Shown here piece by piece: positions 1 through 64,000 of a stretch of 64,000 bases of DNA. Location: the NCBI RefSeq assembly GCF_004331675.1, contig NZ_SJSN01000017.1:1-64000 (forward strand), given 5' to 3'. How positions within the stretch are numbered: position 1 is the stretch's first letter; each line of letters begins with the position of its first letter. Under the pieces are notes generated by a model, which was not told the origin of the DNA, did no database searches, and was given only the letters and a program-made list of their open reading frames with translations. The position numbers were made by a program, and so were the translations under genes. The stretch is from Pedobacter frigidisoli (GTDB taxonomy: Bacteria > Bacteroidota > Bacteroidia > Sphingobacteriales > Sphingobacteriaceae).

Positions 1-184
1 CGAATAAACCTTCTCCCTTCACCTGATTATCTGCCCAGATCTTGCCTTCCTTGTAAAAACGTTCAATCTCGGCCTCATCCCTAGAGACACCAATTGTCTT
101 AACCTCCTTAAATTTACCTTGAACCTTGACCGCTACCACAATGCTAGTGGTGCCAGAACGGTTCTTTTTTTTGCGAACAAACAT
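1..184 (-). mobile_element. IS1634/IS4-type transposase, N-terminal fragment at window edge
   Basis: The reverse strand opens an ATG at 184 and stays open to the window edge, giving about 61 residues that begin MFVRKKKNRSGTTS and continue with VKTIGVSRDEAEIERFY. This basic start followed by a VKTIG segment is what I know from the N-termini of IS1634-family (IS4-like DDE) transposases in Bacteroidota. The catalytic domain lies outside the window, so completeness cannot be judged. I could not identify the terminal inverted repeat or target duplication in the bases to the right. The family call rests on remembered similarity and is moderately sure. Confidence 0.6.
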
Positions 185-551
185 GCCTAAAGATAGTTCT
201 TAATCGCCTTGCGTCACCCAAATTGGCGATGCAAATACCGTAACTAACATAAGATCAAGTCGTTGTGAAATTTATTAAAAAATCATGGCGAAGTCAGGAG
301 TATCGAGTAAAACAAAATTTAAAAACAATAAAAGGATGCCGCTGCAATAGGGTTTAGGTAAATCACTTAGAAGCATTTGGCCAGAAAACCTCTGTAGAAA
401 ATAAATTTATTTACTTTATTTTGCTTACACGCTTTCACGAACATTCGGAATATCGCTGCCATTCGGATAATTGTGTAATCCTTAAACAGAGAAACCTTAT
501 GGCATAAAAAAGCCGCCCAAAATTTTGAGCGGCTTATATAATTTGATAAAT
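185..551. other. Gene-free stretch between transposase and DUF3575 pseudogene
   Basis: About 370 bases separate the transposase start from the end of the frameshifted barrel gene. It should contain the end of the insertion sequence, but no clear inverted repeat was recognised. The only supported element is the minus-strand terminator at 504-536. Open frames in this stretch have no family resemblance or start context that I trust. Confidence 0.5.
504..536 (-). terminator. Rho-independent terminator after DUF3575 pseudogene
   Basis: Read on the minus strand, an AGCCGCTCAAAA arm pairs with TTTTGGGCGGCT and is followed by a run of T. It lies 16 bases past the inferred stop codon at 552, as expected for the end of that transcription unit. 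Confidence 0.8.
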
Positions 552-1227
552 TTAGAAACGGTAACCAATACCCAAATTGGCACGAATACCTGCCCACTTT
601 CCAAATCTTTTAACTCATCTCTTAACGATTGTTGTTCTTGAAGTGTTAAGGTTTTCGTACCGCTGATTTTACCTTTAGAAAAACCATATTGAGGACCAAA
701 AATAGACCAATCGAAATAAACCTTGTTGGCGATTTTCCATTGTGCACCAATTAAAACTCCTGCAGTAAATGTGGTTAAATTGCCGCTTAAAGGAATGTAT
801 TCTTGTTTGTTATTCACAGTAAATTCATAATCAATTTTGCACTGTAATTTGCTAAACGTAAGAAAGGAGCAACATAAAAGCCTTTAAATACATCCTTACC
901 AAAATACCATTTAACCTCTGGCGTTATGGCGAAGTTGCTTAGTTTTAAGCTACCAATCTGTTCATCAGCAGAATCAAAAGAAGAACTAAAAGGAATTGAA
1001 CTTTTGGGCATTAAACGAACGCCTACACCAACTGTCATTTTTTTGTGAATAGCTCGTTCGTACTGGATGTTAACCGATTTGAATAAGAAAGAGCCAAAAT
1101 TCAGTTTAACTAGGTTTTTACCCCTATCTAATGCCGCAGTTTGTGTTGTTTGTGCAAAACTGTTAGATGAATAGAATAAGCCAATAACCAAAGTTAAGGC
1201 TAACGTTTTTGTAAAATTTAGATTCAT
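552..1227 (-). pseudogene. DUF3575-like outer-membrane beta-barrel protein, two frameshifts
   Basis: The N-terminal part from the ATG at 1227 has a signal peptide ending in SFAQ, then barrel-like strands such as VNIQYERA, TVGVGVRLMP and EVKWYFGKD. The frame breaks at a T run (forward strand) at 835-838; restoring one A gives ANYSAKIDYEF and continues into VNNKQEYIP. A second break at 598-600 is repaired the same way and yields the ending KWAGIRANLGIGYRF with a stop at 552. The repaired length is about 225 residues with a terminal aromatic residue, typical of outer-membrane barrels. DUF3575 is my family assignment from the pattern. Either the gene has decayed or the assembly has homopolymer errors. 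Confidence 0.7.
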
Positions 1228-1395
1228 ATTATTTGTTTGTTTTATACCGCGGTTGGCAATTATCAATCCACAAATCTAAATCATTATTAATCAACGATAT
1301 AATTAAATATACATTAATTCGAGTTGCGTATTCTATTCCCCAAGCGGGGAAAGAACTACTCAATATACAGCTTAAAACCCATTCCCAAAAAACCT

Positions 1396-1403
1396 TACCT
1401 TTG
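1396..1403 (+). promoter_or_regulatory. Bacteroidota -7 box (TACCTTTG) upstream of ruvX
   Basis: TACCTTTG matches the Bacteroidota primary sigma consensus TANNTTTG exactly and lies 54 bases before the ruvX ATG, giving a leader of roughly 45-50 nt. No convincing -33 TTTG at 19-21 bp spacing was found. Confidence 0.45.
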
Positions 1404-1457
1404 GTTTTTTTAATTTAGCTATGGTGAAAGGAAACCGCCATACGCAAAACCTTTTAT

Positions 1458-1874
1458 ATGGCTCGAATATTAGCTTTTGATTATGGCACAAAACGCATCG
1501 GGGTTGCCGTAACCGATCCCTTGCAGATTATTGCAACAGGCTTGGATACCATCCACCCGAAAGATGCGATTGAGTACATTAAAAAATATATGCTAACCGA
1601 GCAGGTTGAGTCATTTGTGCTGGGCGATCCGAAACAAATGGATGGATCGGACTCTGATTCGAAACAACATGTTAAAGGCTTTTCTACCTTGTTAAAAAAA
1701 GCTTTCCCAGCTATTCCGCAGCATTGGGTCGATGAACGTTTCACCTCAAAAATGGCGCACCAAGCCATTATGCAAAGTGGCCTCAAAAAAATGGATAGAC
1801 GGGATAAAGACAGGGTTGATACCATTGCCGCTACCATCATTTTACAATATTTTATGGAAACCAACCGTTTATAA
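1458..1874 (+). CDS. ruvX: Holliday junction resolvase-like protein RuvX (YqgF)
   Basis: This 138-residue protein belongs to the RNase H-fold YqgF/RuvX family, implicated in pre-16S rRNA 5'-end maturation and in Holliday junction processing. The three acidic active-site motifs are visible: FDYGTKRIG with Asp8, WVDERFTS with Glu93, and the RVDTIAA helix with Asp121; LGDPKQMDG at 55-63 is also family-typical. Length is normal. The ATG at 1458 begins at the family's usual MxRILAxDYG start. The O-methyltransferase gene starts 8 bases downstream on the same strand, so the two probably share a transcript. Confidence 0.93.
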   Translation: MARILAFDYGTKRIGVAVTDPLQIIATGLDTIHPKDAIEYIKKYMLTEQVESFVLGDPKQMDGSDSDSKQHVKGFSTLLKKAFPAIPQHWVDERFTSKMAHQAIMQSGLKKMDRRDKDRVDTIAATIILQYFMETNRL

Positions 1875-1882
1875 CCCCATAC

Positions 1883-2518
1883 ATGAGCCTAATAAACGAC
1901 GACTTACAACAGTTACTCATCAACTACTGCGAACCAGAAAGCGAGCTGCTTCAAAAAATAGACCGCGAAACCAACCTTAAAGTCTTGATGCCAAGAATGC
2001 TATCTGGGCACTACCAAGGCAGGGTTTTGAGCATGTTAAGCAAAATGGTTTCTCCAAAAAGAATATTAGAAATTGGAACTTTTACCGGTTATGCAACGCT
2101 TTGCTTGGCCGAGGGCTTATCAGAGAATGGGATTATTTATACCCTAGATATTAATGCCGAGCTGGAAGATATGGTTCGCAACAATTTCGCTCAATCAAAA
2201 TACAACAATAAGATTAAGTATATTTTGGGAGATGCTACCCAAACAGTAAACGATTTAAACGAAGTTTTTGATATCGTTTTCATTGATGCAGACAAGAAAA
2301 ACAATGGCACTTATTACGACCTTATTTTTGATCGTGTTAGCCCGGGCGGAGTCATCATTGTGGATAATGTGCTGTGGAGTGGAAAAGTACTTCAAGATAA
2401 ACAAGACAAAGACACCAAGAATATTATTAGTTTTAATGATAAAATAGCTGCAGATGAACGGGTTGAAAAATTAATTCTCCCTGTTAGAGATGGGTTATTT
2501 ATGATTAGGAAGAAATGA
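1883..2518 (+). CDS. O-methyltransferase, SAM-dependent (methyltransferase family 3, COMT-like)
   Basis: A 211-residue soluble class I methyltransferase. The SAM-binding loop EIGTFTGYATLCLAEGL lies at about residues 63-79, the acidic strand-end TLDIN at 87-91, and the metal/substrate motif VFIDADKKNNGTYYD at 132-146, followed by GGVIIVDNVLWSGKV. This order is that of the YrrM/caffeoyl-CoA O-methyltransferase group, in which the Asp/Asn residues bind a divalent metal. The natural substrate cannot be inferred from sequence. It follows ruvX by 8 bases. A palindromic repeat begins 4 bases after its stop and may act as transcript end. Confidence 0.9.
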   Translation: MSLINDDLQQLLINYCEPESELLQKIDRETNLKVLMPRMLSGHYQGRVLSMLSKMVSPKRILEIGTFTGYATLCLAEGLSENGIIYTLDINAELEDMVRNNFAQSKYNNKIKYILGDATQTVNDLNEVFDIVFIDADKKNNGTYYDLIFDRVSPGGVIIVDNVLWSGKVLQDKQDKDTKNIISFNDKIAADERVEKLILPVRDGLFMIRKK

Positions 2519-2522
2519 AAAT

Positions 2523-2582
2523 CGTCATTGCGAGGCACCAAGCAATCTGTTGATTAAGATTGCTTCGTGCCTCGCAATGACG
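2523..2582. repeat. Palindromic intergenic repeat, family CGTCATTGCGAGGC, copy 1
   Basis: Two 26-base arms, 2523-2548 and 2557-2582, are inverted copies with one mismatch around an 8-base loop. The outer ends read CGTCATTGCGAGGC and GCCTCGCAATGACG. A second copy is at 18948-19028. The element sits directly after the O-methyltransferase stop codon. Confidence 0.9.
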
Positions 2583-2597
2583 GAAAATAATAAAAAA

Positions 2598-3266
2598 ATG
2601 AAAAGAATATTTACCCTTTGCCTATTCCTCTTAACAGGAATTATTGCAAAAGCACAAAGCACTGCAGATTATATTGCCGCTCACGTCGATTTTGCACAAG
2701 GTTTAATGCGTGATCACAAAATTCCGGCAAGTATTATTCTAGCGGTTGCCATCCATGAATCTGCGGCTGGAAACAGTAGAATTGCACAATATTTAAACAA
2801 TCATTTTGGGGTTAAAGGTCCGAATACGAATATGGAGATTCATTCTGCTTATCGCGATTATGAAAATGCGGATGAATCTTACAGTCATTTTGTAGAAATA
2901 ATGGAAACTCGCGAACCGTTTAACAATTTGTTTTCCAAGTACGATCAATACGATTACAGAGGCTGGGCTAGGGGAATTCAGCGATCGGGATATGCTCACA
3001 GCAGAACTTGGGCAAGTCAGGTGATTGCACTGGTAAAAAAATATGAGCTTTACCAATACGATGAACGCCCCGAAGGTTATGAAGAACCGGTTTACAAAAC
3101 GCCTGCTTATCGTAAGAAAAAAATTGCATCCAAATCATATACGACAAAAGCTGGAGATAATTTAAGCCTAATCGCCAAAAAGAAAGGTACAACAGTTAAA
3201 TCTATTCAGAAAAAGAATGGCCTAAAAAACATTAACCTCAAACCCGGACAGAAGTTGAAGTTCTAG
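2598..3266 (+). CDS. Secreted N-acetylglucosaminidase with C-terminal LysM (wall hydrolase)
   Basis: I chose the ATG at 2598 because it gives a proper signal peptide (MKRIFTLCLFLLTGIIAKAQ); an upstream in-frame ATG would start inside the palindromic repeat. The mature part holds a mannosyl-glycoprotein endo-beta-N-acetylglucosaminidase-like domain (GH73 type) at about residues 22-150, with the catalytic-site pattern IPASIILAVAIHES including Glu54, then NHFGVKG and GWARGIQRSGYA. A single LysM domain at about 178-222 ends with LKPGQKLKF. It should cut peptidoglycan glycan strands in the periplasm. A paralogue follows 39 bases downstream. Confidence 0.9.
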   Translation: MKRIFTLCLFLLTGIIAKAQSTADYIAAHVDFAQGLMRDHKIPASIILAVAIHESAAGNSRIAQYLNNHFGVKGPNTNMEIHSAYRDYENADESYSHFVEIMETREPFNNLFSKYDQYDYRGWARGIQRSGYAHSRTWASQVIALVKKYELYQYDERPEGYEEPVYKTPAYRKKKIASKSYTTKAGDNLSLIAKKKGTTVKSIQKKNGLKNINLKPGQKLKF

Positions 3267-3305
3267 ATTAAACCTAAAGTAAATATCATTTCAAAAATAT
3301 TATAA

Positions 3306-4169
3306 ATGCGCAAATTCATCCATTCCAACAATTATCCATCCCTTCATTTACTAATCATTATTGCAGTGCTTTTTTTCAGCTCTTGTGCTTCGAGAAAAAT
3401 TACCAAGAACAATAATCAAATCGAAAAAGCTGCAAATAAGGCAAACAACAATAGCTATAAAAGCTACAATACATTAAGTTATATTGATGAATTTAAGGGT
3501 GTAGCGATAGAGGAAATGAATGCATTCGGCATTCCTGCAAGTATTACCTTGGCGCAAGGTATTTTAGAATCGGGTAGTGGCAACAGCGATTTAGCCAAAT
3601 ATGCAAACAATCACTTTGGCATTAAATGCACATCAGATTGGAAAGGGAAAAATTACTTTCGAGATGATGACCAAAAAAATGATTGCTTTAGGGTTTATAA
3701 GGACGCTCGCGAATCATTCAAGGATCATTCAGAATTCTTAAAACGTAAACGTTATAGTTTTCTATTTCAGCTGGATAAAAACGATTATAAAAGCTGGGCA
3801 CAGGGTTTAAAAACTGCCGGTTATGCCACGAATCCGAAATATCCAGATCTGTTGATTAATACCATCGAAAAATATCAACTTCACCAATACGATCAATCTG
3901 AAAGCGAAAAGCAGAAAATCGCCCGAGAGGATCGTGTTTTTACGGAGATTAATGAAAACATCCCTCAAGAGAAGAAGAAATTTACACCAGTTGAAACTCC
4001 GCCAGTAGGCGCTAAACCAATTTTAGCTGATGGCACTTATACTGTGATTAAGGGCGATACGCTATACAACATTGCCAAACGCTTCAATCTCACTGTAGAT
4101 CAACTGAAAATGCTAAACGAAATGACTGCCGATGCCATAAAACTTGGACAAGTACTTAAGGTTAAATAA
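3306..4169 (+). CDS. Glucosaminidase lipoprotein with C-terminal LysM
   Basis: This 287-residue paralogue of the preceding gene has a lipoprotein signal ending LFFSSCAS, with the lipidated Cys at 27, so it is probably anchored in a membrane rather than soluble. The glucosaminidase domain (about 60-200) carries GIPASITLAQGILESGSGNS with the expected catalytic Glu, NHFGIKC, and GLKTAGYATNPKYP. A polar linker leads to a LysM domain at about 243-287 (YTVIKGDTLYNIAKRFNLT). The tandem arrangement suggests duplication and division of labour between a soluble and a membrane-bound hydrolase. Sure of family, unsure of physiological role. Confidence 0.9.
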   Translation: MRKFIHSNNYPSLHLLIIIAVLFFSSCASRKITKNNNQIEKAANKANNNSYKSYNTLSYIDEFKGVAIEEMNAFGIPASITLAQGILESGSGNSDLAKYANNHFGIKCTSDWKGKNYFRDDDQKNDCFRVYKDARESFKDHSEFLKRKRYSFLFQLDKNDYKSWAQGLKTAGYATNPKYPDLLINTIEKYQLHQYDQSESEKQKIAREDRVFTEINENIPQEKKKFTPVETPPVGAKPILADGTYTVIKGDTLYNIAKRFNLTVDQLKMLNEMTADAIKLGQVLKVK

Positions 4170-4202
4170 TGTTAATCGTAAACATTGCATAGCAGATATT
4201 TG

Positions 4203-4210
4203 TAGTTTTG
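4203..4210 (+). promoter_or_regulatory. -7 box TAGTTTTG seven bases before an ATG (leaderless candidate)
   Basis: TAGTTTTG matches TANNTTTG exactly and ends 7 bases before the ATG at 4218. In Bacteroidota transcription starts roughly this far downstream of the -7 box, so the mRNA may begin at the start codon. No clear -33 element was found. Confidence 0.45.
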
Positions 4211-4217
4211 TAGACTA

Positions 4218-4970
4218 ATGAAACTTTTTGTACCCTTTATTTTATTGTTCGGCTTCGCTACGATGCTTCATGCACAAACAAAACCTGTGCAGGGAATCGT
4301 TATAGACAAGGAAACCAAGCAACGTTTGGCAAAGGTTTACATTTATAATATTCGAACCGGGGATGGACTTTACAACAACACCATAGGCGAATTTAGCACT
4401 TATGCCATTCCTGGCGATACATTAGTTGCCGCATTATCTGGTTATGGTGTAGATACAATGGTTTTTAAGGGGCAAGCAGCGGCTTATTTTCAATTAAAAT
4501 CTTTGGGTATTCGTCTACGCGATGTGGTAATTCAGCAGAAAAGATTAACGCCTCAACAGCAATACGAAAAATCGATCCAAGAATATCGTTACCAAACCAT
4601 GAAAGGAAGCAGCAAGGACCTTTTGAATTTAGGTAACGGCGGCGTGGGTTTGGGTATAGATGCCATATATAATTTACTGAGCAAACAGGGCAGAAATGCT
4701 CGTCATCTACAAAAAATACTGGAAAAAGACTATCGTGAAGATTTAATCGATTACCGTTTCAACGAAACCTTGGTTCAGCAGGTCTTGGGGATAAAAGATA
4801 CTGAGCTAACAGATTTTATGCAGCAATACCGACCAACTTATCAGTTTGTTTTAGATGCCGATGATTATGCCTTTAATGTGTTTATCCGCAATGCGTACAA
4901 GAGTTATCGGCTAAACCCTAAAGCATTACAGTTGCCAGCATTGCCCAAGTTAACCATAGAAAAGCTGTGA
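4218..4970 (+). CDS. CarboxypepD_reg-like envelope protein
   Basis: A 250-residue exported protein with signal peptide (MKLFVPFILLFGFATMLHAQ) followed by a carboxypeptidase regulatory-like beta-sandwich at about 22-100 (VQGIVIDKETKQRLAKVYIY, then GEFSTYAIPGDTLVAALSGY). The remainder is helical and charged without a family I recognise. Such proteins are common in the Bacteroidota periplasm and outer membrane, usually with unknown partners. The stop codon overlaps the GTG start of the next gene (GTGA), so the two are likely translationally coupled. Confidence 0.75.
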   Translation: MKLFVPFILLFGFATMLHAQTKPVQGIVIDKETKQRLAKVYIYNIRTGDGLYNNTIGEFSTYAIPGDTLVAALSGYGVDTMVFKGQAAAYFQLKSLGIRLRDVVIQQKRLTPQQQYEKSIQEYRYQTMKGSSKDLLNLGNGGVGLGIDAIYNLLSKQGRNARHLQKILEKDYREDLIDYRFNETLVQQVLGIKDTELTDFMQQYRPTYQFVLDADDYAFNVFIRNAYKSYRLNPKALQLPALPKLTIEKL

Positions 4971-5290
4971 GAGCACCAGTTTTAATCGTTAAGAATTTAC
5001 CCGCAGCTGGAATGGCTATATTTCCATTTATACTGTTAAAATCTAATCGGCTTAAAAACGACAAGGAAATTCTTAATCACGAGAAAATTCATTTAAGGCA
5101 ACAGCTAGAATTGCTAATTTTTCCTTTCTACCTTTTCTATTTGATCAATTATCTAATCAACCTTGTTCGGTTTAAAAATCACGATACGGCTTATCGAAAC
5201 ATCATCTTCGAAAAGGAGGCTTACCAACACGATTCAAACCTCAACTACCTAAAAAACGGAAGTTGGTACGGCTGGGTTAAATCGATTTAA
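4967..5290 (+). CDS. Small membrane protein with HExxH motif (mini-metallopeptidase-like)
   Basis: A 107-residue protein starting at GTG 4967 inside the stop of the previous gene. It has HEKIH at residues 38-42 followed by a hydrophobic segment at about 48-66, then EKEAYQHD at 82-89, which could supply the third zinc ligand as in gluzincins and M48/M56-like enzymes. It lacks the rest of a normal peptidase fold, so it may be a minimal peptidase, a truncated M56-type domain or a non-enzymatic relative. The motif is seen directly; activity is inference. The coupled CarboxypepD_reg protein is the obvious candidate partner or substrate. Confidence 0.7.
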   Translation: MRAPVLIVKNLPAAGMAIFPFILLKSNRLKNDKEILNHEKIHLRQQLELLIFPFYLFYLINYLINLVRFKNHDTAYRNIIFEKEAYQHDSNLNYLKNGSWYGWVKSI

Positions 5291-5384
5291 ATTCATTGAT
5301 TGGCAACAGTCTGCAATTGTCTATCCGACAATCATTTTGCCAAATGCTTTTTATCTCCCAAATTTTTCTTTTTCTTTGTAGGTA

Positions 5385-6386
5385 ATGAAGAACTGTTTAG
5401 CTGCCATCATCCTTATTCTAAGTTTCTGCTCTACAAAACTATATGCACAGGAAATTGATACGATTCCGGTCAACACCAAGGGCATGAACATTAAATTAAA
5501 GCGAAGCCCTCTGCCTAGCCGACAAGGACCATTAAACTTTGAACCAGTAAAAATTAAGCCCTTGGTAGTTAATGCGAAGGTTAATTATTGGAAAACCAGG
5601 ACTAATATTGGCATTAACATCAATCAGGCACAATTTAGCGACAACTGGAAAGGTGGCGGAACAAATTCTATTGCTGTTGGAGGTTTGCTTAATTACAGGG
5701 CAGAATACAACAAGAATAGTTACAGTTACGTAAGTGAGTTGATTTTGCAATATGGGAAGGTTAAAAACAAAGACCAGCTGCAAAAGAAAACCAACGACCG
5801 TATTTTTTGGGATAATAAAGCATCGTTCCAATTATCAAAAAGCTGGTTCTTCTTCGGATCGGTAAGTTTCGAATCGCAGTTTGATAATGGTTACCGATAT
5901 TTTAGAAATAACAATCAAGAAGAACAACAGGTTTTAATCTCTAGATTTATGGCCCCTGGATATTTAACTGAATCAATTGGTTTCGAATATAAGCCAGTTA
6001 ATTACTTCTCTACTCGAATTGGTACCGGAACAGCAAGGCAAACCTTTGTTTTGGATAGTACCGTTTACGATGGCAAAAAAAATGTTTATGGTGTTGATAA
6101 GGGCAAGCGCTTCCGTAATGAGCTGGCTTTTCAGGTAGTAAGTGCCTTTGATAAGGATATTTTTAAGAACACCAATCTAAAAGCCCGTTATAACATGTTC
6201 ATTCCATACGAGGATATTTCATTTTCTCGAATAGATCACCGTTTAGATGTTGCCTTGACAGCGAAAATTAACAAGTTTATGAATACGAGTTTAACAGGCG
6301 TTATTTTGTTTGATAAAGATACAGATCCGAAAGTGCAGGCGAATCAAACACTGGCTTTGGGGTTTGGGTTTACATTTCCGAGGTAA
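5385..6386 (+). CDS. DUF3078 family outer-membrane beta-barrel protein
   Basis: This 333-residue protein has a signal peptide ending KLYAQ and the family hallmark region NYWKTRTNIGININQAQFSD followed by NWKGGGTNSIAVGGLLNY at about 67-104. Alternating amphipathic strands run to a C-terminal aromatic-rich strand (LALGFGFTFPR), consistent with an outer-membrane barrel. DUF3078 proteins are restricted mostly to Bacteroidota and have no established function. It is a single gene with its own 95-base upstream gap. It ends 39 bases before the convergent DUF5916 gene. Confidence 0.85.
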   Translation: MKNCLAAIILILSFCSTKLYAQEIDTIPVNTKGMNIKLKRSPLPSRQGPLNFEPVKIKPLVVNAKVNYWKTRTNIGININQAQFSDNWKGGGTNSIAVGGLLNYRAEYNKNSYSYVSELILQYGKVKNKDQLQKKTNDRIFWDNKASFQLSKSWFFFGSVSFESQFDNGYRYFRNNNQEEQQVLISRFMAPGYLTESIGFEYKPVNYFSTRIGTGTARQTFVLDSTVYDGKKNVYGVDKGKRFRNELAFQVVSAFDKDIFKNTNLKARYNMFIPYEDISFSRIDHRLDVALTAKINKFMNTSLTGVILFDKDTDPKVQANQTLALGFGFTFPR

Positions 6387-6425
6387 GTGAGCAGCAAAGC
6401 AGAAGCATTGATGTTATTTAAGTAT

Positions 6426-8847
6426 TTAAATTTTCTTTCGTCTCTTTTTCAAATCCAAATAATCGATATAATATAGCACCTTTACTGAGAGGCTATTGTT
6501 TTGAGGAGCCGATAAAATGCCATCTAAATTGCGGTTATAACGCTGGGTATAAAAGGTATTGTAAGTTTCGGCGGCATCTTTGTACGAAAGCGAAAGCGTA
6601 CTGCCTGGGGCAAATTGCCAGGTATAAATTAAATCGATATTAAAAACATTATAATTTCTATCTGTTCCCGTTAAAGCCGGACCTTGATAATCGGCCAGGT
6701 TGCCATCTGGTTTAAGCAAGTAGAATTCCTTATTTCGCCTATCGCTCCAATAATGCCTTAACACAACGGTAAAGCCCATTAAGTTGGTAAAAGTATATTT
6801 CGCATCAAAAGAGTTTTCAACTGTTCGTCTATCATAACGAGAGAAAATTGCATTGTTGCCCTGGGCCGTAACCCAATTCACGTAATTATAATTTGGATTG
6901 AAATTTAAATCTAAACCAAAAGCAATCTTATCGTTCAACCTTAAATTTTGGAAGAAGTAAAAGTTATACGATTTTCCCTTAAAAAGTTGTTGCTCACCGT
7001 ACCGCACATTACCACCGAAATTATAGGCCTTTGCACGATTTGGATTTATATATAAACCAATACTAAAACTTTCTGGTGCTTTGTAAACCTGTCCGTTCCT
7101 GGCCTCGTAAAAATCGTTACGTTGTGCATTATAATTACCATTAAACTCTGCCGACCACAAGTTTTTAAACCTAACATAAGAACCTGTTTCTATCTCAAAA
7201 CTTTGATAATCGCCAGGATTTGTTCTTCTCGAATACGACATATTAAACCAGCTCTGCCATTCGTTATACCATTTACTTGGTTTATAAATATTATAACCAA
7301 AACCTAGTCGCTGGTCCAAAAAGTTGTTATTGGTAAAAAAGCCCAAATCCGATGGGTCGAATTTATCATCAGCATAAACTTGGTTATAACTCCAGGTAAA
7401 ATTGCCACTTTGCTTTCCAAAACGCAGCGTATAACTATAACCTGTGCTCGTTTCTTCTCCTCGTAAATAACTCATTTTGCCACCACCATTAACAAAGTAT
7501 TTATTGTTTTTGTTATTCAAATTAAAGAGCAAAGCACTTACATTGGCATCATAAGCACTGCCCTGCCGTAAAACATTGGTATTTATAAAGGTTGCTGAGC
7601 TGTTATTTTTTAACGATTTATCGAAAACCAAGATATTATAATTGGTAAGCGGTTGGGTTTCTACATTTCGCAAGTTACCATTAGCATCTTCCACCTCGGT
7701 TTGCATACTATTGGTTATGGCGTTAAAAATTCCAATACCCAAACCTTTAGCAGTACGGCCAGAAATTTTGGTTGCATTTAAAACCTTTGCCTCGGTTTGA
7801 TCTTTGATTATCTTATCGCCGCTACTTACGCCAGAATAATTGTAGTATGATGGTATTGAGCCAATTCGCTTTGAATAAAACAAATCTCCCTTGTTAAAAA
7901 GCTCTGTTCCCTCAGTAAAAAACTGGCGATTTTCGTTAAACTTAACTTCGAATGGTGTGAGATTTAAGATCCGATTATCAGATTGTACCTGCCCAAAATC
8001 GGGCACTAGTGTCATATCCAAAGTAAAACTATTATTAATGCCGTACTTAACATCCATACCACCATTAAAACGTGATGTTGTGTTTTTAACACCTGGAATA
8101 TTTGCTGGATAGTGATTTACATACGCTGAAATATATGGCGAAAACGATAAGCGTAAAGGCGGTTTAATGTCTTTCAAGCCCATCCACAAACCCTCTTGGT
8201 TAATAAAACCGTTTACTTTTGGGTCTACAATTCCAAAACGTTTGTACGTTAGTGCGCTGTATTCTGCGGCTAAAATTTAAGCCCCAATTCTGAATATCCT
8301 TACTCGAGAAGCGTAGTGCAGAATAAGGGATTTTCATTTCACAAGTCCAGCCCAAATCATCTATTTTTACGGCACTTTCCCAAACGGCATTCCAATTGGG
8401 GTCTTCATCGCCAACCTGCGAATATTTGGCATCGAATTGAACGCCAGCAGCGGTAACAAAAAAACCATTGCCATTCATTTTATCGTAAAACGGATCTACA
8501 ATTATCGAGATAAAATCGGCATTGCCAATATTATCACGAGATACCAATTCATGTGAAATACTATCCTTGTCATCGTACATACGGGCGTAAAGGTAAATGG
8601 CAACATCATCATATAGCACTTTCATTTCTGTTCGCCTATCTTGTTTCTCAACACGTCCAGGCACAGGTCTTATCTCAAAAAAATCGGTAGCAATTGGAAC
8701 GTTAGTCCAACAGGGGTCATCCAAAATACCATCTATTTTTGGTGTTTCTATAGTTCTTACGGCAGATAATTGCTTTTGTTTTGAAGGATCTTGGGCATAA
8801 GAAAAAGAATAAGCGAACAGTAAAAATAGGGGTAAATAGAATTTCAT
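6426..8847 (-). pseudogene. DUF5916 protein with N-terminal CBM9-like domain, single frameshift
   Basis: The first 215 residues from ATG 8847 give a signal peptide (ending SYAQ) and a family-9 carbohydrate-binding-like domain beginning PKIDGILDDPCW, then WGLNFSRRIQRTNVQTFWN. The frame breaks at 8229-8232: the shifted frame resumes as VDPKVNGFINQEGLWMGL and runs 600 more residues of beta-barrel-like sequence to 6426. Together they make the usual DUF5916 length of about 800. The downstream piece lacks its own signal peptide, so it is unlikely to be a separate gene. This is a decayed gene or an indel error in AATT; programmed frameshifting is not supported by any slippery site I can see. Confidence 0.85.
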
Positions 8848-9401
8848 TGGTTTGGTTTAGTCCTACATAAGACTATTGCTTACTTAAAATGTTGCACCAA
8901 AAGAAAAAAATATGATTTTTTGAAGCGCAGGTTTCTGCTAATCGTTTAATTGCTTCCCGTGTTACGCTTTACGCTTCGCAAGTCGTTCCTCCATGCTGCA
9001 GGGTACCGCTGCACCCGGGGCTAATTGGCCAATTTGTGCTGTTTTTTAACGTTTGGGCGGCAAGCCCTTATGCCTAAACCCTCAACAGAAGTGATATACT
9101 TTTTTTGTTTTAAAGTTTCTAACTCTTATCTGCAACGTGCCCGTAGAGTTACTAACTTTTAAAAAAAGATATAACAAATGGCGGGGCTGCAGCCTGCCAA
9201 ATGCTTGTAACCGTCCGTTTTCAAAAAATCGGCATGAAGAGTTATCAACTCTATTAAGAACGAGGCTATAAGAGTCCGTAACTTTAGAAACAATTTTTGA
9301 CTTTGAGTAGCAAAGATTTACAATCAAAAATTGATACATTTGCTTTTTATTAAAAACATTAGCTTTTTGCTTTGGCAATTGGCTTTTAGCTTCAAAAAAA
9401 C
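8848..9401. other. 554-base intergenic region before ffh
   Basis: No gene with family resemblance was found here. The region is locally GC-rich at about 8930-9070 with GC-rich inverted bits around CTGCAGGGTACCGCTGCA, then AT-rich. A perfect 6-bp-arm palindrome AGAGTT-ATC-AACTCT lies at 9238-9252, and a -7 box for ffh at 9335-9342. A minus-strand open frame across the region has poor composition and no recognisable features. It may hold a decayed element. Confidence 0.5.
9335..9342 (+). promoter_or_regulatory. -7 box TACATTTG upstream of ffh
   Basis: TACATTTG matches TANNTTTG exactly, 59 bases before the ffh start codon. The region between is AT-rich, compatible with a 50-nt leader. A -33 element at correct spacing was not identified. 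Confidence 0.4.
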
Positions 9402-10742
9402 ATGTTTGATAATTTACAGGACAAGCTAGATAGAGCATTTAAAGTATTAAAAGGACAAGGCAGCATTACGGAAATCAACGTGGCAGAAACCATGAAAGAG
9501 ATTCGTAAAGCGTTATTAGATGCCGATGTTAACTATAAAACCGCCAAAGCATTTACCGATGATGTAAGGCAAAAAGCATTAGGTGAAAACGTATTAACGG
9601 CAGTTTCTCCTGGCCAATTATTAACCAAGATCATGAACGATGAGCTTGCTGCCCTAATGGGTGGTGAGGTTACCGAATTAGATACAAGGGCAAACCCTAC
9701 CATCATTTTAATTGCTGGTTTAAACGGTGCGGGTAAAACCACATTCGCAGGTAAATTGGCCTTACATTTAAAAGGCAAGGGCAAAAAGCCTTTGTTAGTT
9801 GCTGGGGATATGTATCGCCCTGCAGCGGTAGATCAGTTAGAGGTACTGGGTACTTCGGTTGGTGTGTCTGTTTACGCAAATCGCGAATCGAATGATCCTG
9901 TTGCAATTGCCTTAGAGGGTATTGCGCATGGTAAACAAAACGGAAACAATGTAATCATTATCGATACAGCTGGTCGTTTAGCGATTGATGAATCATTAAT
10001 GAACGAAATATCGGAAGTTAAAGAGAAAACACAACCACACGAAATCTTATTCGTGGTGGATTCGATGACTGGTCAGGATGCGGTGAATACAGCGAAGATT
10101 TTTAACGATCGCCTTGATTTTACCGGAGTTGTTTTAACCAAATTAGATGGTGATACCCGTGGTGGTGCTGCCCTTTCCATTAAATCGGTAGTTAACAAAC
10201 CCATTAAATTTATTGGTACGGGCGAGAAAATGGAAGCACTTGATGTTTTCTATCCCGATCGTATGGCATCGCGTATTTTAGGGATGGGTGATGTGGTTTC
10301 CCTTGTAGAACGTGCTCAAATGCAGTTCGATGAGAAAGAGGCCGCAGAATTACAGAAGAAAATACGCAAGAATAAATTCGATTTTAACGATTTCTATAAC
10401 CAGATTCAGCAAATTAAGAAGATGGGTAACATGAAAGATTTGATGGGCATGATTCCGGGTGTGGGCAAGATGATGAAGAATGTGGATATTCAGGATGATG
10501 CGTTTAAATCAATCGAGGCGATTATCAATTCGATGACGCCATTTGAGAAAGAAAATCCAGATTCGATTCAACAAAGCCGTCGTTTACGTATTGCAAAAGG
10601 TTCGGGCAGCAAGGTAGAAGAAGTGACCAAGTTGATTAAACAATTTGAGGATATGCGTAAAATGATGAAACAGTTTTCGAACCCAGCAGCCGCAGCCGCA
10701 ATGATGAAAGGTATGCCGAATATGCCAATGGGAAGAAGGTAG
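9402..10742 (+). CDS. ffh: Signal recognition particle GTPase Ffh (SRP54)
   Basis: A 446-residue intact protein of normal length. The N domain (1-95) precedes the G domain, with the P-loop GLNGAGKTT at 106-114, the GDMYRPAA region just after, DTAGR near 190 and TKLDGD near 247 for guanine recognition. The C-terminal M domain is methionine-rich (MKDLMGMIPGVGKMMK, then MRKMMKQF and MKGMPNMPMG) and carries the RRLRIAKGSG signature for binding 4.5S RNA. It targets nascent membrane proteins to FtsY at the inner membrane. It is the intact essential gene in the middle of a stretch of broken ones, which argues against pervasive sequencing error. Confidence 0.97.
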   Translation: MFDNLQDKLDRAFKVLKGQGSITEINVAETMKEIRKALLDADVNYKTAKAFTDDVRQKALGENVLTAVSPGQLLTKIMNDELAALMGGEVTELDTRANPTIILIAGLNGAGKTTFAGKLALHLKGKGKKPLLVAGDMYRPAAVDQLEVLGTSVGVSVYANRESNDPVAIALEGIAHGKQNGNNVIIIDTAGRLAIDESLMNEISEVKEKTQPHEILFVVDSMTGQDAVNTAKIFNDRLDFTGVVLTKLDGDTRGGAALSIKSVVNKPIKFIGTGEKMEALDVFYPDRMASRILGMGDVVSLVERAQMQFDEKEAAELQKKIRKNKFDFNDFYNQIQQIKKMGNMKDLMGMIPGVGKMMKNVDIQDDAFKSIEAIINSMTPFEKENPDSIQQSRRLRIAKGSGSKVEEVTKLIKQFEDMRKMMKQFSNPAAAAAMMKGMPNMPMGRR

Positions 10743-10796
10743 GCCGAAAGGTAAAAGCAGAAAGACTAAAGCGAAAATAGCATATTACAGATATTT

Positions 10797-10827
10797 AAAT
10801 CCCAATCAGAAATGTTTGGGATTTTTT
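10797..10827 (+). terminator. Rho-independent terminator after ffh
   Basis: AATCCCAA pairs with TTGGGATT across a short loop (TCAGAAATG region) and is followed by a T run. It lies about 55 bases after the ffh stop. Confidence 0.85.
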
Positions 10828-11098
10828 GTTGCTATTGATTTCAATCAAGAATAGTTGATATTTTGGCTAAAGCCTTAATCGGCTTGTAATAAAACAGTCA
10901 GCTGAAGCAGACTGCAATGAAATGCATATTAAACGCCAATATTATCGCCATTAATTTTTAACTTTTAATTAAAGCATAGAACATTCATTGCCTTTGATTT
11001 CAACCAACGGTAATTAGATAATTCTTTATATCTTAGTCATTATCAATTTATTCATCCCCGAATAATATAACATCCCGTTCCATTTTCGAGATAAATTA
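10828..11098. other. Intergenic region before truncated comM
   Basis: About 270 AT-rich bases without a supported gene. It presumably carries the promoter of comM, but no exact TANNTTTG box at a convincing position was found. Confidence 0.4.
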
Positions 11099-11956
11099 AT
11101 GCTTGTAAAAACATACGGGAGTGCCGTTTATGGCGTAAATGCGTTAACCATCACTATTGAGGTAAGCATTAGTGCTGGCACAAAATATTACATGGTTGGT
11201 TTGCCTGATGATGCGGTTAAGGAAAGTTTGCAAAGGGTAGCGAGCGCCATTAATGTATCAGGCTTTCGAATGCCGAAACAAAAAATCGTTGTCAATTTAG
11301 CGCCTGCTGATATAAAGAAGGAGGGCTCATCTTACGATTTACCCATTGCTATCGGCATTCTTGCGGCATCCGGACAAATTCCTAGCGAAGATTTAGAGCA
11401 CTATTTTCTTATGGGCGAACTTTCTTTAAACGGGAGCATACAGCCGATCAAAGGTGCTCTGCCCATTGCTATACAAGCGCAGCAAGATGGTTTCAAGGGC
11501 TTCATCTTGCCAAAACAGAATGTTCGAGAAGCTGCCATTGTTGATGGTCTTGTTGCTTATGGGGTAGAAAATCTTTCTCAAGTCATATCATTCTTTAACA
11601 AAACCGAAGCCCTAGAGCAGGTAAAGATAAATACTAAGGAAGAGTTCCTTAAAAACATCAGCAATTATGAGCATGATTTCTCTGATGTTAAAGGACAGGA
11701 AAATATCAAACGGGCATTGGAGATTGCCGCCGCAGGCGGTCACAATGTAATTTTAATCGGTCCGCCAGGAGCAGGAAAAACCATGTTGGCGAAACGTTTG
11801 CCAACTATTTTGCCACCACTAAATTTATACGAAGCATTAGAAACCACCAAAATACATTCTGTTGCAGGCAAACTTTCAGCTGCTGATGCATTGATGACCG
11901 TTCGACCGTACCGCTCCCCAGACCATACCATTTCTGATGTTGCCTTATTGCATTAA
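11099..11956 (+). pseudogene. comM: ComM/YifB-type Mg-chelatase AAA+ ATPase, truncated
   Basis: The first 280 residues match the ComM/YifB family: an N-terminal S5-like/Lon-like domain (KTYGSAVYGVNALTITIEV, MPKQKIVVNLAPADIKKEG), the linker DFSDVKGQENIKRALEIAAAG, and Walker A GPPGAGKT at about 220-227. The family normally continues for about 230 more residues after TISDVAL with Walker B (LFLDE) and the C-terminal domain. Here the sequence departs into LLH and a stop at 11956, and none of the missing part is found nearby. The ATPase cannot be functional. ComM family members act as branch-migration helicases in natural transformation. Confidence 0.85.
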
Positions 11957-13091
11957 TCGGCACTCGGTTCTATATATCATCATTTTACAAACAGGGCCAG
12001 GGTTTAGAGTAGAATGGCAGAGCAAAATCCACCAAGGGTTTAGCGATTATGTTTGCTAATTTCAGTTTTTATCATTCAGGTTACAGTAAGGGCGATTTCA
12101 ACAGAAATGTAATGTTTCATGGCGATAGTTTAGACCATTGGATAAATTTTAGTGGCTCCGGTTCTTTAAAAAAAGCATTATATTCCGATAGTTTAAAGTT
12201 GCTTTAATATTCCTTTTCAGAAAGTAAATTTAGGAGGGTGCTTTTAAACTTAATTACGATAGCATCCAAACAATAGCTGCTAAAATGCGTGATGCTGTTA
12301 TAAAAAAGCGGGTTATTTAACCCAAAGCCTAGATTTTTACGCAACAGTTTATCGAAAAGGCAAAATTGTGGTTGCTATGGGAAGTAACATCGATACCGAG
12401 GTAGGCGAAGTTGTAATTGCCCCCGCACTGCTCGATATTATTTATTGGGGGAAGAGCCTTACAAAAGCGACAAAAAATTAGCAGAGTACGCCAAGAATAT
12501 GACTCAAAAACTTGATCGAACAAACATCAGGAAGCTTACAGAAGAACTCGGCTATTTTCTGGATTTAAAAATTGATGAAAAAGCCTGGAAATACAAAAGC
12601 GACGAAGTAATTAACCTCAAACATACCGCATCACATGCACTTGCGGATATTTATTTTGGAAATGCCAACTATAAACTTGCCGAAAAATACTTCCTAAGGT
12701 TGTTGTTAGATTTTAGAATTGTTCCTGCTGCCTGCACTACGGCACAAAAAGATGCCAATCGGATAATTTATGATTTAAACATGGTTTATGGAAAGATGGG
12801 CAAAACCGACGAGACATTAGGTTACCTAATTCCGCTATTAAATGGAAACGGAAGCATAAACTCAGCTAGCGAATTGCTGAACGCCTGCATCGAAAAAAAT
12901 AAAATAGATAAAAAAAGCTTCAAAAAACAACTCAATGATTCGTTTAGTACACTAGATAATATACGAGGTGATGGCACCTATACTTTCATCTTCAACGGAA
13001 AAATAATTTTATTTTGAATATTTTCACTAAAACCGAAAGCAGTTTTGCCAAAGAAGTAAAAGAAACTGATTTTTATAAATCATATAAATGA
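11957..13091 (+). pseudogene. Decayed gene of unknown function in at least six frame pieces
   Basis: Coding-like sequence continues across shifting frames: a piece ending near 12020 (GTRFYISSFYKQGQGLE), 12049-12207 (MFANFSFYHSGYSKGDF and onward), 12249-12320 (LNYDSIQTIAAKM), 12326-12481 (SLDFYATVYRKGKIVVAMG) and 12445-13017 (190 residues, TPR-like helices at ASHALADIYFGNANYKLAEKY). Restoring one A near 12304 joins two pieces as IKKAGYLTQSLDF, and restoring one A near 12995 extends the end to 13091 as NIFTKTESSFAKEV. The repaired stop overlaps the next ATG by 4 bases, an operon-style junction. I do not recognise the family. The 5' end is lost at the comM junction. Confidence 0.7.
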
Positions 13092-13756
13092 AGAAGATAA
13101 AAAAGCCAATTAGAATAATCTTGCTGCTTGCTTGTGTTGGTTTTGCTTTTGTTATGGTAACCAATTACGCCGTTAACAATTCAACCGAAAATGCGATATA
13201 CGAAAAAATGGAAGATGTGCCTCAAAGCAAAATAGCCATTATTCTCGGCGCAGGCATAAATGGAGATAAGCCGAGCAAATATTTAAAAGATAGACTTGAT
13301 GCAGGTATTTCGCTTTACAAAAGCAAAAAAGTATACAAAATTTTGCTCTCCGGAGATAATGGTAGAGATGAGCATGATGAACTTACCGTAATGAAGTTAT
13401 ATTGCTACCAAAACGGTGTAGATACCAATAAGATTTACATTGATTATGCTGGTTTTGATAGCTACTCTACTATGTACAGGGCTAAACATATTTTTAAGGT
13501 TGATACCGCGATTTTAGTATCTCAAAAATATCACCTCAATCGTTGCATATACATTGGCAACAAAATTGGCATAAAATCGTATGGTTTTTCAGCCAACCAC
13601 GGCGAATATAGAGGGTACAAATATTATGCATTCAGAGAAAAACTCTCCATATCAAAATCAATTTTCGATATTTTGTTTAACCGTAAACCAAAATACCTAG
13701 GCGAAACGGTTAACATCAACGGGCAGTCTAACTATTCAAAAGACCAAGCTAAATAG
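13088..13756 (+). CDS. SanA/YdcF-like DUF218 membrane-anchored protein
   Basis: A 222-residue protein with one N-terminal membrane helix (about 7-27) and an ElyC/SanA/YdcF (DUF218) domain: AIILGAGINGDKPSKYLKDRLDAG at 49-72, ILLSGDNG near 94-101, then DYAGFDSYSTMYRAKHIF and VSQKYHLNRCIYI. These are the family's conserved nucleotide-like fold motifs; E. coli SanA affects envelope permeability to vancomycin at high temperature, but the biochemical role is not settled. The ATG overlaps the repaired stop of the preceding decayed gene. Intact, unlike both neighbours. Confidence 0.88.
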   Translation: MKKIKKPIRIILLLACVGFAFVMVTNYAVNNSTENAIYEKMEDVPQSKIAIILGAGINGDKPSKYLKDRLDAGISLYKSKKVYKILLSGDNGRDEHDELTVMKLYCYQNGVDTNKIYIDYAGFDSYSTMYRAKHIFKVDTAILVSQKYHLNRCIYIGNKIGIKSYGFSANHGEYRGYKYYAFREKLSISKSIFDILFNRKPKYLGETVNINGQSNYSKDQAK

Positions 13757-13766
13757 CCTGCTGCTT

Positions 13767-14056
13767 ATGAAAAAACCAAGCTTTACCTATACCTGTCCAG
13801 CGCTGCCTTGGCGTTTTCTTTCCTTACGTGGTTTGCAGAAATTTTTGGATTGGCTGTGATTATACTAATGTTAATTTTATGCCGTAATCAGCTGAAGAAT
13901 TCGGTAATTGCGGCTGGCGACTATAACATTGAAGAAATCAAGTATTTAAAAATAGCCAAACTTTTAGCCATTATTAGTATCATCATTTCCGCAATAATAC
14001 TCCTTTACGGAATATTTATTTTGGTAGTTGTTACGATGGGTTTTTTCGGTTATTAA
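13767..14056 (+). pseudogene. Small two-helix membrane protein, start separated by a frameshift
   Basis: From ATG 13767, adding one A to the A tract gives MKKTKLYLYLSSAALAFSFL and joins the main frame, which runs to 14056 with a second membrane helix near the end (LAIISIIISAIILLYGIFIL). Without the correction the frame would have to start at an internal TTG at 13808 and would lose half of the first helix. The repaired protein is about 96 residues with no family I recognise. It lies 10 bases after the DUF218 gene and is convergent with the next gene. Confidence 0.6.
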
Positions 14057-14070
14057 ATGATAGCCCATTG

Positions 14071-14316
14071 CTACAAACCTCTTAATTTACGCTCAGCTTT
14101 TATTTTTTTGATACTTCCCAAATTAATCAACACAATTGGCATCAGTGCAATTGGGACTACGGTTAAAGCTGTAAAACCTTTTGTAAAGGTTATAAATAGG
14201 CTGAGCGAAAATAATACCAATAACATTCCACCAAGAGTGTATGTTAACGTACTTGTCATTTTCTCGCTTTTTAGCAACTCTTCATTACTCATTTCCTCAT
14301 ACTTTTTCGTTTCCAT
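14071..14316 (-). CDS. Small two-helix membrane protein
   Basis: An 81-residue protein with a charged N-terminus (METKKYEEMSNEELLKSEK) followed by two membrane helices at about 24-44 and 49-68 and a basic tail (IKKIKAERKLRGL). The pattern resembles small Bacteroidota proteins that databases often name redox-active disulfide protein 2, although it contains no cysteine, so I give no function. The start is supported by the amphipathic NEELLK segment typical of that group. It converges on the frameshifted membrane gene with a 14-base gap. Confidence 0.65.
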   Translation of the reverse strand: METKKYEEMSNEELLKSEKMTSTLTYTLGGMLLVLFSLSLFITFTKGFTALTVVPIALMPIVLINLGSIKKIKAERKLRGL

Positions 14317-14679
14317 TGTAAAAATTCAATTAGCTGTATTTTGGTTCTCCTTGCCACAAAATAGAAAAATTATTCCTTAAGCTAAAGGATTATTCTCCAT
14401 TAAATTCTGCTAAACTAAACATATTACAAATTAGCGCCTTGTAAACAATAACCTGAACCGCTACAATTATCCAATATCATTTAGTATTCATTAAAACCAC
14501 AACTAACAATCTATTTATCAGAATATTAGCTCGACTATAAAATTTTTATGCTTTAATTATGGTGCTATTTTTATCCTTTACAAAAGGCTTTTGGCACAGT
14601 CGTTGTAAACAAGCTGTTACATTTACTAATCGAATCTGCTGTCTACCACAGCCGATTCCTAACCTTTGAAAAACATAAA
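14317..14679. other. AT-rich intergenic region with sigma-54-like promoter
   Basis: 363 bases between a minus-strand and a plus-strand gene. It contains no supported gene. It should hold both divergent promoters; the only recognisable element is the sigma-54-like site at 14591-14608. Confidence 0.5.
14591..14608 (+). promoter_or_regulatory. Candidate sigma-54 promoter of the lipoprotein gene
   Basis: TTGGCACAGTCGTTGTAA approximates the RpoN consensus TTGGCACG-N4-TTGCA: GG and the expected GC position are ten bases apart, but the latter is GT here. It lies about 70 bases before the lipoprotein ATG. This is a near match, not an exact one. Confidence 0.35.
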
Positions 14680-15051
14680 ATGAAAAAGACAGTTCAAATT
14701 TTCAGCATGCTTTTAATAGCATTAACAGTAATGGTTTCATGTAAAAAAGATACCGATCCTGCAGACAGAGATTTTTTTGTGGGTACTTACAGAGGAACCG
14801 TATCATACAGTAAAGGTGATACACAAATAAGCAGTACAGATGGTAAAGTAACTGTAACCAAAGTTGATGATACCTATAGCTTCTTCTTCGGCAACAACAT
14901 TCCTGATATTACTGGAGTTAAATTCCAAGAAAGCGGGAATACCTACATTAGTGTTGGAACAGGTGTAATTGGTATTACAATTGATGCAAGTACATTAAAA
15001 ATAGGTGTTTCAAACTCGAATGGTAACTGGACGGCAAACGCCACCAGATAA
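14680..15051 (+). CDS. Small lipoprotein of unknown function
   Basis: A 123-residue protein with a lipoprotein signal, MKKTVQIFSMLLIALTVMVSC, lipidated Cys at 21. The mature domain is a small beta-rich fold (FVGTYRGTVSYSKGDTQ, GKVTVTKVDDTYSFFFG, GVIGITIDASTLKIGV), similar in style to the short lipocalin-like or calycin-like lipoproteins of this phylum. I do not recognise a named family. It stands alone with its own promoter candidate upstream and a strong terminator 15 bases after the stop. Confidence 0.75.
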   Translation: MKKTVQIFSMLLIALTVMVSCKKDTDPADRDFFVGTYRGTVSYSKGDTQISSTDGKVTVTKVDDTYSFFFGNNIPDITGVKFQESGNTYISVGTGVIGITIDASTLKIGVSNSNGNWTANATR

Positions 15052-15065
15052 TTTAAAAATAGCAA

Positions 15066-15096
15066 AAAATCCCGGCCTTGGTCGGGATTTTTTTTG
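15066..15096 (+). terminator. Rho-independent terminator after lipoprotein gene
   Basis: AAAATCCCG pairs with CGGGATTTT around a CCTTGGT loop and is followed by a T run. It separates the lipoprotein from the Crp-type regulator. Confidence 0.9.
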
Positions 15097-15123
15097 TGCT
15101 TTGATTTTAGCTAGCTTTACAGA

Positions 15124-15693
15124 ATGAGTGTTGAGTTAAGAAAACATATTGAAGAAATCGTTCCGCTTACCGATGAAGAATTTGAATTTATCAACAACCA
15201 TTTCAAATCCAAAAGTTTAAAAAAACATCAATATTTAATTCAGGAAGACGAGCTGGTAAAACACATCTATTTCGTTATTAACGGACTTCTTAAAGCAACT
15301 TTTACCGATGCAAATGGTAAGGAATACATCATCCAGTTTGCTATGGAAAACTGGTGGATTTCCGATTTCCAAGCTTTTTATAATAATGTAAAATCGATTA
15401 TAAATATCAGTTGCTTACAAAACGTGGAACTCTTATATATTTCAAAAGAGAATTTAAATAAAATTTGTAGCGAGAGCCATAAAATGGAGCACTTCTTCAG
15501 GGTTAAAAATAGTTCTGGTTATGTGGCCCTACAACAAAGAATTCTATCGCTGCTTACAAATAGCCCTAAAGAAAGTTTCGAGCAATTTTCGCAACAATAT
15601 CCCCAGCTCTTACAAAGGGTTTCCAAAACAATTATTGCTGCTTATTTGGGTATTTCACGAGAAACATTAAGCAGATTATCGGATAAATTGTGA
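15124..15693 (+). CDS. Crp/Fnr-family transcriptional regulator
   Basis: A 189-residue protein with a cyclic-nucleotide-binding-like beta-roll at about 20-115 (LKKHQYLIQEDELVKHIYFVINGLLKATF, then FAMENWWISDFQAFY) and a C-terminal segment in which TIIAAYLGISRETLSRL is the recognition-helix region of a winged HTH. The beta-roll lacks an obvious cAMP phosphate-binding RxE motif, so the ligand is unknown. This subgroup is abundant in Bacteroidota, often next to the gene it controls; here a DJ-1/PfpI gene follows 84 bases downstream. A TAGCTTTA box lies only 4 bases upstream of the ATG. Confidence 0.88.
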   Translation: MSVELRKHIEEIVPLTDEEFEFINNHFKSKSLKKHQYLIQEDELVKHIYFVINGLLKATFTDANGKEYIIQFAMENWWISDFQAFYNNVKSIINISCLQNVELLYISKENLNKICSESHKMEHFFRVKNSSGYVALQQRILSLLTNSPKESFEQFSQQYPQLLQRVSKTIIAAYLGISRETLSRLSDKL

Positions 15694-15756
15694 TTCAACG
15701 CACACAAAATCTGTGATTCAAGTCCTATGCGGCTGGTAAACATTAGCCTAATTTTG
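15689..15756 (+). promoter_or_regulatory. Promoter region of DJ-1/PfpI gene with two TGTGATTCAA direct repeats
   Basis: TGTGATTCAA occurs at 15689-15698 and again at 15712-15721, 23 bases apart. A -7 box TAATTTTG, exact to TANNTTTG, lies at 15749-15756, 21 bases before the ATG. TGTGA is the classic Crp half-site sequence, so these may be operators of the adjacent Crp-type regulator. The first repeat overlaps that gene's stop codon, so chance is possible. Confidence 0.4.
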
Positions 15757-15777
15757 TTTTACAATTAGGATAAAAAT

Positions 15778-16455
15778 ATGAATAAGAAAGTTTTAATCGT
15801 GCTTACGAGCCACGACGAATTAGGAAACACAGGTTTAAAAACAGGTTTTTGGTCAGAAGAATTAGCTGCCCCATATTATACTTTAACAGATAAAAATATT
15901 GAGGTTGTATTGGCATCGCCAAAAGGTGGTCAGCCACCAATCGACCCTAAAAGTGAAGAGCCATCATTTCAAACCGATACCACCAGAAGAATGGATAAAG
16001 ACACTATTCTTTTAGATAAATTAAAAAATACAATCCCCTTAGCAGAAGTAAAAATGGAAAATTACGATGCCGTGTTTTATCCAGGCGGGCATGGTCCACT
16101 TTGGGATTTGGCAGAAAGTGCGACTTCTCAAAAACTTATCGTCGATTTTTACACCGCAAATAAACCAGTTGCTTTTGTATGCCATGCACCTGGCGTTTTA
16201 AAGGATGTAAAAGTAAATGGCAAATATTTGGTAAATGGCAAAAACGTAACAGGATTTACCAATACCGAAGAAGAAGCTGTTCAGCTAACCAATGTGGTTC
16301 CGTTTTTGGTGGAAGATATGCTGTTAAAAAACGGCGGGATTTACACTAAAATAGCAGATTGGAATCCTTATGCCGTTGTAGATGGCTTGCTGATTACGGG
16401 TCAAAATCCATCATCATCAGAAAAAGTAGCCGAAGAATTATTGAAACTTATTTAA
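15778..16455 (+). CDS. DJ-1/PfpI-family type 1 glutamine amidotransferase-like protein (Hsp31-like)
   Basis: A 225-residue protein with the nucleophile elbow VAFVCHAPGVLKDV near residues 136-149, where the Cys-His pair of the DJ-1/PfpI family is visible, preceded by the MENYDAVFYPGGHGPLWDL glutamate-containing motif. The early segment LKTGFWSEELAAPYYTL is typical of Hsp31-like members, which are reported as chaperones, glyoxalase III enzymes or peptidases. No signal peptide, so cytoplasmic. It probably responds to stress through the neighbouring Crp-type regulator. Followed by a strong terminator. Confidence 0.9.
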   Translation: MNKKVLIVLTSHDELGNTGLKTGFWSEELAAPYYTLTDKNIEVVLASPKGGQPPIDPKSEEPSFQTDTTRRMDKDTILLDKLKNTIPLAEVKMENYDAVFYPGGHGPLWDLAESATSQKLIVDFYTANKPVAFVCHAPGVLKDVKVNGKYLVNGKNVTGFTNTEEEAVQLTNVVPFLVEDMLLKNGGIYTKIADWNPYAVVDGLLITGQNPSSSEKVAEELLKLI

Positions 16456-16462
16456 GACTAAG

Positions 16463-16504
16463 AACGCTCTACTGACCTTTATATGACCAGTAGAGCGTTT
16501 TTTT
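16463..16504 (+). terminator. Rho-independent terminator after DJ-1/PfpI gene
   Basis: AACGCTCTACTG pairs perfectly with CAGTAGAGCGTT across a 13-base loop and is followed by a T run. The minus-strand side has a run of A rather than T after the hairpin, so it mainly serves the plus strand. Confidence 0.92.
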
Positions 16505-16756
16505 CTACAATTCTTCTTCCTCATCCTCTTCTTCAGGCACATATTTTTCAATTGCCTGCCCAATCGCACTCACTTCTTCATCCTCCTCAAAAATCGGAAG
16601 CTCAGTTTTATAATCCATCTTTAACCAAATCGAAGATGTATCTTTCTGAATCTGGATGTACTCTCTGCCATCTTTAAAAATGGTGTATGAATCATTTCCC
16701 TCAGGAAAAACCGAATAATTTGTCGGCCCTATTTCTATATCAAATGGTTCTTGCAT
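16505..16756 (-). CDS. Small acidic protein of unknown function
   Basis: An 83-residue protein with a compact beta-rich start (IEIGPTNYSVFPEGNDSYTIFKDGREY) and a strongly acidic C-terminus (EEEDEEEEL). No signal peptide or membrane helix. The sequence is regular and protein-like with good codon pattern, and the ATG follows a plausible upstream region, so I accept it as a gene. Similar short proteins exist in Sphingobacteriaceae as hypothetical proteins. Function cannot be inferred; it is convergent with the DJ-1/PfpI gene. Confidence 0.6.
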   Translation of the reverse strand: MQEPFDIEIGPTNYSVFPEGNDSYTIFKDGREYIQIQKDTSSIWLKMDYKTELPIFEEDEEVSAIGQAIEKYVPEEEDEEEEL

Positions 16757-16819
16757 TGTTAATGTTTTTCTTCAAAGATAAGTCTTTAAAATATTAAAAT
16801 TAGTCTGCGATTAAGGATT

Positions 16820-16916
16820 TGAAAATGAACGGTTCTGCTTTCTTGGAGGCTGGCAGCCCCGCTTTTCGCTTCAACAAAAGCAGAAATAGCTTTTGGTTTC
16901 TGCAACAATCGGGTTT
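16820..16916 (-). repeat. Dispersed AAACCCGAT repeat, inverted copy
   Basis: Read on the minus strand this begins AAACCCGATTGTTGCAGAAA, has an internal hairpin (CCAAAAGC and GCTTTTGTTG region), then AAGCGGGGCTG, and ends GCAGAACCGTTCATTTTC. It shares start, middle AGCGGG and CAGAACC segment with copies at 21896, 43433, 56089 and others. Confidence 0.7.
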
Positions 16917-16969
16917 ATAAACCATGGTTAAGCACCTAGCCTAAAATAGTACCGCCAACCGTGCCACTC

Positions 16970-17062
16970 AAACCCGACAGAAGTGTTTCCGATTCTTCAT
17001 CGGAAAAAACAAAAGGCGGGACAGGTTTAAAAAAGAATCCGCCGCAACTGCTTTCCAAAAAA
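16970..17062 (+). repeat. Dispersed AAACCCGAT repeat, second copy in the same gap
   Basis: It begins AAACCCGACAGAAGTG, has a perfect hairpin TTCCGAT-TCTTC-ATCGGAA, then GGCGGGACAG, and ends CAACTGCTTTCCAAAAA. It lies head to head with the copy at 16820-16916, so the 320-base gap between the acidic protein gene and the 17080 gene is almost entirely repeat DNA. Confidence 0.75.
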
Positions 17063-17079
17063 ATATGCTAACTTAAATT

Positions 17080-17427
17080 ATGGATTTTTCTAAAGCTGAA
17101 AATAAGGTTGCGAGAGCGCTCTTTGAAATCGCCCTCCAAAGAGAATTGGCAAAAGGCATGAATGAATTTGATGAAATTTTGCAAAAATGGAAAACAGAAC
17201 GCCCCCAAGATAACCGAGAAAGTTATTATGCAATTTTTACCTCTGTAAAAGATTTTGATAAACATATTGCACGACGATATGATGGGCTCAAAAATTCGAT
17301 GTTTTACAATACAATTATTGGCTTGTTAGTTGATGAAGTTATAAATGCCCAAGATTTAATTGGCTTTGCCCAAGAGCGCCAGAACGAATTACTTTCCATT
17401 TCAAAACAACACAAAGACTTCCGCTAA
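17080..17427 (+). CDS. Hypothetical helical protein
   Basis: A 115-residue, charged, predominantly helical soluble protein (MDFSKAENKVARALFEIALQ, MNEFDEILQKW, FDKHIARRYDGLKNSMFY, LVDEVINAQDLIGFAQERQ). I do not recognise a family. The composition and absence of low complexity suggest a real gene, and it starts directly after a repeat unit, as several genes here do. It could form a transcription unit with the beta-CASP hydrolase that starts 81 bases downstream. Nothing in the sequence identifies its role. Confidence 0.6.
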   Translation: MDFSKAENKVARALFEIALQRELAKGMNEFDEILQKWKTERPQDNRESYYAIFTSVKDFDKHIARRYDGLKNSMFYNTIIGLLVDEVINAQDLIGFAQERQNELLSISKQHKDFR

Positions 17428-17508
17428 CCAAAAAATTACTTCTTGTTGTTTAAAAATTCCATCATTTATACTACTTTACACAAAACAATTTACCCTACAG
17501 AAAGAAAG

Positions 17509-18891
17509 ATGAAGTTAACGTTTTGGGGCGCTGCACAACAAGTAACAGGAAGTATGCACCTGCTCGAAGTTGGGCATTATAAAATACTGATAGATTGCGG
17601 TTTAGATTACGAAAAGGATACTTATCAGGAAGAAAACCAAGAATTTCCTTTTGCGCCAGCAAGTATTAATCTGGTAATTTTAACCCACGCACATATAGAC
17701 CATTCGGGCAATTTACCCACCTTGGTACGTATGGGTTTTAACGGACAAGTGCTTTGTACGCCGCCAACTGCCGATTTAGCATCCATATTATTGTTTGATT
17801 CGGTAGAGCTTTTTTTAAGAAAACAAGGAAGAAAACCGCGTACTAAACGTGGCAACTTCAGCGGACCGAAACCTTTGTACCTGCACAAACATGTAATGGA
17901 CACCATCGACCGTTTCGTAACCATAGCATTTAATCAGCCATTTAAAATTAATGGCGATATCAGTTTAACCTTTATTCCAGTTGGCCATTTATTAGGAGCA
18001 GCAGCTGCAGTTTTAATCATTAATGATAACGGCGAAGAAAAGAAAATTGCTTTCTCTGGCGATATTGGGCGGGAAAATTACCCTGTTTTGGTAAAACCCG
18101 AAGCTATTCCTGAAGTTGATTTTTTTGTTTGCGAATCTACCTACGGCGGTCGCTACCATACCAAAGACCAAACTTTGGAAGAACGATTGGTAAAGGAAAT
18201 TGAAGAAGCCTGCATTAAAAGCCCTGGCCGATTGATTATTCCTGCTTTTAGTATCGGCAGAACGCAATCGTTGGTTTTTGCATTAAACCAAATCTTCACT
18301 AAAAAATTATTACCGCCTGTTCAAATTTTTGTCGATAGTCCGATGGCAATACACGCCACTGATGTTTACCGAAAACACCATAATCTGGTGAATCAAGAAG
18401 CGAAAGATTTCTATAAAACAATGGGTGATGAATTTGAATTTGAGCATTTGGCCTACGTTCAAACCATGAAAGAAAGCAAGGATGTTTCCAATTATTACGA
18501 CCCTTGCATCATCATTTCTTCAGCAGGAATGTTAGAGGGTGGACGTATTCAAGACCACCTTTATTACAATATCCAGAACTATTATTGCACCATTCTTTTC
18601 ATCGGCTATTGTGCCAAAGGAACGCTTGGCTACAAACTTTTAAGTGGTGCGCCAATTGTTAGAATTAAAGACCGTGAAATGATGGTTTATGCCACCATTC
18701 GCCAAACAGATTTACTCAGCGGCCACGGCGACCATGATGATTTGGTTAAAACGGTTAAACAAACCGGAAAACCAAAACAGGTTTTCCTGGTACATGGTGA
18801 AGATAAAAGTTTACAGCTTTTAATGGCTGCTTTGCAGGAAGATGGCTTTAATGTTGTAGCGCCGGAAAGAGGTGAGGTGTTTGAGATTTAA
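17509..18891 (+). CDS. MBL-fold beta-CASP hydrolase with RMMBL domain (RNase-like)
   Basis: I chose ATG 17509 since the protein then begins MKLTFWGAAQQVTGSMHLLE, the family start; an earlier in-frame ATG adds 22 unconserved residues. The 460-residue product has the metal motif HAHIDHSG at 60-67, GHLLGAAAAV, the FSGDIGR strand, ESTYGGRYH, a beta-CASP region (PAFSIGRTQSLVF, DSPMAIHATDVY), SSAGMLEGG, and the C-terminal RMMBL part with LSGHGDHDDL and VFLVHGED. Relatives are CPSF73-like exonucleases/endonucleases that act on RNA. Zinc-dependent RNA cleavage is expected; the substrate is unknown. Confidence 0.9.
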   Translation: MKLTFWGAAQQVTGSMHLLEVGHYKILIDCGLDYEKDTYQEENQEFPFAPASINLVILTHAHIDHSGNLPTLVRMGFNGQVLCTPPTADLASILLFDSVELFLRKQGRKPRTKRGNFSGPKPLYLHKHVMDTIDRFVTIAFNQPFKINGDISLTFIPVGHLLGAAAAVLIINDNGEEKKIAFSGDIGRENYPVLVKPEAIPEVDFFVCESTYGGRYHTKDQTLEERLVKEIEEACIKSPGRLIIPAFSIGRTQSLVFALNQIFTKKLLPPVQIFVDSPMAIHATDVYRKHHNLVNQEAKDFYKTMGDEFEFEHLAYVQTMKESKDVSNYYDPCIIISSAGMLEGGRIQDHLYYNIQNYYCTILFIGYCAKGTLGYKLLSGAPIVRIKDREMMVYATIRQTDLLSGHGDHDDLVKTVKQTGKPKQVFLVHGEDKSLQLLMAALQEDGFNVVAPERGEVFEI

Positions 18892-18947
18892 TTTAGTTCA
18901 ATCGTTGATTGGTCATTAGTTCATTCGGCCAACAGTTCTAAACATCG

Positions 18948-19028
18948 CGTCATTGCGAGGCACGAAGCAATCTTAATGCGTTCGCATAAACCCATTGTTG
19001 CAGGATTGCTTCGTGCCTCGCAATGACG
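18948..19028. repeat. Palindromic repeat, family CGTCATTGCGAGGC, copy 2
   Basis: Arms at 18948-18973 and 19004-19028 are inverted copies and share their sequence with the copy at 2523-2582; here the loop is about 30 bases. It lies between the convergent beta-CASP hydrolase and proA genes. Confidence 0.9.
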
Positions 19029-19079
19029 ATTTGTCGGCAAGACATGCTCCATCACCCATTTTCCCTCTTACATCTTCCA

Positions 19080-20327
19080 TTAAACCCTCACTTGCCCATC
19101 TCCCCTAACCACCCATTTATAACTCGTTAGCTCTTCCAACCCCATCGGTCCACGGGCATGAAGTTTTTGTGTGCTGATACCAATTTCCGCACCCAAACCA
19201 AACTGTGCGCCATCGGTAAAACCGGTAGATGCATTGGCGTAAACCGCAGCGGCATCTACTTCATTTAAAAACCGAGTGATGTTTTCCGCATCTTCCGAAA
19301 TAATGGCTTCGCTATGTTTAGAGCTGTAATCTGCAATGTGATTTAAGGCTGCATCAAAATCGCTAACAACTTTAACAGCCAGTTTTAAAGATAAAAACTC
19401 AGTTCCAAAATGTTCTTCAGTTGCATGATTTAAAAGTTCGGCTGGGTAAGAAGATTTTAAAACTGCATAACTTTTTTCATCGGCAAAAAGTTCGACTTTT
19501 ACATCAGCTAAGGGCGATAAAAGTTCGGTCAAATCTGTTAATCGGTTTTGATTAATCAACACACAATCGAGTGAATTACAAACACTTACTCTTCTAGTTT
19601 TTGCATTGAAAATTATGGCTTTACCTTTTTCTAAATCACCCGATTCATCGAAATAAGTGTGAACAATTCCTGCTCCCGTTTCAATTACAGGGATTTTGCT
19701 GTTTTCACGAACATAATTAATCAGCGACTGACTTCCACGAGGAATCAACACATCAACGAAACCTCTTGCATTGAGTAAAGCCTCTGTTGCGGCTCTTTCG
19801 GCTGGCAATAGAGTTAAAACATCAGGATTAATTTTATACTTCGCAAGAACCCCGTGAATTACTTTTGCTATGGCTAAATTCGAAAATTCAGCATCGCTCC
19901 CGCCTTTTAAAACCGCAACATTTCCCGTTTTAAAGCAAAGCGAAAACACATCGGCAGTAACATTCGGACGAGCTTCGTAAATTACACCAACCACACCCAG
20001 CGGAACCCGAACTTTTTGAATTTGAAGTTTGTTTTCTAAAATTTTATCAGAAAGCACTTCGCCTAGCGGACTTGCTAAATTCACTACGTTTTTCACATCA
20101 TTTGCAATGTCAGCAATGCGTTGTTTGGTTAGTTTAAGTCTATCATATTTCGGGTCTTCGATGGGCATTTTGGCCAAGTCTTTTACATTCTCTGCTAAAA
20201 TTTTATGCGTAGATAAAACCAAGGCTTCAGCTAAATCTGTTAAAACTTTATTGGTAGTTTCTTTGCTCAAGCCAATCATGGTGCGGGTAGCTTGTTTTGC
20301 TTTTTCGAAGTATTGTTTGTAATCCAT
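19080..20327 (-). CDS. proA: Glutamate-5-semialdehyde dehydrogenase (gamma-glutamyl phosphate reductase)
   Basis: A 415-residue enzyme of the second step of proline synthesis, reducing glutamyl 5-phosphate to the semialdehyde with NADPH. Recognisable ProA segments are VPLGVVGVIYEARPNVTADV (about 105-124), LKGGSDAEFSN, DVLIPRGSQSLINYVRENS, the catalytic cysteine in RRVSVCNSLDCVLIN near 249, and the C-terminal FGLGAEIGISTQKLHARGPMG. Length is normal. It lies downstream of proB on the same strand, separated by 116 bases that include an inverted repeat, so it may be partly uncoupled from proB. Confidence 0.96.
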   Translation of the reverse strand: MDYKQYFEKAKQATRTMIGLSKETTNKVLTDLAEALVLSTHKILAENVKDLAKMPIEDPKYDRLKLTKQRIADIANDVKNVVNLASPLGEVLSDKILENKLQIQKVRVPLGVVGVIYEARPNVTADVFSLCFKTGNVAVLKGGSDAEFSNLAIAKVIHGVLAKYKINPDVLTLLPAERAATEALLNARGFVDVLIPRGSQSLINYVRENSKIPVIETGAGIVHTYFDESGDLEKGKAIIFNAKTRRVSVCNSLDCVLINQNRLTDLTELLSPLADVKVELFADEKSYAVLKSSYPAELLNHATEEHFGTEFLSLKLAVKVVSDFDAALNHIADYSSKHSEAIISEDAENITRFLNEVDAAAVYANASTGFTDGAQFGLGAEIGISTQKLHARGPMGLEELTSYKWVVRGDGQVRV

Positions 20328-20337
20328 TTTGTTTTAA

Positions 20338-20443
20338 TTAACCGCTAAGTTTTTCGCAAAGAAACGCAAAGTTGGGCACCAAAAAACACAATTTGCTTTG
20401 CGTTTCTTTACGCCTCTTCTCTGTGTTCTTTGCGGTAAAATCT
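20338..20443. repeat. Inverted repeat between proB and proA
   Basis: The segment contains AACCGCTAAGTTTTTCGCAA near one end and CTTTGCGGTAAAATC near the other, with AAAGAAACGCAAAGTTGG pairing to TTTGCTTTGCGTTTCTTT inside. It is a long imperfect palindrome. A fragment of the same style (AACACAAAGTTGGGC) occurs at about 33060-33085. Confidence 0.75.
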
Positions 20444-21523
20444 TTATATCGAAGAATAAAAATAATCGTAATGTACCAATGCTTTTTGTTTTTTCTGTCC
20501 GATTCTCTCTCTGGCTTTATCCGAACCGTATTCTGCAATGCCCAAACCAATTAACTGGTTTTTTTCATCGATGATTTTAATGATATCGCCTTTTAAAAAA
20601 TCAGATTGTATTTCGATGATGCCCACGGGCAATAAACTTGTTGCCTTGCCTGAAGTTAACACACTTTTTGCACCATCATTCAGCTTAACAATTCCCGTTG
20701 CAGCCGTTTCAGAATGGGCAATCCATTTCTTTTTGCCCGATTTACTTTTCTCTGGAACGAAACGCGTATGAACAATTTCGTTGTTTAGTAACGATGTTAA
20801 AACGTTATCAGTTGTTCCGTTTGCAATATGAACTGTAATGCCAAGCTTGGCCACTTTTTGTGCCATGGTCGATTTTGTAACCATTCCGCCACGACCAAAT
20901 TGCGATTTGCCTGTTTGAATAAATGAAGCCAGATTAGAAACCGAACCCGATATTTCTTCAATCACTTCTGAACCGGCAATTTTTGGGTCGCCATTGTAAA
21001 TTCCATTTACGTTCGATAAAATAATTAATGCATCAGCATTTAACATCGAGGCGATTAAACCTGCAAGCTCATCGTTATCGGTAAACATTAATTCGGTTAC
21101 CGAAACCACATCGTTCTCATTTACCACAGGAATAACCTCATTCTGTAGCAAAATCTGCATACAGTTTTTCATGTTGAGGTAATGCGCTCTGTCGCGAAAA
21201 TCTTCTTTGGTAACCAAAACTTGGGCACATTTAATTTTGTGTGGTTCAAAGAAATTAGCGTAAGTGTTAATCAACTTTACCTGACCAATTGCAGCCAATA
21301 GTTGTCGCGTGGTAACGGCATCTTGCTTTTCGGAAACTTTGATTAAACTTCTGCCTGCGGCTACAGCTCCGGATGAAACCAAAATCACTTCGATGCCCTG
21401 CTTTTTAATTTCAGCCAGCTGATTTACCAAATGCTGAATCCGCGATTCATCTGGCAAACCGTTGGCCTGTGTAATTACATTCGACCCAACTTTAACAACT
21501 ATTTTTTTGTACCCTAATTTCAT
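20444..21523 (-). CDS. proB: Glutamate 5-kinase
   Basis: A 359-residue kinase that phosphorylates glutamate in the first step of proline synthesis. The amino acid kinase domain begins YKKIVVKVGSNVITQ, with ILVSSGAVAAGRSLI near 50-64, VNENDVVSVTELMFTDNDEL near 138-157, and GKSQFGRGGMVTKSTMAQKV near 212-231. The last about 80 residues (SETAATGIVKLNDGAKSVL onward) form the PUA domain found in many ProB enzymes. The start gives the conserved N-terminal strand. It precedes proA on the minus strand as in many Bacteroidota. Feedback control by proline is a family property. Confidence 0.95.
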   Translation of the reverse strand: MKLGYKKIVVKVGSNVITQANGLPDESRIQHLVNQLAEIKKQGIEVILVSSGAVAAGRSLIKVSEKQDAVTTRQLLAAIGQVKLINTYANFFEPHKIKCAQVLVTKEDFRDRAHYLNMKNCMQILLQNEVIPVVNENDVVSVTELMFTDNDELAGLIASMLNADALIILSNVNGIYNGDPKIAGSEVIEEISGSVSNLASFIQTGKSQFGRGGMVTKSTMAQKVAKLGITVHIANGTTDNVLTSLLNNEIVHTRFVPEKSKSGKKKWIAHSETAATGIVKLNDGAKSVLTSGKATSLLPVGIIEIQSDFLKGDIIKIIDEKNQLIGLGIAEYGSDKARERIGQKKQKALVHYDYFYSSI

Positions 21524-21691
21524 TAGCCCCTCCCAACCCTCCCCGGAAGGGAGGGCTTTTTAGAAAATTGAAAGGGCAATTTAACATCTATTTTTTTCAA
21601 TTGGAATGAATATCAACATGATGGTGAATTTTTGCGAAAATGATAATTAAGATTGGCTGTGCGTTTAACCACAGATTAAATATTACGCGTT

Positions 21692-21863
21692 AAACCACCC
21701 CTTTGCCCCTCCTTGAAAATAAGGAGGGGAGATGGACAGTACGTGTTTAAAATTTGATGGTTCTTTTTAAGAAATAGGTTTAAGTCATAAGTCGATAATA
21801 AATGCAAAAAACTTCCCAGAGCACTTACGACTCCCCTCCTAATTTAGGTGGGGCAGGGGTGGT
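21692..21863. repeat. 172-bp element with ~40-bp imperfect terminal inverted repeats
   Basis: The left end reads AAACCACCCCTTTGCCCCTC and continues to AAGGAGGGGAG; the right end reads CTCCCCTCC and runs to GGGGCAGGGGTGGTT, its inverted counterpart. The centre is AT-rich and non-coding. This looks like a small non-autonomous (MITE-like) element or a pair of opposed intergenic repeats. Confidence 0.7.
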
Positions 21864-21895
21864 TATTTAGCCAAAAGCCACAAACCTATGTTAAT

Positions 21896-21987
21896 AAACC
21901 CGATTGTACGAATGCCGTTTTTCACGGCAGCAGGGAAAGCGGGACTGAAAGCCGCCATGAAAAACAGAACCTTTCATTTCCAAAAAG
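21896..21987 (+). repeat. Dispersed AAACCCGAT repeat
   Basis: It begins AAACCCGATTGTACGAATG, has a hairpin GCCGT-TTTTC-ACGGC, then AAGCGGGACTGAAAG, and ends AACAGAACCTTTCATTTCC before an A run. Same layout as the copies at 16820, 16970, 43433, 56089 and 61288. Confidence 0.8.
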
Positions 21988-22036
21988 AAACTCCAATAAA
22001 AATTCATTAAATTGCATTAACCTACACCAAACCATC

Positions 22037-24190
22037 ATGATGAAATGTATCTTACCTGGCCTGATTTTGCTTGGAGCAATTTCAGCTTGCAACAACCCCA
22101 AAAAACAAGAAATGAAACCGATAAAATGGCCTGATGCTAAACCTCCGATAGCCGAAATTAACCCACACAAACGAATTATGCATGGCGATACCGTGGTGGA
22201 TAATTATTATTGGATGATTGATTATTTCAAGAAAGGGCCTGATAGTACCAAAGTTGTTGATTATTTGAAAGCCGAAAATAAATACCTCGATACGATGATG
22301 AAAGGAACGGAAACGTTTCAGGCAAATCTGTTTAAGGAGATGAAAGGTCGGATTAAGGAAAAAGATGAATCGGTACCCGTATTTAAAAACGGTTACTTCT
22401 ATTATACCCGAACAGAAGACGGACAACAATACTATAAATACTGTCGCAAGAAAGGAAGTTTAACGGCTACAGAAGAAATTTTATTGGATGTTGATGCCTT
22501 GGCAAAAGGCCATTCCTATTATAGCGCCACGGGTTTTAGTATTAGTCCTGATAATAAATTATTGGCTTTCGGTGTTGATAAGGTGTCTCGTAGGCAATAC
22601 ACCATTCAGGTGAAAAATTTGGAAACAGGTGAGATTTACAAAGATGCAATTACAAATACTGAGGGCGCTGTAGCTTGGGCGAATGATAACAAAACATTGT
22701 TTTATACTTCGAAAAACCCAGTCACTTTACTAAGTGAAAAGATTAAAAAACACCTACTCGGAACGGATGCTAAAACGGACGTTGTGGTTTATGACGAGAA
22801 AGATAACTCCAACTATATTGGGGTAGTAAAATCGAAAAACGGTAAGTATATTTTCATCGGCTCACAGGGAACTTTAACTTCTGAATATAGAATGATTGAT
22901 GCCGACCATCCTGAAGCGCCATTTAAGGTTTTCTCTCCGAGATTTAAAGATGTTTTATATGATGTGTTACCTGTTGATGATAAATTTTATATCGTTACCA
23001 ATTGGAATGCGAAAAATTTCCGCTTGATGGAATGTCCGCTGGACAAAACCGCAAAAGAAAATTGGAAAGAGGTGATTCCAAACCGTAAGGATGTTTTGTT
23101 GGAATATGGTGATGAGTTTAAAGATTATCTAGTTCTTTCTGAGCGCAAAAACGGCTTGACCGAACTTCGTGTTTTGAAGAAAGATGGTAGTGATTATTAC
23201 ATCAAATTTGAGGAACCCGTTTATGCCGCTGGCATTGGCGCTAACCCTGAATATAACGGCAAAATGCTGCGTTACTCCTACACTTCGTTAACTACACCAA
23301 ACTCTACTTACGATTATGATTTAGAGAAAAAGGACAAGAAATTAATGAAGCAACAGGAAGTTGTTGGTGGTTACAATCCTGATGATTATGCTACAGAACG
23401 TGTTTTCGCAACAGCGAAAGACGGAACAAAAATCCCTGTGGCGTTGGTTTACAAAAAAGGCTTTGAGAAGAACGGAAATGCACCATTGTTGCTTTATGCT
23501 TATGGCTCTTACGGCTCCAGTAGCGAAGCAACATTTTCCTCGCCGAGGTTGAGCTTACTAAACCGTGGTTTTGTTTTTGCCATTGCCAATATTCGTGGCG
23601 GACAAGAAATGGGTCGCCAATGGTATGAGGACGGGAAGCTGATGAAAAAGAAAAATACATTTACCGATTTTATTGCTGCAGGCGAATATTTGGTTGAGCA
23701 GAAATACACTTCGAAAGGACATTTATATGCTCATGGCGGCAGTGCAGGAGGTTTGTTGATGGGTGCTGTGGTAAACTTAGCGCCCGATTTATGGAATGGT
23801 TTAATTGCCGATGTGCCTTTTGTTGATGTGGTAAACACCATGCTCGATGAAAGTATTCCGCTAACTACGAACGAATTTGACGAGTGGGGAAATCCGAAGA
23901 AAAAGGATGCTTACGATTATATGAAAAGTTATTCTCCATACGAAAATGTTGAGAAAAAAGCTTACCCAAATATGTTGGTAACGACGGGCTTACACGATAG
24001 TCAGGTACAATATTTCGAACCCGCAAAATGGGTGGCAAAACTACGAGCCATGAAAACTGATAAAAATGTTTTATTCTTAAAAACAAACATGGAATTCGGT
24101 CACGGCGGCGCTTCAGGTCGTTTCGATTATTTGAAAGATGTATCGTTAAGATGGGCATTTTTGTTTGCCCTGGAGGGGATAGAGAAGTAA
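22037..24190 (+). CDS. Prolyl oligopeptidase family serine peptidase (S9), lipoprotein
   Basis: I chose ATG 22037 because it is followed by a lipoprotein signal (MMKCILPGLILLGAISAC, Cys18); the frame is open further upstream but only through repeat DNA. The 717-residue protein has the S9 beta-propeller at about 85-450 and a C-terminal alpha/beta-hydrolase domain with the catalytic Ser in GGSAGGLL near 568, Asp in LHDSQVQY near 653, and His in EFGHGGASGR near 688. It should cleave after proline (or, as in oligopeptidase B, basic residues) in short peptides in the periplasm. The lipid anchor implies attachment to a membrane. Confidence 0.93.
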   Translation: MMKCILPGLILLGAISACNNPKKQEMKPIKWPDAKPPIAEINPHKRIMHGDTVVDNYYWMIDYFKKGPDSTKVVDYLKAENKYLDTMMKGTETFQANLFKEMKGRIKEKDESVPVFKNGYFYYTRTEDGQQYYKYCRKKGSLTATEEILLDVDALAKGHSYYSATGFSISPDNKLLAFGVDKVSRRQYTIQVKNLETGEIYKDAITNTEGAVAWANDNKTLFYTSKNPVTLLSEKIKKHLLGTDAKTDVVVYDEKDNSNYIGVVKSKNGKYIFIGSQGTLTSEYRMIDADHPEAPFKVFSPRFKDVLYDVLPVDDKFYIVTNWNAKNFRLMECPLDKTAKENWKEVIPNRKDVLLEYGDEFKDYLVLSERKNGLTELRVLKKDGSDYYIKFEEPVYAAGIGANPEYNGKMLRYSYTSLTTPNSTYDYDLEKKDKKLMKQQEVVGGYNPDDYATERVFATAKDGTKIPVALVYKKGFEKNGNAPLLLYAYGSYGSSSEATFSSPRLSLLNRGFVFAIANIRGGQEMGRQWYEDGKLMKKKNTFTDFIAAGEYLVEQKYTSKGHLYAHGGSAGGLLMGAVVNLAPDLWNGLIADVPFVDVVNTMLDESIPLTTNEFDEWGNPKKKDAYDYMKSYSPYENVEKKAYPNMLVTTGLHDSQVQYFEPAKWVAKLRAMKTDKNVLFLKTNMEFGHGGASGRFDYLKDVSLRWAFLFALEGIEK

Positions 24191-24207
24191 ATTTATTAGA
24201 AAACCGT

Positions 24208-24299
24208 CCTTTCGACTGAAGCGCAGCGCAATGGAGGAATATTTGAACTTTGTTGATTAGCTTCAAAGATTTCTCGGCTTCGCTCGAAATGACGATTTT
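24208..24299. repeat. Palindromic repeat, family CGTCATTTCGAGCGAAGC, copy 1
   Basis: An imperfect palindrome whose right arm, read in reverse, begins CGTCATTTCGAGCGAAGCCG and matches the left arm of 55952-56043 over 28 bases exactly. It fills the gap after the S9 peptidase. Confidence 0.85.
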
Positions 24300-24361
24300 A
24301 CGATAACTGGACTTCACTCTATAATTTTTAAAATGCTAAACCTATTCCAAATAATATTTCA

Positions 24362-24814
24362 ATGAATACTAAATTAAAAACGCTCCAAATCATTCATCTG
24401 GCTTTATGCTCGGGTGTTTTGCTTTTTGCCTTGGTAACCATTTTCCTCAATCGGGAAATCATGTTTTTCGATGCAAATCCGAAAACCACTGCGCCATTTA
24501 ATCCCATATTTCCAATCCTTGGGTTAATAACCATTTCCGCAAGCATTTTCTTTTTCAGAAACGTAATCTCAAAAATTAATAAATCTGCAGATGTCGATTC
24601 CAAAATCAATCAATATCAAAGTGGATTTGTTATTAGCGCAGCGCTTTTAGAGGGTGGTGCACTTTTTAACTTAGTTGGTTTCTTCATCACTCAAAATTCT
24701 TTTTTCTTGATATTTGCCACAGCCAACTTTGTATTTCTGGTTTTAAGCAGGCCAACAAAAGATAAATTGATTTCTAGTTTACAATTGCAATACCCAGATA
24801 CAGAGGCATTGTAA
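24362..24814 (+). CDS. Four-helix integral membrane protein of unknown function
   Basis: A 150-residue protein with four hydrophobic segments at about 9-29, 48-66, 88-108 and 112-129 (LALCSGVLLFALVTIF, IFPILGLITISASIFFF, GFVISAALLEGGALFNLVGF, SFFLIFATANFVFLVL). No signal for export beyond the helices. I recognise it only as a type frequently annotated as hypothetical membrane protein in Sphingobacteriaceae. The M16 peptidase begins 26 bases downstream but has its own -7 box. Function unknown. Confidence 0.75.
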   Translation: MNTKLKTLQIIHLALCSGVLLFALVTIFLNREIMFFDANPKTTAPFNPIFPILGLITISASIFFFRNVISKINKSADVDSKINQYQSGFVISAALLEGGALFNLVGFFITQNSFFLIFATANFVFLVLSRPTKDKLISSLQLQYPDTEAL

Positions 24815-24825
24815 GCAAATAGCCT

Positions 24826-24833
24826 TATCTTTG
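24826..24833 (+). promoter_or_regulatory. -7 box TATCTTTG seven bases before M16 peptidase ATG (leaderless candidate)
   Basis: TATCTTTG is an exact TANNTTTG match ending at 24833; the ATG is at 24841. This spacing places transcription start at or next to the A of the ATG, as at 4203-4218. Confidence 0.5.
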
Positions 24834-24840
24834 CCCGCCA

Positions 24841-26073
24841 ATGGAATACAATGTTCATACTTTACCGAACGGCATCCGCTTGTTGCATGTGCCCTCGGCT
24901 TCTACCATATCTCACGCTTGCATCATCATTAATACGGGTTCTCGTGATGAACCTGACGGCAAAGCAGGTTTAGCACATTTTATAGAACACCTGATTTTTA
25001 AGCGTACCGAAAAACGCAGTACCAACCAGATTTTAAACCGTTTGGAAAGCGTGGGGGCAGATTTGAATGCTTATACCACCAAAGAATATACCTGTGTTCA
25101 TGCTTCTTTTTTAAATCCTTATTTAGACAGAACGTTAGATTTATTTAACGATATCATCTTTCATTCTACTTTCCCCGAGGATGAAATGGATAAGGAAAAA
25201 AGTGTTATTCTGGATGAAATTGCGTCCTATCTCGACCAGCCTGAGGAAGCCATTAATGATGATTTTGAGGACATGCTTTTTGCGGGAAATGCCCTAGGAA
25301 ATAACATTCTCGGCACCACAGAAAGCGTCAGTAATTTCACCCGAGAGGATGTTATTAATTTTAGAAAAGCAAATTATCGCACTAATGAAATCGTAATTGC
25401 CGTTTTAGGAAACTATACTTTAAACAGCGTTGTAAATAAGGGAACCAAACATTTTGCTGATGTTGAAGAGAACTCTCCAGCTCAAAATAGAATAAAACCA
25501 ACTGTTTTAAACCCGACTACAACCACTATTTACAAACCAATTATGCAATCGCATTGCATTTTAGGTACTCAAACTTATTCGACTCACCATAAAAATAAAG
25601 CAGGGCTGATGCTCTTGAATAATTATTTCGGCGGAAATGGTATGAGCTCTGTTTTAAATCTCCAAATCAGAGAGAAGTATGGAATTGCCTATACCATCGA
25701 ATCGAATTTTTCGCCTTTGAGTGATACAGGAATATTCTCTATTTATTTTGGAACAGATAAAGAAAAACAGCAAAAAGCATTGTCTTTAATTTTCAAGGAG
25801 ATGAAGAAATTAAAAGATAATCCACTGAATGAATTACAATTACAAAAAGCCAAAAACAAATTTATCGGACAAATTGCTCTAAGTGAAGAAAATAGAATCG
25901 GCTTAGTTATATCGATGGCAAAAACACTTATTGACCATCATAAAATTGATTCCCTGGAAAGAGTTTTTGAGAAGATTAGAAAAGTAACCACCCAAGAAAT
26001 TGCACAAATTGCCGATGAGGTTTTGGCTCGAGAACAACTGAATATTTTTACTTTCAGTCCGATATTGGAATAA
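24841..26073 (+). CDS. M16-family zinc metallopeptidase (pitrilysin/processing-peptidase type)
   Basis: A 410-residue protein with the inverted zinc motif HFIEH at 46-50 within GLAHFIEHLIFKRTEKRS, and the downstream glutamate region (SVILDEIASYLDQPEEA, about 120-136) that provides the third ligand. The second M16 half follows with YFGGNGMSSVLNLQIREKYG near 263-282, the conserved R/Y substrate-side motif. This is the typical single-chain bacterial form of about 410-420 residues. No signal peptide, so presumably cytoplasmic, or exported by unknown means. Role is general peptide turnover by family analogy. Confidence 0.92.
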   Translation: MEYNVHTLPNGIRLLHVPSASTISHACIIINTGSRDEPDGKAGLAHFIEHLIFKRTEKRSTNQILNRLESVGADLNAYTTKEYTCVHASFLNPYLDRTLDLFNDIIFHSTFPEDEMDKEKSVILDEIASYLDQPEEAINDDFEDMLFAGNALGNNILGTTESVSNFTREDVINFRKANYRTNEIVIAVLGNYTLNSVVNKGTKHFADVEENSPAQNRIKPTVLNPTTTTIYKPIMQSHCILGTQTYSTHHKNKAGLMLLNNYFGGNGMSSVLNLQIREKYGIAYTIESNFSPLSDTGIFSIYFGTDKEKQQKALSLIFKEMKKLKDNPLNELQLQKAKNKFIGQIALSEENRIGLVISMAKTLIDHHKIDSLERVFEKIRKVTTQEIAQIADEVLAREQLNIFTFSPILE

Positions 26074-26102
26074 TTGTTATTTTTGTACCGTTAGTTTTAT
26101 TA

Positions 26103-26168
26103 GTCTGTCATCCTGAGCTTGTCGAAGGACAAACAAGATAAAAAGGTCTTCGGTAGGCTCAGACTGAC
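26103..26168. repeat. Palindromic repeat with GTCATCCTGAGCTTGTCGAA arm
   Basis: Arms at 26103-26130 and 26146-26168 are imperfect inverted copies (GTCTGTCATCCTGAGC against GCTCAGACTGAC). This element type is widespread in Bacteroidota genomes. It lies in the gap between the M16 peptidase and def. Confidence 0.8.
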
Positions 26169-26222
26169 AAATTGTTGATTAATACCCTCAGATTTAACAT
26201 CCTGAAAAAAACACATTACACA

Positions 26223-26783
26223 ATGAAATTACCCATAGTTGCTTACGGAGACCCTGTTTTAAAGAAAATAGGAACCGATATCGATAAAGATTATCCCCAA
26301 TTAAAAGAACTCATTGCCAACATGTTCGACACCATGTACTATGCAAATGGCGTGGGCTTGGCCGCTCCTCAAGTTGGCTTGCCTATTCGTTTATTTATTG
26401 TGGATACCGGTGAGGATGAGGACGGAACTCCAGGCTACAAAAGGGTTTTTATTAATGCTCAAATTTTAGAAGAAACTGGCGAACCTTGGAATTTTAACGA
26501 GGGCTGTTTAAGTATTCCCGATATCCGCGAAAATATTTTGCGCAAACCAAACATCAAGGTAAAATATTTTGATGAAAATTGGGTTGAACACACGGATGAT
26601 GTTGACGGTATGCCTGCTCGCGTTATTCAACATGAATACGACCACATCGAAGGAAAGTTATTTACAGATAAGGTAAGTATTCTTCGTAAAACGATGCTTA
26701 AAAGTAAACTGGATGCAATTTCCAAAGGAAATATCAGCACCGATTATAAGATGAGGTTTCCGAATAAGAGTAAGAAAAGATAA
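26223..26783 (+). CDS. def: Peptide deformylase
   Basis: I chose ATG 26223, giving MKLPIVAYGDPVLKKIG, the normal family start; an upstream ATG adds 17 residues lacking similarity. The 186-residue enzyme removes the formyl group from nascent N-terminal methionine. All three motifs are present: GVGLAAPQVG at 43-52, EGCLSIP at 93-99 with the metal ligand Cys95, and QHEYDHIEG at 136-144 with His137, Glu138 and His141. Ordinary length, cytoplasmic. Confidence 0.97.
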   Translation: MKLPIVAYGDPVLKKIGTDIDKDYPQLKELIANMFDTMYYANGVGLAAPQVGLPIRLFIVDTGEDEDGTPGYKRVFINAQILEETGEPWNFNEGCLSIPDIRENILRKPNIKVKYFDENWVEHTDDVDGMPARVIQHEYDHIEGKLFTDKVSILRKTMLKSKLDAISKGNISTDYKMRFPNKSKKR

Positions 26784-26846
26784 AATTTTTGATGGAAAAT
26801 ATAAGGGAAAAAGGAAACGTTTTCGCTTTTTTTGTGCTAAAGGGAA

Positions 26847-27329
26847 TTAATGATTTGCTTCCAATAAGTTCGTCATAATTTTTTTTGATTCATCGCAATC
26901 AAGGTTAAAACAGACCAGAGTTAGTCCGTAGCCGAAAACTAGCATTCCAAATGGGATGAGGCAACCAATTGCCATCTTTGGATTATTTATCGATGAAATA
27001 ACAAACACTATTAGCGCCAACGACACTCCAGCACACCAAATCATGATAAACACCTTTATCAAAGGCTGAAGTTTCATATCCAATTTGATAAAAGTTCCCT
27101 TATCTACAGCGCTTAATTCACCAAAAATTTCTGCCTGAAAAGAATTGCGATAAGAAAGTGATCGGGTCAATTTGAAATGACTTCCTGAAATATATCCCTT
27201 AAAAAGTTTCTTGTAAATTTTGAATTCTTCCTTTTGAGTTACTTGTGTATTTGAGCATATTTTATCTAAAACTTGATTTGGAGAAAGGGAAGTATTTAGC
27301 GTGAGTGTTTGCTGTGGAAAATAATTCAT
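26847..27329 (-). CDS. Two-helix membrane protein of unknown function
   Basis: From ATG 27329 the protein is 160 residues; an earlier in-frame ATG would add 14 basic residues and overlap the upstream gene's end. An N-terminal soluble beta-rich part of about 95 residues (LNTSLSPNQVLDKICSNT, KIYKKLFKGYISGSHFKLTR, FIKLDMKLQPLIK) is followed by two membrane helices at about 97-116 and 122-143. The layout of a PH-like domain with a helical hairpin occurs in other Bacteroidota hypothetical proteins. It follows the CarboxypepD_reg gene by 10 bases on the same strand, so the two are probably cotranscribed. Confidence 0.6.
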   Translation of the reverse strand: MNYFPQQTLTLNTSLSPNQVLDKICSNTQVTQKEEFKIYKKLFKGYISGSHFKLTRSLSYRNSFQAEIFGELSAVDKGTFIKLDMKLQPLIKVFIMIWCAGVSLALIVFVISSINNPKMAIGCLIPFGMLVFGYGLTLVCFNLDCDESKKIMTNLLEANH

Positions 27330-27339
27330 CAAGAAAAAC

Positions 27340-27978
27340 CTAATTCTCGCCCCGTTTCTTATCGCCATCAAAGATCTGTTGCATCAATTTACCCCAAGCG
27401 AAAGGGTTCAACAATGGATTGGTTTGAACCATGTTTTTATTCACCATCCTATCAAAGTTATATCGATAATTCTGACTGCCAATTTCTTGCCCATCACGTG
27501 GCAAAGTTTGTATCAAACCATCGATTGATGCCCTTGAAAGATTTTTTTTGGCAATTGCCATATCATCATCCGCAAGTTTCATCGATAAAAACTCTCTGGT
27601 AAACTCTTCTGTTGTAGCCCATGGAAAAACGCGAACAGACGGCAAATCAATTACGTTTGCCTTAAGTTTAACCATGATAGTGTATTTACTATCTGCTGTT
27701 CCCTCCGGAATTATAGTAGAGAATTTCTTATAACCTATCGCTGTAAATAGGATGGTATCTCCCGGGTTAACAATAAACGTAAAATAGCCACGGTAATCTG
27801 CGCCAATTCTTTTACTTTTTTCTGAAAGATTTGTGATGGTAACGTAAGGGATAACGTTGCCGCTATCAATGTCAGTAATGATACCCGAAAATTGGATAAG
27901 CTTTTCCTGTACCGGCCTCTGTTGTGCAAAAGCGGTTAAAGAAAAAAGAATACAAATTAGGGTAACACAATATCTCAT
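27340..27978 (-). CDS. CarboxypepD_reg-like exported protein
   Basis: A 212-residue protein with a signal peptide (MRYCVTLICILFSLTAFAQQ) and a carboxypeptidase-regulatory-like sandwich at about 28-110 (IQFSGIITDIDSGNVIPYVTITN, GYFTFIVNPGDTILFTAIGYKK). The second half contains FPWATTEEFTREFLSMKLADDD and an Asn/Arg-rich region without a known family. It resembles the protein at 4218-4970 in domain layout and length, suggesting a recurring envelope module. The downstream membrane protein gene starts 10 bases after its stop. Confidence 0.78.
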   Translation of the reverse strand: MRYCVTLICILFSLTAFAQQRPVQEKLIQFSGIITDIDSGNVIPYVTITNLSEKSKRIGADYRGYFTFIVNPGDTILFTAIGYKKFSTIIPEGTADSKYTIMVKLKANVIDLPSVRVFPWATTEEFTREFLSMKLADDDMAIAKKNLSRASIDGLIQTLPRDGQEIGSQNYRYNFDRMVNKNMVQTNPLLNPFAWGKLMQQIFDGDKKRGEN

Positions 27979-28030
27979 TAAGACAAAAGTAATTTTAATA
28001 CTTATAACTGCTTGTTAAATAGTGTTAAAG

Positions 28031-28276
28031 CTAATCTTGCTCAACCATGTTTACTGCTACAACCGAAGTAATTTGCGGTACTGCTTTCATAATTGCTTGC
28101 TCAATACCCGATTTCATCGTCATAAAACTCATTGGGCAAGAACCGCAGTTACCTAATAACTTCAGCTTAACTACTCTTTCTGATGTAATTTCTTCAACAG
28201 AAACATCACCTCCATCGGCCATTAAATATGGTCTGATGGTTTCCAATGCCTGTTCTACTTGCTCTATTAAATTCAT
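28031..28276 (-). CDS. NifU C-terminal domain iron-sulfur scaffold protein
   Basis: From ATG 28276 this is 81 residues; a longer reading adds a leader overlapping the mrp stop region and is not family-like. It is a free-standing NifU C-terminal (Nfu) domain: IRPYLMADGGDVSVEEI at 14-30 and the cluster-binding LGNCGSCPMS with Cys44 and Cys47. Such proteins carry or transfer a 4Fe-4S cluster between two monomers. It lies 34 bases downstream of mrp on the same strand, pairing a scaffold/carrier with an Fe-S loading ATPase. Confidence 0.92.
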   Translation of the reverse strand: MNLIEQVEQALETIRPYLMADGGDVSVEEITSERVVKLKLLGNCGSCPMSFMTMKSGIEQAIMKAVPQITSVVAVNMVEQD

Positions 28277-28310
28277 TATGTGTTTTTTAAAATATAAAAA
28301 TAGTAATTTT

Positions 28311-29387
28311 TTAGCAAATAGCCATTTGTGCATTGTTTATGGAAATTTGCTGCGCTATCTTACTGGCAATATCTCCAAATATAATATCCAACTGTGGATT
28401 TTGATTCAATGCAACTGGTTTTCCATTATCACCCGCTTCCGAAATGCTTTGAATAATTGGAATCTCTCCTAAGAATGGAACATCAAATCGCTCTGCAAGT
28501 TTTGTTCCACCACCCTTTCCGAAGATATAATATTTATTATCTGGCAATTCTGCAGGCGTAAAATACGACATGTTTTCAATCACCCCTAAAATTGGAATAT
28601 TAATGCCTGGCATCCTAAACATCGCTAAACCTTTATGCGTATCGGCCAGCGCAACTTGTTGAGGAGTGGTTACCACAACCGCTCCAGAAATGGGGAAGCT
28701 TTGGGTAATGGTTATGTGAATATCGCCAGTACCCGGTGGAAGATCTACGATTAAATAATCCAATTCTCCCCAGTTGGTATCGTTAAACAATTGTTTTACA
28801 GCGTTAGAGGCCATTGGTCCACGCCAAGGCACGGGCTGACCTGGATCAGCAAAAAAGCCTAAGGACAACAACTTAATGCCATATTTTTCTATCGGTAAAA
28901 TTTTAGTCTTACCATCAGCGGTTTCTTCAGCACCAGGTTTTGCATCAACCAAATCGAACATGGTTGGTACCGACGGTCCGTAAATATCAGCATCAATTAA
29001 ACCCACCTTTGCACCATCCTTAGCCAGTACAACAGCTAAATTACTGGCTACAGTAGATTTACCAACACCACCTTTACCTGATGAAACCAAAATGATGTTC
29101 TTGATGTTATCCAATGAAGATGAATTGGTTGGTTGGGTAACTCGTGAGGTTATCTTAATAATTACTTCTGCCTCAGCCGATACAAAGTGCTTTACTGCAT
29201 TTGTACAAGCATTTTTCAGCATGTCTTTCATCGGACAAGCTGGCGTAGTAAGCTCTAAAGTAAAGCTAACTTTATTATCTTCTATCTGTAAATCCTTAAT
29301 CATGTTTAAGGTTACCAAGTCTTTTTTAAGATCTGGATCTTCAACATTCTTAAGCGCATCTAAAACTTGTTGCGGGCTAATCTGCAT
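28311..29387 (-). CDS. Mrp/ApbC/NBP35-family iron-sulfur cluster carrier ATPase with MIP18-like domain
   Basis: A 358-residue protein. Residues about 5-80 form the MIP18/DUF59 domain (VLDALKNVEDPDLKKDLVTLNMI, TTPACPMKDML). The ParA-like ATPase follows with the deviant Walker A SSGKGGVGKST at 102-112, DADIYGPSVPTMF, and DYLIVDLPPGTGD. The NBP35-type CxxC seen in many relatives is not obvious in this copy, so I note it as possibly absent. It loads Fe-S clusters onto apoproteins in the cytoplasm; the adjacent Nfu gene supports that. Its promoter region is shared with the divergent transglycosylase gene. Confidence 0.92.
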   Translation of the reverse strand: MQISPQQVLDALKNVEDPDLKKDLVTLNMIKDLQIEDNKVSFTLELTTPACPMKDMLKNACTNAVKHFVSAEAEVIIKITSRVTQPTNSSSLDNIKNIILVSSGKGGVGKSTVASNLAVVLAKDGAKVGLIDADIYGPSVPTMFDLVDAKPGAEETADGKTKILPIEKYGIKLLSLGFFADPGQPVPWRGPMASNAVKQLFNDTNWGELDYLIVDLPPGTGDIHITITQSFPISGAVVVTTPQQVALADTHKGLAMFRMPGINIPILGVIENMSYFTPAELPDNKYYIFGKGGGTKLAERFDVPFLGEIPIIQSISEAGDNGKPVALNQNPQLDIIFGDIASKIAQQISINNAQMAIC

Positions 29388-29518
29388 CGTATTAATTTAA
29401 CTCCAAAATTAACAAAACATAGCCACAAAAACTTTTATTTAGGGTTTTAAACTGTAATTTTAACACGAAATAAACATTTAATTGTTACGTTTAAGCAATT
29501 AACCATTTTAACGACTAT

Positions 29519-31666
29519 ATGCGCATACCAAAAATTAAGATCCCTAAAAAATATTTAAAAATCGGAGCGTGGATTTTAGGTGTTTTTTTGATTGTAAGCG
29601 TTGCTTTGGGCGCTGTGGCATATAGCAAAAGAGAGGCCCTCTTAAAAAAGATGGTTGCGAAAGCCATCGCTAAAGCAGATAAGGATTATGGCCTTGAGGT
29701 TAAGATCGGCTCTGCCGGATTTACTGGCCTAAGCACCGTAAAAATGACCGCAATTTCTGTGGTTCCCAAAGATAGAGACACGCTTTCGAACATTGGTGAA
29801 ATGAGCATTGGCGTTAAGTTATTTCCGCTAATTTTTGGCAATGTAAAATTATCAGAAGTAGAATTAAGCGATGGTTTTGTAAGCGTTGTAGTGCGAGATT
29901 CTACGACAAACATCGATTTCATCCTTAAGCGAAAGAAAAAAGATAGCACTGAAAATACACGTAAAGCCAATTTACCAGAGATTGCAAACAACATTTTAAA
30001 TCAGGTTTTATATAAAATTCCTGATGATATGAACGTGAAGAATTTGGTCTTTAAATTTAATGATCATGATACTTCAAAATTAAGTTTTGCAACCACCGCG
30101 ACTATTGATGGTGGAGATTTAAAATCAACAATCAACGTTAATAATGGCGAATCTACCTGGCATATCGATGGATTGGTAAAACCAGGTAGAAAACAATTAA
30201 GCTTCACCGCTTATGCTGATGGAAAAAAATTGGAGCTACCTTATTTAAACAATAAACTTCATGCAAAGCTCAGTTTCGATACATTGCAAACGGAGTTGAA
30301 AGATGCTGGTTACAGCGGCGATGACTACAAGATTTCTGGTTCATGGTCGGTTAAAAATATGTTGATTAACCAAGCAAGATTAGCCAGCAATGATATTATT
30401 GTTCAAAGTGCCAAACTAGATGCCGATGTTTTGGTTGGTCCGAATTTCGTTGCCTTGGATAGTTCTTCAACAGCATACCTTAAAAACGCAGAAATTCATC
30501 CTTACGTTAAATATACCCTCGGAAAAAATAAAATCTACGAGTTAAAACTAAATGCCAATGAACAAGATGCTCAAGGTGTTTTGGATGCCTTTCCGCAGGG
30601 ATTATTCGAATCGCTTGATGGATTGAAAGTACAAGGCAAGGTTAAATACAACCTTAATTTCTATTTAGATACCGCAATTCCAGATAGCGTTCGTTTCAGT
30701 TCGACCTTAACGCCCGTTAATTTCAAGATTTTGAAATGGGGGAAAACCAATTTACAGAAGATTAATAGTCCTTTTGTTTATACGCCGTATGAGTATGGAA
30801 AACCGATGCGAGATATTACGATTGGCCCATCAAATCCTAACTTCACACCGTTGTCTGCAATATCTAAAAACTTCATCAATGCGGTTTTAACTGCTGAAGA
30901 TCCATCATTTTATACACACAATGGCTTTGTGGAGGAATCGATCCGTAAATCCATCGCAGTAAATTACAAGGAAAAGAAATTTAAGCGTGGCGGAAGTACC
31001 ATTAGCATGCAGCTTGTTAAGAATGTTTATTTAAGTCGCCAAAAAACCCTCGCCCGCAAGGCTGAAGAAATTTTAATTGTTTGGCTCATCGAACACAATC
31101 ACTTGGTGAGCAAGCAACGAATGCTCGAGGTTTATTTCAACATTATGGAGCTCGGACAAAACATTTATGGCATTGGCGAGGCTTCAAGATATTATTTCGG
31201 TAAAAAACCAGCAGATTTAACCATAGGTGATGGATTATTTTTGGCTAGCATTGTCCCTAAACCGAAAGCATCGATGTATAAATTTATGGCCGATGGAAGT
31301 TTGAAACCATATATGTACAATTACTTCCGCTTTATGGGAAACATTATGGCGAGAAGAGGTTTAGTGCCGGGAGATACATCTGGCTACGGCTTTTACAATG
31401 TTAGATTAAGGGAAGGTTTGCGTCAGTACCTAGCGCCAGATACGGCAGTTGTTGATACGACCGCTTTTGACGATGATGATGAAGATGGAATGCCTCCTGT
31501 AATTATGCAGGATAAGAATAAAAACCTTTTCGATCGAATTTTTGGTGGTGCTAAAAAAGATACCGCAATTGTAAAACCTGCAGATACCACAAAATCGAAA
31601 AAAGAATTAAGGCAAGAACGCAGAGAACAGCGCCGAAAGGAACGAGAGCTAGAAGGCGGCGAATAA
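29519..31666 (+). CDS. AsmA-like N-terminus fused to GT51 peptidoglycan transglycosylase domain
   Basis: A 715-residue membrane-anchored protein: one helix at about 16-36, then about 400 residues resembling AsmA/TamB-type repeats (FTGLSTVKMTAISVVPKDRD, IGVKLFPLIFGNVKLSEVELSDG), and a GT51 transglycosylase domain at about 440-620 with the catalytic Glu in LTAEDPSFYTHNG near 459, RGGSTISMQLVKNVYLS, and EVYFNIMELGQNIYG. There is no transpeptidase domain. The C-terminus is basic and charged (RQERREQRRKERELE). It may polymerise lipid II, with the AsmA-like part in the periplasm. The AsmA assignment is by pattern and is less certain than GT51. Confidence 0.85.
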   Translation: MRIPKIKIPKKYLKIGAWILGVFLIVSVALGAVAYSKREALLKKMVAKAIAKADKDYGLEVKIGSAGFTGLSTVKMTAISVVPKDRDTLSNIGEMSIGVKLFPLIFGNVKLSEVELSDGFVSVVVRDSTTNIDFILKRKKKDSTENTRKANLPEIANNILNQVLYKIPDDMNVKNLVFKFNDHDTSKLSFATTATIDGGDLKSTINVNNGESTWHIDGLVKPGRKQLSFTAYADGKKLELPYLNNKLHAKLSFDTLQTELKDAGYSGDDYKISGSWSVKNMLINQARLASNDIIVQSAKLDADVLVGPNFVALDSSSTAYLKNAEIHPYVKYTLGKNKIYELKLNANEQDAQGVLDAFPQGLFESLDGLKVQGKVKYNLNFYLDTAIPDSVRFSSTLTPVNFKILKWGKTNLQKINSPFVYTPYEYGKPMRDITIGPSNPNFTPLSAISKNFINAVLTAEDPSFYTHNGFVEESIRKSIAVNYKEKKFKRGGSTISMQLVKNVYLSRQKTLARKAEEILIVWLIEHNHLVSKQRMLEVYFNIMELGQNIYGIGEASRYYFGKKPADLTIGDGLFLASIVPKPKASMYKFMADGSLKPYMYNYFRFMGNIMARRGLVPGDTSGYGFYNVRLREGLRQYLAPDTAVVDTTAFDDDDEDGMPPVIMQDKNKNLFDRIFGGAKKDTAIVKPADTTKSKKELRQERREQRRKERELEGGE

Positions 31667-31750
31667 TCAATTTTCAGTTAGTAGTTTTCCTTTTTTAGCG
31701 AAGAAATGGCGAACATTTAAGTTCCCAAAATATAACATTACAACATCAGC

Positions 31751-32293
31751 ATGAACAAAATAAAAGTAGAGGATAAGGAATTCGAGATTTTTTTAGAAAA
31801 CGATGCATTAAATAAACGAATTCGCCTGCTCGGTATTCAAATTAATATTGATTACGAAGGGAAATGCCCACTTTTTATTGGCGTGCTAAATGGCAGCTTT
31901 CTGTTTATGGCAGATTTAATAAAGGAAATTAGTCTGCCTTGCGAGGTTGCTTTTATGCGTGTAGCTTCGTACGAGGGAACATCAAGCTCTGGCAAGGTTA
32001 AGGAGTTAATCGGTTTGCCAGAGAATATTGAGGGAAGAGATATCATCATTGTTGAAGATATAGTAGATACAGGATTAACCTTAACCCATATTTTAAAAAT
32101 GATAAAGGAAAAAAATCCTGCTTCGGTAAAAGTAAGTTCTCTACTATTAAAACCAAGTGCCTTAAAATATGATATTGAAGAGTTGGAATACATTGGTTTT
32201 GAAATACCTAACGAGTTTGTGGTGGGCTATGGCTTAGATTATAACGGACTTGGCAGAAACCTGACTGATATTTACAGAGCAACTGAAGCGTAA
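31751..32293 (+). CDS. hpt: Hypoxanthine phosphoribosyltransferase
   Basis: A 180-residue purine salvage enzyme converting hypoxanthine or guanine and PRPP into nucleotides. The PRPP-binding loop VEDIVDTGLTL lies at 101-111, the early PPi-loop region PLFIGVLNGSFLFMADL at 40-56, and the flexible-loop serine region ASYEGTSSSGKVKEL at 72-86. The C-terminal GYGLDYNGLGRNLTDIY is characteristic of Hpt. Normal length, cytoplasmic, a single gene 84 bases downstream of the transglycosylase. Confidence 0.95.
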   Translation: MNKIKVEDKEFEIFLENDALNKRIRLLGIQINIDYEGKCPLFIGVLNGSFLFMADLIKEISLPCEVAFMRVASYEGTSSSGKVKELIGLPENIEGRDIIIVEDIVDTGLTLTHILKMIKEKNPASVKVSSLLLKPSALKYDIEELEYIGFEIPNEFVVGYGLDYNGLGRNLTDIYRATEA

Positions 32294-32349
32294 ATTTTTA
32301 GATCGGATTAATTTATTTTTCGCACCTTTGCCCAATAATTTTTAACACA

Positions 32350-33009
32350 ATGACCATACATAAAGAGGGCTACACTACTATTGCCATAACCATATTGCTT
32401 ATTTTCGTAATTAACGCGGTTGTTGATTACAAATATTACGATATCACTTGGTTGCGTTGGTTCATCTATATTTTCTCTGCCGCATTATTTATCATTGTAC
32501 TACAATTCTTTCGCAATCCCAGTCGCAGCTTTTCTGCTGGCGAAAACTTAGTAATTTGCCCAGCAGACGGTAAAGTTGTGGTTATCGAAGAAACTGAGGA
32601 AGGTGAGTATTTCAAGGATAAACGCTTACAGGTTTCGATTTTTATGTCGCCAGTTAACGTTCACATTAACCGTAATCCAATTTCTGGAGTGGTTAAGTTT
32701 TTCAAATACCACCCTGGGAAATATCTTGCGGCTTGGAATCCTAAGTCATCTACCGAAAACGAGCGTACAACTACAGTAGTTGAGCATAAAAGCGGTGTTC
32801 CTGTCTTATTTCGTCAGATTGCTGGCGCCTTGGCCCGTAGAATTGTTTGGTATGTTAAAGAAGGCGATGAGGTTGTACAAGCAGAACAATTCGGTTTCAT
32901 TAAATTCGGCTCGAGAGTTGATGTTTTTCTTCCTGTTGGAACAAAGGTAAACGTAGAACTTAATCAGGTTGTTAAAGGTGGGATAACTACTTTGGCAGAG
33001 TTAAGTTAG
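32350..33009 (+). CDS. psd: Phosphatidylserine decarboxylase family protein
   Basis: A 219-residue member of the short archaeal/Bacteroidota-type Psd group. Two N-terminal membrane helices (about 8-26 and 36-54) precede CPADGKVVVIEET at 70-82, SPVNVHINRNP at 100-110 with the conserved His, and the self-cleavage site FGSRVD at 186-191, where Gly-Ser cleavage yields the pyruvoyl cofactor. It makes phosphatidylethanolamine from phosphatidylserine in the inner membrane. A CACCTTTG box, one base off consensus, lies upstream. A repeat fragment follows the stop. Confidence 0.93.
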   Translation: MTIHKEGYTTIAITILLIFVINAVVDYKYYDITWLRWFIYIFSAALFIIVLQFFRNPSRSFSAGENLVICPADGKVVVIEETEEGEYFKDKRLQVSIFMSPVNVHINRNPISGVVKFFKYHPGKYLAAWNPKSSTENERTTTVVEHKSGVPVLFRQIAGALARRIVWYVKEGDEVVQAEQFGFIKFGSRVDVFLPVGTKVNVELNQVVKGGITTLAELS

Positions 33010-33059
33010 GATCACCAATTCAGAAAGCTTTTTTTTTACTCCTTAATTCTTACCACCTA

Positions 33060-33085
33060 AGACACCTAAGAACACAAAGTTGGGC
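33060..33085. repeat. Fragment of the AAGTTGGGC intergenic repeat
   Basis: The segment CTAAGAACACAAAGTTGGGC resembles part of the longer inverted repeat between proB and proA. It lies between psd and the convergent MscS gene and looks like a degenerate copy. Confidence 0.4.
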
Positions 33086-33178
33086 TGCAATTGGAATATT
33101 TGATTTGGTATTTATTGCAATGGGCATAATCACCGCTAGATCTAGAAAATCCTTAAATCCTATAATCCTGATCCCTTT

Positions 33179-34351
33179 TTAATCTGTAGCATCATTTCCA
33201 ACTTCCTTATTATCTATTGCTGTCGTTTTATCGCTTATTAATCTTTGCGTTGGATAAGCAAAATCTGATTTATTGCGCATCACAATCTCCATAATCTTGA
33301 AATTGATTTCCTGCTTTATGGATAGATAATCATTGTAGGCGATGAGTGAGACAAAATAGATTACCTCAATATTTAAGGATGAATCGCCAAAACCCTCGAA
33401 ATAGGCATTGCCATCATCACTGGTATCCTCATGTTCTCGGATGTAGGTTTTAATCTCATCAACAATCTTTTTAATAGTTTCTGCGTTGGTTTCGTAAGTA
33501 ATCCCGAAAGAGAATTTAACTCTTCTAAAATTCCTTAAACTCATGTTTTCCAAAACACCATCAATCATTCCCTTATTTGGAATGGTTGCCATTGTTTTCT
33601 CTGTAGTACGAATAAGTGTACTTCTAAAACCAACTTTTTCAACGGTTCCCTCTACGCCATCAACCTTTACTAAATCGCCCACAACAAAGGGTTTATCTAA
33701 GAAAATAGTAAAGGAGCCAATCAAGTTTTCCAGACTTTCTTTAGCGGCCAATGCAATGGCAATACCTCCAATTCCAAGACCAGTAATCAGCGTTAAAACA
33801 TTAACCTCGAATACAAAACCTAAAAGCGTAAAAAAGCCAATAAAAACCACTATTGTTTTAAAAAGTTCCTTTAAAAAAGGCACCAACTGATCATCTGACT
33901 TACTTTCTGTTAGTGATGCCTTAAACAATAAGACATGTGAAATAAAATCGATGATGCGTAGAATGATCCAAAAAATGGATAGAATGATCATGAAGAGAAA
34001 AATTCTGTCGAGGCACTCGCCAATGGTAACGGGAATTGCCTCTTTAATCTTTCCAACTATTTTACTGTAATGAAATACGGCAACTTCTAAAGGATGTTTA
34101 AGTTGATTAATAGAGAGGTACAACGTGGCTAGAAGCATAAAAACCTCAATAGGCTTTAGCAGTAAGCTCACAAAAGTATCATCATGAGATTGCTGCGAAA
34201 AACCTTTAAATAGCGTAAACAAAAGCTTGCTTAGCAATTTTGAGACTAACTTTTTAAAAATAAGCCCAACTAAAAGTATTCCACCAAACAAGAAATAGGC
34301 TTTTACAGTGTTGCCCCAGAAAATTTGGTCGAAGAATGCCGAATCTAACAT
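33179..34351 (-). CDS. MscS-family small-conductance mechanosensitive channel
   Basis: A 390-residue inner-membrane protein with about five hydrophobic segments in the first 200 residues. The MscS pore-lining helix and beta domain follow: VLTLITGLGIGGIAIALAAKESLENLIGS at about 187-215, then FVVGDLVKVDGVEGTVEKVGFRSTLIRT and MATIPNKGMIDGVLENMSLRNFRR. The C-terminal alpha/beta domain ends in a polar tail. It should act as a pressure-relief channel under hypo-osmotic shock. It converges on psd, and lies downstream of a terminator that closes the rplS unit. Confidence 0.92.
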   Translation of the reverse strand: MLDSAFFDQIFWGNTVKAYFLFGGILLVGLIFKKLVSKLLSKLLFTLFKGFSQQSHDDTFVSLLLKPIEVFMLLATLYLSINQLKHPLEVAVFHYSKIVGKIKEAIPVTIGECLDRIFLFMIILSIFWIILRIIDFISHVLLFKASLTESKSDDQLVPFLKELFKTIVVFIGFFTLLGFVFEVNVLTLITGLGIGGIAIALAAKESLENLIGSFTIFLDKPFVVGDLVKVDGVEGTVEKVGFRSTLIRTTEKTMATIPNKGMIDGVLENMSLRNFRRVKFSFGITYETNAETIKKIVDEIKTYIREHEDTSDDGNAYFEGFGDSSLNIEVIYFVSLIAYNDYLSIKQEINFKIMEIVMRNKSDFAYPTQRLISDKTTAIDNKEVGNDATD

Positions 34352-34369
34352 AATGACAAAAGTACAAAC

Positions 34370-34401
34370 AAAAAAACCTCCACGAAATTAATCGTGAAGG
34401 C
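34370..34401 (-). terminator. Rho-independent terminator after rplS
   Basis: On the minus strand CCTTCACGAT pairs with TCGTGGAGG (one wobble) followed by a run of seven T. It lies just past the rplS stop and closes the ribosomal-protein cluster. Confidence 0.85.
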
Positions 34402-34422
34402 TATATCTTATAATAAAGAATA

Positions 34423-34770
34423 TTATTTTCTCAAAGATTTGATACGAGCAGCTTTACCAGTTAAAGCACGTAAATAGAACAATTTCGCTCTACGAACTTT
34501 ACCATAGCTATTTACTTCTACCTTATCAATGTTTGGAGAATTGATAGGAAAAATACGCTCAACACCAATACCATTGCTCATTTTACGAACTGTGAAAGTT
34601 TCGTTAGCACCAGCACTGTTACGTTGTATTACAACACCTTGGTAAATTTGAATACGTTCTTTATTACCTTCGCGAATTTTATAGTGCACGCTCACTGTAT
34701 CGCCAGACTTGAACGCAGGAAAATCTTTTTTCGCGATGGCCTGCTCTTCAACAAATTTTACTAAATCCAT
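34423..34770 (-). CDS. rplS: 50S ribosomal protein L19
   Basis: A 115-residue ribosomal protein of the 30S-50S interface of the large subunit. Diagnostic segments are [32 protein letters not shown] at about 21-52, [26 protein letters not shown] and the C-terminal [21 protein letters not shown]. Normal length. It is the last gene of the rpsP-rimM-trmD-rplS cluster on the minus strand, 138 bases after trmD, with a strong terminator behind it. Confidence 0.97.
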
Positions 34771-34908
34771 GATTTTAAGCTATTAAATCGATATTTCATC
34801 CCGTGAAAATCGGATTGCAATATTAGGGATTATTTTTGAGAAAAAAAAACCTAATTTAATTTTTTCCACAATCTTTACGAATTCCACATTTGGATAGATT
34901 AGATACTT

Positions 34909-35583
34909 CTATTCCAAAAGATCTGGACGGCGAGTTTTAGTTCGTTGTAAAGCTTCGTCATGCCTCCATTCGTTTATTTTAGCTTCGTGTCCGCTAAGCA
35001 AAACATCAGGCACTTTATGTCCACGCCAATCTGCTGGGCGGGTATAAATTGGTGCATCTAGTAACTCACCTTGAAAACTATCAGAAAGGGCAGAGGTTTC
35101 ATCGTTTAAAACACCAGGGATTAAACGCACTACAGCATCTACCACAATTGCAGCCGGCAGTTCTCCGCCACTTAACACATAATCACCTACAGATATCTCC
35201 CTTGTTACGAAAACATCTCTTATACGCTGATCTATGCCTTTGTAATGCCCGCATAAAATGATGATGTTCTTCTTACCGGAAAGTTCGTTTGCGGTGGTCT
35301 GGTTTAAAGTAACTCCATCCGGACTCATAAAAATAATTTCATCATATTCTCTTTCCGCCTGAAGCTTTTCGATACAAGCCGCAAAAGGCTCAATGCTCAT
35401 CACCATTCCGCTACCGCCTCCGTACTGATAATCATCAACACTTTTTTGCTTGTTTGTTGCATAATCTCGAAGATTATGGACAACAATTTCGGCGATGCCC
35501 TTTTTTTGCGCCCGTTGCAAAATAGAATGGGCAAATGGACTTTCAAGTAAAGCAGGCAGAACAGTAATAATATCGAAACGCAT
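34909..35583 (-). CDS. trmD: tRNA (guanine-37-N1)-methyltransferase TrmD
   Basis: I chose ATG 35583, which starts [17 protein letters not shown] as in the family; an upstream ATG adds 21 unconserved residues. The 224-residue SPOUT methyltransferase has the trefoil-knot motifs [14 protein letters not shown] at about 54-67, [14 protein letters not shown] at 110-123, and [21 protein letters not shown] at 129-149, and ends [10 protein letters not shown]. It methylates G37 in tRNAs to prevent frameshifting. A perfect -7 box ends 4 bases upstream of the ATG, so it may have its own leaderless transcript. Confidence 0.97.
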
Positions 35584-35587
35584 AACG

Positions 35588-35595
35588 CAAAGGTA
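35588..35595 (-). promoter_or_regulatory. -7 box TACCTTTG four bases before trmD ATG (leaderless candidate)
   Basis: On the minus strand TACCTTTG, exact to TANNTTTG, ends 4 bases before the trmD start. It would give trmD-rplS a promoter of their own, separate from rpsP-rimM. No -33 TTTG was seen at the usual spacing. Confidence 0.5.
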
Positions 35596-35663
35596 AGAAT
35601 TGAGATTGGAGTATAGAATTTTGTTATTCTTATCAATTCTAACCAAGAAGATTTACTTAAAAC

Positions 35664-36131
35664 TTATTTTGGAATTACCTCTACCTTCCGCCACAGCTCT
35701 TTCCATCGCATGGTTTTATTACCTTTATCATCTTCTAAAGCACCCTCTAAAGATAAAAAATTATTATTTCCATTTTTTATTAAATGAAACTCAACTAAAT
35801 ACGTTTTCCCTGGATTGTTAGAATCTGCTCTGCTGTCGGCAAGCAGTATATCATTAAAATGACTTTTATCAACAACTTGGTATTTTCCTTTTTGAAGGAT
35901 AAATGCACCCTTACCAGTAACAATTACTTGGCTGAGCGTACCATCACTATCAAAAACCTTAAGCGTAGTATTTTGAGGATCCATGACATGATCACTTTCT
36001 GCTAAAGCAATGTTGGTTAATTCCCAAATGCCCACAAGAGGTGCCTTGGCAGTTGAATCCTGAGCATTTACCCTGTAAAAAGATAGTGCAAACAATAAAA
36101 AAATGATGCTTTTTAAAAATTTAATATTCAT
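35664..36131 (-). CDS. DUF4488-like exported protein
   Basis: A 155-residue protein with signal peptide (MNIKFLKSIIFLLFALSFYRVNAQ) and a small lipocalin-like fold: LVGIWELTNIALAES at about 32-46, LKVFDSDGTLSQVIVTGKG, YQVVDKSHFNDIL, then the C-terminal RWKELWRKVE. The GIWE/GIWD start and final W-rich strand are the pattern I associate with DUF4488. It is paralogous to the product of 37634-38068 on the other side of the DUF4419 gene. It lies between rimM and trmD, where other genomes normally have no gene. Function unknown. Confidence 0.7.
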   Translation of the reverse strand: MNIKFLKSIIFLLFALSFYRVNAQDSTAKAPLVGIWELTNIALAESDHVMDPQNTTLKVFDSDGTLSQVIVTGKGAFILQKGKYQVVDKSHFNDILLADSRADSNNPGKTYLVEFHLIKNGNNNFLSLEGALEDDKGNKTMRWKELWRKVEVIPK

Positions 36132-36176
36132 AGTTAAAATCGAGGTTAATTTTTTAAACAGATATATTATTCTTTA

Positions 36177-37550
36177 CTAGGGTATTTTTATGTCGTCTAT
36201 TCCGAATTTATCTTTCTTAATATTTAGCCACTTATCATTTATGGAGATTTGTGTTTTGGGGAATAACTTTAAAATTTTTTTTTCCTCTTCATCAGTTATC
36301 TTTCCCTTTAATTTAAGGATTGAAATATTGATTTCTGCCAATTTATTAGGAATCTTAATCTCACCCTTAAAATTCATTTCCAGTACCCTCAAGCTTTTGG
36401 AACTGTAAACCTCATCGGGTATATCAACAATATTATAAATACTTAGCGCATCAGATTTCTTCCACCTAGGCGTTGCATTGGTTGAGGGAGTAGCGTTGAT
36501 GGCCCAACCAATTTCAGGCTTAAGCGTAAAGTCTTTTTTATCTTGCTTAACGCCCATAAATCCTGCCCAAAACTCCATGTTATAAACTTTGCCATGTTCT
36601 ATATCCTTTAATACAAAAGGAACCTTAACAAGCTCTGAAGCCAAACCACCAATATCAGAAATTGGTTTAAAATCTGTTCTTAATCCTTTTTTGGTGAATG
36701 GAAATAATTTGGTAATCCAACCATCAATCGTATTTATCGTTCCGTAAGATTTCGTGGTATGTACCTTAATCATATTCATCCAAAATTGATTATTAGCTTT
36801 TCCTTTCTTAGCCAAAATAATTTCTTTCACAATTGGCTCAAGCTCTTCTGTCCACCATTTTAAATCATACTGTTTTATAAAACGGATTTTTTTTAACACC
36901 TTTTCCCAATCCTCAGTTGTTCCCTCTATGGTTACCCTGGGTATGCCACAACCTATAATTACAACTTGATAGACAAAGTAAGATTTCATCCCATCCATTA
37001 AGGTTATTTCGGAGGCAATTTTGGATGTTGGGGTTGTGGTAGTAAAATCTGCTGTTAAATTCTTTGTGAATTTCTCGCCCGTAAATAAGCTAATCTGTTT
37101 ATTAAACTGAGGGAACACGGCTTCCCAATTACTTGTTTTATCGCCAAGTTGAATATCACCAGCAACTACAGTTAAAACCTTATTGCCCTCAAAGTGTACA
37201 AGTTTATTGCGAAGCGCCTCCTTGTTATTATCGATGTGCCTTGCAAATCCCTGACCTATTAACAGCCAGATCATATCTGGAGACAGCACAATTGGTCGAT
37301 GATCTAAATATGCGTTAAATAAACCCGTTAAAAATGGATGATCTTGATAGAAAACCAAGCTATCGGGAAATGGAGAAGTTTTTTCAAAACTTGTACGATA
37401 TAACTGTGGGAGTTCTTTTGATGAAGATTCACGAAGTAACTTCTGTGGCTTGGATAATTGTTCAATCTCTACAATGGTATTTTCCTGTGCGTTTAATGCA
37501 CAGGAAAACATTAACATACCTAAAACTAAATGGCATAGTTTAATAATCAT
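36177..37550 (-). CDS. DUF4419 family exported protein
   Basis: A 457-residue protein with a signal peptide (ending CALNAQ) and the DUF4419 core: LTGLFNAYLDHRPIVLSPDMIWLLIGQGF at about 74-102, NWEAVFPQFNKQI, TLMDGMKSYFVYQVVIIGCGIPRVTIEGTTEDW at about 183-215, and KVPFVLKDIEHGKVYNMEFWAGFMG. The family occurs in fungi and bacteria; its function is not established. Here the domain is secreted and followed by about 120 extra residues with leucine-rich-like short strands (LRVLEMNFKGEIKIPNKLAEINISILKLKGKI). It sits between two DUF4488-like genes. Confidence 0.82.
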   Translation of the reverse strand: MIIKLCHLVLGMLMFSCALNAQENTIVEIEQLSKPQKLLRESSSKELPQLYRTSFEKTSPFPDSLVFYQDHPFLTGLFNAYLDHRPIVLSPDMIWLLIGQGFARHIDNNKEALRNKLVHFEGNKVLTVVAGDIQLGDKTSNWEAVFPQFNKQISLFTGEKFTKNLTADFTTTTPTSKIASEITLMDGMKSYFVYQVVIIGCGIPRVTIEGTTEDWEKVLKKIRFIKQYDLKWWTEELEPIVKEIILAKKGKANNQFWMNMIKVHTTKSYGTINTIDGWITKLFPFTKKGLRTDFKPISDIGGLASELVKVPFVLKDIEHGKVYNMEFWAGFMGVKQDKKDFTLKPEIGWAINATPSTNATPRWKKSDALSIYNIVDIPDEVYSSKSLRVLEMNFKGEIKIPNKLAEINISILKLKGKITDEEEKKILKLFPKTQISINDKWLNIKKDKFGIDDIKIP

Positions 37551-37633
37551 AACAGCGCTTTCGTGATATGATGCAAACTATGGTTAATTCCATAAATAAA
37601 CTAAAATTCAATTTGCTGGATGATTAACTTGGA

Positions 37634-38068
37634 TTAGTCAATCGCATTTACCTTAACCAATTGATCAGTCCATTCCAATTTTGAACCTCCATTTCTGGCA
37701 TCTACCACACCAGTCATTTTCATTTTTTGGTTATTTTCACTTAGCTCGAAAGAGTTTATATACTGTTTGCCCGCCAATTGATAGGTGGCATCAGCTCTTG
37801 CATAAGTAATATCGAGAACATAAAAGTTGTTTGATAACACCTTGAAAGATCCGCTGTGGGTAACGATTTTAGTGCCGTTCTCTTTTACTAGGTTATAAAA
37901 GCTGCCGTCTGATTTAAAGACAATTTTGCTTCCTGGATGATTCGTTACATCCCAAATTCCAACAAAAGGTTTAATTTCTTTTAGATTAGCTTGTTGTACG
38001 GTTTTGCAAGAAACGATTGATAATACAGCGAACAGAATTGCTGTGCAATAGGATAATTTTTTGAGCAT
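37634..38068 (-). CDS. DUF4488-like lipoprotein
   Basis: A 144-residue protein with a lipoprotein signal (MLKKLSYCTAILFAVLSIVSC, Cys21) and the same small calycin-like fold as its neighbour: FVGIWDVTNHPGSKIVFKSDG, SGSFKVLSNNFYVLDITYARADATY, and the terminal KLEWTDQLVKV. It differs from the 35664 paralogue in being lipid-anchored. Together with DUF4419 the three genes form a block of exported proteins inside the ribosomal cluster, with spacings of 83 and 45 bases. Function unknown. Confidence 0.7.
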   Translation of the reverse strand: MLKKLSYCTAILFAVLSIVSCKTVQQANLKEIKPFVGIWDVTNHPGSKIVFKSDGSFYNLVKENGTKIVTHSGSFKVLSNNFYVLDITYARADATYQLAGKQYINSFELSENNQKMKMTGVVDARNGGSKLEWTDQLVKVNAID

Positions 38069-38128
38069 GTTAATTTTGGTTAGAGTGAAATCTAAATTAA
38101 CAATTTTATTGATCTATTGCAAGCCCTA

Positions 38129-38656
38129 TTATGAAGTAAGATAAATATCCAAAAGTCCTTCTGGTAAGTCCACAGTTAATATTTTCCCTTCATCATCAAT
38201 TTCGATGATAAAATCCTCATTTAAAGGGAAAAGAATTTCAGTTTCTTTATACAAAACGGTAGCTACAAATTGTTGTGGATATTCATTAACCTCTAAAATT
38301 TCGCCTAGCTCACCAAGAGTTTCATCAATGGCTATAAAACCTTTTAAATCTGTGTAAAAAAATTCATCTTCACCACGTTCTGGCATTTGGGCATTTGGCA
38401 AATAAAGTTTTTTCTTCAACAAGGCTTGCGCTTTATCGATATGATCAACATCATCGAAATTGAAATAGCCAGTTTTATTTACCTGTAATTTGGCAGACGC
38501 CACGAAATAGGGAACAAGCTTGCCGTTCATATCAGCAAAAACGACATCAAACTCCAGTTTCTCGTAATCATCAAATTCGAAAAACACCTGAACTTCTCCC
38601 TTTAAACCTCTTGATTTGGTAACGTAACCTATATAAAATGCTTCTTCGTGTTTCAT
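38129..38656 (-). CDS. rimM: Ribosome maturation factor RimM
   Basis: A 175-residue factor for 30S head assembly, which binds S19. The N-terminal RimM domain begins FYIGYVTKSRGLKGEVQVFFEFDD at about 6-29, the linker and PRC-barrel domain follow (FFYTDLKGFIAIDETLGELGEILEV at about 99-123), and the C-terminus ends DLPEGLLDI, a hallmark of RimM. Length is normal. It follows rpsP by 105 bases on the minus strand, with a strong hairpin between the two genes, and precedes the inserted DUF4488/DUF4419 block. Confidence 0.94.
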   Translation of the reverse strand: MKHEEAFYIGYVTKSRGLKGEVQVFFEFDDYEKLEFDVVFADMNGKLVPYFVASAKLQVNKTGYFNFDDVDHIDKAQALLKKKLYLPNAQMPERGEDEFFYTDLKGFIAIDETLGELGEILEVNEYPQQFVATVLYKETEILFPLNEDFIIEIDDEGKILTVDLPEGLLDIYLTS

Positions 38657-38705
38657 ATCACCCCAAACCCCTAAAGGGGCTATTGTTAAATTCTCTTTTA
38701 AATAG

Positions 38706-38738
38706 AAATAGCGTTCCGAATCATCCGGAACGCTATTT
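38706..38738 (-). terminator. Perfect 13-bp hairpin between rpsP and rimM
   Basis: AAATAGCGTTCCG at 38706-38718 and CGGAACGCTATTT at 38726-38738 pair perfectly around a 7-base loop, and the minus-strand tail is T-rich but broken (CTATTT). It may terminate or attenuate transcription after rpsP, reducing expression of rimM relative to rpsP. Confidence 0.7.
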
Positions 38739-38761
38739 TCTGTGCAACAAAATAAAATGAA

Positions 38762-39334
38762 TTATTCTGCGCCTTCTTCTTTAGTAGCTTCTGCTGCAGG
38801 AGTTTCTTCAGTTGCTTCAGCCTCAACAGCTGGTGCTTCTTCATTAACTTCTTCTTCAACAACTTCTTCTGCAACTGGTGCATTTTTAGCTGCGATAGCT
38901 GCTGCTCTATCTTCTTTTTTCTTAGCTTCTGCTGCTAATGCTGCTTTACGCACATCAGCTTTAGAAGTAGCTAAACCTTCTGTTTTACCAGAGATTTTAC
39001 CAGCTTTACTATCTAACCAAGCAGTGAATTTCTCATCAGCTTGTTCTTGAGTTAAAGCACCTTTCTTAATACCACCTTCCAAGTGTTTTTTGTACAAAAT
39101 ACCTTTGTAAGATAGGATAGCACGAGCTGTATCAGTTGGTTGTGCACCACTGTTTACCCAAGCTAAAGTTTTTTCGAAGTTAATTTCGATGGTTGCAGGA
39201 TTGGTATTTGGGTTGTAAGAACCTAAACGCTCAATAAATTTACCATCACGTGGAGAGCGAGAATCCGCTACCACAACATGATAAAAAGGTTTGCCCTTTT
39301 TACCGAATCTTTGCAATCTGATTTTAGTTGCCAT
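38762..39334 (-). CDS. rpsP: 30S ribosomal protein S16 with long acidic C-terminal extension
   Basis: The first about 80 residues are S16 ([42 protein letters not shown]). The protein continues to 190 residues, over twice the usual 80-90. The extension contains [36 protein letters not shown] and then an Ala/Glu-rich tail of about 50 residues with no aromatic residue. Extended S16 proteins are known in Bacteroidota; the tail's role is not known. It heads the minus-strand cluster with a TATCTTTG promoter box at 39391-39398. Confidence 0.95.
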
Positions 39335-39390
39335 TTTTCTTTTGTATTTATGTATTCAACATATTTCCCGGAACTTCGTGTTGCGGGCTG

Positions 39391-39398
39391 CAAAGATA
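39391..39398 (-). promoter_or_regulatory. -7 box TATCTTTG upstream of rpsP
   Basis: An exact TANNTTTG match on the minus strand, 56 bases before the rpsP ATG, giving a leader of roughly 50 nt that could hold autoregulatory structure. Confidence 0.5.
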
Positions 39399-39477
39399 AA
39401 AAAATTCTGCAAATTAAAAACATAGTTTAATTACTTTGTTTTCAGGATATTTAGCCCAAAATATTTGCAGATACAAT

Positions 39478-39999
39478 ATGGAAAGAATTGCCATTGATAT
39501 GGACGAGGTTATTGCCGACGTAATCCCTAAATTTCTTAAACTTTACAATCGGGATTTTGGTATACCGCTTGATTTGAAAATCGAAGCTGGAAATGAGGTT
39601 TTTAAACAAATACCTCAAGATGTAAACCAAAAATGGTTCGAATACATTAACGAACCGGGCTTTTTTCGCGATTTAGAAGTGATTTCCGATAGCCAACGCG
39701 TAATTAAGGCTTTGCAAGAAAAATACGATGTTTACATTGTTTCTGCAGCAATGGAATTTAGAAATTCGTTGGTTGATAAGTACGATTGGCTTGCCGAACA
39801 TTTTCCTTTTATCGATTGGCAACACATCATGTTCTGTGGAAATAAGATTGTTGAGGTTGATGTGCTAATTGACGACCGAATTAAAAACTTCGTAAATTTT
39901 AAAGGCCGACCGCTTTTATATACTTCGCCACACAACCTTTTAATTACCGAATATGAAAGGGTAAATAGCTGGGAAGAGATTGCAGGATTGTTGCTTTAA
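39478..39999 (+). CDS. 5'(3')-deoxyribonucleotidase-like HAD hydrolase (NT5C type)
   Basis: I chose ATG 39478, giving MERIAIDMDEVIADV with the HAD nucleophile Asp7 and second Asp9; an earlier in-frame ATG adds 14 residues of no similarity. The 173-residue product matches the NT5C family: YDVYIVSAAMEFRNSLVDKYDWL near 82-104 (motif II serine), FIDWQHIMFCGNKIVEVDVLIDDRIKNF (motif III/IV aspartates). It should remove phosphate from (deoxy)nucleoside monophosphates. Divergent from rpsP, with about 140 bases in between. Confidence 0.9.
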   Translation: MERIAIDMDEVIADVIPKFLKLYNRDFGIPLDLKIEAGNEVFKQIPQDVNQKWFEYINEPGFFRDLEVISDSQRVIKALQEKYDVYIVSAAMEFRNSLVDKYDWLAEHFPFIDWQHIMFCGNKIVEVDVLIDDRIKNFVNFKGRPLLYTSPHNLLITEYERVNSWEEIAGLLL

Positions 40000-40246
40000 T
40001 ATTAGCATATAAAGCTTTGACAACTCTCTATCCACTTTGTTATTAGAGTTATCAAAACTAAAAAACACTTAAATTCTTTTTAAATTTAACCATATAAAAA
40101 ACGTAAGAACATTGCGGTGGAGCATCAAACTTATATTTCTTATATGGTTAATTCTTTTACTAATTTTGGCCTTGGTTCGCGTCTTCACGAACCATTAATG
40201 CAAAACACCAAAATCGGTATAATCATTTTTTCCTATCGGTGAAATC

Positions 40247-43200
40247 CTAATTAAAACTAAACTCCCCAACCAAATTCCCATTCTTATTATCAGCCGCCAT
40301 TGGCAATACAACCACTTTCCTTTGTTGTTTGCCAGTTGCGTATCTCGTATAAATCTCTGCAGTAACGGTTGTTGGTCCGCTGATATTGATTTGCCTATCG
40401 CCAAAATAATTCACCTCAATCTTGTATTTCCCTTTTACAGCTTTTTTAATCATAAATTGCTCCGGACCATAACCAGATGTAAAATCGTTGCTAATTCTAC
40501 CACCAATTTTTGTCCGGTTATTTCCATAGTAACCCTTTTCACCAGTTGGGTCGGTTAGCCACAAATCGATATCAGTATCATTTTTATTCCAATTTAAAAC
40601 CACACGAACATCAACAGGCAATGGCTGAATTAGTCTTTTATCGATTCCTTTCGTGCTTAGCTTATCGCCATGTTTGGCAATTAAGTTATTGATCTCAGAA
40701 ATGATAATCTCTTCAATTCCCTGATCGCGATCTGCAGTTTGCGAGTTATAACTTTGGGTTAAAACCTTATATAAATTATCCAAAGCTTTTTGATATTGAC
40801 CCGCATCGGCCAATGCCAAGGCGTAATCACGGTAACTTTGCGCATCCATTGGGCGCCATTGCAAAACCTTTTGCGTGATAAAAATTTCATCACTATAATT
40901 TCCGGTTTGCTTTAATTTATAAGCGAGGGTTTTGTATAAATCGGCATTCTCCAAATCTAAATCGGCAATGTTACTTAAAATGGTTAAAGCCCTTACACTG
41001 TCTTTTTGCTGATAAAACCAATTGGCAACATCAAAATAAAACATTGGTGTACTAATATAATTTGGGCGCATTTTAAGATAGGCTGCATAGGCACTGTCTG
41101 GTTTTCCAACCAGGTTTTTCATATAATCTTTATCGCTTTTAAATTCAGGAATGATGATAGCTGGTTGAGATTCTACAACTCTCGTTTTAGATTGACTAAT
41201 TGATAATCCAGCGACCTTACCTTGAAGTGCTTGTTCTACATTGGCAACGGGTGCCGAAGCTAATTCTTGCGATTTAATAGTAGTAACTGAACCTGTCATC
41301 ATTCTTTTTTGCTGAGTAGCAGAACCAACAATCATCACTTCGCTTAATGCATTTTTTTGTTCTGATTCTCTAAGCCTTTCAACAGTTGGAGGTTCTGCTG
41401 CTTTGTCTGCTTGGATTCTGGGTGGAGCGGCCGGACTTGATTGCGGTGTTGAGCGTGATATTTGTGAACTTCCTTGAGCGGTTCTAGTTTGATCCGCAAC
41501 AATCACATTTTCTGGCGTTGGATATTGTTCTTTCCCTTTGGCTGGTTCTTTGTAATAAAAATCGGTATTCCACCAAGTTTTTAACTCTTTTGTCATGGCA
41601 ACCGCAGCATTCAATAAATCAGTTTTACGCTCTAAAATATCAATTCTTCGTTGTTTCAGAACAGCTTCGTAAGCTGGTCGCAATTCTACTGGCGGAGTAA
41701 TATCATAACGCAAATAGTCATCTAAATTTTCCAAAACAATTAAGCTTGTATTGCGAGTAACAATGCCAAATTGCTTGCTCAAAACGCTAATATCATCCTT
41801 ATTGACTTCGTATTGAATATCCATTTCGGCAATTTTCTTTTGCGCCCAAACACGGCTAACATCAATACTACTTAATGCGTGTTCGGTAGCATTTAAGCGA
41901 ATCGTTTGCTCAGAAATCACGGTTGTTCCGTAGCCAAACTGTAAAACGAATTCGGTATTTAGGCCATTCATAATTCCCGCAACAGACAATTGTCCATTTA
42001 CGTTTACATGCATAGAGGGATAAGTTTGGCGAACATCGGTTCCGTTTTTAATTCCTAAGAATTGAAGATTTTCCTGACTTAATTGTTTAAATGCTTCATT
42101 TGTAGCCATAACATTTAGGTTTACAAATTGTCCCCCGGTTTTGAGGCTGACATATTTCAAGGTGCTATAATCAGCCTTTAAAGAAGTATTGATACAATGA
42201 ATAGGTTTATTTAAGGCAACAGTGTTTTTGCCAAACGTAGAAAGTCCGTCGCTAAAGAAAATATATTCATCCGCTTGGAAAGTTCTCGAATTTATGGCGC
42301 TGAAGTTTGTACCACCATCGTAAGTGATTTTATTCAGTTTTTCTTTTAAAACATCCCAATTTCCATTAGAAATAATAAATGTGCCAGCATTTTTGAAACC
42401 ATTATTTACTAAACCCAATTGAATGGTTAGATTTTGTTTCTGTTTGATAATCAAATCTAAAAGCGCCAACTCTTTCTTAGTGTCGCGTTGCAGGCCGCTT
42501 AAGGATGCATCCCAAATTAAACCGATTTGATTTGCCCATTGCCTTGGGCGACTTTGAACCTTTGGAAAAACATTTACCAAGAAATAATATCCATTTGATG
42601 CCTTTTGCATTTGCACTTCTGGTAAATCATTTCGTTTGGGCAAATTAATGGTTAAGCCGTTTTTAGATTGATAATTGGTTTTATTGATTTCTGCAACGTA
42701 AGTATTTCCAGTTGCCTTTAAATCGAAACTTCCATCTGGCTGCTCGCCTAATTCGGGTTTGATCACACTCTCGAAAACTGTTGCTTTTAGCGAAAAATTT
42801 TCGATGGATTGATTGTAATCTAAAGGCAAGTGATATTTTAAAACATTACCGCTATTAAATCCAAGTTCTTCTTCGTAACCCACAAGAATGGTTCGGCTTC
42901 CGTTTGCTGGTAGCGGATAAATTCTTGTTCTAAAGTTATTTCCTTCTACTTTCTCTAACAAACCTGGGTCAACCCGGCGACGTTCGATGCTTTCGAAAAC
43001 TTCGGTTGCCTTAGCTTTTTCTACCGGAACTGCTTCACGCATTTTGCCATTAATATCCAAAGCATATCGGCTAATGCTTACGCCTTCTGGCATTGGAAAA
43101 GTTAATTCGCCCTCTAATATTCTATTGCTGCTATTATGGAAAGTCATGGTCATTACCGTTGTGGCCATGTTTCCGGTAATTTGCACATCGATATTGAGCT

Positions 43201-43330
43201 TGCTTAGTTTAACGGCTTGCTTTTGTTCTTCGGTTTCAGCTTGTTGAACCTTTAAAACGGGCATTTGTGCCTGAACTAGAAATGTAATTAAAAATAGAGG
43301 GACGATGAGTAAGGTTTTAGATAGTCTCAT
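40247..43330 (-). CDS. VIT/VWA protein with embedded SusC-type plug motif, TPR and DUF2135
   Basis: This 1027-residue exported protein (signal ending FLVQAQ) has, in order: a VIT domain at about 35-155 (GELTFPMPEGVSISRYALDI, RTRIYPLPANGSRTI); a VWA-like region at about 280-440 (LIWDASLSGLQRDTKKELAL, IFFSDGLSTFGK); a segment at about 655-710 reading SEVMIVGSATQQKRMMTGSV and ANVEQALQGKVAGLSIS, the signature of SusC/RagA TonB-receptor plugs; tetratricopeptide-like helices at about 760-880; and a DUF2135 domain near 915-1015 (VRVVLNWNKNDTDIDLWLTD). VIT/VWA/DUF2135 proteins occur in Bacteroidota; role unknown, probably periplasmic. Confidence 0.88.
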   Translation of the reverse strand: MRLSKTLLIVPLFLITFLVQAQMPVLKVQQAETEEQKQAVKLSKLNIDVQITGNMATTVMTMTFHNSSNRILEGELTFPMPEGVSISRYALDINGKMREAVPVEKAKATEVFESIERRRVDPGLLEKVEGNNFRTRIYPLPANGSRTILVGYEEELGFNSGNVLKYHLPLDYNQSIENFSLKATVFESVIKPELGEQPDGSFDLKATGNTYVAEINKTNYQSKNGLTINLPKRNDLPEVQMQKASNGYYFLVNVFPKVQSRPRQWANQIGLIWDASLSGLQRDTKKELALLDLIIKQKQNLTIQLGLVNNGFKNAGTFIISNGNWDVLKEKLNKITYDGGTNFSAINSRTFQADEYIFFSDGLSTFGKNTVALNKPIHCINTSLKADYSTLKYVSLKTGGQFVNLNVMATNEAFKQLSQENLQFLGIKNGTDVRQTYPSMHVNVNGQLSVAGIMNGLNTEFVLQFGYGTTVISEQTIRLNATEHALSSIDVSRVWAQKKIAEMDIQYEVNKDDISVLSKQFGIVTRNTSLIVLENLDDYLRYDITPPVELRPAYEAVLKQRRIDILERKTDLLNAAVAMTKELKTWWNTDFYYKEPAKGKEQYPTPENVIVADQTRTAQGSSQISRSTPQSSPAAPPRIQADKAAEPPTVERLRESEQKNALSEVMIVGSATQQKRMMTGSVTTIKSQELASAPVANVEQALQGKVAGLSISQSKTRVVESQPAIIIPEFKSDKDYMKNLVGKPDSAYAAYLKMRPNYISTPMFYFDVANWFYQQKDSVRALTILSNIADLDLENADLYKTLAYKLKQTGNYSDEIFITQKVLQWRPMDAQSYRDYALALADAGQYQKALDNLYKVLTQSYNSQTADRDQGIEEIIISEINNLIAKHGDKLSTKGIDKRLIQPLPVDVRVVLNWNKNDTDIDLWLTDPTGEKGYYGNNRTKIGGRISNDFTSGYGPEQFMIKKAVKGKYKIEVNYFGDRQINISGPTTVTAEIYTRYATGKQQRKVVVLPMAADNKNGNLVGEFSFN

Positions 43331-43432
43331 ACATTGATTTTAAATAGGGATGCAAAATTTATACGGATTGCATAAATTTATTTTTGAAGCCTCGCTATGC
43401 TTACGAAAATAGATGCGGAAGCCTGTGTAAAT

Positions 43433-43570
43433 AAACCCGATTGGAATGAAAATCCTTTTTGATAGCAGCAACCTTGAATATGCTGACAGAAAGTTTTTCA
43501 AAAAGATTGAAATGAAAAGCGGGGGCAGAAATAACCAATAAAAAACAGAACCCTGCTTTTCTAAAAAGCA
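43433..43570 (+). repeat. Dispersed AAACCCGAT repeat, long copy
   Basis: It begins AAACCCGATTGGAATGAAAA, contains AAAGTTTTTCAAAAAGATTG, then GAAAAGCGGGGGCAG, and ends AACAGAACCCTGCTTTTC before an A run. It lies directly upstream of the YbjQ-like gene, in the 287-base gap that otherwise has no gene. Confidence 0.8.
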
Positions 43571-43617
43571 TGTAACATTTAATTAAAATTGAGTTCTAAT
43601 TATTAAAAACTGAAACT

Positions 43618-43944
43618 ATGTTATTAACGACAACGCCATCTGTTGAGGGCAAGAAAATTGTGAAATATGTTGGTCTGGTTACGGGTGAGACCATTATTGG
43701 TGCAAATATTTTTAAGGATTTATTTGCTGGAATAACCGATATTGTTGGGGGTAGATCTAGCTCTTACGAACGTGTGTTGAGAGAAGGAAAAGATACCGCA
43801 CTAAACGAAATGCAACAATATGCGGCCGCTTTAGGTGCCAATGCAATTGTTGGAATAGATTTAGATTACGAAACTGTTGGCAGTGGTGGCAGTATGTTAA
43901 TGGTGAGCGCCAATGGAACTGCGGTTATTTTGGAAGATTTGTAG
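43618..43944 (+). CDS. YbjQ/UPF0145-family heavy-metal-binding-domain protein
   Basis: A 108-residue protein of the UPF0145 (YbjQ) family: [46 protein letters not shown] at about 6-51, then [27 protein letters not shown] at about 64-90. The fold is a small pentameric alpha/beta protein in known structures, sometimes listed as a putative heavy-metal-binding domain; a biochemical function is not established. Full length. It stands alone between a repeat and the convergent pfkA gene. Confidence 0.92.
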
Positions 43945-43996
43945 GCGATATAAAATTAGATGAATACTGACGATTGCCAGTATTCATCTATTATTT

Positions 43997-44980
43997 TTAG
44001 AATGACAGAATGTCGATTAATTTTAACCAGGTAGAACTTACTTTTTCTGCATCGATATGTTTAATGGCATGATCGAAAGGTGTAAACGTAATCTCTCGAT
44101 TTATTTGTCCGGCCATCACGCTTCTTTCGCCATTAATTAAGCCCTCAACAGCTGCAACGCCCAACCTGCTCGCTAAAACACGATCCATGCAAGTTGGCTT
44201 TCCGCCACGCTGAATATGTCCTAATACCGAAACTTTCGTGTCATAATGTGGGTATCTTTCTTGTAGAATTTCGCCAACCTTAAAAGCGCCGCCAGTATCA
44301 TCACCTTCGGCAATAATGATAATTTTCGATGCCTTATCTTTACGACTATGCTCTAGTTTATGCAAAATATCATCTACATTCATGTTCGCTTCAGGAATCA
44401 TAATGGCTTCTGCGCCAACACCAATGCCACTTCGTAAGGCAATTAAGCCTGAATCGCGACCCATTACCTCTACGATGAACAATCTATCGTGAGATTCTGC
44501 AGTATCTCTAATTTTATCAACAGCATCAATAACGGTATTAATGGCCGAATCGTAACCAATGGTAAAATCGGTACCTGCAAGATCGTTGTCAATAGTTCCG
44601 GGTAAGCCAACGATTGGAAAATCGAATTCTTGAGCAAAAACATTCGCTCCAGTAAAAGTTCCATCTCCCCCAATCACGACCAAGGCATCAATGTTTTTAT
44701 CCTTAAGGTTTTGATAAGCTGTTTTTCTGCCCTCAACCGTTCTGAAAGCCTCACTACGGGCGGTTTTTAAAATGGTACCGCCACGTTGGATAATGTTGGC
44801 CACAGACTTGCGATCCATGGCTATAAAATCGTTATTGATTAAACCTTCGTATCCACGAATAAATCCAGTTACTTCAATATCGTAATAAATTGAGGCCCTA
44901 ACAACAGCCCTAATTGCGGCGTTCATGCCCGGAGAATCCCCTCCGGAGGTTAAAACACCAATGTTCTTTATCTTATTCAT
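43997..44980 (-). CDS. pfkA: 6-phosphofructokinase
   Basis: A 327-residue ATP-type phosphofructokinase that commits fructose 6-phosphate to glycolysis. Key segments: IGVLTSGGDSPGMNAAIRA at 7-25 (ATP site), VVIGGDGTFTGA at 101-112, LPGTIDNDLAGTDFTIG at 126-142 with the catalytic Asp131, and VEVMGRDSGLIAL near 170. Normal length. It starts 4 bases after the stop of the DsbD gene upstream on the same strand, so the two are likely cotranscribed although the pathways are unrelated. Confidence 0.96.
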   Translation of the reverse strand: MNKIKNIGVLTSGGDSPGMNAAIRAVVRASIYYDIEVTGFIRGYEGLINNDFIAMDRKSVANIIQRGGTILKTARSEAFRTVEGRKTAYQNLKDKNIDALVVIGGDGTFTGANVFAQEFDFPIVGLPGTIDNDLAGTDFTIGYDSAINTVIDAVDKIRDTAESHDRLFIVEVMGRDSGLIALRSGIGVGAEAIMIPEANMNVDDILHKLEHSRKDKASKIIIIAEGDDTGGAFKVGEILQERYPHYDTKVSVLGHIQRGGKPTCMDRVLASRLGVAAVEGLINGERSVMAGQINREITFTPFDHAIKHIDAEKVSSTWLKLIDILSF

Positions 44981-44984
44981 TTTG

Positions 44985-46661
44985 TTATTTCTTTCCCTTA
45001 AAAATATCTAGGGCGCTTTGCAAATATAGTGCATAATCCTTTGCATCAAAGATTGCTCCTTGAGGTGCTACCAATGTATTTAAATCATGACCAGCTAAAA
45101 CATAAAATGGCTGTGAATTAGAATTATATTTTGATGCCTGAAAATCAGCATTCCACGCTCCTAAGTCTTCAGTATCCTTACGCAAAAATGAAGAATAATG
45201 AACTTGGCTAGTAGGAACCTTAGCAGATCTTTCATCAACATATAGCTGAATTAATACAAATTCTTCTTTAATTAAGCGGCCAACCTCAGGGTCGATCCAA
45301 ACATTATCTTCCATTTTTCGGCAATTTACACAAGCATGTCCTGTAAAATCTATGATCATAGGTTTATTTACTTTTTTGGCATAAGCAAGACCTTCATTTA
45401 AATCGAAAAATGCATTGAAACCACGCGGTGGATGAAGTACATCGCTATATTTAACTTTCGCTGGAAATTCGGAAGATGTGATTGATGCCTGAGTGCTACC
45501 TCCAAGGATGAAATCTTGTGTATTCATTGGTGGGGCTAAACCACTTAAAACACTTACCGGAGCACCCCATAATCCTGGTAAAATATATACGGCAAACGAA
45601 AAAGATAAGATAGCCAAAAACAGCCTTGGTACGGAAACGTAAGATAAATCACTGTCATGAGAAAATTTGATTTTTCCTAACAGATAAATTCCCATCAAAA
45701 TAAAAATAACAATCCATAAACAAAGGAAAATTTCTCTATCAAACCATTCCCAATGCCATACTAAATCTGCTGCTGATAAAAATTTTAAAGCTAAAGCCAA
45801 CTCCAAAAACCCCAAACACACCTTTACGCTGTTAAGCCAACCACCAGATTTAGGCATACTATTTAAAAAGCCTGGAAATATGGCCGATAATGTAAACGGT
45901 AAAGCCAAGGCTAAGGCGAAACCAAACATTCCAACTGCAGGGCCAAGCACGTTTCCTTTTGAACTGGCCTCAACCAATAATGTTCCAATAATTGGGCCTG
46001 TACATGAAAACGAAACTAAGGCCAGCGAGGCTGCCATAAAAAATATGCCACCCAACCCCTTGCTGTTATCTGCTTTTTGATCTATTTTATTTACAAATGA
46101 GCTTGGCAAGGTGATTTCGAAAGCTCCAAAAAAGGAAACAGCAAATACAATGAGGAGTATAAAAAATGCAAAATTAAACCAACCACTGCTGCTTAGTTCG
46201 TTAAGCTTACTTGAGCCAAAGAGTATGGTAATTAATAAACCAAAAACCACATAAATAACGATAATCGAAATTCCATAGAGAATGGCTTGCCCAATGCCTT
46301 TTTTTCTACTTCCCGCTTTTTTGGTAAAATAGCTTATCGTTAAAGGCACCATAGGAAAAATGCAGGGCATTAAAAAGGCTAAAAAACCGCCAAACAATCC
46401 TTTTATAAAAGTTTGCCAAAGGGTTAGCTTTTCTGCTGAAGTGCTTTTAGCTACGGTTTTTGCGACAGCTTTCGTTTCTTTCTTAACTGTGTCTTTTACA
46501 ATATTGTTAGCTGCACTGTCTTGTGCCGAGCCTACCTCGGTAAAAACCATGTCGCTTGGTGCCGTTGCGGTGGTATCCTGTATTACGGAGCCGTAACTTT
46601 TAATAGCTGGCAATGCTAAAAACATTGCTGCCATTAGTAATAATAATAAAACCTTTTTCAT
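44985..46661 (-). CDS. DsbD beta-gamma part: CcdA-like membrane domain with C-terminal thioredoxin
   Basis: A 558-residue inner-membrane electron transporter. After a signal peptide and Thr/Lys-rich linker come eight membrane helices at about 85-370, beginning FIKGLFGGFLAFLMPCIFPMVPLTI and including SLALVSFSCTGPIIGTLL, whose two cysteines are the redox pair of the membrane domain. The C-terminal thioredoxin-like domain has HACVNCRKMEDNVW with the CxxC near 445-448. It moves electrons from cytoplasmic thioredoxin to periplasmic disulfides. The DsbD N-terminal domain is encoded by the separate gene at 46809-47258 just upstream. Confidence 0.93.
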   Translation of the reverse strand: MKKVLLLLLMAAMFLALPAIKSYGSVIQDTTATAPSDMVFTEVGSAQDSAANNIVKDTVKKETKAVAKTVAKSTSAEKLTLWQTFIKGLFGGFLAFLMPCIFPMVPLTISYFTKKAGSRKKGIGQAILYGISIIVIYVVFGLLITILFGSSKLNELSSSGWFNFAFFILLIVFAVSFFGAFEITLPSSFVNKIDQKADNSKGLGGIFFMAASLALVSFSCTGPIIGTLLVEASSKGNVLGPAVGMFGFALALALPFTLSAIFPGFLNSMPKSGGWLNSVKVCLGFLELALALKFLSAADLVWHWEWFDREIFLCLWIVIFILMGIYLLGKIKFSHDSDLSYVSVPRLFLAILSFSFAVYILPGLWGAPVSVLSGLAPPMNTQDFILGGSTQASITSSEFPAKVKYSDVLHPPRGFNAFFDLNEGLAYAKKVNKPMIIDFTGHACVNCRKMEDNVWIDPEVGRLIKEEFVLIQLYVDERSAKVPTSQVHYSSFLRKDTEDLGAWNADFQASKYNSNSQPFYVLAGHDLNTLVAPQGAIFDAKDYALYLQSALDIFKGKK

Positions 46662-46749
46662 TTATGTGTTTTGTGTGTGTTTGTGGCCGTGAAATTAAGA
46701 ATAATTTTATAAACGATTAGTTTATAAACGGCTACACCAAGTAGATTTT

Positions 46750-46789
46750 ACTTTAAAAAGAAACAGTCCCGAGTTCTTCGGGACTGTTT
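46750..46789 (-). terminator. Terminator between DsbD-alpha and DsbD genes
   Basis: On the minus strand AAACAGTCCCGA pairs with TCGGGACTGTTT and is followed by CTTTTTAAAG. It lies 20 bases after the DsbD-alpha stop and can decouple it from the DsbD membrane gene. Confidence 0.75.
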
Positions 46790-46808
46790 GTAAATATTTT
46801 GGTATCAA

Positions 46809-47258
46809 TTATTTAACGGGAACGCTAAACTCTACTTCTTCTGGGGGAAGACATTGCCTATCGTTACAAACCATAAATTCTACCTTACCCTTAACGGCTG
46901 TAGTAGCTTTATTCAGTTTTATTTTCTGTTGGAAGATTACCGAACTCTCAAAATAACTAACATTCATTTTAAAAGTGCTCTCATACTTGGTGATGGCTTT
47001 TGGCTCAACTGTTTTTCCAACTAGGGTAAAATCTTTTGATGGGGAGAAAGTGAAAGTAGTTTTAACCGGTCCACCATCTTTTACGTTTTGAGAATAAATA
47101 TGCCATTTATCTTCAATGGTTGCTTTAATGTATAAAATAGCTTCTGTTTTGCTTACTTTTTTTGCGAAGTAAGACCAGGTAACCGGTTTCTCGATTTGAG
47201 CAGACGCTCCAAAAATGGTAAATAATACCATGGATAGCGCCAGTGTGATTCTTTTCAT
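46809..47258 (-). CDS. DsbD N-terminal (alpha) domain protein
   Basis: A 149-residue exported protein (signal ending FGASAQ) matching the periplasmic N-terminal domain of DsbD: KPVTWSYFAKKVSKTEAILYIKATIEDKWHIYSQ, GPVKTTFTF, and the terminal VEFMVCNDRQCLPPEEVEF, in which the CNDRQC pair is the redox-active dithiol that reduces partner proteins. In proteobacteria this is fused to the membrane domain; here it is a free protein encoded next to it. It begins 8 bases after the birA stop, suggesting cotranscription with birA. Confidence 0.9.
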   Translation of the reverse strand: MKRITLALSMVLFTIFGASAQIEKPVTWSYFAKKVSKTEAILYIKATIEDKWHIYSQNVKDGGPVKTTFTFSPSKDFTLVGKTVEPKAITKYESTFKMNVSYFESSVIFQQKIKLNKATTAVKGKVEFMVCNDRQCLPPEEVEFSVPVK

Positions 47259-47266
47259 TTGTGTGT

Positions 47267-48043
47267 TTATTTTGTGTGTGTAAATTCTATTTCCTTAAAG
47301 TTGAAAGAAACCAAACCATTAGCGGTGTTCATTTGCAATCGACCACTATCTTCAACTCCAATAATTGTACCTTCAAAAACCTCTCCATTTTGTTTATAAC
47401 TAGCCGACATTTCGAAGTTATACAGCCTTTTAAGGTAATCGTTTTGTAAAATACTATATTTTCCTGATCTCAAAATTAGGTAGTATTTTTCCATAAACAC
47501 AAATATTTTCTCCATAATATCCATCAAAGGCGTAACCTTTTGTAAAATTTGAATGACGGATGTGGCTTTATCGCTAATATTTTCGGCAAATTCTTGCTGA
47601 TTAATATTCAAACCGATGCCAATAACTGATGATTTTATGGAACTCCCTGTCAGTGTGTTTTCAATTAAAATACCACCTACTTTCTTGTTCAAATAATACA
47701 TATCATTTGGCCATTTTACTTTAATCCCACTGGGGATAAAATGAGAAAGAGCATCGCTAACAGCTAAACTAACGGCAATATTTAAATAAAACTGTTTATC
47801 CAAAGGTAAAAAAGAAGGTTTTAAATATATACTTGTGCTGATATTTTTCCCTGCCTGAGTTTGCCAAACGCTCTCTTGCTGCCCTCTACCCGCAAACTGA
47901 TTGTCTGCCATAATTACAGTGCCTTCTGCTAATGGCTCGGATTTTGACACCAAATCTTTCAAAAAGTTATTAGTAGAATCAACCTCTTTTAATTTGATTA
48001 AATTTTGACCAACAAATAGTGTCGAAAAAGTGTTATTTTGCAA
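47267..48043 (-). CDS. birA: Biotin--[acetyl-CoA-carboxylase] ligase, monofunctional
   Basis: A 258-residue biotin protein ligase without the N-terminal DNA-binding domain of E. coli BirA, so it should not act as a repressor. The catalytic domain begins IKLKEVDSTNNFLKDL, contains the biotinoyl-AMP loop FAGRGQQESVW near 50-60 and VKWPNDMYYLNKKVGGILIE with the catalytic Lys, then VIGIGLNINQ. A C-terminal SH3-like domain follows. The start codon is apparently TTG at 48043; no in-frame ATG gives a complete domain. Divergent from rsfS. Confidence 0.93.
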   Translation of the reverse strand: MQNNTFSTLFVGQNLIKLKEVDSTNNFLKDLVSKSEPLAEGTVIMADNQFAGRGQQESVWQTQAGKNISTSIYLKPSFLPLDKQFYLNIAVSLAVSDALSHFIPSGIKVKWPNDMYYLNKKVGGILIENTLTGSSIKSSVIGIGLNINQQEFAENISDKATSVIQILQKVTPLMDIMEKIFVFMEKYYLILRSGKYSILQNDYLKRLYNFEMSASYKQNGEVFEGTIIGVEDSGRLQMNTANGLVSFNFKEIEFTHTK

Positions 48044-48087
48044 GTGTTGAGTTTATATTATTGTAATTCCAAAATTAAATCATTTTA

Positions 48088-48462
48088 ATGGTAAAAAAGA
48101 AAATAGTAGCCCTTTCTACATACCTTTCTGAGTTAGCCGTTCTGGGCATTCAGGAAAAAAAAGGAGAAGATATTGTGCGGTTAGATCTAACGAATATTCA
48201 TACATCTGTAGCAGATTATTTTATTATCGCAAGCGCCAATTCTGGTACGCAAGTAAAAGCAATTGCCGATAGCGTTGAAAAAGAAATATATAAAGTTACC
48301 CAAGCAGACCCAAGACATAAAGAAGGTTTTGAATCTGCAGATTGGATTATCTTAGATTATTTTGATGTGGTTGTGCACATTTTTAAAACAGAAAAGCGCC
48401 ACTTTTATGGCATAGAAGAACTTTGGGGAGATGCAGAAAGCACAAATTATCAGAGCGCATAA
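48088..48462 (+). CDS. rsfS: Ribosome silencing factor RsfS
   Basis: A 124-residue protein that binds L14 and blocks subunit joining in starvation. The family pattern is complete: GEDIVRLDLTNIHTSVADYFIIASANSGTQVKAIADSVEKE at about 28-68 and GFESADWIILDYFDVVVHIFKTEKRHFYGIEELWGDAE at about 81-118. Normal length. It starts the plus-strand unit rsfS-ftsH, with ftsH 30 bases downstream, an order common in Bacteroidota. Confidence 0.95.
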   Translation: MVKKKIVALSTYLSELAVLGIQEKKGEDIVRLDLTNIHTSVADYFIIASANSGTQVKAIADSVEKEIYKVTQADPRHKEGFESADWIILDYFDVVVHIFKTEKRHFYGIEELWGDAESTNYQSA

Positions 48463-48492
48463 CCTATAGAACCACAATTTTGACAAAGACAG

Positions 48493-50520
48493 ATGAACGA
48501 TAATCAAAATACAAACGAAAACGGCAAACCGGGGAAGAAACTTCCAAACATTCCAAAGAAACCGCAAAAAGGATCGAAGTTTAATATTTTCTGGGTTTAC
48601 GCAGCCATTATAATTGCAATTGTTGCCGCACAGTTTTTTTTTACTAGCGATAGTGGCAAAAAAGTAACTTACGAAACTTTTGAGAGCCAAATGCTTTTAC
48701 CAGGTGATGTAGATAAAATTGTTGCTTACCAAACCGAAGATTTAGTTAAGGCTGAAGTGTATATAAATAAAGATAGCTTAGCTAAAAAAGCCATTTACAA
48801 AACGGATAAAAGCAAAAGCGCAATCAATTTATCGAATACACCTACGCCAACAGTTTATTTTGAAGTTGGTGGAAAGTTTTCGGATTTGGCAGCAAAATTA
48901 AAAGAATCTCAAGCCAGTTTACCTGCTGGCAGAAAAGCGATTTCTTTTCAAGCAGAAAATCGTAGCAACCCATTAGCAAGCTGGTTCTTAAGTATCATTT
49001 TACCAGTTTTACTTTTAATAGGATTCTGGATTTTTATGATGCGCAGAATGGGTGGCGGCGCTGGCGGCGGCGGACAAATTTTCAGCATTGGAAAATCTAA
49101 AGCAACCTTATTCGATAAGGAAAGCCAAGTTAATATTACATTTAATGATGTTGCTGGTTTAGAAGAAGCAAAAACTGAGGTAATGGAAATTGTAGATTTC
49201 CTTAAAAACCCTAAAAAATATACTGATCTAGGTGGTAAAATCCCGAAAGGCGCTTTATTGGTCGGTTCTCCAGGTACTGGTAAAACCCTATTGGCTAAAG
49301 CTGTTGCTGGCGAGGCTCAAGTTCCATTCTTCTCTTTATCAGGTTCTGATTTTGTTGAGATGTTCGTGGGCGTTGGTGCTTCTCGTGTGAGGGATTTATT
49401 CAAACAAGCGAAAGACAAATCACCATGTATTATTTTTATCGATGAGATTGATGCAATTGGTCGTGCTCGTGGAAAAAATGGTGTAATGGGTGGTAATGAT
49501 GAGCGTGAAAACACATTAAACCAGTTATTGGTTGAAATGGATGGTTTCGGCACAAACACACATGTAATTATTTTAGCGGCAACTAACCGTGCAGATGTTT
49601 TAGATAAAGCGTTACTAAGAGCTGGTCGTTTCGATAGACAAATTTATGTTGATTTACCGGATGTTATCGAGCGTAAACAAATTTTCGAAGTACACATTAC
49701 GCCGCTAAAAAAATCAGAAGAATTAGATACTGAATTTTTAGCAAAACAAACTCCTGGCTTCTCTGGTGCAGATATCGCAAATGTTTGTAATGAAGCAGCT
49801 TTAATTGCTGCTCGTAAGAATAAAACAGCTGTTGACAAACAAGATTTCTTAGATGCTGTTGATAGAATTGTTGGCGGTTTAGAAAAGAAAAACAAAATCA
49901 TCACCCCTAGTGAAAAACGAGCAATCGCTATTCATGAGGCTGGCCACGCAACGGTAAGTTGGTTATTAGAACATGCTGCGCCATTGGTTAAGGTTACAAT
50001 TGTTCCCCGCGGACAAAGTTTAGGTGCAGCTTGGTATTTACCAGAAGAACGCTTAATTGTTCGTCCACACCAAATGCTCGATGAAATGTGTGCTACAATG
50101 GGTGGTAGAGCTGCAGAAAAGGTAATGTTCGATACGATTTCTACTGGCGCATTAAGCGATTTAGAAAAAGTAAATAAACAAGCCAGAGCAATGGTTACCA
50201 TTTACGGTTTAAATGAAAAGTTAGGAAACATTACCTATTACGATTCATCTGGCCAAAATGAGTACAATTTTTCTAAACCATATTCTGAAGATACTGCCTT
50301 AACAATCGATAGAGAGATTTCTGCATTAATTGAGGGCCAATACCAAAGAGCAATAAGTTTATTACAAGAAAATAAAGATAAATTGATTCAATTGGCTGAT
50401 ATCTTAATCGAAAAAGAAGTTTTGTTTAAAGATGATTTAGAAGTAATTTTTGGTAAACGTTTGTTCGAAGCTCAAGGCGAAAGCGGAACTCCAGGACATA
50501 TTACTCCAGTAGAAGCATAA
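48493..50520 (+). CDS. ftsH: ATP-dependent zinc metalloprotease FtsH
   Basis: A 675-residue inner-membrane AAA+ protease. Two membrane helices (about 33-52 and 157-176) flank a periplasmic domain. The AAA module carries Walker [13 protein letters not shown] near 257-266, Walker [14 protein letters not shown], the pore motif [17 protein letters not shown], and the second-region [16 protein letters not shown]. The zinc site is [12 protein letters not shown] with HEAGH near 481-485, with the third ligand in the downstream [12 protein letters not shown] region. It degrades membrane and some cytoplasmic proteins. A strong terminator follows. Confidence 0.97.
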
Positions 50521-50545
50521 ATAAATAATTTCTATTATTACATTT

Positions 50546-50582
50546 GCTACCCTAGTTAATAAATTAGGGTAGCTTTTTTTTT
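50546..50582 (+). terminator. Rho-independent terminator after ftsH
   Basis: GCTACCCTA pairs with TAGGGTAGC around a 10-base AT loop and is followed by nine T. Its tail ends only 4 bases before the start codon of the LUD-domain gene. Confidence 0.92.
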
Positions 50583-50586
50583 AATA

Positions 50587-51231
50587 ATGAAGGATAATAC
50601 GACAGCGAAGGAACAAATACTAAAAAAGATAAGGAAAGCGCTTTTAGAAAAGCGTGAAAACCCTTATCCGAACTTAGAAGATAGCCCTTTATATAAAAAA
50701 AATACCGAGGAACTCGAAATTCTATTTGCAGAGCAACTTACGGCTGTATCGGGAAATTTTATCTTTTGCGAAGATGGCATCGATTTTTTTGAAAACATGC
50801 TCCAATTGGCTGATAAGTACAAATGGCGCAAAATTTATTGCTGGGAACCTGAACTTCAAGAATTTCTAACTAAATACGAATTTCCTTTTTACCAAACCGA
50901 TAAGGATTTTGAACAAGCAGAAGTGGGCATTACGCTTTGCGAAGCCTTAGTTGCCCGCAACGGAAGCGTGATGGTTACCAATCAGGGTGCAGCGGGCAGA
51001 AGATTAAGCATTTTCCCACATCATCATATTGTTATTGCCAGAACAAGTCAATTGGTTTTAGACCTTAAGGATGCGTTCCAAATGCTTAAAAATAGATATG
51101 GAAATCAAATTCCATCGATGATAAGCAACATTACTGGTCCAAGCAGAACCGCTGATATTGAGAAAACATTAGTATTGGGTGCACATGGTCCTAAAGAGCT
51201 TTTTGTTTTCTTGATTGATGATTTTGCTTAA
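50587..51231 (+). CDS. LUD-domain protein (LutC/YkgG-like)
   Basis: A 214-residue protein of the LUD family: EQILKKIRKALLEKRENPYPNLE at the start, then GITLCEALVARNGSVMVTNQGAAGRRLSIFPHHHIVIA near 117-154 and SMISNITGPSRTADIEKTLVLGAHGPKELFVFLID. The GPSRTADIE segment is the LUD hallmark. LutC participates in lactate oxidation with LutA/LutB, but no lutA or lutB is adjacent, so the role here may differ; this single-gene position behind ftsH is usual for Bacteroidota. Its ATG lies directly behind the ftsH terminator. Confidence 0.9.
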   Translation: MKDNTTAKEQILKKIRKALLEKRENPYPNLEDSPLYKKNTEELEILFAEQLTAVSGNFIFCEDGIDFFENMLQLADKYKWRKIYCWEPELQEFLTKYEFPFYQTDKDFEQAEVGITLCEALVARNGSVMVTNQGAAGRRLSIFPHHHIVIARTSQLVLDLKDAFQMLKNRYGNQIPSMISNITGPSRTADIEKTLVLGAHGPKELFVFLIDDFA

Positions 51232-51266
51232 AAAATTTCTGTTTCTAATTTATTAACCATATTTTT

Positions 51267-51295
51267 ATACTACATACCGATTTAGTATGCGGTAT
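51267..51295. promoter_or_regulatory. Candidate operator upstream of the KAS III-like gene
   Basis: CATACCGATTTAGTATG at 51273-51289 has inverted CATAC/GTATG arms 7 bases apart, and the wider segment has ATACCG and CGGTAT arms. It lies about 15 bases before the ATG of a ketoacyl-ACP synthase III-like gene, a typical place for a TetR-type operator. No regulator gene is adjacent. Confidence 0.4.
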
Positions 51296-51303
51296 TATAA
51301 TTT

Positions 51304-52383
51304 ATGAGCAAAGTGATAAATACAGTAATTGCCGGAACGGGAAGTTATATTCCTGAGAACATTATTTCTGGTAACGAATTTTTAAATTCTACTTTTTTTG
51401 AGAATGGATCTCAATTAGAAAAGGAAAATTCTGAGATCATTAATAAATTTTCTGAGATTACGGAAATTGTAGAACGTAGATACGTTTGTCCGGAACAATT
51501 GAGTAACCACATTGGCGCAATTGCTGCTGAAAAGGCAATTGAGAATGCGGGGATCGATAAAGAAACATTAGACTGTATTATCTTTTGCCATAACTTCGGA
51601 GACATCCCGGAGGGAAGCAATCGTATAGATATTTTACCATCGTTAGCTTCAAAAGTCAAGCAACAATTGGGTATTGTTAACCCAGATTGTGTTGCTTACG
51701 ATATCATTTTTGGCTGCCCGGGTTGGGTTCAAGGATCTATTCAGGCAGATTATTACATTAAAAGCGGTGATGCTAAACGTGTAATGGTTATTGGCGCTGA
51801 AACCTTGAGTAGAATCATCGATCCGCATGATCGCGATAGCATGATCTTTTCTGATGGTGCTGGAGCTGTTATTTTCGAAGCCAAGGAAGAAGCTGAGCAA
51901 AAGACTGGAATTTTAGCACATAAAACTGAAACTCATGCGGTAAACCATGGCAACCTTTTAATTATGGGCAAAGGTGCTCATCCAGAGGAAACCAATGGAA
52001 ACTTATACTTAAAAATGAATGGCCGAAAGCTGTATGAATTTGCAGTTGTACAGGTTCCGCAGGTGATTAAAAAAGCGATTGATAAGGCTGGATTGAGCGT
52101 AGAAGATGTGAACATCGTTTTTGTTCATCAAGCTAATGGTAAAATGGACACTGCAATAATGAAGCGCTTATTTAAGCTTTATGGCAAGGATACCGTTCCA
52201 GAAAACTTGGTTCCAATGACTATATCTTGGTTAGGAAATAGCTCTGTTGCAACAGTGCCAACTTTGCTCGATTTAGTGTTGAAAGAACAAGTTAAAGGCT
52301 ATAAGGTTAAAGCTGGAGATGTTGCTGTTTTTGCATCGGTGGGAGCGGGAATGCACATCAATGCATTTGTATATCGTTTTTAG
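51304..52383 (+). CDS. 3-oxoacyl-ACP synthase III (KAS III)-family protein
   Basis: A 359-residue thiolase-fold enzyme. The catalytic triad is visible: Cys in IIFGCPGWVQGS near 139, His in FVHQANGKMD near 276, and Asn in SWLGNSSVATVP near 308-313. The N-terminal half begins IAGTGSYIPENIISGNEF. It is not the usual FabH, whose active site typically reads ACAGF; the CPGW variant and an IVERRYV segment suggest another acyl-condensing function. It is a single gene with a palindromic site directly upstream. It converges with the TPR gene; the two stop codons overlap. Confidence 0.88.
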   Translation: MSKVINTVIAGTGSYIPENIISGNEFLNSTFFENGSQLEKENSEIINKFSEITEIVERRYVCPEQLSNHIGAIAAEKAIENAGIDKETLDCIIFCHNFGDIPEGSNRIDILPSLASKVKQQLGIVNPDCVAYDIIFGCPGWVQGSIQADYYIKSGDAKRVMVIGAETLSRIIDPHDRDSMIFSDGAGAVIFEAKEEAEQKTGILAHKTETHAVNHGNLLIMGKGAHPEETNGNLYLKMNGRKLYEFAVVQVPQVIKKAIDKAGLSVEDVNIVFVHQANGKMDTAIMKRLFKLYGKDTVPENLVPMTISWLGNSSVATVPTLLDLVLKEQVKGYKVKAGDVAVFASVGAGMHINAFVYRF

Positions 52384-53864
52384 TTTAAGCGCCTTAAACC
52401 AGCCTTAGCCTGACTTTCGATACTGCTTTCATATTCATGGTTTTTCATGGCTATAGCAAGATTAAAAGCCTCTTTTGCTTTGGCTACGTTTTTTCTATTT
52501 TCATAAACTTTACCAATTTGCAAAGCGGCATTCGCAGCAAAATAATGTTTTTGGTTTTTACCTAGATTAATGGTTGTTTGGTAAGCACTTAAAGCCTGAT
52601 CGTCTTTTCCCAAATCATCGTATATTCGCCCCAATCGATAATTAAACTCAATTTTATCACGATCGCTAGAAAAATCAGAGGTTTTTTTATCATCCAAAAC
52701 CTGCAAGGCCTTGGCAAAATAACCACCATCACATAATAGCCTAGCTTTTAAAAGATCAATTGCTGGAGTAGAAGCCGTTGCATCGTTTTTTGCCTGTTTA
52801 TCTTTCTCCATATAAGTATATCCATTGTTAATCGTCTTTGTCGCATAACTAGCATAAGCCGATTTATCATTTTTTAAAAGCGAGATCCATCCCAAATGGA
52901 TATTAGCATCCTTAATAAAATTTACGCCCTTATTCGTCTGCAAAAAGCGATTAAAATAAGTTGCAGCATTTAAATCTAGTTTATTAAGATGTGCAACACC
53001 TTCCAAATAATCAAGGTATGGAAATGGTTGATAAACGCCGCCTTCTGGTCTTTTCGATAAAATAGAAATCGCCTCCTCACTGTGCGCATTTTTGATGCAA
53101 ACATAACTTTGCAAGTAACTTTTTAATAAGCTCGTATCGGCAATTCGTTCGGTATATTTCATTGTTTTTGAATACGCCAGCGGACTATGCGCTACATCTG
53201 TAAGCACGTATGCATAATAGAAAACTACCTCTTCGTAAAATGGCTCGTAAGATGATTTTGGGAGATTATCTGCCAATTTCTCGAACATATTTAATCCATT
53301 TTGTAGGTTGCCTTTTATCCCAAATGTTGATAATGCTGTTTTTAATGCTCCATCTGGAAGATTTCCCAAAACCGCATTGATTAAACCCAATCCTTTTAAA
53401 TTTAGATGAAAGTTGGGAAACTTTTTAGCATTCTCTTGAAGTAGATTATTTGCCCTTTTTACTTCCATCGCGGCATTAAAATATTCACCAAAACGACCAC
53501 GAATTAATGCCCATTGCAAATTGATCTCTGCTTGCGCATACAGGTAATACGGAGAGCTCTTATCATCATCACTAATCTGATCCAAGCGTGATGATTTATT
53601 GCCCTTCAATCGATCGAAATCTGCCTTACTTTCTGAAGTGAGCACTGTAAAATAATCTACATAGTTTTCTAATAGCGGAATGATAGAATTATTGGGATGT
53701 TGTTTTTTTTCTGTCGAGATGTATGCCTTTGCATTACCCAGCTTTAATTCGAATATACTTCTGTAGGCATTTAGGCAATTGGTATTGAAATCGAAGTTGG
53801 CAAAGGAAGAAAAAGGAAATATTAGTAATGCAGCTAATGCACAAAAACGCAAGCTTTTAATCAT
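52380..53864 (-). CDS. Exported tetratricopeptide-repeat protein
   Basis: From ATG 53864 the protein has a signal peptide (MIKSLRFCALAALLIFPFSSFA); a longer start adds nine residues and hides it. The 494-residue product consists of helical repeats: AKAYISTEKKQHP, NLKGLGLINAVLGNLPDGALK, LDYLEGVAHLNKLDLNAATYFNRFLQ, then clear TPRs at the end (FNYRLGRIYDDLGKDDQALSAYQTTINLG and AANAALQIGKVYENRKNVAKAKEAFNLAI). It is likely periplasmic or outer-membrane associated and acts as a protein-binding scaffold. Partner unknown. Confidence 0.85.
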   Translation of the reverse strand: MIKSLRFCALAALLIFPFSSFANFDFNTNCLNAYRSIFELKLGNAKAYISTEKKQHPNNSIIPLLENYVDYFTVLTSESKADFDRLKGNKSSRLDQISDDDKSSPYYLYAQAEINLQWALIRGRFGEYFNAAMEVKRANNLLQENAKKFPNFHLNLKGLGLINAVLGNLPDGALKTALSTFGIKGNLQNGLNMFEKLADNLPKSSYEPFYEEVVFYYAYVLTDVAHSPLAYSKTMKYTERIADTSLLKSYLQSYVCIKNAHSEEAISILSKRPEGGVYQPFPYLDYLEGVAHLNKLDLNAATYFNRFLQTNKGVNFIKDANIHLGWISLLKNDKSAYASYATKTINNGYTYMEKDKQAKNDATASTPAIDLLKARLLCDGGYFAKALQVLDDKKTSDFSSDRDKIEFNYRLGRIYDDLGKDDQALSAYQTTINLGKNQKHYFAANAALQIGKVYENRKNVAKAKEAFNLAIAMKNHEYESSIESQAKAGLRRLN

Positions 53865-53969
53865 TCGGGAATTATTATAGTTTGGCGCCACTACTTTTCG
53901 GGTAGCAGAAATTCACATTTAAACAAATATCTAAATTTAACGCTAAAATCTTATTCTTGTTTTGCGTAA

Positions 53970-54005
53970 AAACAAAAAACGTCCTGATTTTCATCAGAAC
54001 GTCTT
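53970..54005 (-). terminator. Rho-independent terminator after zinc-ribbon gene
   Basis: On the minus strand GACGTTCTGAT pairs with ATCAGGACGTT around GAAA and is followed by a T run. It lies 24 bases after the stop of the C4-zinc-ribbon gene. Confidence 0.88.
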
Positions 54006-54028
54006 TTAATAATTTTAAAGATTGCTAC

Positions 54029-54775
54029 CTAAGAAGCCTCTGCTACTTCAACTGTTAAAGCCTCATCAACCAAGATACGTCCGCAATGCTCGCAAACGAT
54101 AATTTTTTTACGTTGACGAATATCTAACTGACGTTGAGGTGGAATTTGGTTAAAACAACCTGAACAAGAATCACGGTCGATAGTTACAACAGCTAAACCG
54201 TTAATTGCATTCTTGCGTAAACGTTTGTAAGCAACCAATAATCTTTCGTCGATAGTTGGCTCAGCTTTATCAGCTTTCTTTTGTAAATCTTGCTCTTCCT
54301 TTTCAGTTTCTGCAGTAATTACATCCAATTCGCCTTTTTTAACATCTAAATCTTTTTTTCTACCATCTAATTCAGCTTTTGCAGCTTCATAGATTTCAGT
54401 TTTAGAAGTAATCTCGAAACCATGTTCTTTAATTTTCTTTTCAGAAACTTGGATATCTAAACCTTGAATCTCAATTTCTTTTGTTAAAGCATCGTATTCA
54501 CGGTTGTTTTTAACATCTTTTAATTGAGTATCGTATCTTTTGATTGCTGCTTGAGCATCTTTGATTGTATTTTTGCGAGTTACGATTGAATCCTCAAGAT
54601 CATCTAGCTCACCTTTGATTTTTGAAATTCTAGTTTCTAATCCTAAAACATCATCTTCTAAATCGGCAACTTCCATTGGTAATTCGCCACGTACTTGGCG
54701 GATTTTATCAATTTTTGTGTGGATATTTTGTAATTCGTATAAAGCTTTTAGCTTTTGTTCTACGGTTTGTTCCAT
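54029..54775 (-). CDS. CdsZ/DUF164-like coiled-coil protein with C4 zinc ribbon
   Basis: A 248-residue protein: a long coiled coil at about 5-185 (VEQKLKALYELQNIHTKIDKI, DLEDDVLGLETRISKIKGELDDLED, KDVKNNREYDALTKEIEIQ) and a C-terminal zinc ribbon in which CSGCFNQIPPQ and IVCEHCGRILVDE supply four cysteines. This is the zf-RING_7/DUF164 family, linked in some bacteria to translation-related functions. Its ATG overlaps the stop of the Nif3-like gene by one base (TAATG), so the pair is translationally coupled, an arrangement common in many bacteria. Confidence 0.92.
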   Translation of the reverse strand: MEQTVEQKLKALYELQNIHTKIDKIRQVRGELPMEVADLEDDVLGLETRISKIKGELDDLEDSIVTRKNTIKDAQAAIKRYDTQLKDVKNNREYDALTKEIEIQGLDIQVSEKKIKEHGFEITSKTEIYEAAKAELDGRKKDLDVKKGELDVITAETEKEEQDLQKKADKAEPTIDERLLVAYKRLRKNAINGLAVVTIDRDSCSGCFNQIPPQRQLDIRQRKKIIVCEHCGRILVDEALTVEVAEAS

Positions 54776-55872
54776 TAAAACAAGTAATTAATTGGGTTTG
54801 TATTTTGCTCCGTTAAACGGATTGCAAAGTTAGTAAATTTTTTCTGAATAATTTCTACCAATAAATTTGAGGTAAATTGTTCAGTTTCAAAGTGTCCGAT
54901 GTCGGCAATGATGATTTTTTCCTCTGCATCGAAAAACTCATGGTATTTATAATCAGCTGTGATAAAAGCATCTGCTCCTGCGGCGATGGCCTCTCTCAAA
55001 AGGAAACTTCCAGAGCCACCACATACAGCCACTTTTTTAATCCTTTTGCCGATAACATCGGTATGCCGGACTACTTTAGCTTGCATTCTATCTTTTACTA
55101 AATGCAAAAAATCATACGCATCCATATCGTATTCCAGCCAACCCATCATTCCCGCACCAACCAATTGATGTTTATTTTCGAGTTTGTAAATATCATAGGC
55201 AACTTCTTCATAAGGATGATTTTCAAACAAGGCTACCAAAATCTTTCTTTCTGCTTGCGTGGGATAAACCATTTCGATTCGCACTTCAGGTTCTCTGTGG
55301 CGAACACCTTTTTCACCAACAAAGGGATCAGAATCCTCATTGCCTTTAAAAGTTCCAAAACCATCTGCATTGAAACTGCATTCGCTGTAATTAGCAATAT
55401 TGCCTGCGCCGGCATAAAATAAAGCTGAACGCAATTGCTCAGCCTGTGCTTGCGGGCAAAAAGTAACCAATTTTTTTAACAACCCAGTTTTCGGCGAGAG
55501 TACTTTGGTTCCGGTTAAACCTAAACGTTCGCAAATTCTGGCATTTACACCTGTATGAATACTGTCTAAATTTGTATGGATGGCATATAAAGCGATGTTA
55601 TTTTTTATGGCTTTTAATACAACCCGCTCCACATAGTTTTTGCCGTTTAGCTTTTTTAATCCTTTAAAAACGATTGGATGATGGGTGATAATGAGGTTAC
55701 AGCCCGTTGAAATTGCCTCATCAACAATCGATTCGATACAATCTAATGCCACCAAAGCCGCTCGAATTTCCATATTCGGATCGCCAACAATTAAACCTGA
55801 ATTGTCATAATCTTCTTGATAATTCAAAGGCGCAATGCTTTCTAAATAATTGGTTATTTCTGATAATCTCAT
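54775..55872 (-). CDS. Nif3-like dinuclear metal center protein (GTP cyclohydrolase I type 2/YbgI family)
   Basis: A 365-residue protein with the two conserved metal-binding halves of the family: the start SEITNYLESIAPLNYQEDYDNSGLIVGD, NLIITHHPIVFKGLKK near 59-74, and the C-terminal ADAFITADYKYHEFFDAEEKIIIADIGHFETEQF near 295-328. The roughly 110-residue insertion between them (about 140-250) is the PII-like domain of the long family form. Conserved but biochemically unresolved. A TATCTTTA box lies 4 bases upstream of the ATG, so it could be leaderless. Coupled to the zinc-ribbon gene downstream. Confidence 0.93.
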   Translation of the reverse strand: MRLSEITNYLESIAPLNYQEDYDNSGLIVGDPNMEIRAALVALDCIESIVDEAISTGCNLIITHHPIVFKGLKKLNGKNYVERVVLKAIKNNIALYAIHTNLDSIHTGVNARICERLGLTGTKVLSPKTGLLKKLVTFCPQAQAEQLRSALFYAGAGNIANYSECSFNADGFGTFKGNEDSDPFVGEKGVRHREPEVRIEMVYPTQAERKILVALFENHPYEEVAYDIYKLENKHQLVGAGMMGWLEYDMDAYDFLHLVKDRMQAKVVRHTDVIGKRIKKVAVCGGSGSFLLREAIAAGADAFITADYKYHEFFDAEEKIIIADIGHFETEQFTSNLLVEIIQKKFTNFAIRLTEQNTNPINYLF

Positions 55873-55951
55873 GGCATAAAGATATATAATTTGATGTTTT
55901 TTGTTTGAATGGATTTTTTGAAAGTAGCGTAGGCAGGTAATTTAGCTAACC

Positions 55952-56043
55952 GTCATTTCGAGCGAAGCCGAGAAATCTTTTTAAGTCGAATTGCAATGTT
56001 CAAAGATCTCTCTGTTCCGCTGCGCTTCAATCGAGATGACGGC
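55952..56043. repeat. Palindromic repeat, family CGTCATTTCGAGCGAAGC, copy 2
   Basis: The left arm begins CGTCATTTCGAGCGAAGCCG and the right arm ends CAATCGAGATGACG, an imperfect palindrome. The left arm matches the copy at 24208-24299 in reverse orientation over 28 bases. Confidence 0.85.
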
Positions 56044-56088
56044 ATTTTGAACGATTGCTGTTTAAATTCTTAACAATGTTTTCCACCT

Positions 56089-56200
56089 AAACCCGATAGC
56101 AACGAAAAGCCCGCAAACCCGATTCTTCATCGGGTGCGGACTTGTAGTGTATAGCGGGACAAACGCTTAAAAAAAGATTCTGTCTCTGCTTTTCAAAAAA
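56089..56200 (+). repeat. Dispersed AAACCCGAT repeat
   Basis: It begins AAACCCGATAGCAACGAAAA, has a hairpin ACCCGAT-TCTTC-ATCGGGT, then ATAGCGGGACAAACG, and ends CTGCTTTTCAAAAAA. Confidence 0.8.
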
Positions 56201-56262
56201 TTATTTTAAAAACTTACGAAGTTCTCTTAACGCTCGCTGCCCTTGAAACTTCGTAAGTTAAA

Positions 56263-56640
56263 TTATGCTTGTTGAAAGCCACCGCCCATTCTTACCATTT
56301 GCAAGCTTTCGAAAACCGCTTTTTGGTTGTACTCAAACGTTAGACTTTTATGGTTTATCACATCTACAATTGTACCGATTGCGCATAAACCGCCAGTAAA
56401 GAAGTATAAAATACCCATCCCGATTTGGCCGATTACAAAACGGTGTATTCCGGCAAAGCCTAAAAATCCGATTAGGGCCAACAATAAGATTTCTGATGGT
56501 TGCTTTCTACGACTACCGTAAATCATTAAGAAATTACGTAATTGTTGTTCGTTTAAGCCTGTTGTTGCTTGCTGTAAGTAGGCGTATTCTTCTGGCGTTA
56601 TACCTGGTAACGACATTAAAGGCGATTGAAATATATCCAT
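56263..56640 (-). CDS. TM2-domain membrane protein
   Basis: A 125-residue protein with an N-terminal soluble segment (LPGITPEEYAYLQQATTGLNEQQLRNFLMIY) and a TM2 domain at about 52-105: LLALIGFLGFAGIHRFVIGQIGMGILYFFTGGLCAIGTIVDVINH, two helices with the G-x-H-R-F motif. TM2 proteins with an EEYAYLQQ start are common in Bacteroidota; function unknown. Its gene is followed downstream by repeats and lies 5 bases after the DUF2752 gene, so the two are probably cotranscribed. Confidence 0.9.
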   Translation of the reverse strand: MDIFQSPLMSLPGITPEEYAYLQQATTGLNEQQLRNFLMIYGSRRKQPSEILLLALIGFLGFAGIHRFVIGQIGMGILYFFTGGLCAIGTIVDVINHKSLTFEYNQKAVFESLQMVRMGGGFQQA

Positions 56641-56645
56641 GGTTT

Positions 56646-56948
56646 CTATGTATTTGTTGTTTGAAATTTAAATTTGTTTCTATTTTTTATCAATGTGTAA
56701 ATTCTGTAAACTATAATTAAAAGTGCCGGAAAGCCAAACCAATGTTGGGAAAAGCTTTCGGTAAATTCGCCATGAAAAATATGACTAATCGACCTGCCCA
56801 AACCGCACCCTGGACACCAACCCTCGTAGCCTAAATTTGCTAGCGGACAAAGTGTAAAGTGATGTTCATGACCATTAGCTGTTGCCAATAACACTAAAGC
56901 TGTCAGCCAGAACACCAGTTCTAGAGGCAAGTTTTTTAGGTGTTTCAT
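56646..56948 (-). CDS. DUF2752 membrane protein
   Basis: From ATG 56948 this is a 100-residue protein; a longer reading adds 13 residues before the first helix. It has two membrane helices (about 9-27 and 68-86) separated by the family motif NLGYEGWCPGCGLGRSISHIFHGEF, containing CPGCGLGRS. DUF2752 proteins are short membrane proteins of unknown function; the CxxC could bind metal or be redox-active. The TM2 gene follows at once, and this TM2-DUF2752 pairing recurs in related bacteria as far as I recall. Confidence 0.88.
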   Translation of the reverse strand: MKHLKNLPLELVFWLTALVLLATANGHEHHFTLCPLANLGYEGWCPGCGLGRSISHIFHGEFTESFSQHWFGFPALLIIVYRIYTLIKNRNKFKFQTTNT

Positions 56949-57205
56949 CGCTTTAAAATTTGTTTTCAATGGTGATGAAGCTATCATGATTTTCTTGTAT
57001 ATTTTGATTTTAGGTAAATCAATGATGGTTTCATGCTTTCAATTTATATATTTTAGAGGGTTTACCAGAAGCTTTGTTACTGAAATATACGTTTATTCGA
57101 CGAACCGTAAATTTAAACCGACGAATTAGGATTGGAACACGAGAAACTACGCACAAACTTAAAAAACCTTTAACAAAGTTTGCGGTTAAATATAAAAGAT
57201 AAGCT

Positions 57206-57213
57206 TATTTTTG
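57206..57213 (+). promoter_or_regulatory. -7 box TATTTTTG four bases before mfd TTG start (leaderless candidate)
   Basis: TATTTTTG is an exact TANNTTTG match and ends 4 bases before the TTG start codon. A TTTG at 57179-57182 could be the -33 element, though the 23-bp spacing is longer than usual. The mRNA may start at or within the first codon. Confidence 0.5.
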
Positions 57214-57217
57214 TGCC

Positions 57218-60200
57218 TTGAACATTCGCGATTTAATAAATAGATACAAAACCGACGATAGGGTAACCGAATTTACCAAAGCGTTGAACTCCGCTAAAAA
57301 CCCAAAGATACAATTAAAGGGATTGGTGGGTTCTGCCGATGCCATTGTTGCGCTTTCCTCGTATTTTATACTTCATAAACCTTTGCTTTTTATACTTCCT
57401 GATAGGGAAGAAGCTGCCTATTTCCAATCTGATTTGGAAAGTGTTTTGGATAAGCAGGTTTTGTTATTTCCATCTTCGTACCGAAAATCTTTCGATTTTA
57501 CCCAAGTGGATACGGCAAATGTTTTGGCTCGTGCCGAGGTCTTAAACGAACTGAATCACGATTCGGAATATGGAAAAATTGTGGTTTCGTATCCAGAGGC
57601 AATTGCCGAGAAAGTGATTGATCGCTCTGCGTTAGAGAAAAACACTTTAGAAATTAGTCTTGGCGCTAAACTGGGCATCGATTTTATTAATGAATTTTTA
57701 ATTGATTACGATTTCAACAGACGTGATTTTGTTTATGAACCCGGTCAGTTTTCGATTCGTGGTGGGATTGTAGATATTTTTTCTTTTTCTTCTGATTTGC
57801 CTTACCGCATCGAGTTTTTTGGCGATGAGGTGGAAAGTATCCGTAGTTTTGAAATTGAAAGTCAGCTTTCTGTGGCCGACGTAAAATCGCTTACCATTGT
57901 ACCAAACGTTCAAGCTAAGTTTTTAACGGAAAGCAACATCAGTATTCTCGATTATATCGATCAGGATACACAGCTTTGGTTTAAAGATGTTGAGTTCACT
58001 TTAGATATTATAAAAGCGGGTTACAAAAAGGCTGTCGAACTTTGGAAAGCCCTTTCGCTTGCTGATAAAACTCAAAATCCGGAATGGATTGATCCAAAAT
58101 TTGCTTTTACAGATGAAAAATTATTAGGCGATCATCTTCAGGATTTTCCAATTATAGAGTTCGGTAAACAGTTCTTTTATAAAACAGAGCATCGTTTTGA
58201 GTTCGAAACTAAACCTCAGCCATCGTTCAATAAAGATTTTAACCTCTTAATCCATAATTTAAAAGAGAACGAAAAGGCCGGAATTGTAAATTTCATTTTT
58301 ACGGATTCGCCAAAGCAAATTGAGCGTTTATATGCCATTTTAGAGGATATTGATAAAACGGCAAAATTTACGCCAATTAATAGCATGTTGCGTGAGGGTT
58401 TTGTCGACCCTCAAATTCAGACTGCGTTTTACACCGACCATCAAATATTTGATCGTTACTATAAATACAAGCTTAAAAAGGGTTATCAGAAAAGTCAGGC
58501 GATTACGTTAAAAGATCTTCGTGAATTAAAATCTGGTGATTATGTTACCCACATCGATCATGGTATTGGAAAATACGCTGGCCTAGAAAAAGTTGATGTA
58601 AATGGCAAAACGCAAGAAATGATCCGTTTGATTTATGCGGATAATGATTTGCTTTATGTAAACATCAACTCGCTAAATCGCATTGCGAAATACAGCGGAA
58701 AGGAAAGTGGTGTACCGAAGATGAATAAATTGGGTACCGACGCTTGGGATAAACTCAAAAAGACCACAAAAAAAAAAGTTAAAGACATTGCCCGAGATTT
58801 GATTCGGCTTTATGCTTTGCGTAAAACGCAGGCCGGAACCGCTTTTTCGCCTGATAGTTATTTGCAGACTGAATTGGAAGCTTCGTTTATTTATGAGGAT
58901 ACGCCCGATCAGCTAAAAGCCACGCAGGATGTGAAAAAGGATATGGAATCGCCACATCCGATGGATCGATTGGTTTGCGGCGATGTGGGTTTTGGTAAGA
59001 CTGAAATTGCAGTTCGTGCGGCTTTTAAAGCTGTTGCCGAGGGAAAACAGGCAGCAATTTTGGTTCCTACAACAATCCTAGCTTTACAACATTTTAAAAC
59101 TTTTTCTGCTAGATTAAAAGATTTCCCGGTTACGGTAGATTATATCAATCGCTTTAAGACAAGCAAACAAATTAAAGATACCTTAGCGGAGGCCGCAGCT
59201 GGTAAAGTTGATATCTTGATTGGTACGCATCGCTTATTAAGCAAAGATGTGAAGTTTAAGGATTTGGGCATCATGATCATTGATGAGGAACAAAAGTTTG
59301 GTGTAACCGCAAAGGAAAGACTAAAAGCTGTTCGTGTAAATGTAGATACCTTAACACTTACCGCCACACCAATTCCGAGAACTTTACATTTTTCTTTAAT
59401 GGGCGCCAGGGATTTATCGATCATTAGTACACCACCGCCAAATCGCCAGCCCGTAAATACCGAACTTCATGTTTTTAATGATAAATTGATCCAAGAAGCG
59501 GTTCAATTTGAATTGGATAGAGGCGGGCAGGTTTTCTTTGTACACAACCGCGTTAACGATTTGATGCAGTTGGGCGGATTGATCCAGAAACTGGTTCCAA
59601 AAGCGAGGATCGGTTTAGCTCATGGTCAGTTAGATGGCGATGCTTTGGAAGATGTAATGCTTGATTTTATTAATGGCGAAAAAGATGTTTTGGTAGCCAC
59701 CACGATAATTGAGGCTGGTTTGGATATTCCAAATGCCAATACCATCATTATCAATCATGCGCACATGTTCGGCTTGAGCGATTTACACCAAATGCGGGGT
59801 CGCGTAGGGCGAAGCAACAAAAAGGCTTTCTGTTATTTACTTTCTCCGCCGCTTTCTACTTTAACTTCTGAAGCAAGAAAACGGTTAAGTGCCATTGAAG
59901 AATTTTCTGATTTGGGAAGTGGCTTTAATGTGGCGATGCGAGATTTAGATATCCGCGGCAGCGGAAATTTATTGGGAGCAGAACAAAGTGGTTTCATTGC
60001 CGAAATTGGTTTTGAAATGTACCACAAAATTTTAGATGAAGCTATTCAGGAGCTCAAAGAAGCCGAATTTAAAGGTTTATTTGAGAACGAACCTGCCCGT
60101 CCATTTGTAGGTTTTACACAAGTTGATACCGATTTAGAGCTTTATATTCCTGATGCTTACATCACAAATATCACTGAACGTTATAATTTATACACCGAAC

Positions 60201-60556
60201 TTTCCAAACTGAATAATGAAACGGAATTAGCTGTTTTTGAGAAACACTTGGCCGATCGTTTCGGTCCAGTTCCGCCACAGGTTAAAACGATGTTGAGTGT
60301 TGTTCGGTTACAATGGCTGGGCAAAAAGCTAGGTTTCGAAAAAATCAGTTTCAAGAAAAACAGTTTACGCGGATATTTTCTAAGTGATAAACAATCTAAA
60401 TATTTCGATTCTGAAACTTTTACCAAAATTTTAACTTTCGCTCAAAATCATCCAAGGATGTGTAATCTGAAAGAGGTTAAAAATACTTTGCGCATCGCTT
60501 TTGATAATGTAGTTACTGTTGAAGAGGCCATTCAGACCTTAGAATTGATTGATTAA
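57218..60556 (+). CDS. mfd: Transcription-repair coupling factor Mfd
   Basis: A 1112-residue ATPase that dislodges stalled RNA polymerase and recruits UvrA. The UvrB-like N-terminus includes DFVYEPGQFSIRGGIVDIFSF near 170-190. The RNA-polymerase interaction domain follows (GDYVTHIDHGIGKYAGLEKV near 442-461), then the RecG-like motor with Walker A CGDVGFGKTEIA near 586-597, IIDEEQKFGV near 687, TLTATPIPRTL, and MRGRVGRSNKKAFCYLL. The C-terminal D7 domain is complete. A stop codon lies 18 bases upstream in frame and no ATG is available, so TTG 57218 is the start. Confidence 0.96.
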   Translation: MNIRDLINRYKTDDRVTEFTKALNSAKNPKIQLKGLVGSADAIVALSSYFILHKPLLFILPDREEAAYFQSDLESVLDKQVLLFPSSYRKSFDFTQVDTANVLARAEVLNELNHDSEYGKIVVSYPEAIAEKVIDRSALEKNTLEISLGAKLGIDFINEFLIDYDFNRRDFVYEPGQFSIRGGIVDIFSFSSDLPYRIEFFGDEVESIRSFEIESQLSVADVKSLTIVPNVQAKFLTESNISILDYIDQDTQLWFKDVEFTLDIIKAGYKKAVELWKALSLADKTQNPEWIDPKFAFTDEKLLGDHLQDFPIIEFGKQFFYKTEHRFEFETKPQPSFNKDFNLLIHNLKENEKAGIVNFIFTDSPKQIERLYAILEDIDKTAKFTPINSMLREGFVDPQIQTAFYTDHQIFDRYYKYKLKKGYQKSQAITLKDLRELKSGDYVTHIDHGIGKYAGLEKVDVNGKTQEMIRLIYADNDLLYVNINSLNRIAKYSGKESGVPKMNKLGTDAWDKLKKTTKKKVKDIARDLIRLYALRKTQAGTAFSPDSYLQTELEASFIYEDTPDQLKATQDVKKDMESPHPMDRLVCGDVGFGKTEIAVRAAFKAVAEGKQAAILVPTTILALQHFKTFSARLKDFPVTVDYINRFKTSKQIKDTLAEAAAGKVDILIGTHRLLSKDVKFKDLGIMIIDEEQKFGVTAKERLKAVRVNVDTLTLTATPIPRTLHFSLMGARDLSIISTPPPNRQPVNTELHVFNDKLIQEAVQFELDRGGQVFFVHNRVNDLMQLGGLIQKLVPKARIGLAHGQLDGDALEDVMLDFINGEKDVLVATTIIEAGLDIPNANTIIINHAHMFGLSDLHQMRGRVGRSNKKAFCYLLSPPLSTLTSEARKRLSAIEEFSDLGSGFNVAMRDLDIRGSGNLLGAEQSGFIAEIGFEMYHKILDEAIQELKEAEFKGLFENEPARPFVGFTQVDTDLELYIPDAYITNITERYNLYTELSKLNNETELAVFEKHLADRFGPVPPQVKTMLSVVRLQWLGKKLGFEKISFKKNSLRGYFLSDKQSKYFDSETFTKILTFAQNHPRMCNLKEVKNTLRIAFDNVVTVEEAIQTLELID

Positions 60557-60597
60557 AAACGTTAATTCAGTCAGTTTGTTGACTGAATTAACGTTTT
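60557..60597 (+). terminator. Rho-independent terminator after mfd
   Basis: AAACGTTAATTCAGTCA pairs perfectly with TGACTGAATTAACGTTT around a short GTTTGT loop, with T-rich 3' end. It begins right after the stop codon. Confidence 0.92.
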
Positions 60598-60608
60598 TAC
60601 TTCAATCC

Positions 60609-60663
60609 ATGGACTGTGTCCTCGCAGATCATTTTTTTATTTCGGTCTGTGAGGACACAGACC
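60609..60663. repeat. Inverted repeat CTGTGTCCTCGCAGA
   Basis: GACTGTGTCCTCGCAGA and TCTGTGAGGACACAGAC are inverted copies around an AT-rich loop. It lies between the mfd terminator and the DUF3820 gene and is of the type dispersed in Bacteroidota genomes. Confidence 0.8.
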
Positions 60664-60700
60664 GAGGCGCTTAACAAAAAAATCTAGACCTTATACTTTA

Positions 60701-60922
60701 ATGGATCCAACCTTATTACTCGATTTAGTGAAAATGCAAATGCCATATGGAAAGTATAAGGGTTATTTGATCTGCAATATCCCTGAAAGTTATTTGCTTT
60801 GGTACAAGGATAAGGGTTTCCCAAAAGGAAAATTAGGTGATTTAATGGCGACGATGTTTGAGATTCGGGTTAATGGTTTGGAATATTTATTAACGCCGTT
60901 GAAGAATCAGAATCGGTTTTAA
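60701..60922 (+). CDS. DUF3820 family protein
   Basis: A 73-residue protein with the family core MQMPYGKYKGYLICNIPESYLLWYKDKGFPKGKLGDLMATMFEI at about 12-55. Small proteins of this kind consist entirely of the DUF3820 domain, sometimes called putative quorum-sensing-regulated virulence factor; related sequence is seen in exonuclease-associated proteins. Function is not established. It stands alone 38 bases after an inverted repeat. Confidence 0.88.
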   Translation: MDPTLLLDLVKMQMPYGKYKGYLICNIPESYLLWYKDKGFPKGKLGDLMATMFEIRVNGLEYLLTPLKNQNRF

Positions 60923-61104
60923 GGCGCCGACTATAAAAAGCCATCTCTCTAAACTTGATTTATAAATAGAGTAATTATTATAAAATGTCTTGTAGTTACT
61001 TCGTGGGCAGGATATTAATGGCAGAAACCCTAAGTATTAGATGCTGAATTAAATTCAAAAAGACGTATTGGCTGGCCAGCGAAATAAAAAACCAACCATG
61101 AACG

Positions 61105-61187
61105 GTCGTCATCCTGAATTTATTTCAGGATCTGTTTAGCATGAAATATTAAAATTAAAGATGCTGAATCAAGTTCAGCAGGACGAT
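61105..61187. repeat. Palindromic repeat GTCGTCATCCTGAATTTATT
   Basis: Left arm at 61105-61133 contains CATCCTGAATTTATTTCAGG; right arm at 61160-61187 contains GATGCTGAATCAAGTTCAGC and ends AGGACGA. The arms are imperfect inverted copies, and a degenerate arm occurs 66 bases upstream. Related in style to 26103-26168. Confidence 0.7.
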
Positions 61188-61287
61188 AACGCTACTTACT
61201 TTCTGCATATTAACATGATTTACGCAGACAAAGCTTGTGTTATAGCGCAATCTGCAACCTTTAATAATTGCAGGAACCACTGTTCCT

Positions 61288-61383
61288 AAACCTGATTGAC
61301 GTGGAAACCAAAAGTTTTTTCTGCTTTTGTTGGAACAAAAAGCAGGACTAACAATAAAAATGAAATACAGGCAGTGCTTTCCG
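61288..61383 (+). repeat. Dispersed AAACCCGAT repeat, diverged copy
   Basis: It begins AAACCTGATTGACGTGGAAA, has a hairpin CCAAAAG...CTTTTGTTGG, then AAAAGCAGGACTAAC, and ends CAGTGCTTTCCGAATAA. Same layout as the other copies, with a few substitutions. Confidence 0.65.
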
Positions 61384-61407
61384 AATAATTTTAGAAGTAA
61401 TAAAAAC

Positions 61408-61794
61408 CTAGTTTAATTTATACGGAGCAATCAGCTGAAACTCTGGAATATCTACATCGAACTCAGAATCATCAACAGCTCGTTTCATTAAATAAGTGCC
61501 TTTCATGCTTCCCATGTCGGTTTTTAGATTACAACCAGAAACATAAACATGTGTATCGCCTGGTTCAATAATGGGCTGAACACCTACAACGCCCTCTCCT
61601 TCAACTTCTCTACGACTAGAATTAGAATCGAAAATAAACCATTGGCGACGCATCAACTGGACAGCATAATCAGAAAGATTTGAAATTTCTACACGATAAG
61701 CGAACATAAAATGCTCGTTAGCCGGATTTGAATATTCTGGCTGGTAAATCGTTTCTACCGAAACTTTAACCCCGTCTGTAATAGCTGTAACCAT
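61408..61794 (-). CDS. apaG: ApaG (Co2+/Mg2+ efflux-associated) protein
   Basis: A 128-residue single-domain protein: VKVSVETIYQPEYSNPANEHFMFAYRVEISNLSDYAVQLMRRQWFIFDSN at about 9-57, then VVGVQPIIEPGDTHVYVSGCNLKTDMGSMKGTYLM. This fits the fibronectin-III-like ApaG fold; genetic links to cobalt/magnesium resistance and diadenosine tetraphosphate metabolism are known in enterobacteria, with no fixed biochemical role. Normal length. It follows dusB by 36 bases on the minus strand. Confidence 0.93.
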   Translation of the reverse strand: MVTAITDGVKVSVETIYQPEYSNPANEHFMFAYRVEISNLSDYAVQLMRRQWFIFDSNSSRREVEGEGVVGVQPIIEPGDTHVYVSGCNLKTDMGSMKGTYLMKRAVDDSEFDVDIPEFQLIAPYKLN

Positions 61795-61830
61795 GATTGT
61801 TTACGAATGTAATTAAAAACCTTTCAAAAA

Positions 61831-62838
61831 TCAAGCCATTACCTTAGTGGCATCATAGTCGGCAAATTTTTCTGCCACTTCTGCTAAGATGCTGTAAATG
61901 TTATTGATATCTGGCTCAGCCACTAAACGCATTCGGTATGGTTTAAAATCTGGCAAGCCTTTAAAATAGTTTGCATAATGTCTGCGCATTTCAAAAATTC
62001 CTGTTTTTGGGCCTTTCCACTCTAAAGATTTATCTAAGTGGGTACGACAAACCTCTATCCGTTCTTCTATTGTTGGTCCTGGTAAATGTTCTCCGGTTTT
62101 AAAAAAGTGCTTTACTTCGCGGAAAATCCACGGGTAACCAATTGCAGCACGGCCGATCATGATTCCATCTACCTCATATTCCATACGCCAGTTTGCCGCT
62201 TTTTCAGGACTATCAATATCACCATTCCCAAAAATTGGAATCTGGATTCGAGGATTACGTTTAATTTCACGAATTAACGACCAATCGGCCTCGCCCTTAT
62301 ATAGTTGCGCTCTGGTTCTGCCGTGAATGGTTAAGGCCTGAATGCCCACATCCTGAAGTCGTTCTGCCACTTCATAAACATTTTTGCTATCATCATCCCA
62401 ACCTAAACGGGTTTTTACAGTTACCGGTAAATGCGAAGCTTTAACAACAGCTTCCGTCATTTTTACCATTTTATCAATATCTCGAAGTAAGCTAGATCCG
62501 GCGCCCTTGCAAACCACGTTTTTAACCGGGCAGCCATAGTTAATATCAACCAAATCTGGCCCTGCAGCAGATGCAATTTCCGATGCCTCACGCATGTGCT
62601 CGATATCACCTCCGAAAATTTGGATGCCGATTGGGCGTTCATACTCGAAAATATCGAGTTTTTGTATGCTTTTGGCGGCATCTCTAATTAAGCCTTCCGA
62701 TGAAATAAATTCCGTGTACATTAAATCTGCGCCGTTTTGCTTGCAAACGTAACGGAACGGCGGATCGCTTACATCCTCCATTGGAGCAAGCAATAACGGG
62801 AACTCACCTAAATCTATATTTCCTATCTTTACAGACAT
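61831..62838 (-). CDS. dusB: tRNA-dihydrouridine synthase DusB
   Basis: A 335-residue FMN enzyme reducing specific uridines in the tRNA D-loop. It starts IGNIDLGEFPLLLAPMEDVSDPPFRYVCKQNGADLMYTEF, contains DINYGCPVKNVVCKGAGSSLLRD near 97-119 with the catalytic Cys in the CKGAG stretch, and TIHGRTRAQLYKGEADWSLI and GNGDIDSPEKA with FMN-phosphate contacts. Length and order fit DusB. The -7 box at 62869-62876 should drive it, followed by apaG. Confidence 0.94.
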   Translation of the reverse strand: MSVKIGNIDLGEFPLLLAPMEDVSDPPFRYVCKQNGADLMYTEFISSEGLIRDAAKSIQKLDIFEYERPIGIQIFGGDIEHMREASEIASAAGPDLVDINYGCPVKNVVCKGAGSSLLRDIDKMVKMTEAVVKASHLPVTVKTRLGWDDDSKNVYEVAERLQDVGIQALTIHGRTRAQLYKGEADWSLIREIKRNPRIQIPIFGNGDIDSPEKAANWRMEYEVDGIMIGRAAIGYPWIFREVKHFFKTGEHLPGPTIEERIEVCRTHLDKSLEWKGPKTGIFEMRRHYANYFKGLPDFKPYRMRLVAEPDINNIYSILAEVAEKFADYDATKVMA

Positions 62839-62868
62839 TCTCTATCTTCAACAATTAATAAAAACACA

Positions 62869-62876
62869 CAAAGGTA
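62869..62876 (-). promoter_or_regulatory. -7 box TACCTTTG upstream of dusB
   Basis: An exact TANNTTTG match on the minus strand, 30 bases before the dusB ATG. It lies in the short 44-base gap to the divergent CPBP gene, so both promoters must overlap here. Confidence 0.5.
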
Positions 62877-62882
62877 CAAATA

Positions 62883-63809
62883 ATGAATTTTGTAACACCT
62901 AACAAGGAGGAAATCAATCCTTTCTTACAATTACTTTTACTTTTATTTTACGCATTACTTGGAGGATTAATCTTTGGGATAATAGCTGTAGCCATCACCT
63001 TAATCATGTATGGCCTTGGCTTAATCAGCAATTTCGATCTGCTTTTGGCTGGAGATGCTAGATACCTTGATGGATTTAAACTGATACAAATTCTAAGTTC
63101 CATTGGAACATTTATCGCACCACCAATAGTTTTAGCTTGGACGGAAAGGAAAAGAGTAACTGAGTTTTATAGCTTTAAAAAACCTCAACTTCTGTTGCTC
63201 ATCCTTGTATTTGTTATCATGATGGTGAGCATGCCTTTTATGGAATGGACGGTTCTAATGAACCAAAAAATGGTTTTACCCGATTTTTTGAAAGGAATAG
63301 AGCGCTGGATGAGAATGAAAGAAGATGGAACCATGAAAGTGATGATGAAACTCATTACCGTTCGCAGCAACCTCGATTTTATTGTTAACCTGATTATGAT
63401 TGCAGTAATTCCTGCAATTGGCGAAGAGCTCATGTTTCGTGGTGGCATTCAGCGATCGTTAACCAGAGCATATAAAAACCCGCATTTAGCAATCTGGCTT
63501 ACAGCAATAATATTTAGCGCAATACACCTTCAGTTTTATGGTTTTGTGCCACGTATGCTTCTGGGCGCTGGTTTTGGTTATCTTTATTATTTCAGTGGAA
63601 GTATTTGGTATGCCATGTTAGCCCATTTTATAAATAATGCTTATGCCGTTTGCGCTGCTTTTTACATGCAAAAACACAATATGCCGTTAGATAAAGCAGA
63701 CGAACCGGTTGGTTTTCCTTGGTATGGCTATTTAATTAGTGCAATAATTACCATAGCTTTGTTTAAATTTTTTAAAGATAGCGCAGAACGTGAGCGAAAA
63801 TTGGATTAA
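62883..63809 (+). CDS. CPBP-family intramembrane glutamic endopeptidase
   Basis: A 308-residue integral membrane protein with about eight hydrophobic segments. The CPBP/abortive-infection motifs are present: IPAIGEELMFRGGIQRSLTRA near 177-197 with the EExxxR glutamates, AIIFSAIHLQFYGFVPRMLLGAGFGYLYYFSGSIWYAMLAHFINNAY near 207-255 with the two histidine motifs. Such enzymes are related to CAAX-processing peptidase Rce1. Substrate unknown. The next gene overlaps its 3' end by 20 bases. Confidence 0.93.
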   Translation: MNFVTPNKEEINPFLQLLLLLFYALLGGLIFGIIAVAITLIMYGLGLISNFDLLLAGDARYLDGFKLIQILSSIGTFIAPPIVLAWTERKRVTEFYSFKKPQLLLLILVFVIMMVSMPFMEWTVLMNQKMVLPDFLKGIERWMRMKEDGTMKVMMKLITVRSNLDFIVNLIMIAVIPAIGEELMFRGGIQRSLTRAYKNPHLAIWLTAIIFSAIHLQFYGFVPRMLLGAGFGYLYYFSGSIWYAMLAHFINNAYAVCAAFYMQKHNMPLDKADEPVGFPWYGYLISAIITIALFKFFKDSAERERKLD

Positions 63810-63996
63810 GGTATATACCACAAGCGATGCATTCGCTGCTGAGGTTTTAAAACAAGGATTAACAGAAGCAGGAATTCCTGCGGTAACCATTAACAAACAG
63901 CTATCGGCTTACAATATTGGTGAAATTAATGTTCTGGTTAACAAGGTAGATTTCGATAAAGCCATAGAATATATCGTTCAAAATGAAATTGAATAA
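63790..63996 (+). CDS. DUF2007 family protein
   Basis: A 68-residue protein starting at GTG 63790, inside the end of the CPBP gene. It matches DUF2007 (putative signal-transducing protein): WIKVYTTSDAFAAEVLKQGLTEAGIPAVTINKQLSAYNIGEINVLVN. The overlap of 20 bases implies translational coupling. An ATG at 63998-64000, right after its stop, could begin the next gene, cut off by the window edge; in related bacteria I recall cdsA there, but this cannot be seen here. Confidence 0.85.
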   Translation: MSENWIKVYTTSDAFAAEVLKQGLTEAGIPAVTINKQLSAYNIGEINVLVNKVDFDKAIEYIVQNEIE

Positions 63997-64000
63997 AATG

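Follow-up and report, generated by a model that had tools for sequence, protein, structure and literature searches.

The window, a stretch of 64,000 nucleotides from Pedobacter frigidisoli (contig NZ_SJSN01000017.1, positions 1 to 64,000), encodes a VIT/VWA/DUF2135 protein in whose middle the beginning of a SusC plug can be read. This raises the question of what a piece of a TonB-dependent transporter does in a protein of another kind. According to the earlier note, the plug could dock onto, or mimic, a nutrient transporter, an interpretation which on the whole is partly supported by the analyses described below.

Domain layout and the SusC-derived segment

From its N-terminus, the protein comprises a likely signal peptide, a VIT domain, a VWA-like region, a helical segment, a disordered linker, a TPR region and DUF2135 (Table 1). 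The linker joins a half resembling inter-alpha-inhibitor heavy chains to a TPR-DUF2135 half. Both VIT and DUF2135 exceeded the gathering scores of their Pfam families, and the DUF2135 region shows strands in the AlphaFold2 model. Pfam gave no match for VWA in the 1027-aa protein. Among 51 aligned sequences, each of the VWA metal-site residues D274, S276, S278, T341 and D361 is either invariant or kept in at least 90%, and the best Foldseek match of the model was inter-alpha-inhibitor heavy chain 1 (6fpy, E 2.3e-23); TPR chains appeared among the matches as well. Judging by the modelled VIT and VWA fold with its metal site, the protein belongs to the heavy-chain-like group. Near the end of the likely signal peptide, cysteine is absent on reading of the sequence, and the periplasm is the probable destination of export.

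Table 1. Features of the gene for the 1027-aa protein, with positions in the window
Feature	Residues	Position	Strand	Basis
Whole gene, 1027 aa		40247..43330	minus	single open frame
Signal peptide, likely (FLVQA/QMP)	1-21	43268..43330	minus	sequence reading; pLDDT <50
VIT domain	43-152	42875..43204	minus	Pfam PF08487, 94.1 bits, cut-off 26.5
VWA-like region (rough bounds)	~266-430	42041..42535	minus	Foldseek and conservation
Disordered linker	606-720	41171..41515	minus	AlphaFold2 pLDDT <50
SusC/RagA-derived segment	656-725	41156..41365	minus	TIGR04056 and own-genome SusC model
Ton box SEVMIVG (degenerate)	663-669	41324..41344	minus	position-weight score; Ton box position from accessible part of PMC7782687
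Plug helix island ALQGKVAG	701-708	41207..41230	minus	genus linker alignment and 9-mer profile
TPR helical region	~735-890	40661..41128	minus	Pfam TPR matches below cut-offs; model helices
DUF2135, within C-terminal beta domain	964-1011	40298..40441	minus	Pfam PF09906, 52.2 bits, cut-off 22

The two strings on which the plug had been recognized, assigned by the earlier note to residues 655-710, are located at residues 668-682 (VGSATQQKRMMTGSV) and 697-712 (NVEQALQGKVAGLSIS). The resemblance to SusC/RagA is not a matter of chance, because the NCBIfam model TIGR04056 aligned its positions 73-140 (of 981) with residues 657-725 at E 5.8e-16. With 58 bits against a cut-off of 368.25, the protein did not reach the score of the SusC/RagA family. 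The Pfam Plug model matched residues 675-715 below its gathering score (positions 2-41 of 107, E 0.0011), while a model made from 21 SusC N-termini of the same genome covered the whole segment with an iE of 7e-18. The conserved start of a SusC plug was confirmed by TIGR04056 and the own-genome model, with the weaker Pfam match in addition. What the segment contains is a Ton box followed by the first third of a plug. A fused plug, as originally proposed, is present in the sense of SusC-derived sequence and not in the sense of a folded domain, since only the first 41 of 107 positions are represented and pLDDT is below 50. Structure prediction, suggested as a check, met a segment that is plug-like in sequence and lies in a stretch (residues 606-720) predicted to be disordered, and a folded plug was therefore rejected for this protein. 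Of the two findings that together would have refuted the earlier note's proposal, disorder and a lack of plug likeness, the first was thus obtained and the second was not. The remark that no beta-barrel follows was correct: Pfam detected TPR and DUF2135 behind the plug start, and the model contains helices and a small beta domain there.

The Ton box had been overlooked. It corresponds to 82-DEVVVTG-88 of SusC Bt1763, as given in the accessible part of PMC7782687. Its position-weight score is 11.6 (1% shuffle threshold 7.75), compared to 29 for the LNEVVVVGY of several genus members. By this measure the Ton box of the window's protein is present above the threshold but degenerate.

A reading of the gene as a truncated or frame-shifted SusC gene was rejected, since it is a single, intact gene that has strong matches in 29 of 60 genomes of the genus (its own included). 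In the whole-protein search of these genomes many other frames, mostly of about 930-1190 amino acids, were also matched, nearly all of them, among the matches listed, through query residues ~641-732 only. A recent copy from SusC genes of the same genome was rejected too; the best DNA match was 39 bp at 82% (E 0.011) in a comparison covering 41 loci, namely 30 of the 48 SusC-type matches and 11 other stretches.

TonB-system modules in the linker across Bacteroidota

Across Bacteroidota the linker is hypervariable and often contains modules of the TonB system: a Ton box with plug start, the SusC N-terminal extension, a whole plug, plug pieces of a different resident transporter or, in a single genome, the C-terminal domain of TonB. 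The less biased sample was a draw across the phylum (34 other genomes gave a match, and the 29 loci present in them were read, five genomes having no locus). Here 19 of the 29 linkers carried a module and 10 did not, L077 being scored as lacking one, yet having a Ton-box-like site by score (9.7), and L092 as a carrier in which the SusC model shows only a carboxypeptidase-like domain. The earlier note's statement that plug-like segments recur in envelope proteins of this phylum is borne out.

A second set comprised 80 named loci, which lean to relatives of the window's protein because they are the best 80 of 501 confirmed. Ton-box scores above the 1% shuffle threshold were obtained for 43 of 81 linkers and for none of 263 stretches of equal length elsewhere in the same proteins. 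Several Chryseobacterium linkers below this threshold have Ton-box-like strings by eye. The model of the SusC N-terminus (iE <0.01) matched 53 of the 81 proteins, and all matches of the 80 named relatives lay within the linker. Pfam detected Plug in 16, CarbopepD_reg_2 in 13 and CarboxypepD_reg in 11 of the 81 linkers; the remainder were four one-member families (E 0.00096 to 0.0091). With the full-length SusC model, 63 matches were found in 51 of 97 proteins. None of them begins beyond the end of the plug (position 237 of 993), while 20 end beyond it, six at 271-307, the alignment running into the next part of the protein. The C-terminal half of the plug, without a barrel, is present in 21 of the 97 proteins and missing from 76; complete plugs occur in the relatives L184-L186. 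On a tree including 16 hand-chosen unnamed rows, at least 12 changes of state were counted for SusC-type modules, at least seven for the plug C-half and at least ten for the N-terminal extension. A plug tree did not reject a single origin of the SusC-type linker plugs (AU p 0.467). An operon partner of the gene was rejected, no cluster of neighbours extending over more than three genus labels in the 80 named loci.

Four genomes, which belong to two distant families, have linkers whose sequence matches the plug of a second type of resident transporter, called 'Oar-like' here. Among these four transporters, the one from the same genome was the best match in three of four cases, the genomes having been picked for plug-like linkers and the transporters found with one linker (L094) as query. 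The linker of G179 and a resident transporter gene are 78% identical in DNA over 182 bp. The sole one of the four scanned with Pfam (L191, a sequence without its 3' end) contains a carboxypeptidase-like domain and Plug. All four linkers lack a Ton box (highest scores -3.6 to -7.3, against a threshold of 7.75); the Ton box is therefore not the full explanation, and it was rejected as the sole shared feature. In another relative (L098), the linker holds a TonB C-terminal domain with a score barely above the cut-off (25.6 versus 24.6). A search of 41 genomes of the genus of L098 gave three more relatives, each with the N-terminal extension and a whole plug at that place. Grafts of the same kind were detected in two alpha-2-macroglobulins of the window's genome, and its M56 proteins also bear such modules. 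TonB C-terminal domains are present in this genome, with 12 TonB_C matches (E up to 0.001).

Within the genus, two islands of the linker are kept best, namely the Ton box and the helix LQGKVAG of the plug. In 9-mer profiles independent of SusC, prepared for five of 36 distinct linkers, the most widely matched 9-mer was the Ton box in three linkers (27, 27 and 21 of the 35 other linkers) and the helix in the remaining two (24 and 20). The window's linker is one of the latter, ALQGKVAGL being matched in 24 and ALSEVMIVG in nine of the 35. The model alignment took in 33 of the 36 linkers. At the core of the Ton box (columns 93-97), 22-25 of the 33 agree with the SusC consensus; the number is 28-31 at L, G, A and G of the helix and mostly 0-6 at columns 109-124, of which columns 116-124 are filled in only 11-17 linkers. 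Of the 33 linkers, 31 have residues in the helix columns, 25-26 in the Ton box columns and 26-29 in columns 98-115 directly after the Ton box. On these counts, retention of the helix is no worse than that of the Ton box. Values of pN/pS were 0.245 for the Ton box block, 0.297 for the helix block and 0.40-0.67 for other linker stretches when motif-picked blocks of 28 of the 36 sequences were used, with pS near saturation; on the plain alignment they were 0.56 (Ton box) and 0.61 (helix). Descent from one captured piece could account for the retention of both islands.

A possible docking site for TonB and competing explanations

As a tentative explanation, with a little under an even chance of being right, we propose that the linker segment is a barrel-less docking site for TonB. 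The exported envelope protein, with its VIT and VWA head, disordered linker and TPR-DUF2135 tail, would offer a piece of a transporter from the Ton box and plug start up to the helix. In the manner known from transporters, the Ton box would pair with a TonB C-terminal domain through strand addition, and the TonB-ExbBD motor might recruit or pull the protein, thereby linking the head or the tail to the energy of the inner membrane. TonB is known to pull on transporters. In a milder form, no force would be involved, and the module would only keep the protein close to TonB or its transporters. We infer docking from computed features, i.e. the identity and disorder of the segment, the missing barrel, the recurrent modules and the better retention of Ton box and helix. 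The presumable partner is TonB rather than SusC or SusD, because there is a Ton box, separate barrel matches are missing and one relative contains TonB_C. That the Ton box of SusC is functional was reported for Bt1763, in which deleting the Ton box or replacing it by alanines throughout caused growth defects on levan like those of SusD loss (accessible part of PMC7782687). For TonB-type C-terminal domains, affinities of about 9 to 57 uM have been published with Ton box peptides or N-terminal regions as ligands (accessible part of PMC7593965).

It is possible, if somewhat doubtful, that the segment has no function and that the linker gains transporter fragments by recombination, which then decay. 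Fragments would fall into this place because insertions are tolerated there and transporter genes abound in these genomes, that of the window alone having 48 SusC/RagA matches above cut-off. Such neutral capture agrees with the hypervariability of the linker, the many members devoid of any module, the repeated changes on the tree, the similarity of the G179 graft to a resident gene and the degenerate Ton box of the window's protein. However, random fragments should include pieces of the barrel, which makes up about three quarters of the gene, and no SusC match begins there. Barrel pieces may be harmful and purged, which would soften this point. Neutral decay also does not predict that Ton box and helix identity is better kept than the rest of the linker, that alpha-2-macroglobulin and M56 proteins bear modules too, or that a TonB_C domain occupies the same site in one relative.

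Two further explanations were considered. The module might enter, or compete for, SusC barrels whose plug is displaced, and dock the protein onto transporters, in keeping with the proposal of the earlier note. The plug C-halves without a barrel, and the closed, empty SusC transporters without plug described in vitro (accessible part of PMC7782687), are in line with this. Nevertheless, it is improbable, given the short and presumably disordered plug start of the window's protein, the lack of a C-half in most relatives and the unexpected replacement of a plug by TonB_C. It is hardly probable that the function resides in the helix island instead of the Ton box, the island serving as a short motif for another partner such as the TPR half, be it in the same molecule or in a second one: the helix columns are indeed the better filled and the helix is the best-kept 9-mer of the window's linker, but the Ton box leads in three of the five profiles and recurs in distant genera.

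If a heavy-chain-like protein presents a Ton box to TonB, part of the large TonB complement of Bacteroidota may work outside uptake, and for barrel-less proteins with a plug there would be a function to test. TonB-system modules at one linker hint that the motor may act on non-transporter proteins. With its variability, the linker provides a natural series (none; Ton box and plug start; extension and plug; TonB_C) for testing the parts of the interface. An unlikely generalization, more speculative than docking itself, would be that the interface of Ton box or plug with TonB is a general docking code of the Bacteroidota envelope, in which inter-alpha-inhibitor-like, alpha-2-macroglobulin and M56 proteins carry interchangeable plugs and sockets (barrel-less transporter N-termini and TonB_C), TonB-ExbBD motors act on non-transporters and modules are occasionally refreshed from resident transporter genes.

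Comparison with known systems

In open-access PubMed Central, no title among the matches listed dealt with TonB modules in such a VIT/VWA/DUF2135 protein. Searches there for plug and alpha-2-macroglobulin, VIT domain and TonB, or BlaR1 and SusC plug gave no paper, and searches for DUF2135 or VIT gave none with DUF2135 and none whose title concerned a comparable bacterial envelope protein.

The 1027-aa protein has in common with SusC/RagA proteins (TIGR04056) the Ton box and the plug start (in relatives the whole plug) and, in some relatives, the N-terminal extension. By contrast, it has no barrel, and the segment is fused inside a VIT/VWA/TPR/DUF2135 protein. With inter-alpha-inhibitor heavy chain 1 (6fpy) it shares the fold over 586 aligned columns and the VIT and VWA-like metal-site residues, even though identity is 15% and the disordered, module-bearing linker and the TPR-DUF2135 half are additional. 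PorE is likewise a non-transporter envelope protein of Bacteroidota, whose carboxypeptidase-like domain, similar to the SusC N-terminal extension, has been implicated in TonB contact; its authors suggest force transduction via a TolA/TonB-like protein. PorE differs in being a lipoprotein with TolB-, CpoB- and Pal-like domains, and neither Ton box nor plug is mentioned in the accessible part of that paper (PMC12204202). The same part describes inner-membrane-tethered force transducers, which also have a vWA domain and a proposed link to a Ton/Tol-type motor. They are membrane-tethered and proposed to take the TolA/TonB-like force role, whereas the 1027-aa protein has a likely signal peptide and would represent the transporter in such a contact. 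Pyocin S2, an imported bacteriocin with a different role, is comparable by description rather than by sequence: according to the accessible part of PMC9022066, it has its own TonB box, outside any transporter, and is pulled in once this box is presented to TonB.

Architecture of the protein and its SusC-like segment

The 1027-aa envelope protein was modelled by AlphaFold2 from an input alignment of 51 sequences. The mean pLDDT was 80, and residues 606-720, flanked by two folded halves, fell below 50. The top Foldseek match was inter-alpha-inhibitor heavy chain 1 (6fpy; E 2.3e-23, 586 columns of the 599-residue chain, 15% identity), which, judging from alignment length and domain order, spans VIT and VWA. 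Pfam gave no VWA match in the protein.

Features of the protein and of related loci (numbers with a strand are nucleotides, in the window or in the locus named; the others are residues)
Feature	Position	Strand	Remark
Gene of the 1027-aa protein	40247-43330	minus	single, intact
VIT	43-152		over Pfam cut-off
VWA metal-site residues	D274, S276, S278, T341, D361		invariant or at least 90% conserved (51 sequences)
SusC N-terminus model	656-725		iE 7e-18
NCBIfam SusC/RagA model	657-725		E 5.8e-16, model positions 73-140 of 981
Ton box, SEVMIVG	663-669		
Pfam Plug	675-715		positions 2-41 of 107, E 0.0011, under gathering score
DUF2135	964-1011		over Pfam cut-off
Small divergent gene	43618-43944	plus	product presumably YbjQ-like
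L062, alpha-2-macroglobulin family	3043-9501	minus	own genome
L063, alpha-2-macroglobulin family	3551-8500	minus	own genome
L181 (G000:C1:298500-303000), four genes	325-3974	plus	

An earlier note had reported a SusC-type plug motif in this protein. Both strings quoted there are present (residues 668-682 and 697-712), and the likeness to SusC is borne out by the sequence models, one of them based on 21 SusC N-termini taken from the genome of the window itself. A plug domain is not supported for this protein. Since residues 606-720 are predicted to be disordered between folded halves, the segment lies within a disordered linker and slightly past its end, and according to the model it is not a folded plug. 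The structure prediction which the note had named thus returned disorder, and the segment is still SusC-like by sequence models. The note had overlooked the Ton box, the TonB-contacting motif, whose counterpart in SusC Bt1763 is 82-DEVVVTG-88 (PMC7782687).

Linkers within the genus and across Bacteroidota

Strong matches to the protein were found in 29 of the 60 genus genomes searched, the window's own included, and the nearest named relatives are from Pedobacter. As an alignment of the 29 revealed, the linker varies from species to species. Together with 14 named Pedobacter proteins and after removal of seven duplicates, 36 linkers were obtained, five of which were profiled for recurring 9-mers without reference to SusC. 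The top 9-mer was the Ton box in three of them (ALNEVVVVG twice, in 27 of the 35 others each; ALHEIVVVG in 21) and the plug helix in two (ALQGKVAGL of the window's linker in 24; LQGRAAGVQ in 20), compared to a maximum of 15 and a mean of 0.07 for shuffled 9-mers. TDFYYKEPA at the ordered edge recurred in 20 others, the Ton box 9-mer of the window's own linker in just nine.

Thirty-three of the 36 linkers align to the SusC model (domain E < 0.05). Of these 33, 25-26 have residues in the Ton box columns, 26-29 in the columns that follow up to 115, 11-17 in columns 116-124 and 31 in the helix. Many of them are identical to the SusC consensus at the Ton box core (22-25), the adjoining Q (25) and K (24), TG (19-20) and, within the helix, L, G, A and G (28-31); for columns 109-124 the figure is mostly 0-6. 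By block, pN/pS was 0.245 for the Ton box, 0.297 for the helix and 0.40-0.67 for other linker stretches, values biased by the motif-based choice of blocks and of the 28 sequences; on the plain alignment, Ton box and helix gave 0.56 and 0.61. VIT (0.079) and TPR-DUF2135 (0.143) serve for comparison, pS being near saturation in these estimates.

A phylum-wide draw of 395 genomes contained the TPR-DUF2135 part in 35; the locus was taken from 30, the window's included, and the 29 others were read. The SusC N-terminus model matched 15 of these linkers, that of L092 via a carboxypeptidase-like domain only. Three more (L093, L094, L099) hold plug pieces of another transporter type, the linker of L098 holds a TonB C-terminal domain (TonB_C; PF03544, 25.6 bits versus a cut-off of 24.6), and ten lack any such module, although the score points to a Ton-box-like site in one of the ten (L077). 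In L098, TonB_C occupies the place where the three other relatives found in its genus (41 genomes) have the SusC N-terminal extension and the plug. The same joint carries in different Bacteroidota a carboxypeptidase-like domain without SusC-type plug (L092) or with a whole plug (L184), or TonB_C (L098).

A further set, leaning to near kin, comprised the window's linker and those of 80 named relatives, the best 80 of 501 confirmed. At E <= 0.01 the 81 linkers matched TIGR04056 (41), TIGR04057 (18), Plug (16), CarbopepD_reg_2 (13) and CarboxypepD_reg (11); NCBIfam added further TonB-receptor models and BamP in seven members (E 0.00013 or worse). Forty-three of the 81 linkers, versus 0 of 263 control windows, scored above the 1% shuffle threshold for a Ton box. 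A linker combining extension, Ton box and plug C-half is present in several Mucilaginibacter and some Flavobacterium members; several Chryseobacterium linkers show by eye one or two Ton-box-like strings without plug C-half. When the linker of one relative (L142) was modelled alone, the extension and the plug C-half were predicted with confidence and the Ton box with low confidence; its best PDB match was a SusC extension (9hfj), with SusC 8aa4 at rank 25. One Flavisolibacter genome holds two highly similar gene copies (L154, L162), and each of their linkers includes a plug C-half. A varied string, approximately GDPxAxxxxDEPVG, recurs in linkers of Pedobacter, Mucilaginibacter and Flavobacterium (L101-L103, L159, L164, L168, L178).

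Captured parts, their donors and other carriers

The full-length SusC model produced 63 domain matches in 51 of 97 proteins, all ending by position 307 of 993. None of the 63 started past the plug end (position 237), and 20 extended past it; in six of these, ending at 271-307, the alignment continues into the protein part that comes next. In a phylogeny of the C-terminal part of the 97 proteins, at least 12 changes were required for the SusC-type state (61 proteins), seven for the plug C-half (21) and ten for the extension (17). On the plug-body tree, a single origin of the SusC-type grafts was not rejected (AU p 0.467).

Besides SusC, there is clearly another kind of donor. Four genomes from two distant families were picked for plug-like-looking linkers, and in each of them the linker has its match in the plug of a resident transporter. 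This transporter is of another type, which we take to be 'Oar-like'. Each linker-transporter pair scored above 200 shuffles, and the best of the four transporters compared was that of the same genome in three cases, with a near-tie in the fourth. In genome G179, linker and transporter DNA are 78% identical over 182 bp (32 of 62 codons identical, pS 0.52). By score, none of the four linkers has a Ton box.

SusC-type pieces also occur in two alpha-2-macroglobulin-family proteins of the window's genome, L062 with extension (Pfam match under cut-off; SusC model iE 7e-26) and Ton box, L063 with extension and whole plug. In both, macroglobulin domains and not a barrel come after the piece. L181, likewise from the window's genome, encodes, in this order, a BlaI/MecI-like regulator (by eye), an M56 (BlaR1) peptidase carrying two stretches of TonB_C together with a plug C-half under cut-off, an exported-looking 217-aa protein with one plug C-half over the Pfam cut-off (two by eye) and a TonB_C protein. 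Judged by sequence, plug and TonB pieces adjoin here without a transporter. TonB_C matches in the window's genome number 12 in all.

Proposed TonB docking and its rival, neutral capture

The linker is a place presenting the TonB side of transporters without the barrel. Its most likely role, as far as sequence comparison can suggest, would be docking: the barrel-less transporter piece would dock onto TonB. This reading fits because the Ton box is kept in most of the genus, because capture is N-terminal-only, because TonB_C replaces extension and plug in L098 and because the Ton box of a SusC is functional. In Bt1763, its deletion or replacement by alanines caused levan growth defects resembling SusD loss (PMC7782687), and pyocin S2 shows that pulling on a Ton box is possible even where it is not part of a transporter (PMC9022066). 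Against docking count the many members without module, the degenerate Ton box of the window's own protein, the four other-type linkers without Ton box and a helix island kept at least as well as the Ton box. The serious rival is neutral capture, by which fragments of an abundant gene family enter a tolerant linker; it must account for the absence of separate barrel pieces and for Ton box and helix keeping their identity.

No title among the matches listed in the open-access literature describes this arrangement, subscription papers and preprints being outside the scope of the search. Fusions with transporter N-terminal domains are already known in general. PorE, with its carboxypeptidase-like domain, is an example; a connection of PorE to TonB has been proposed, as has a class of force transducers of the vWA type (PMC12204202).
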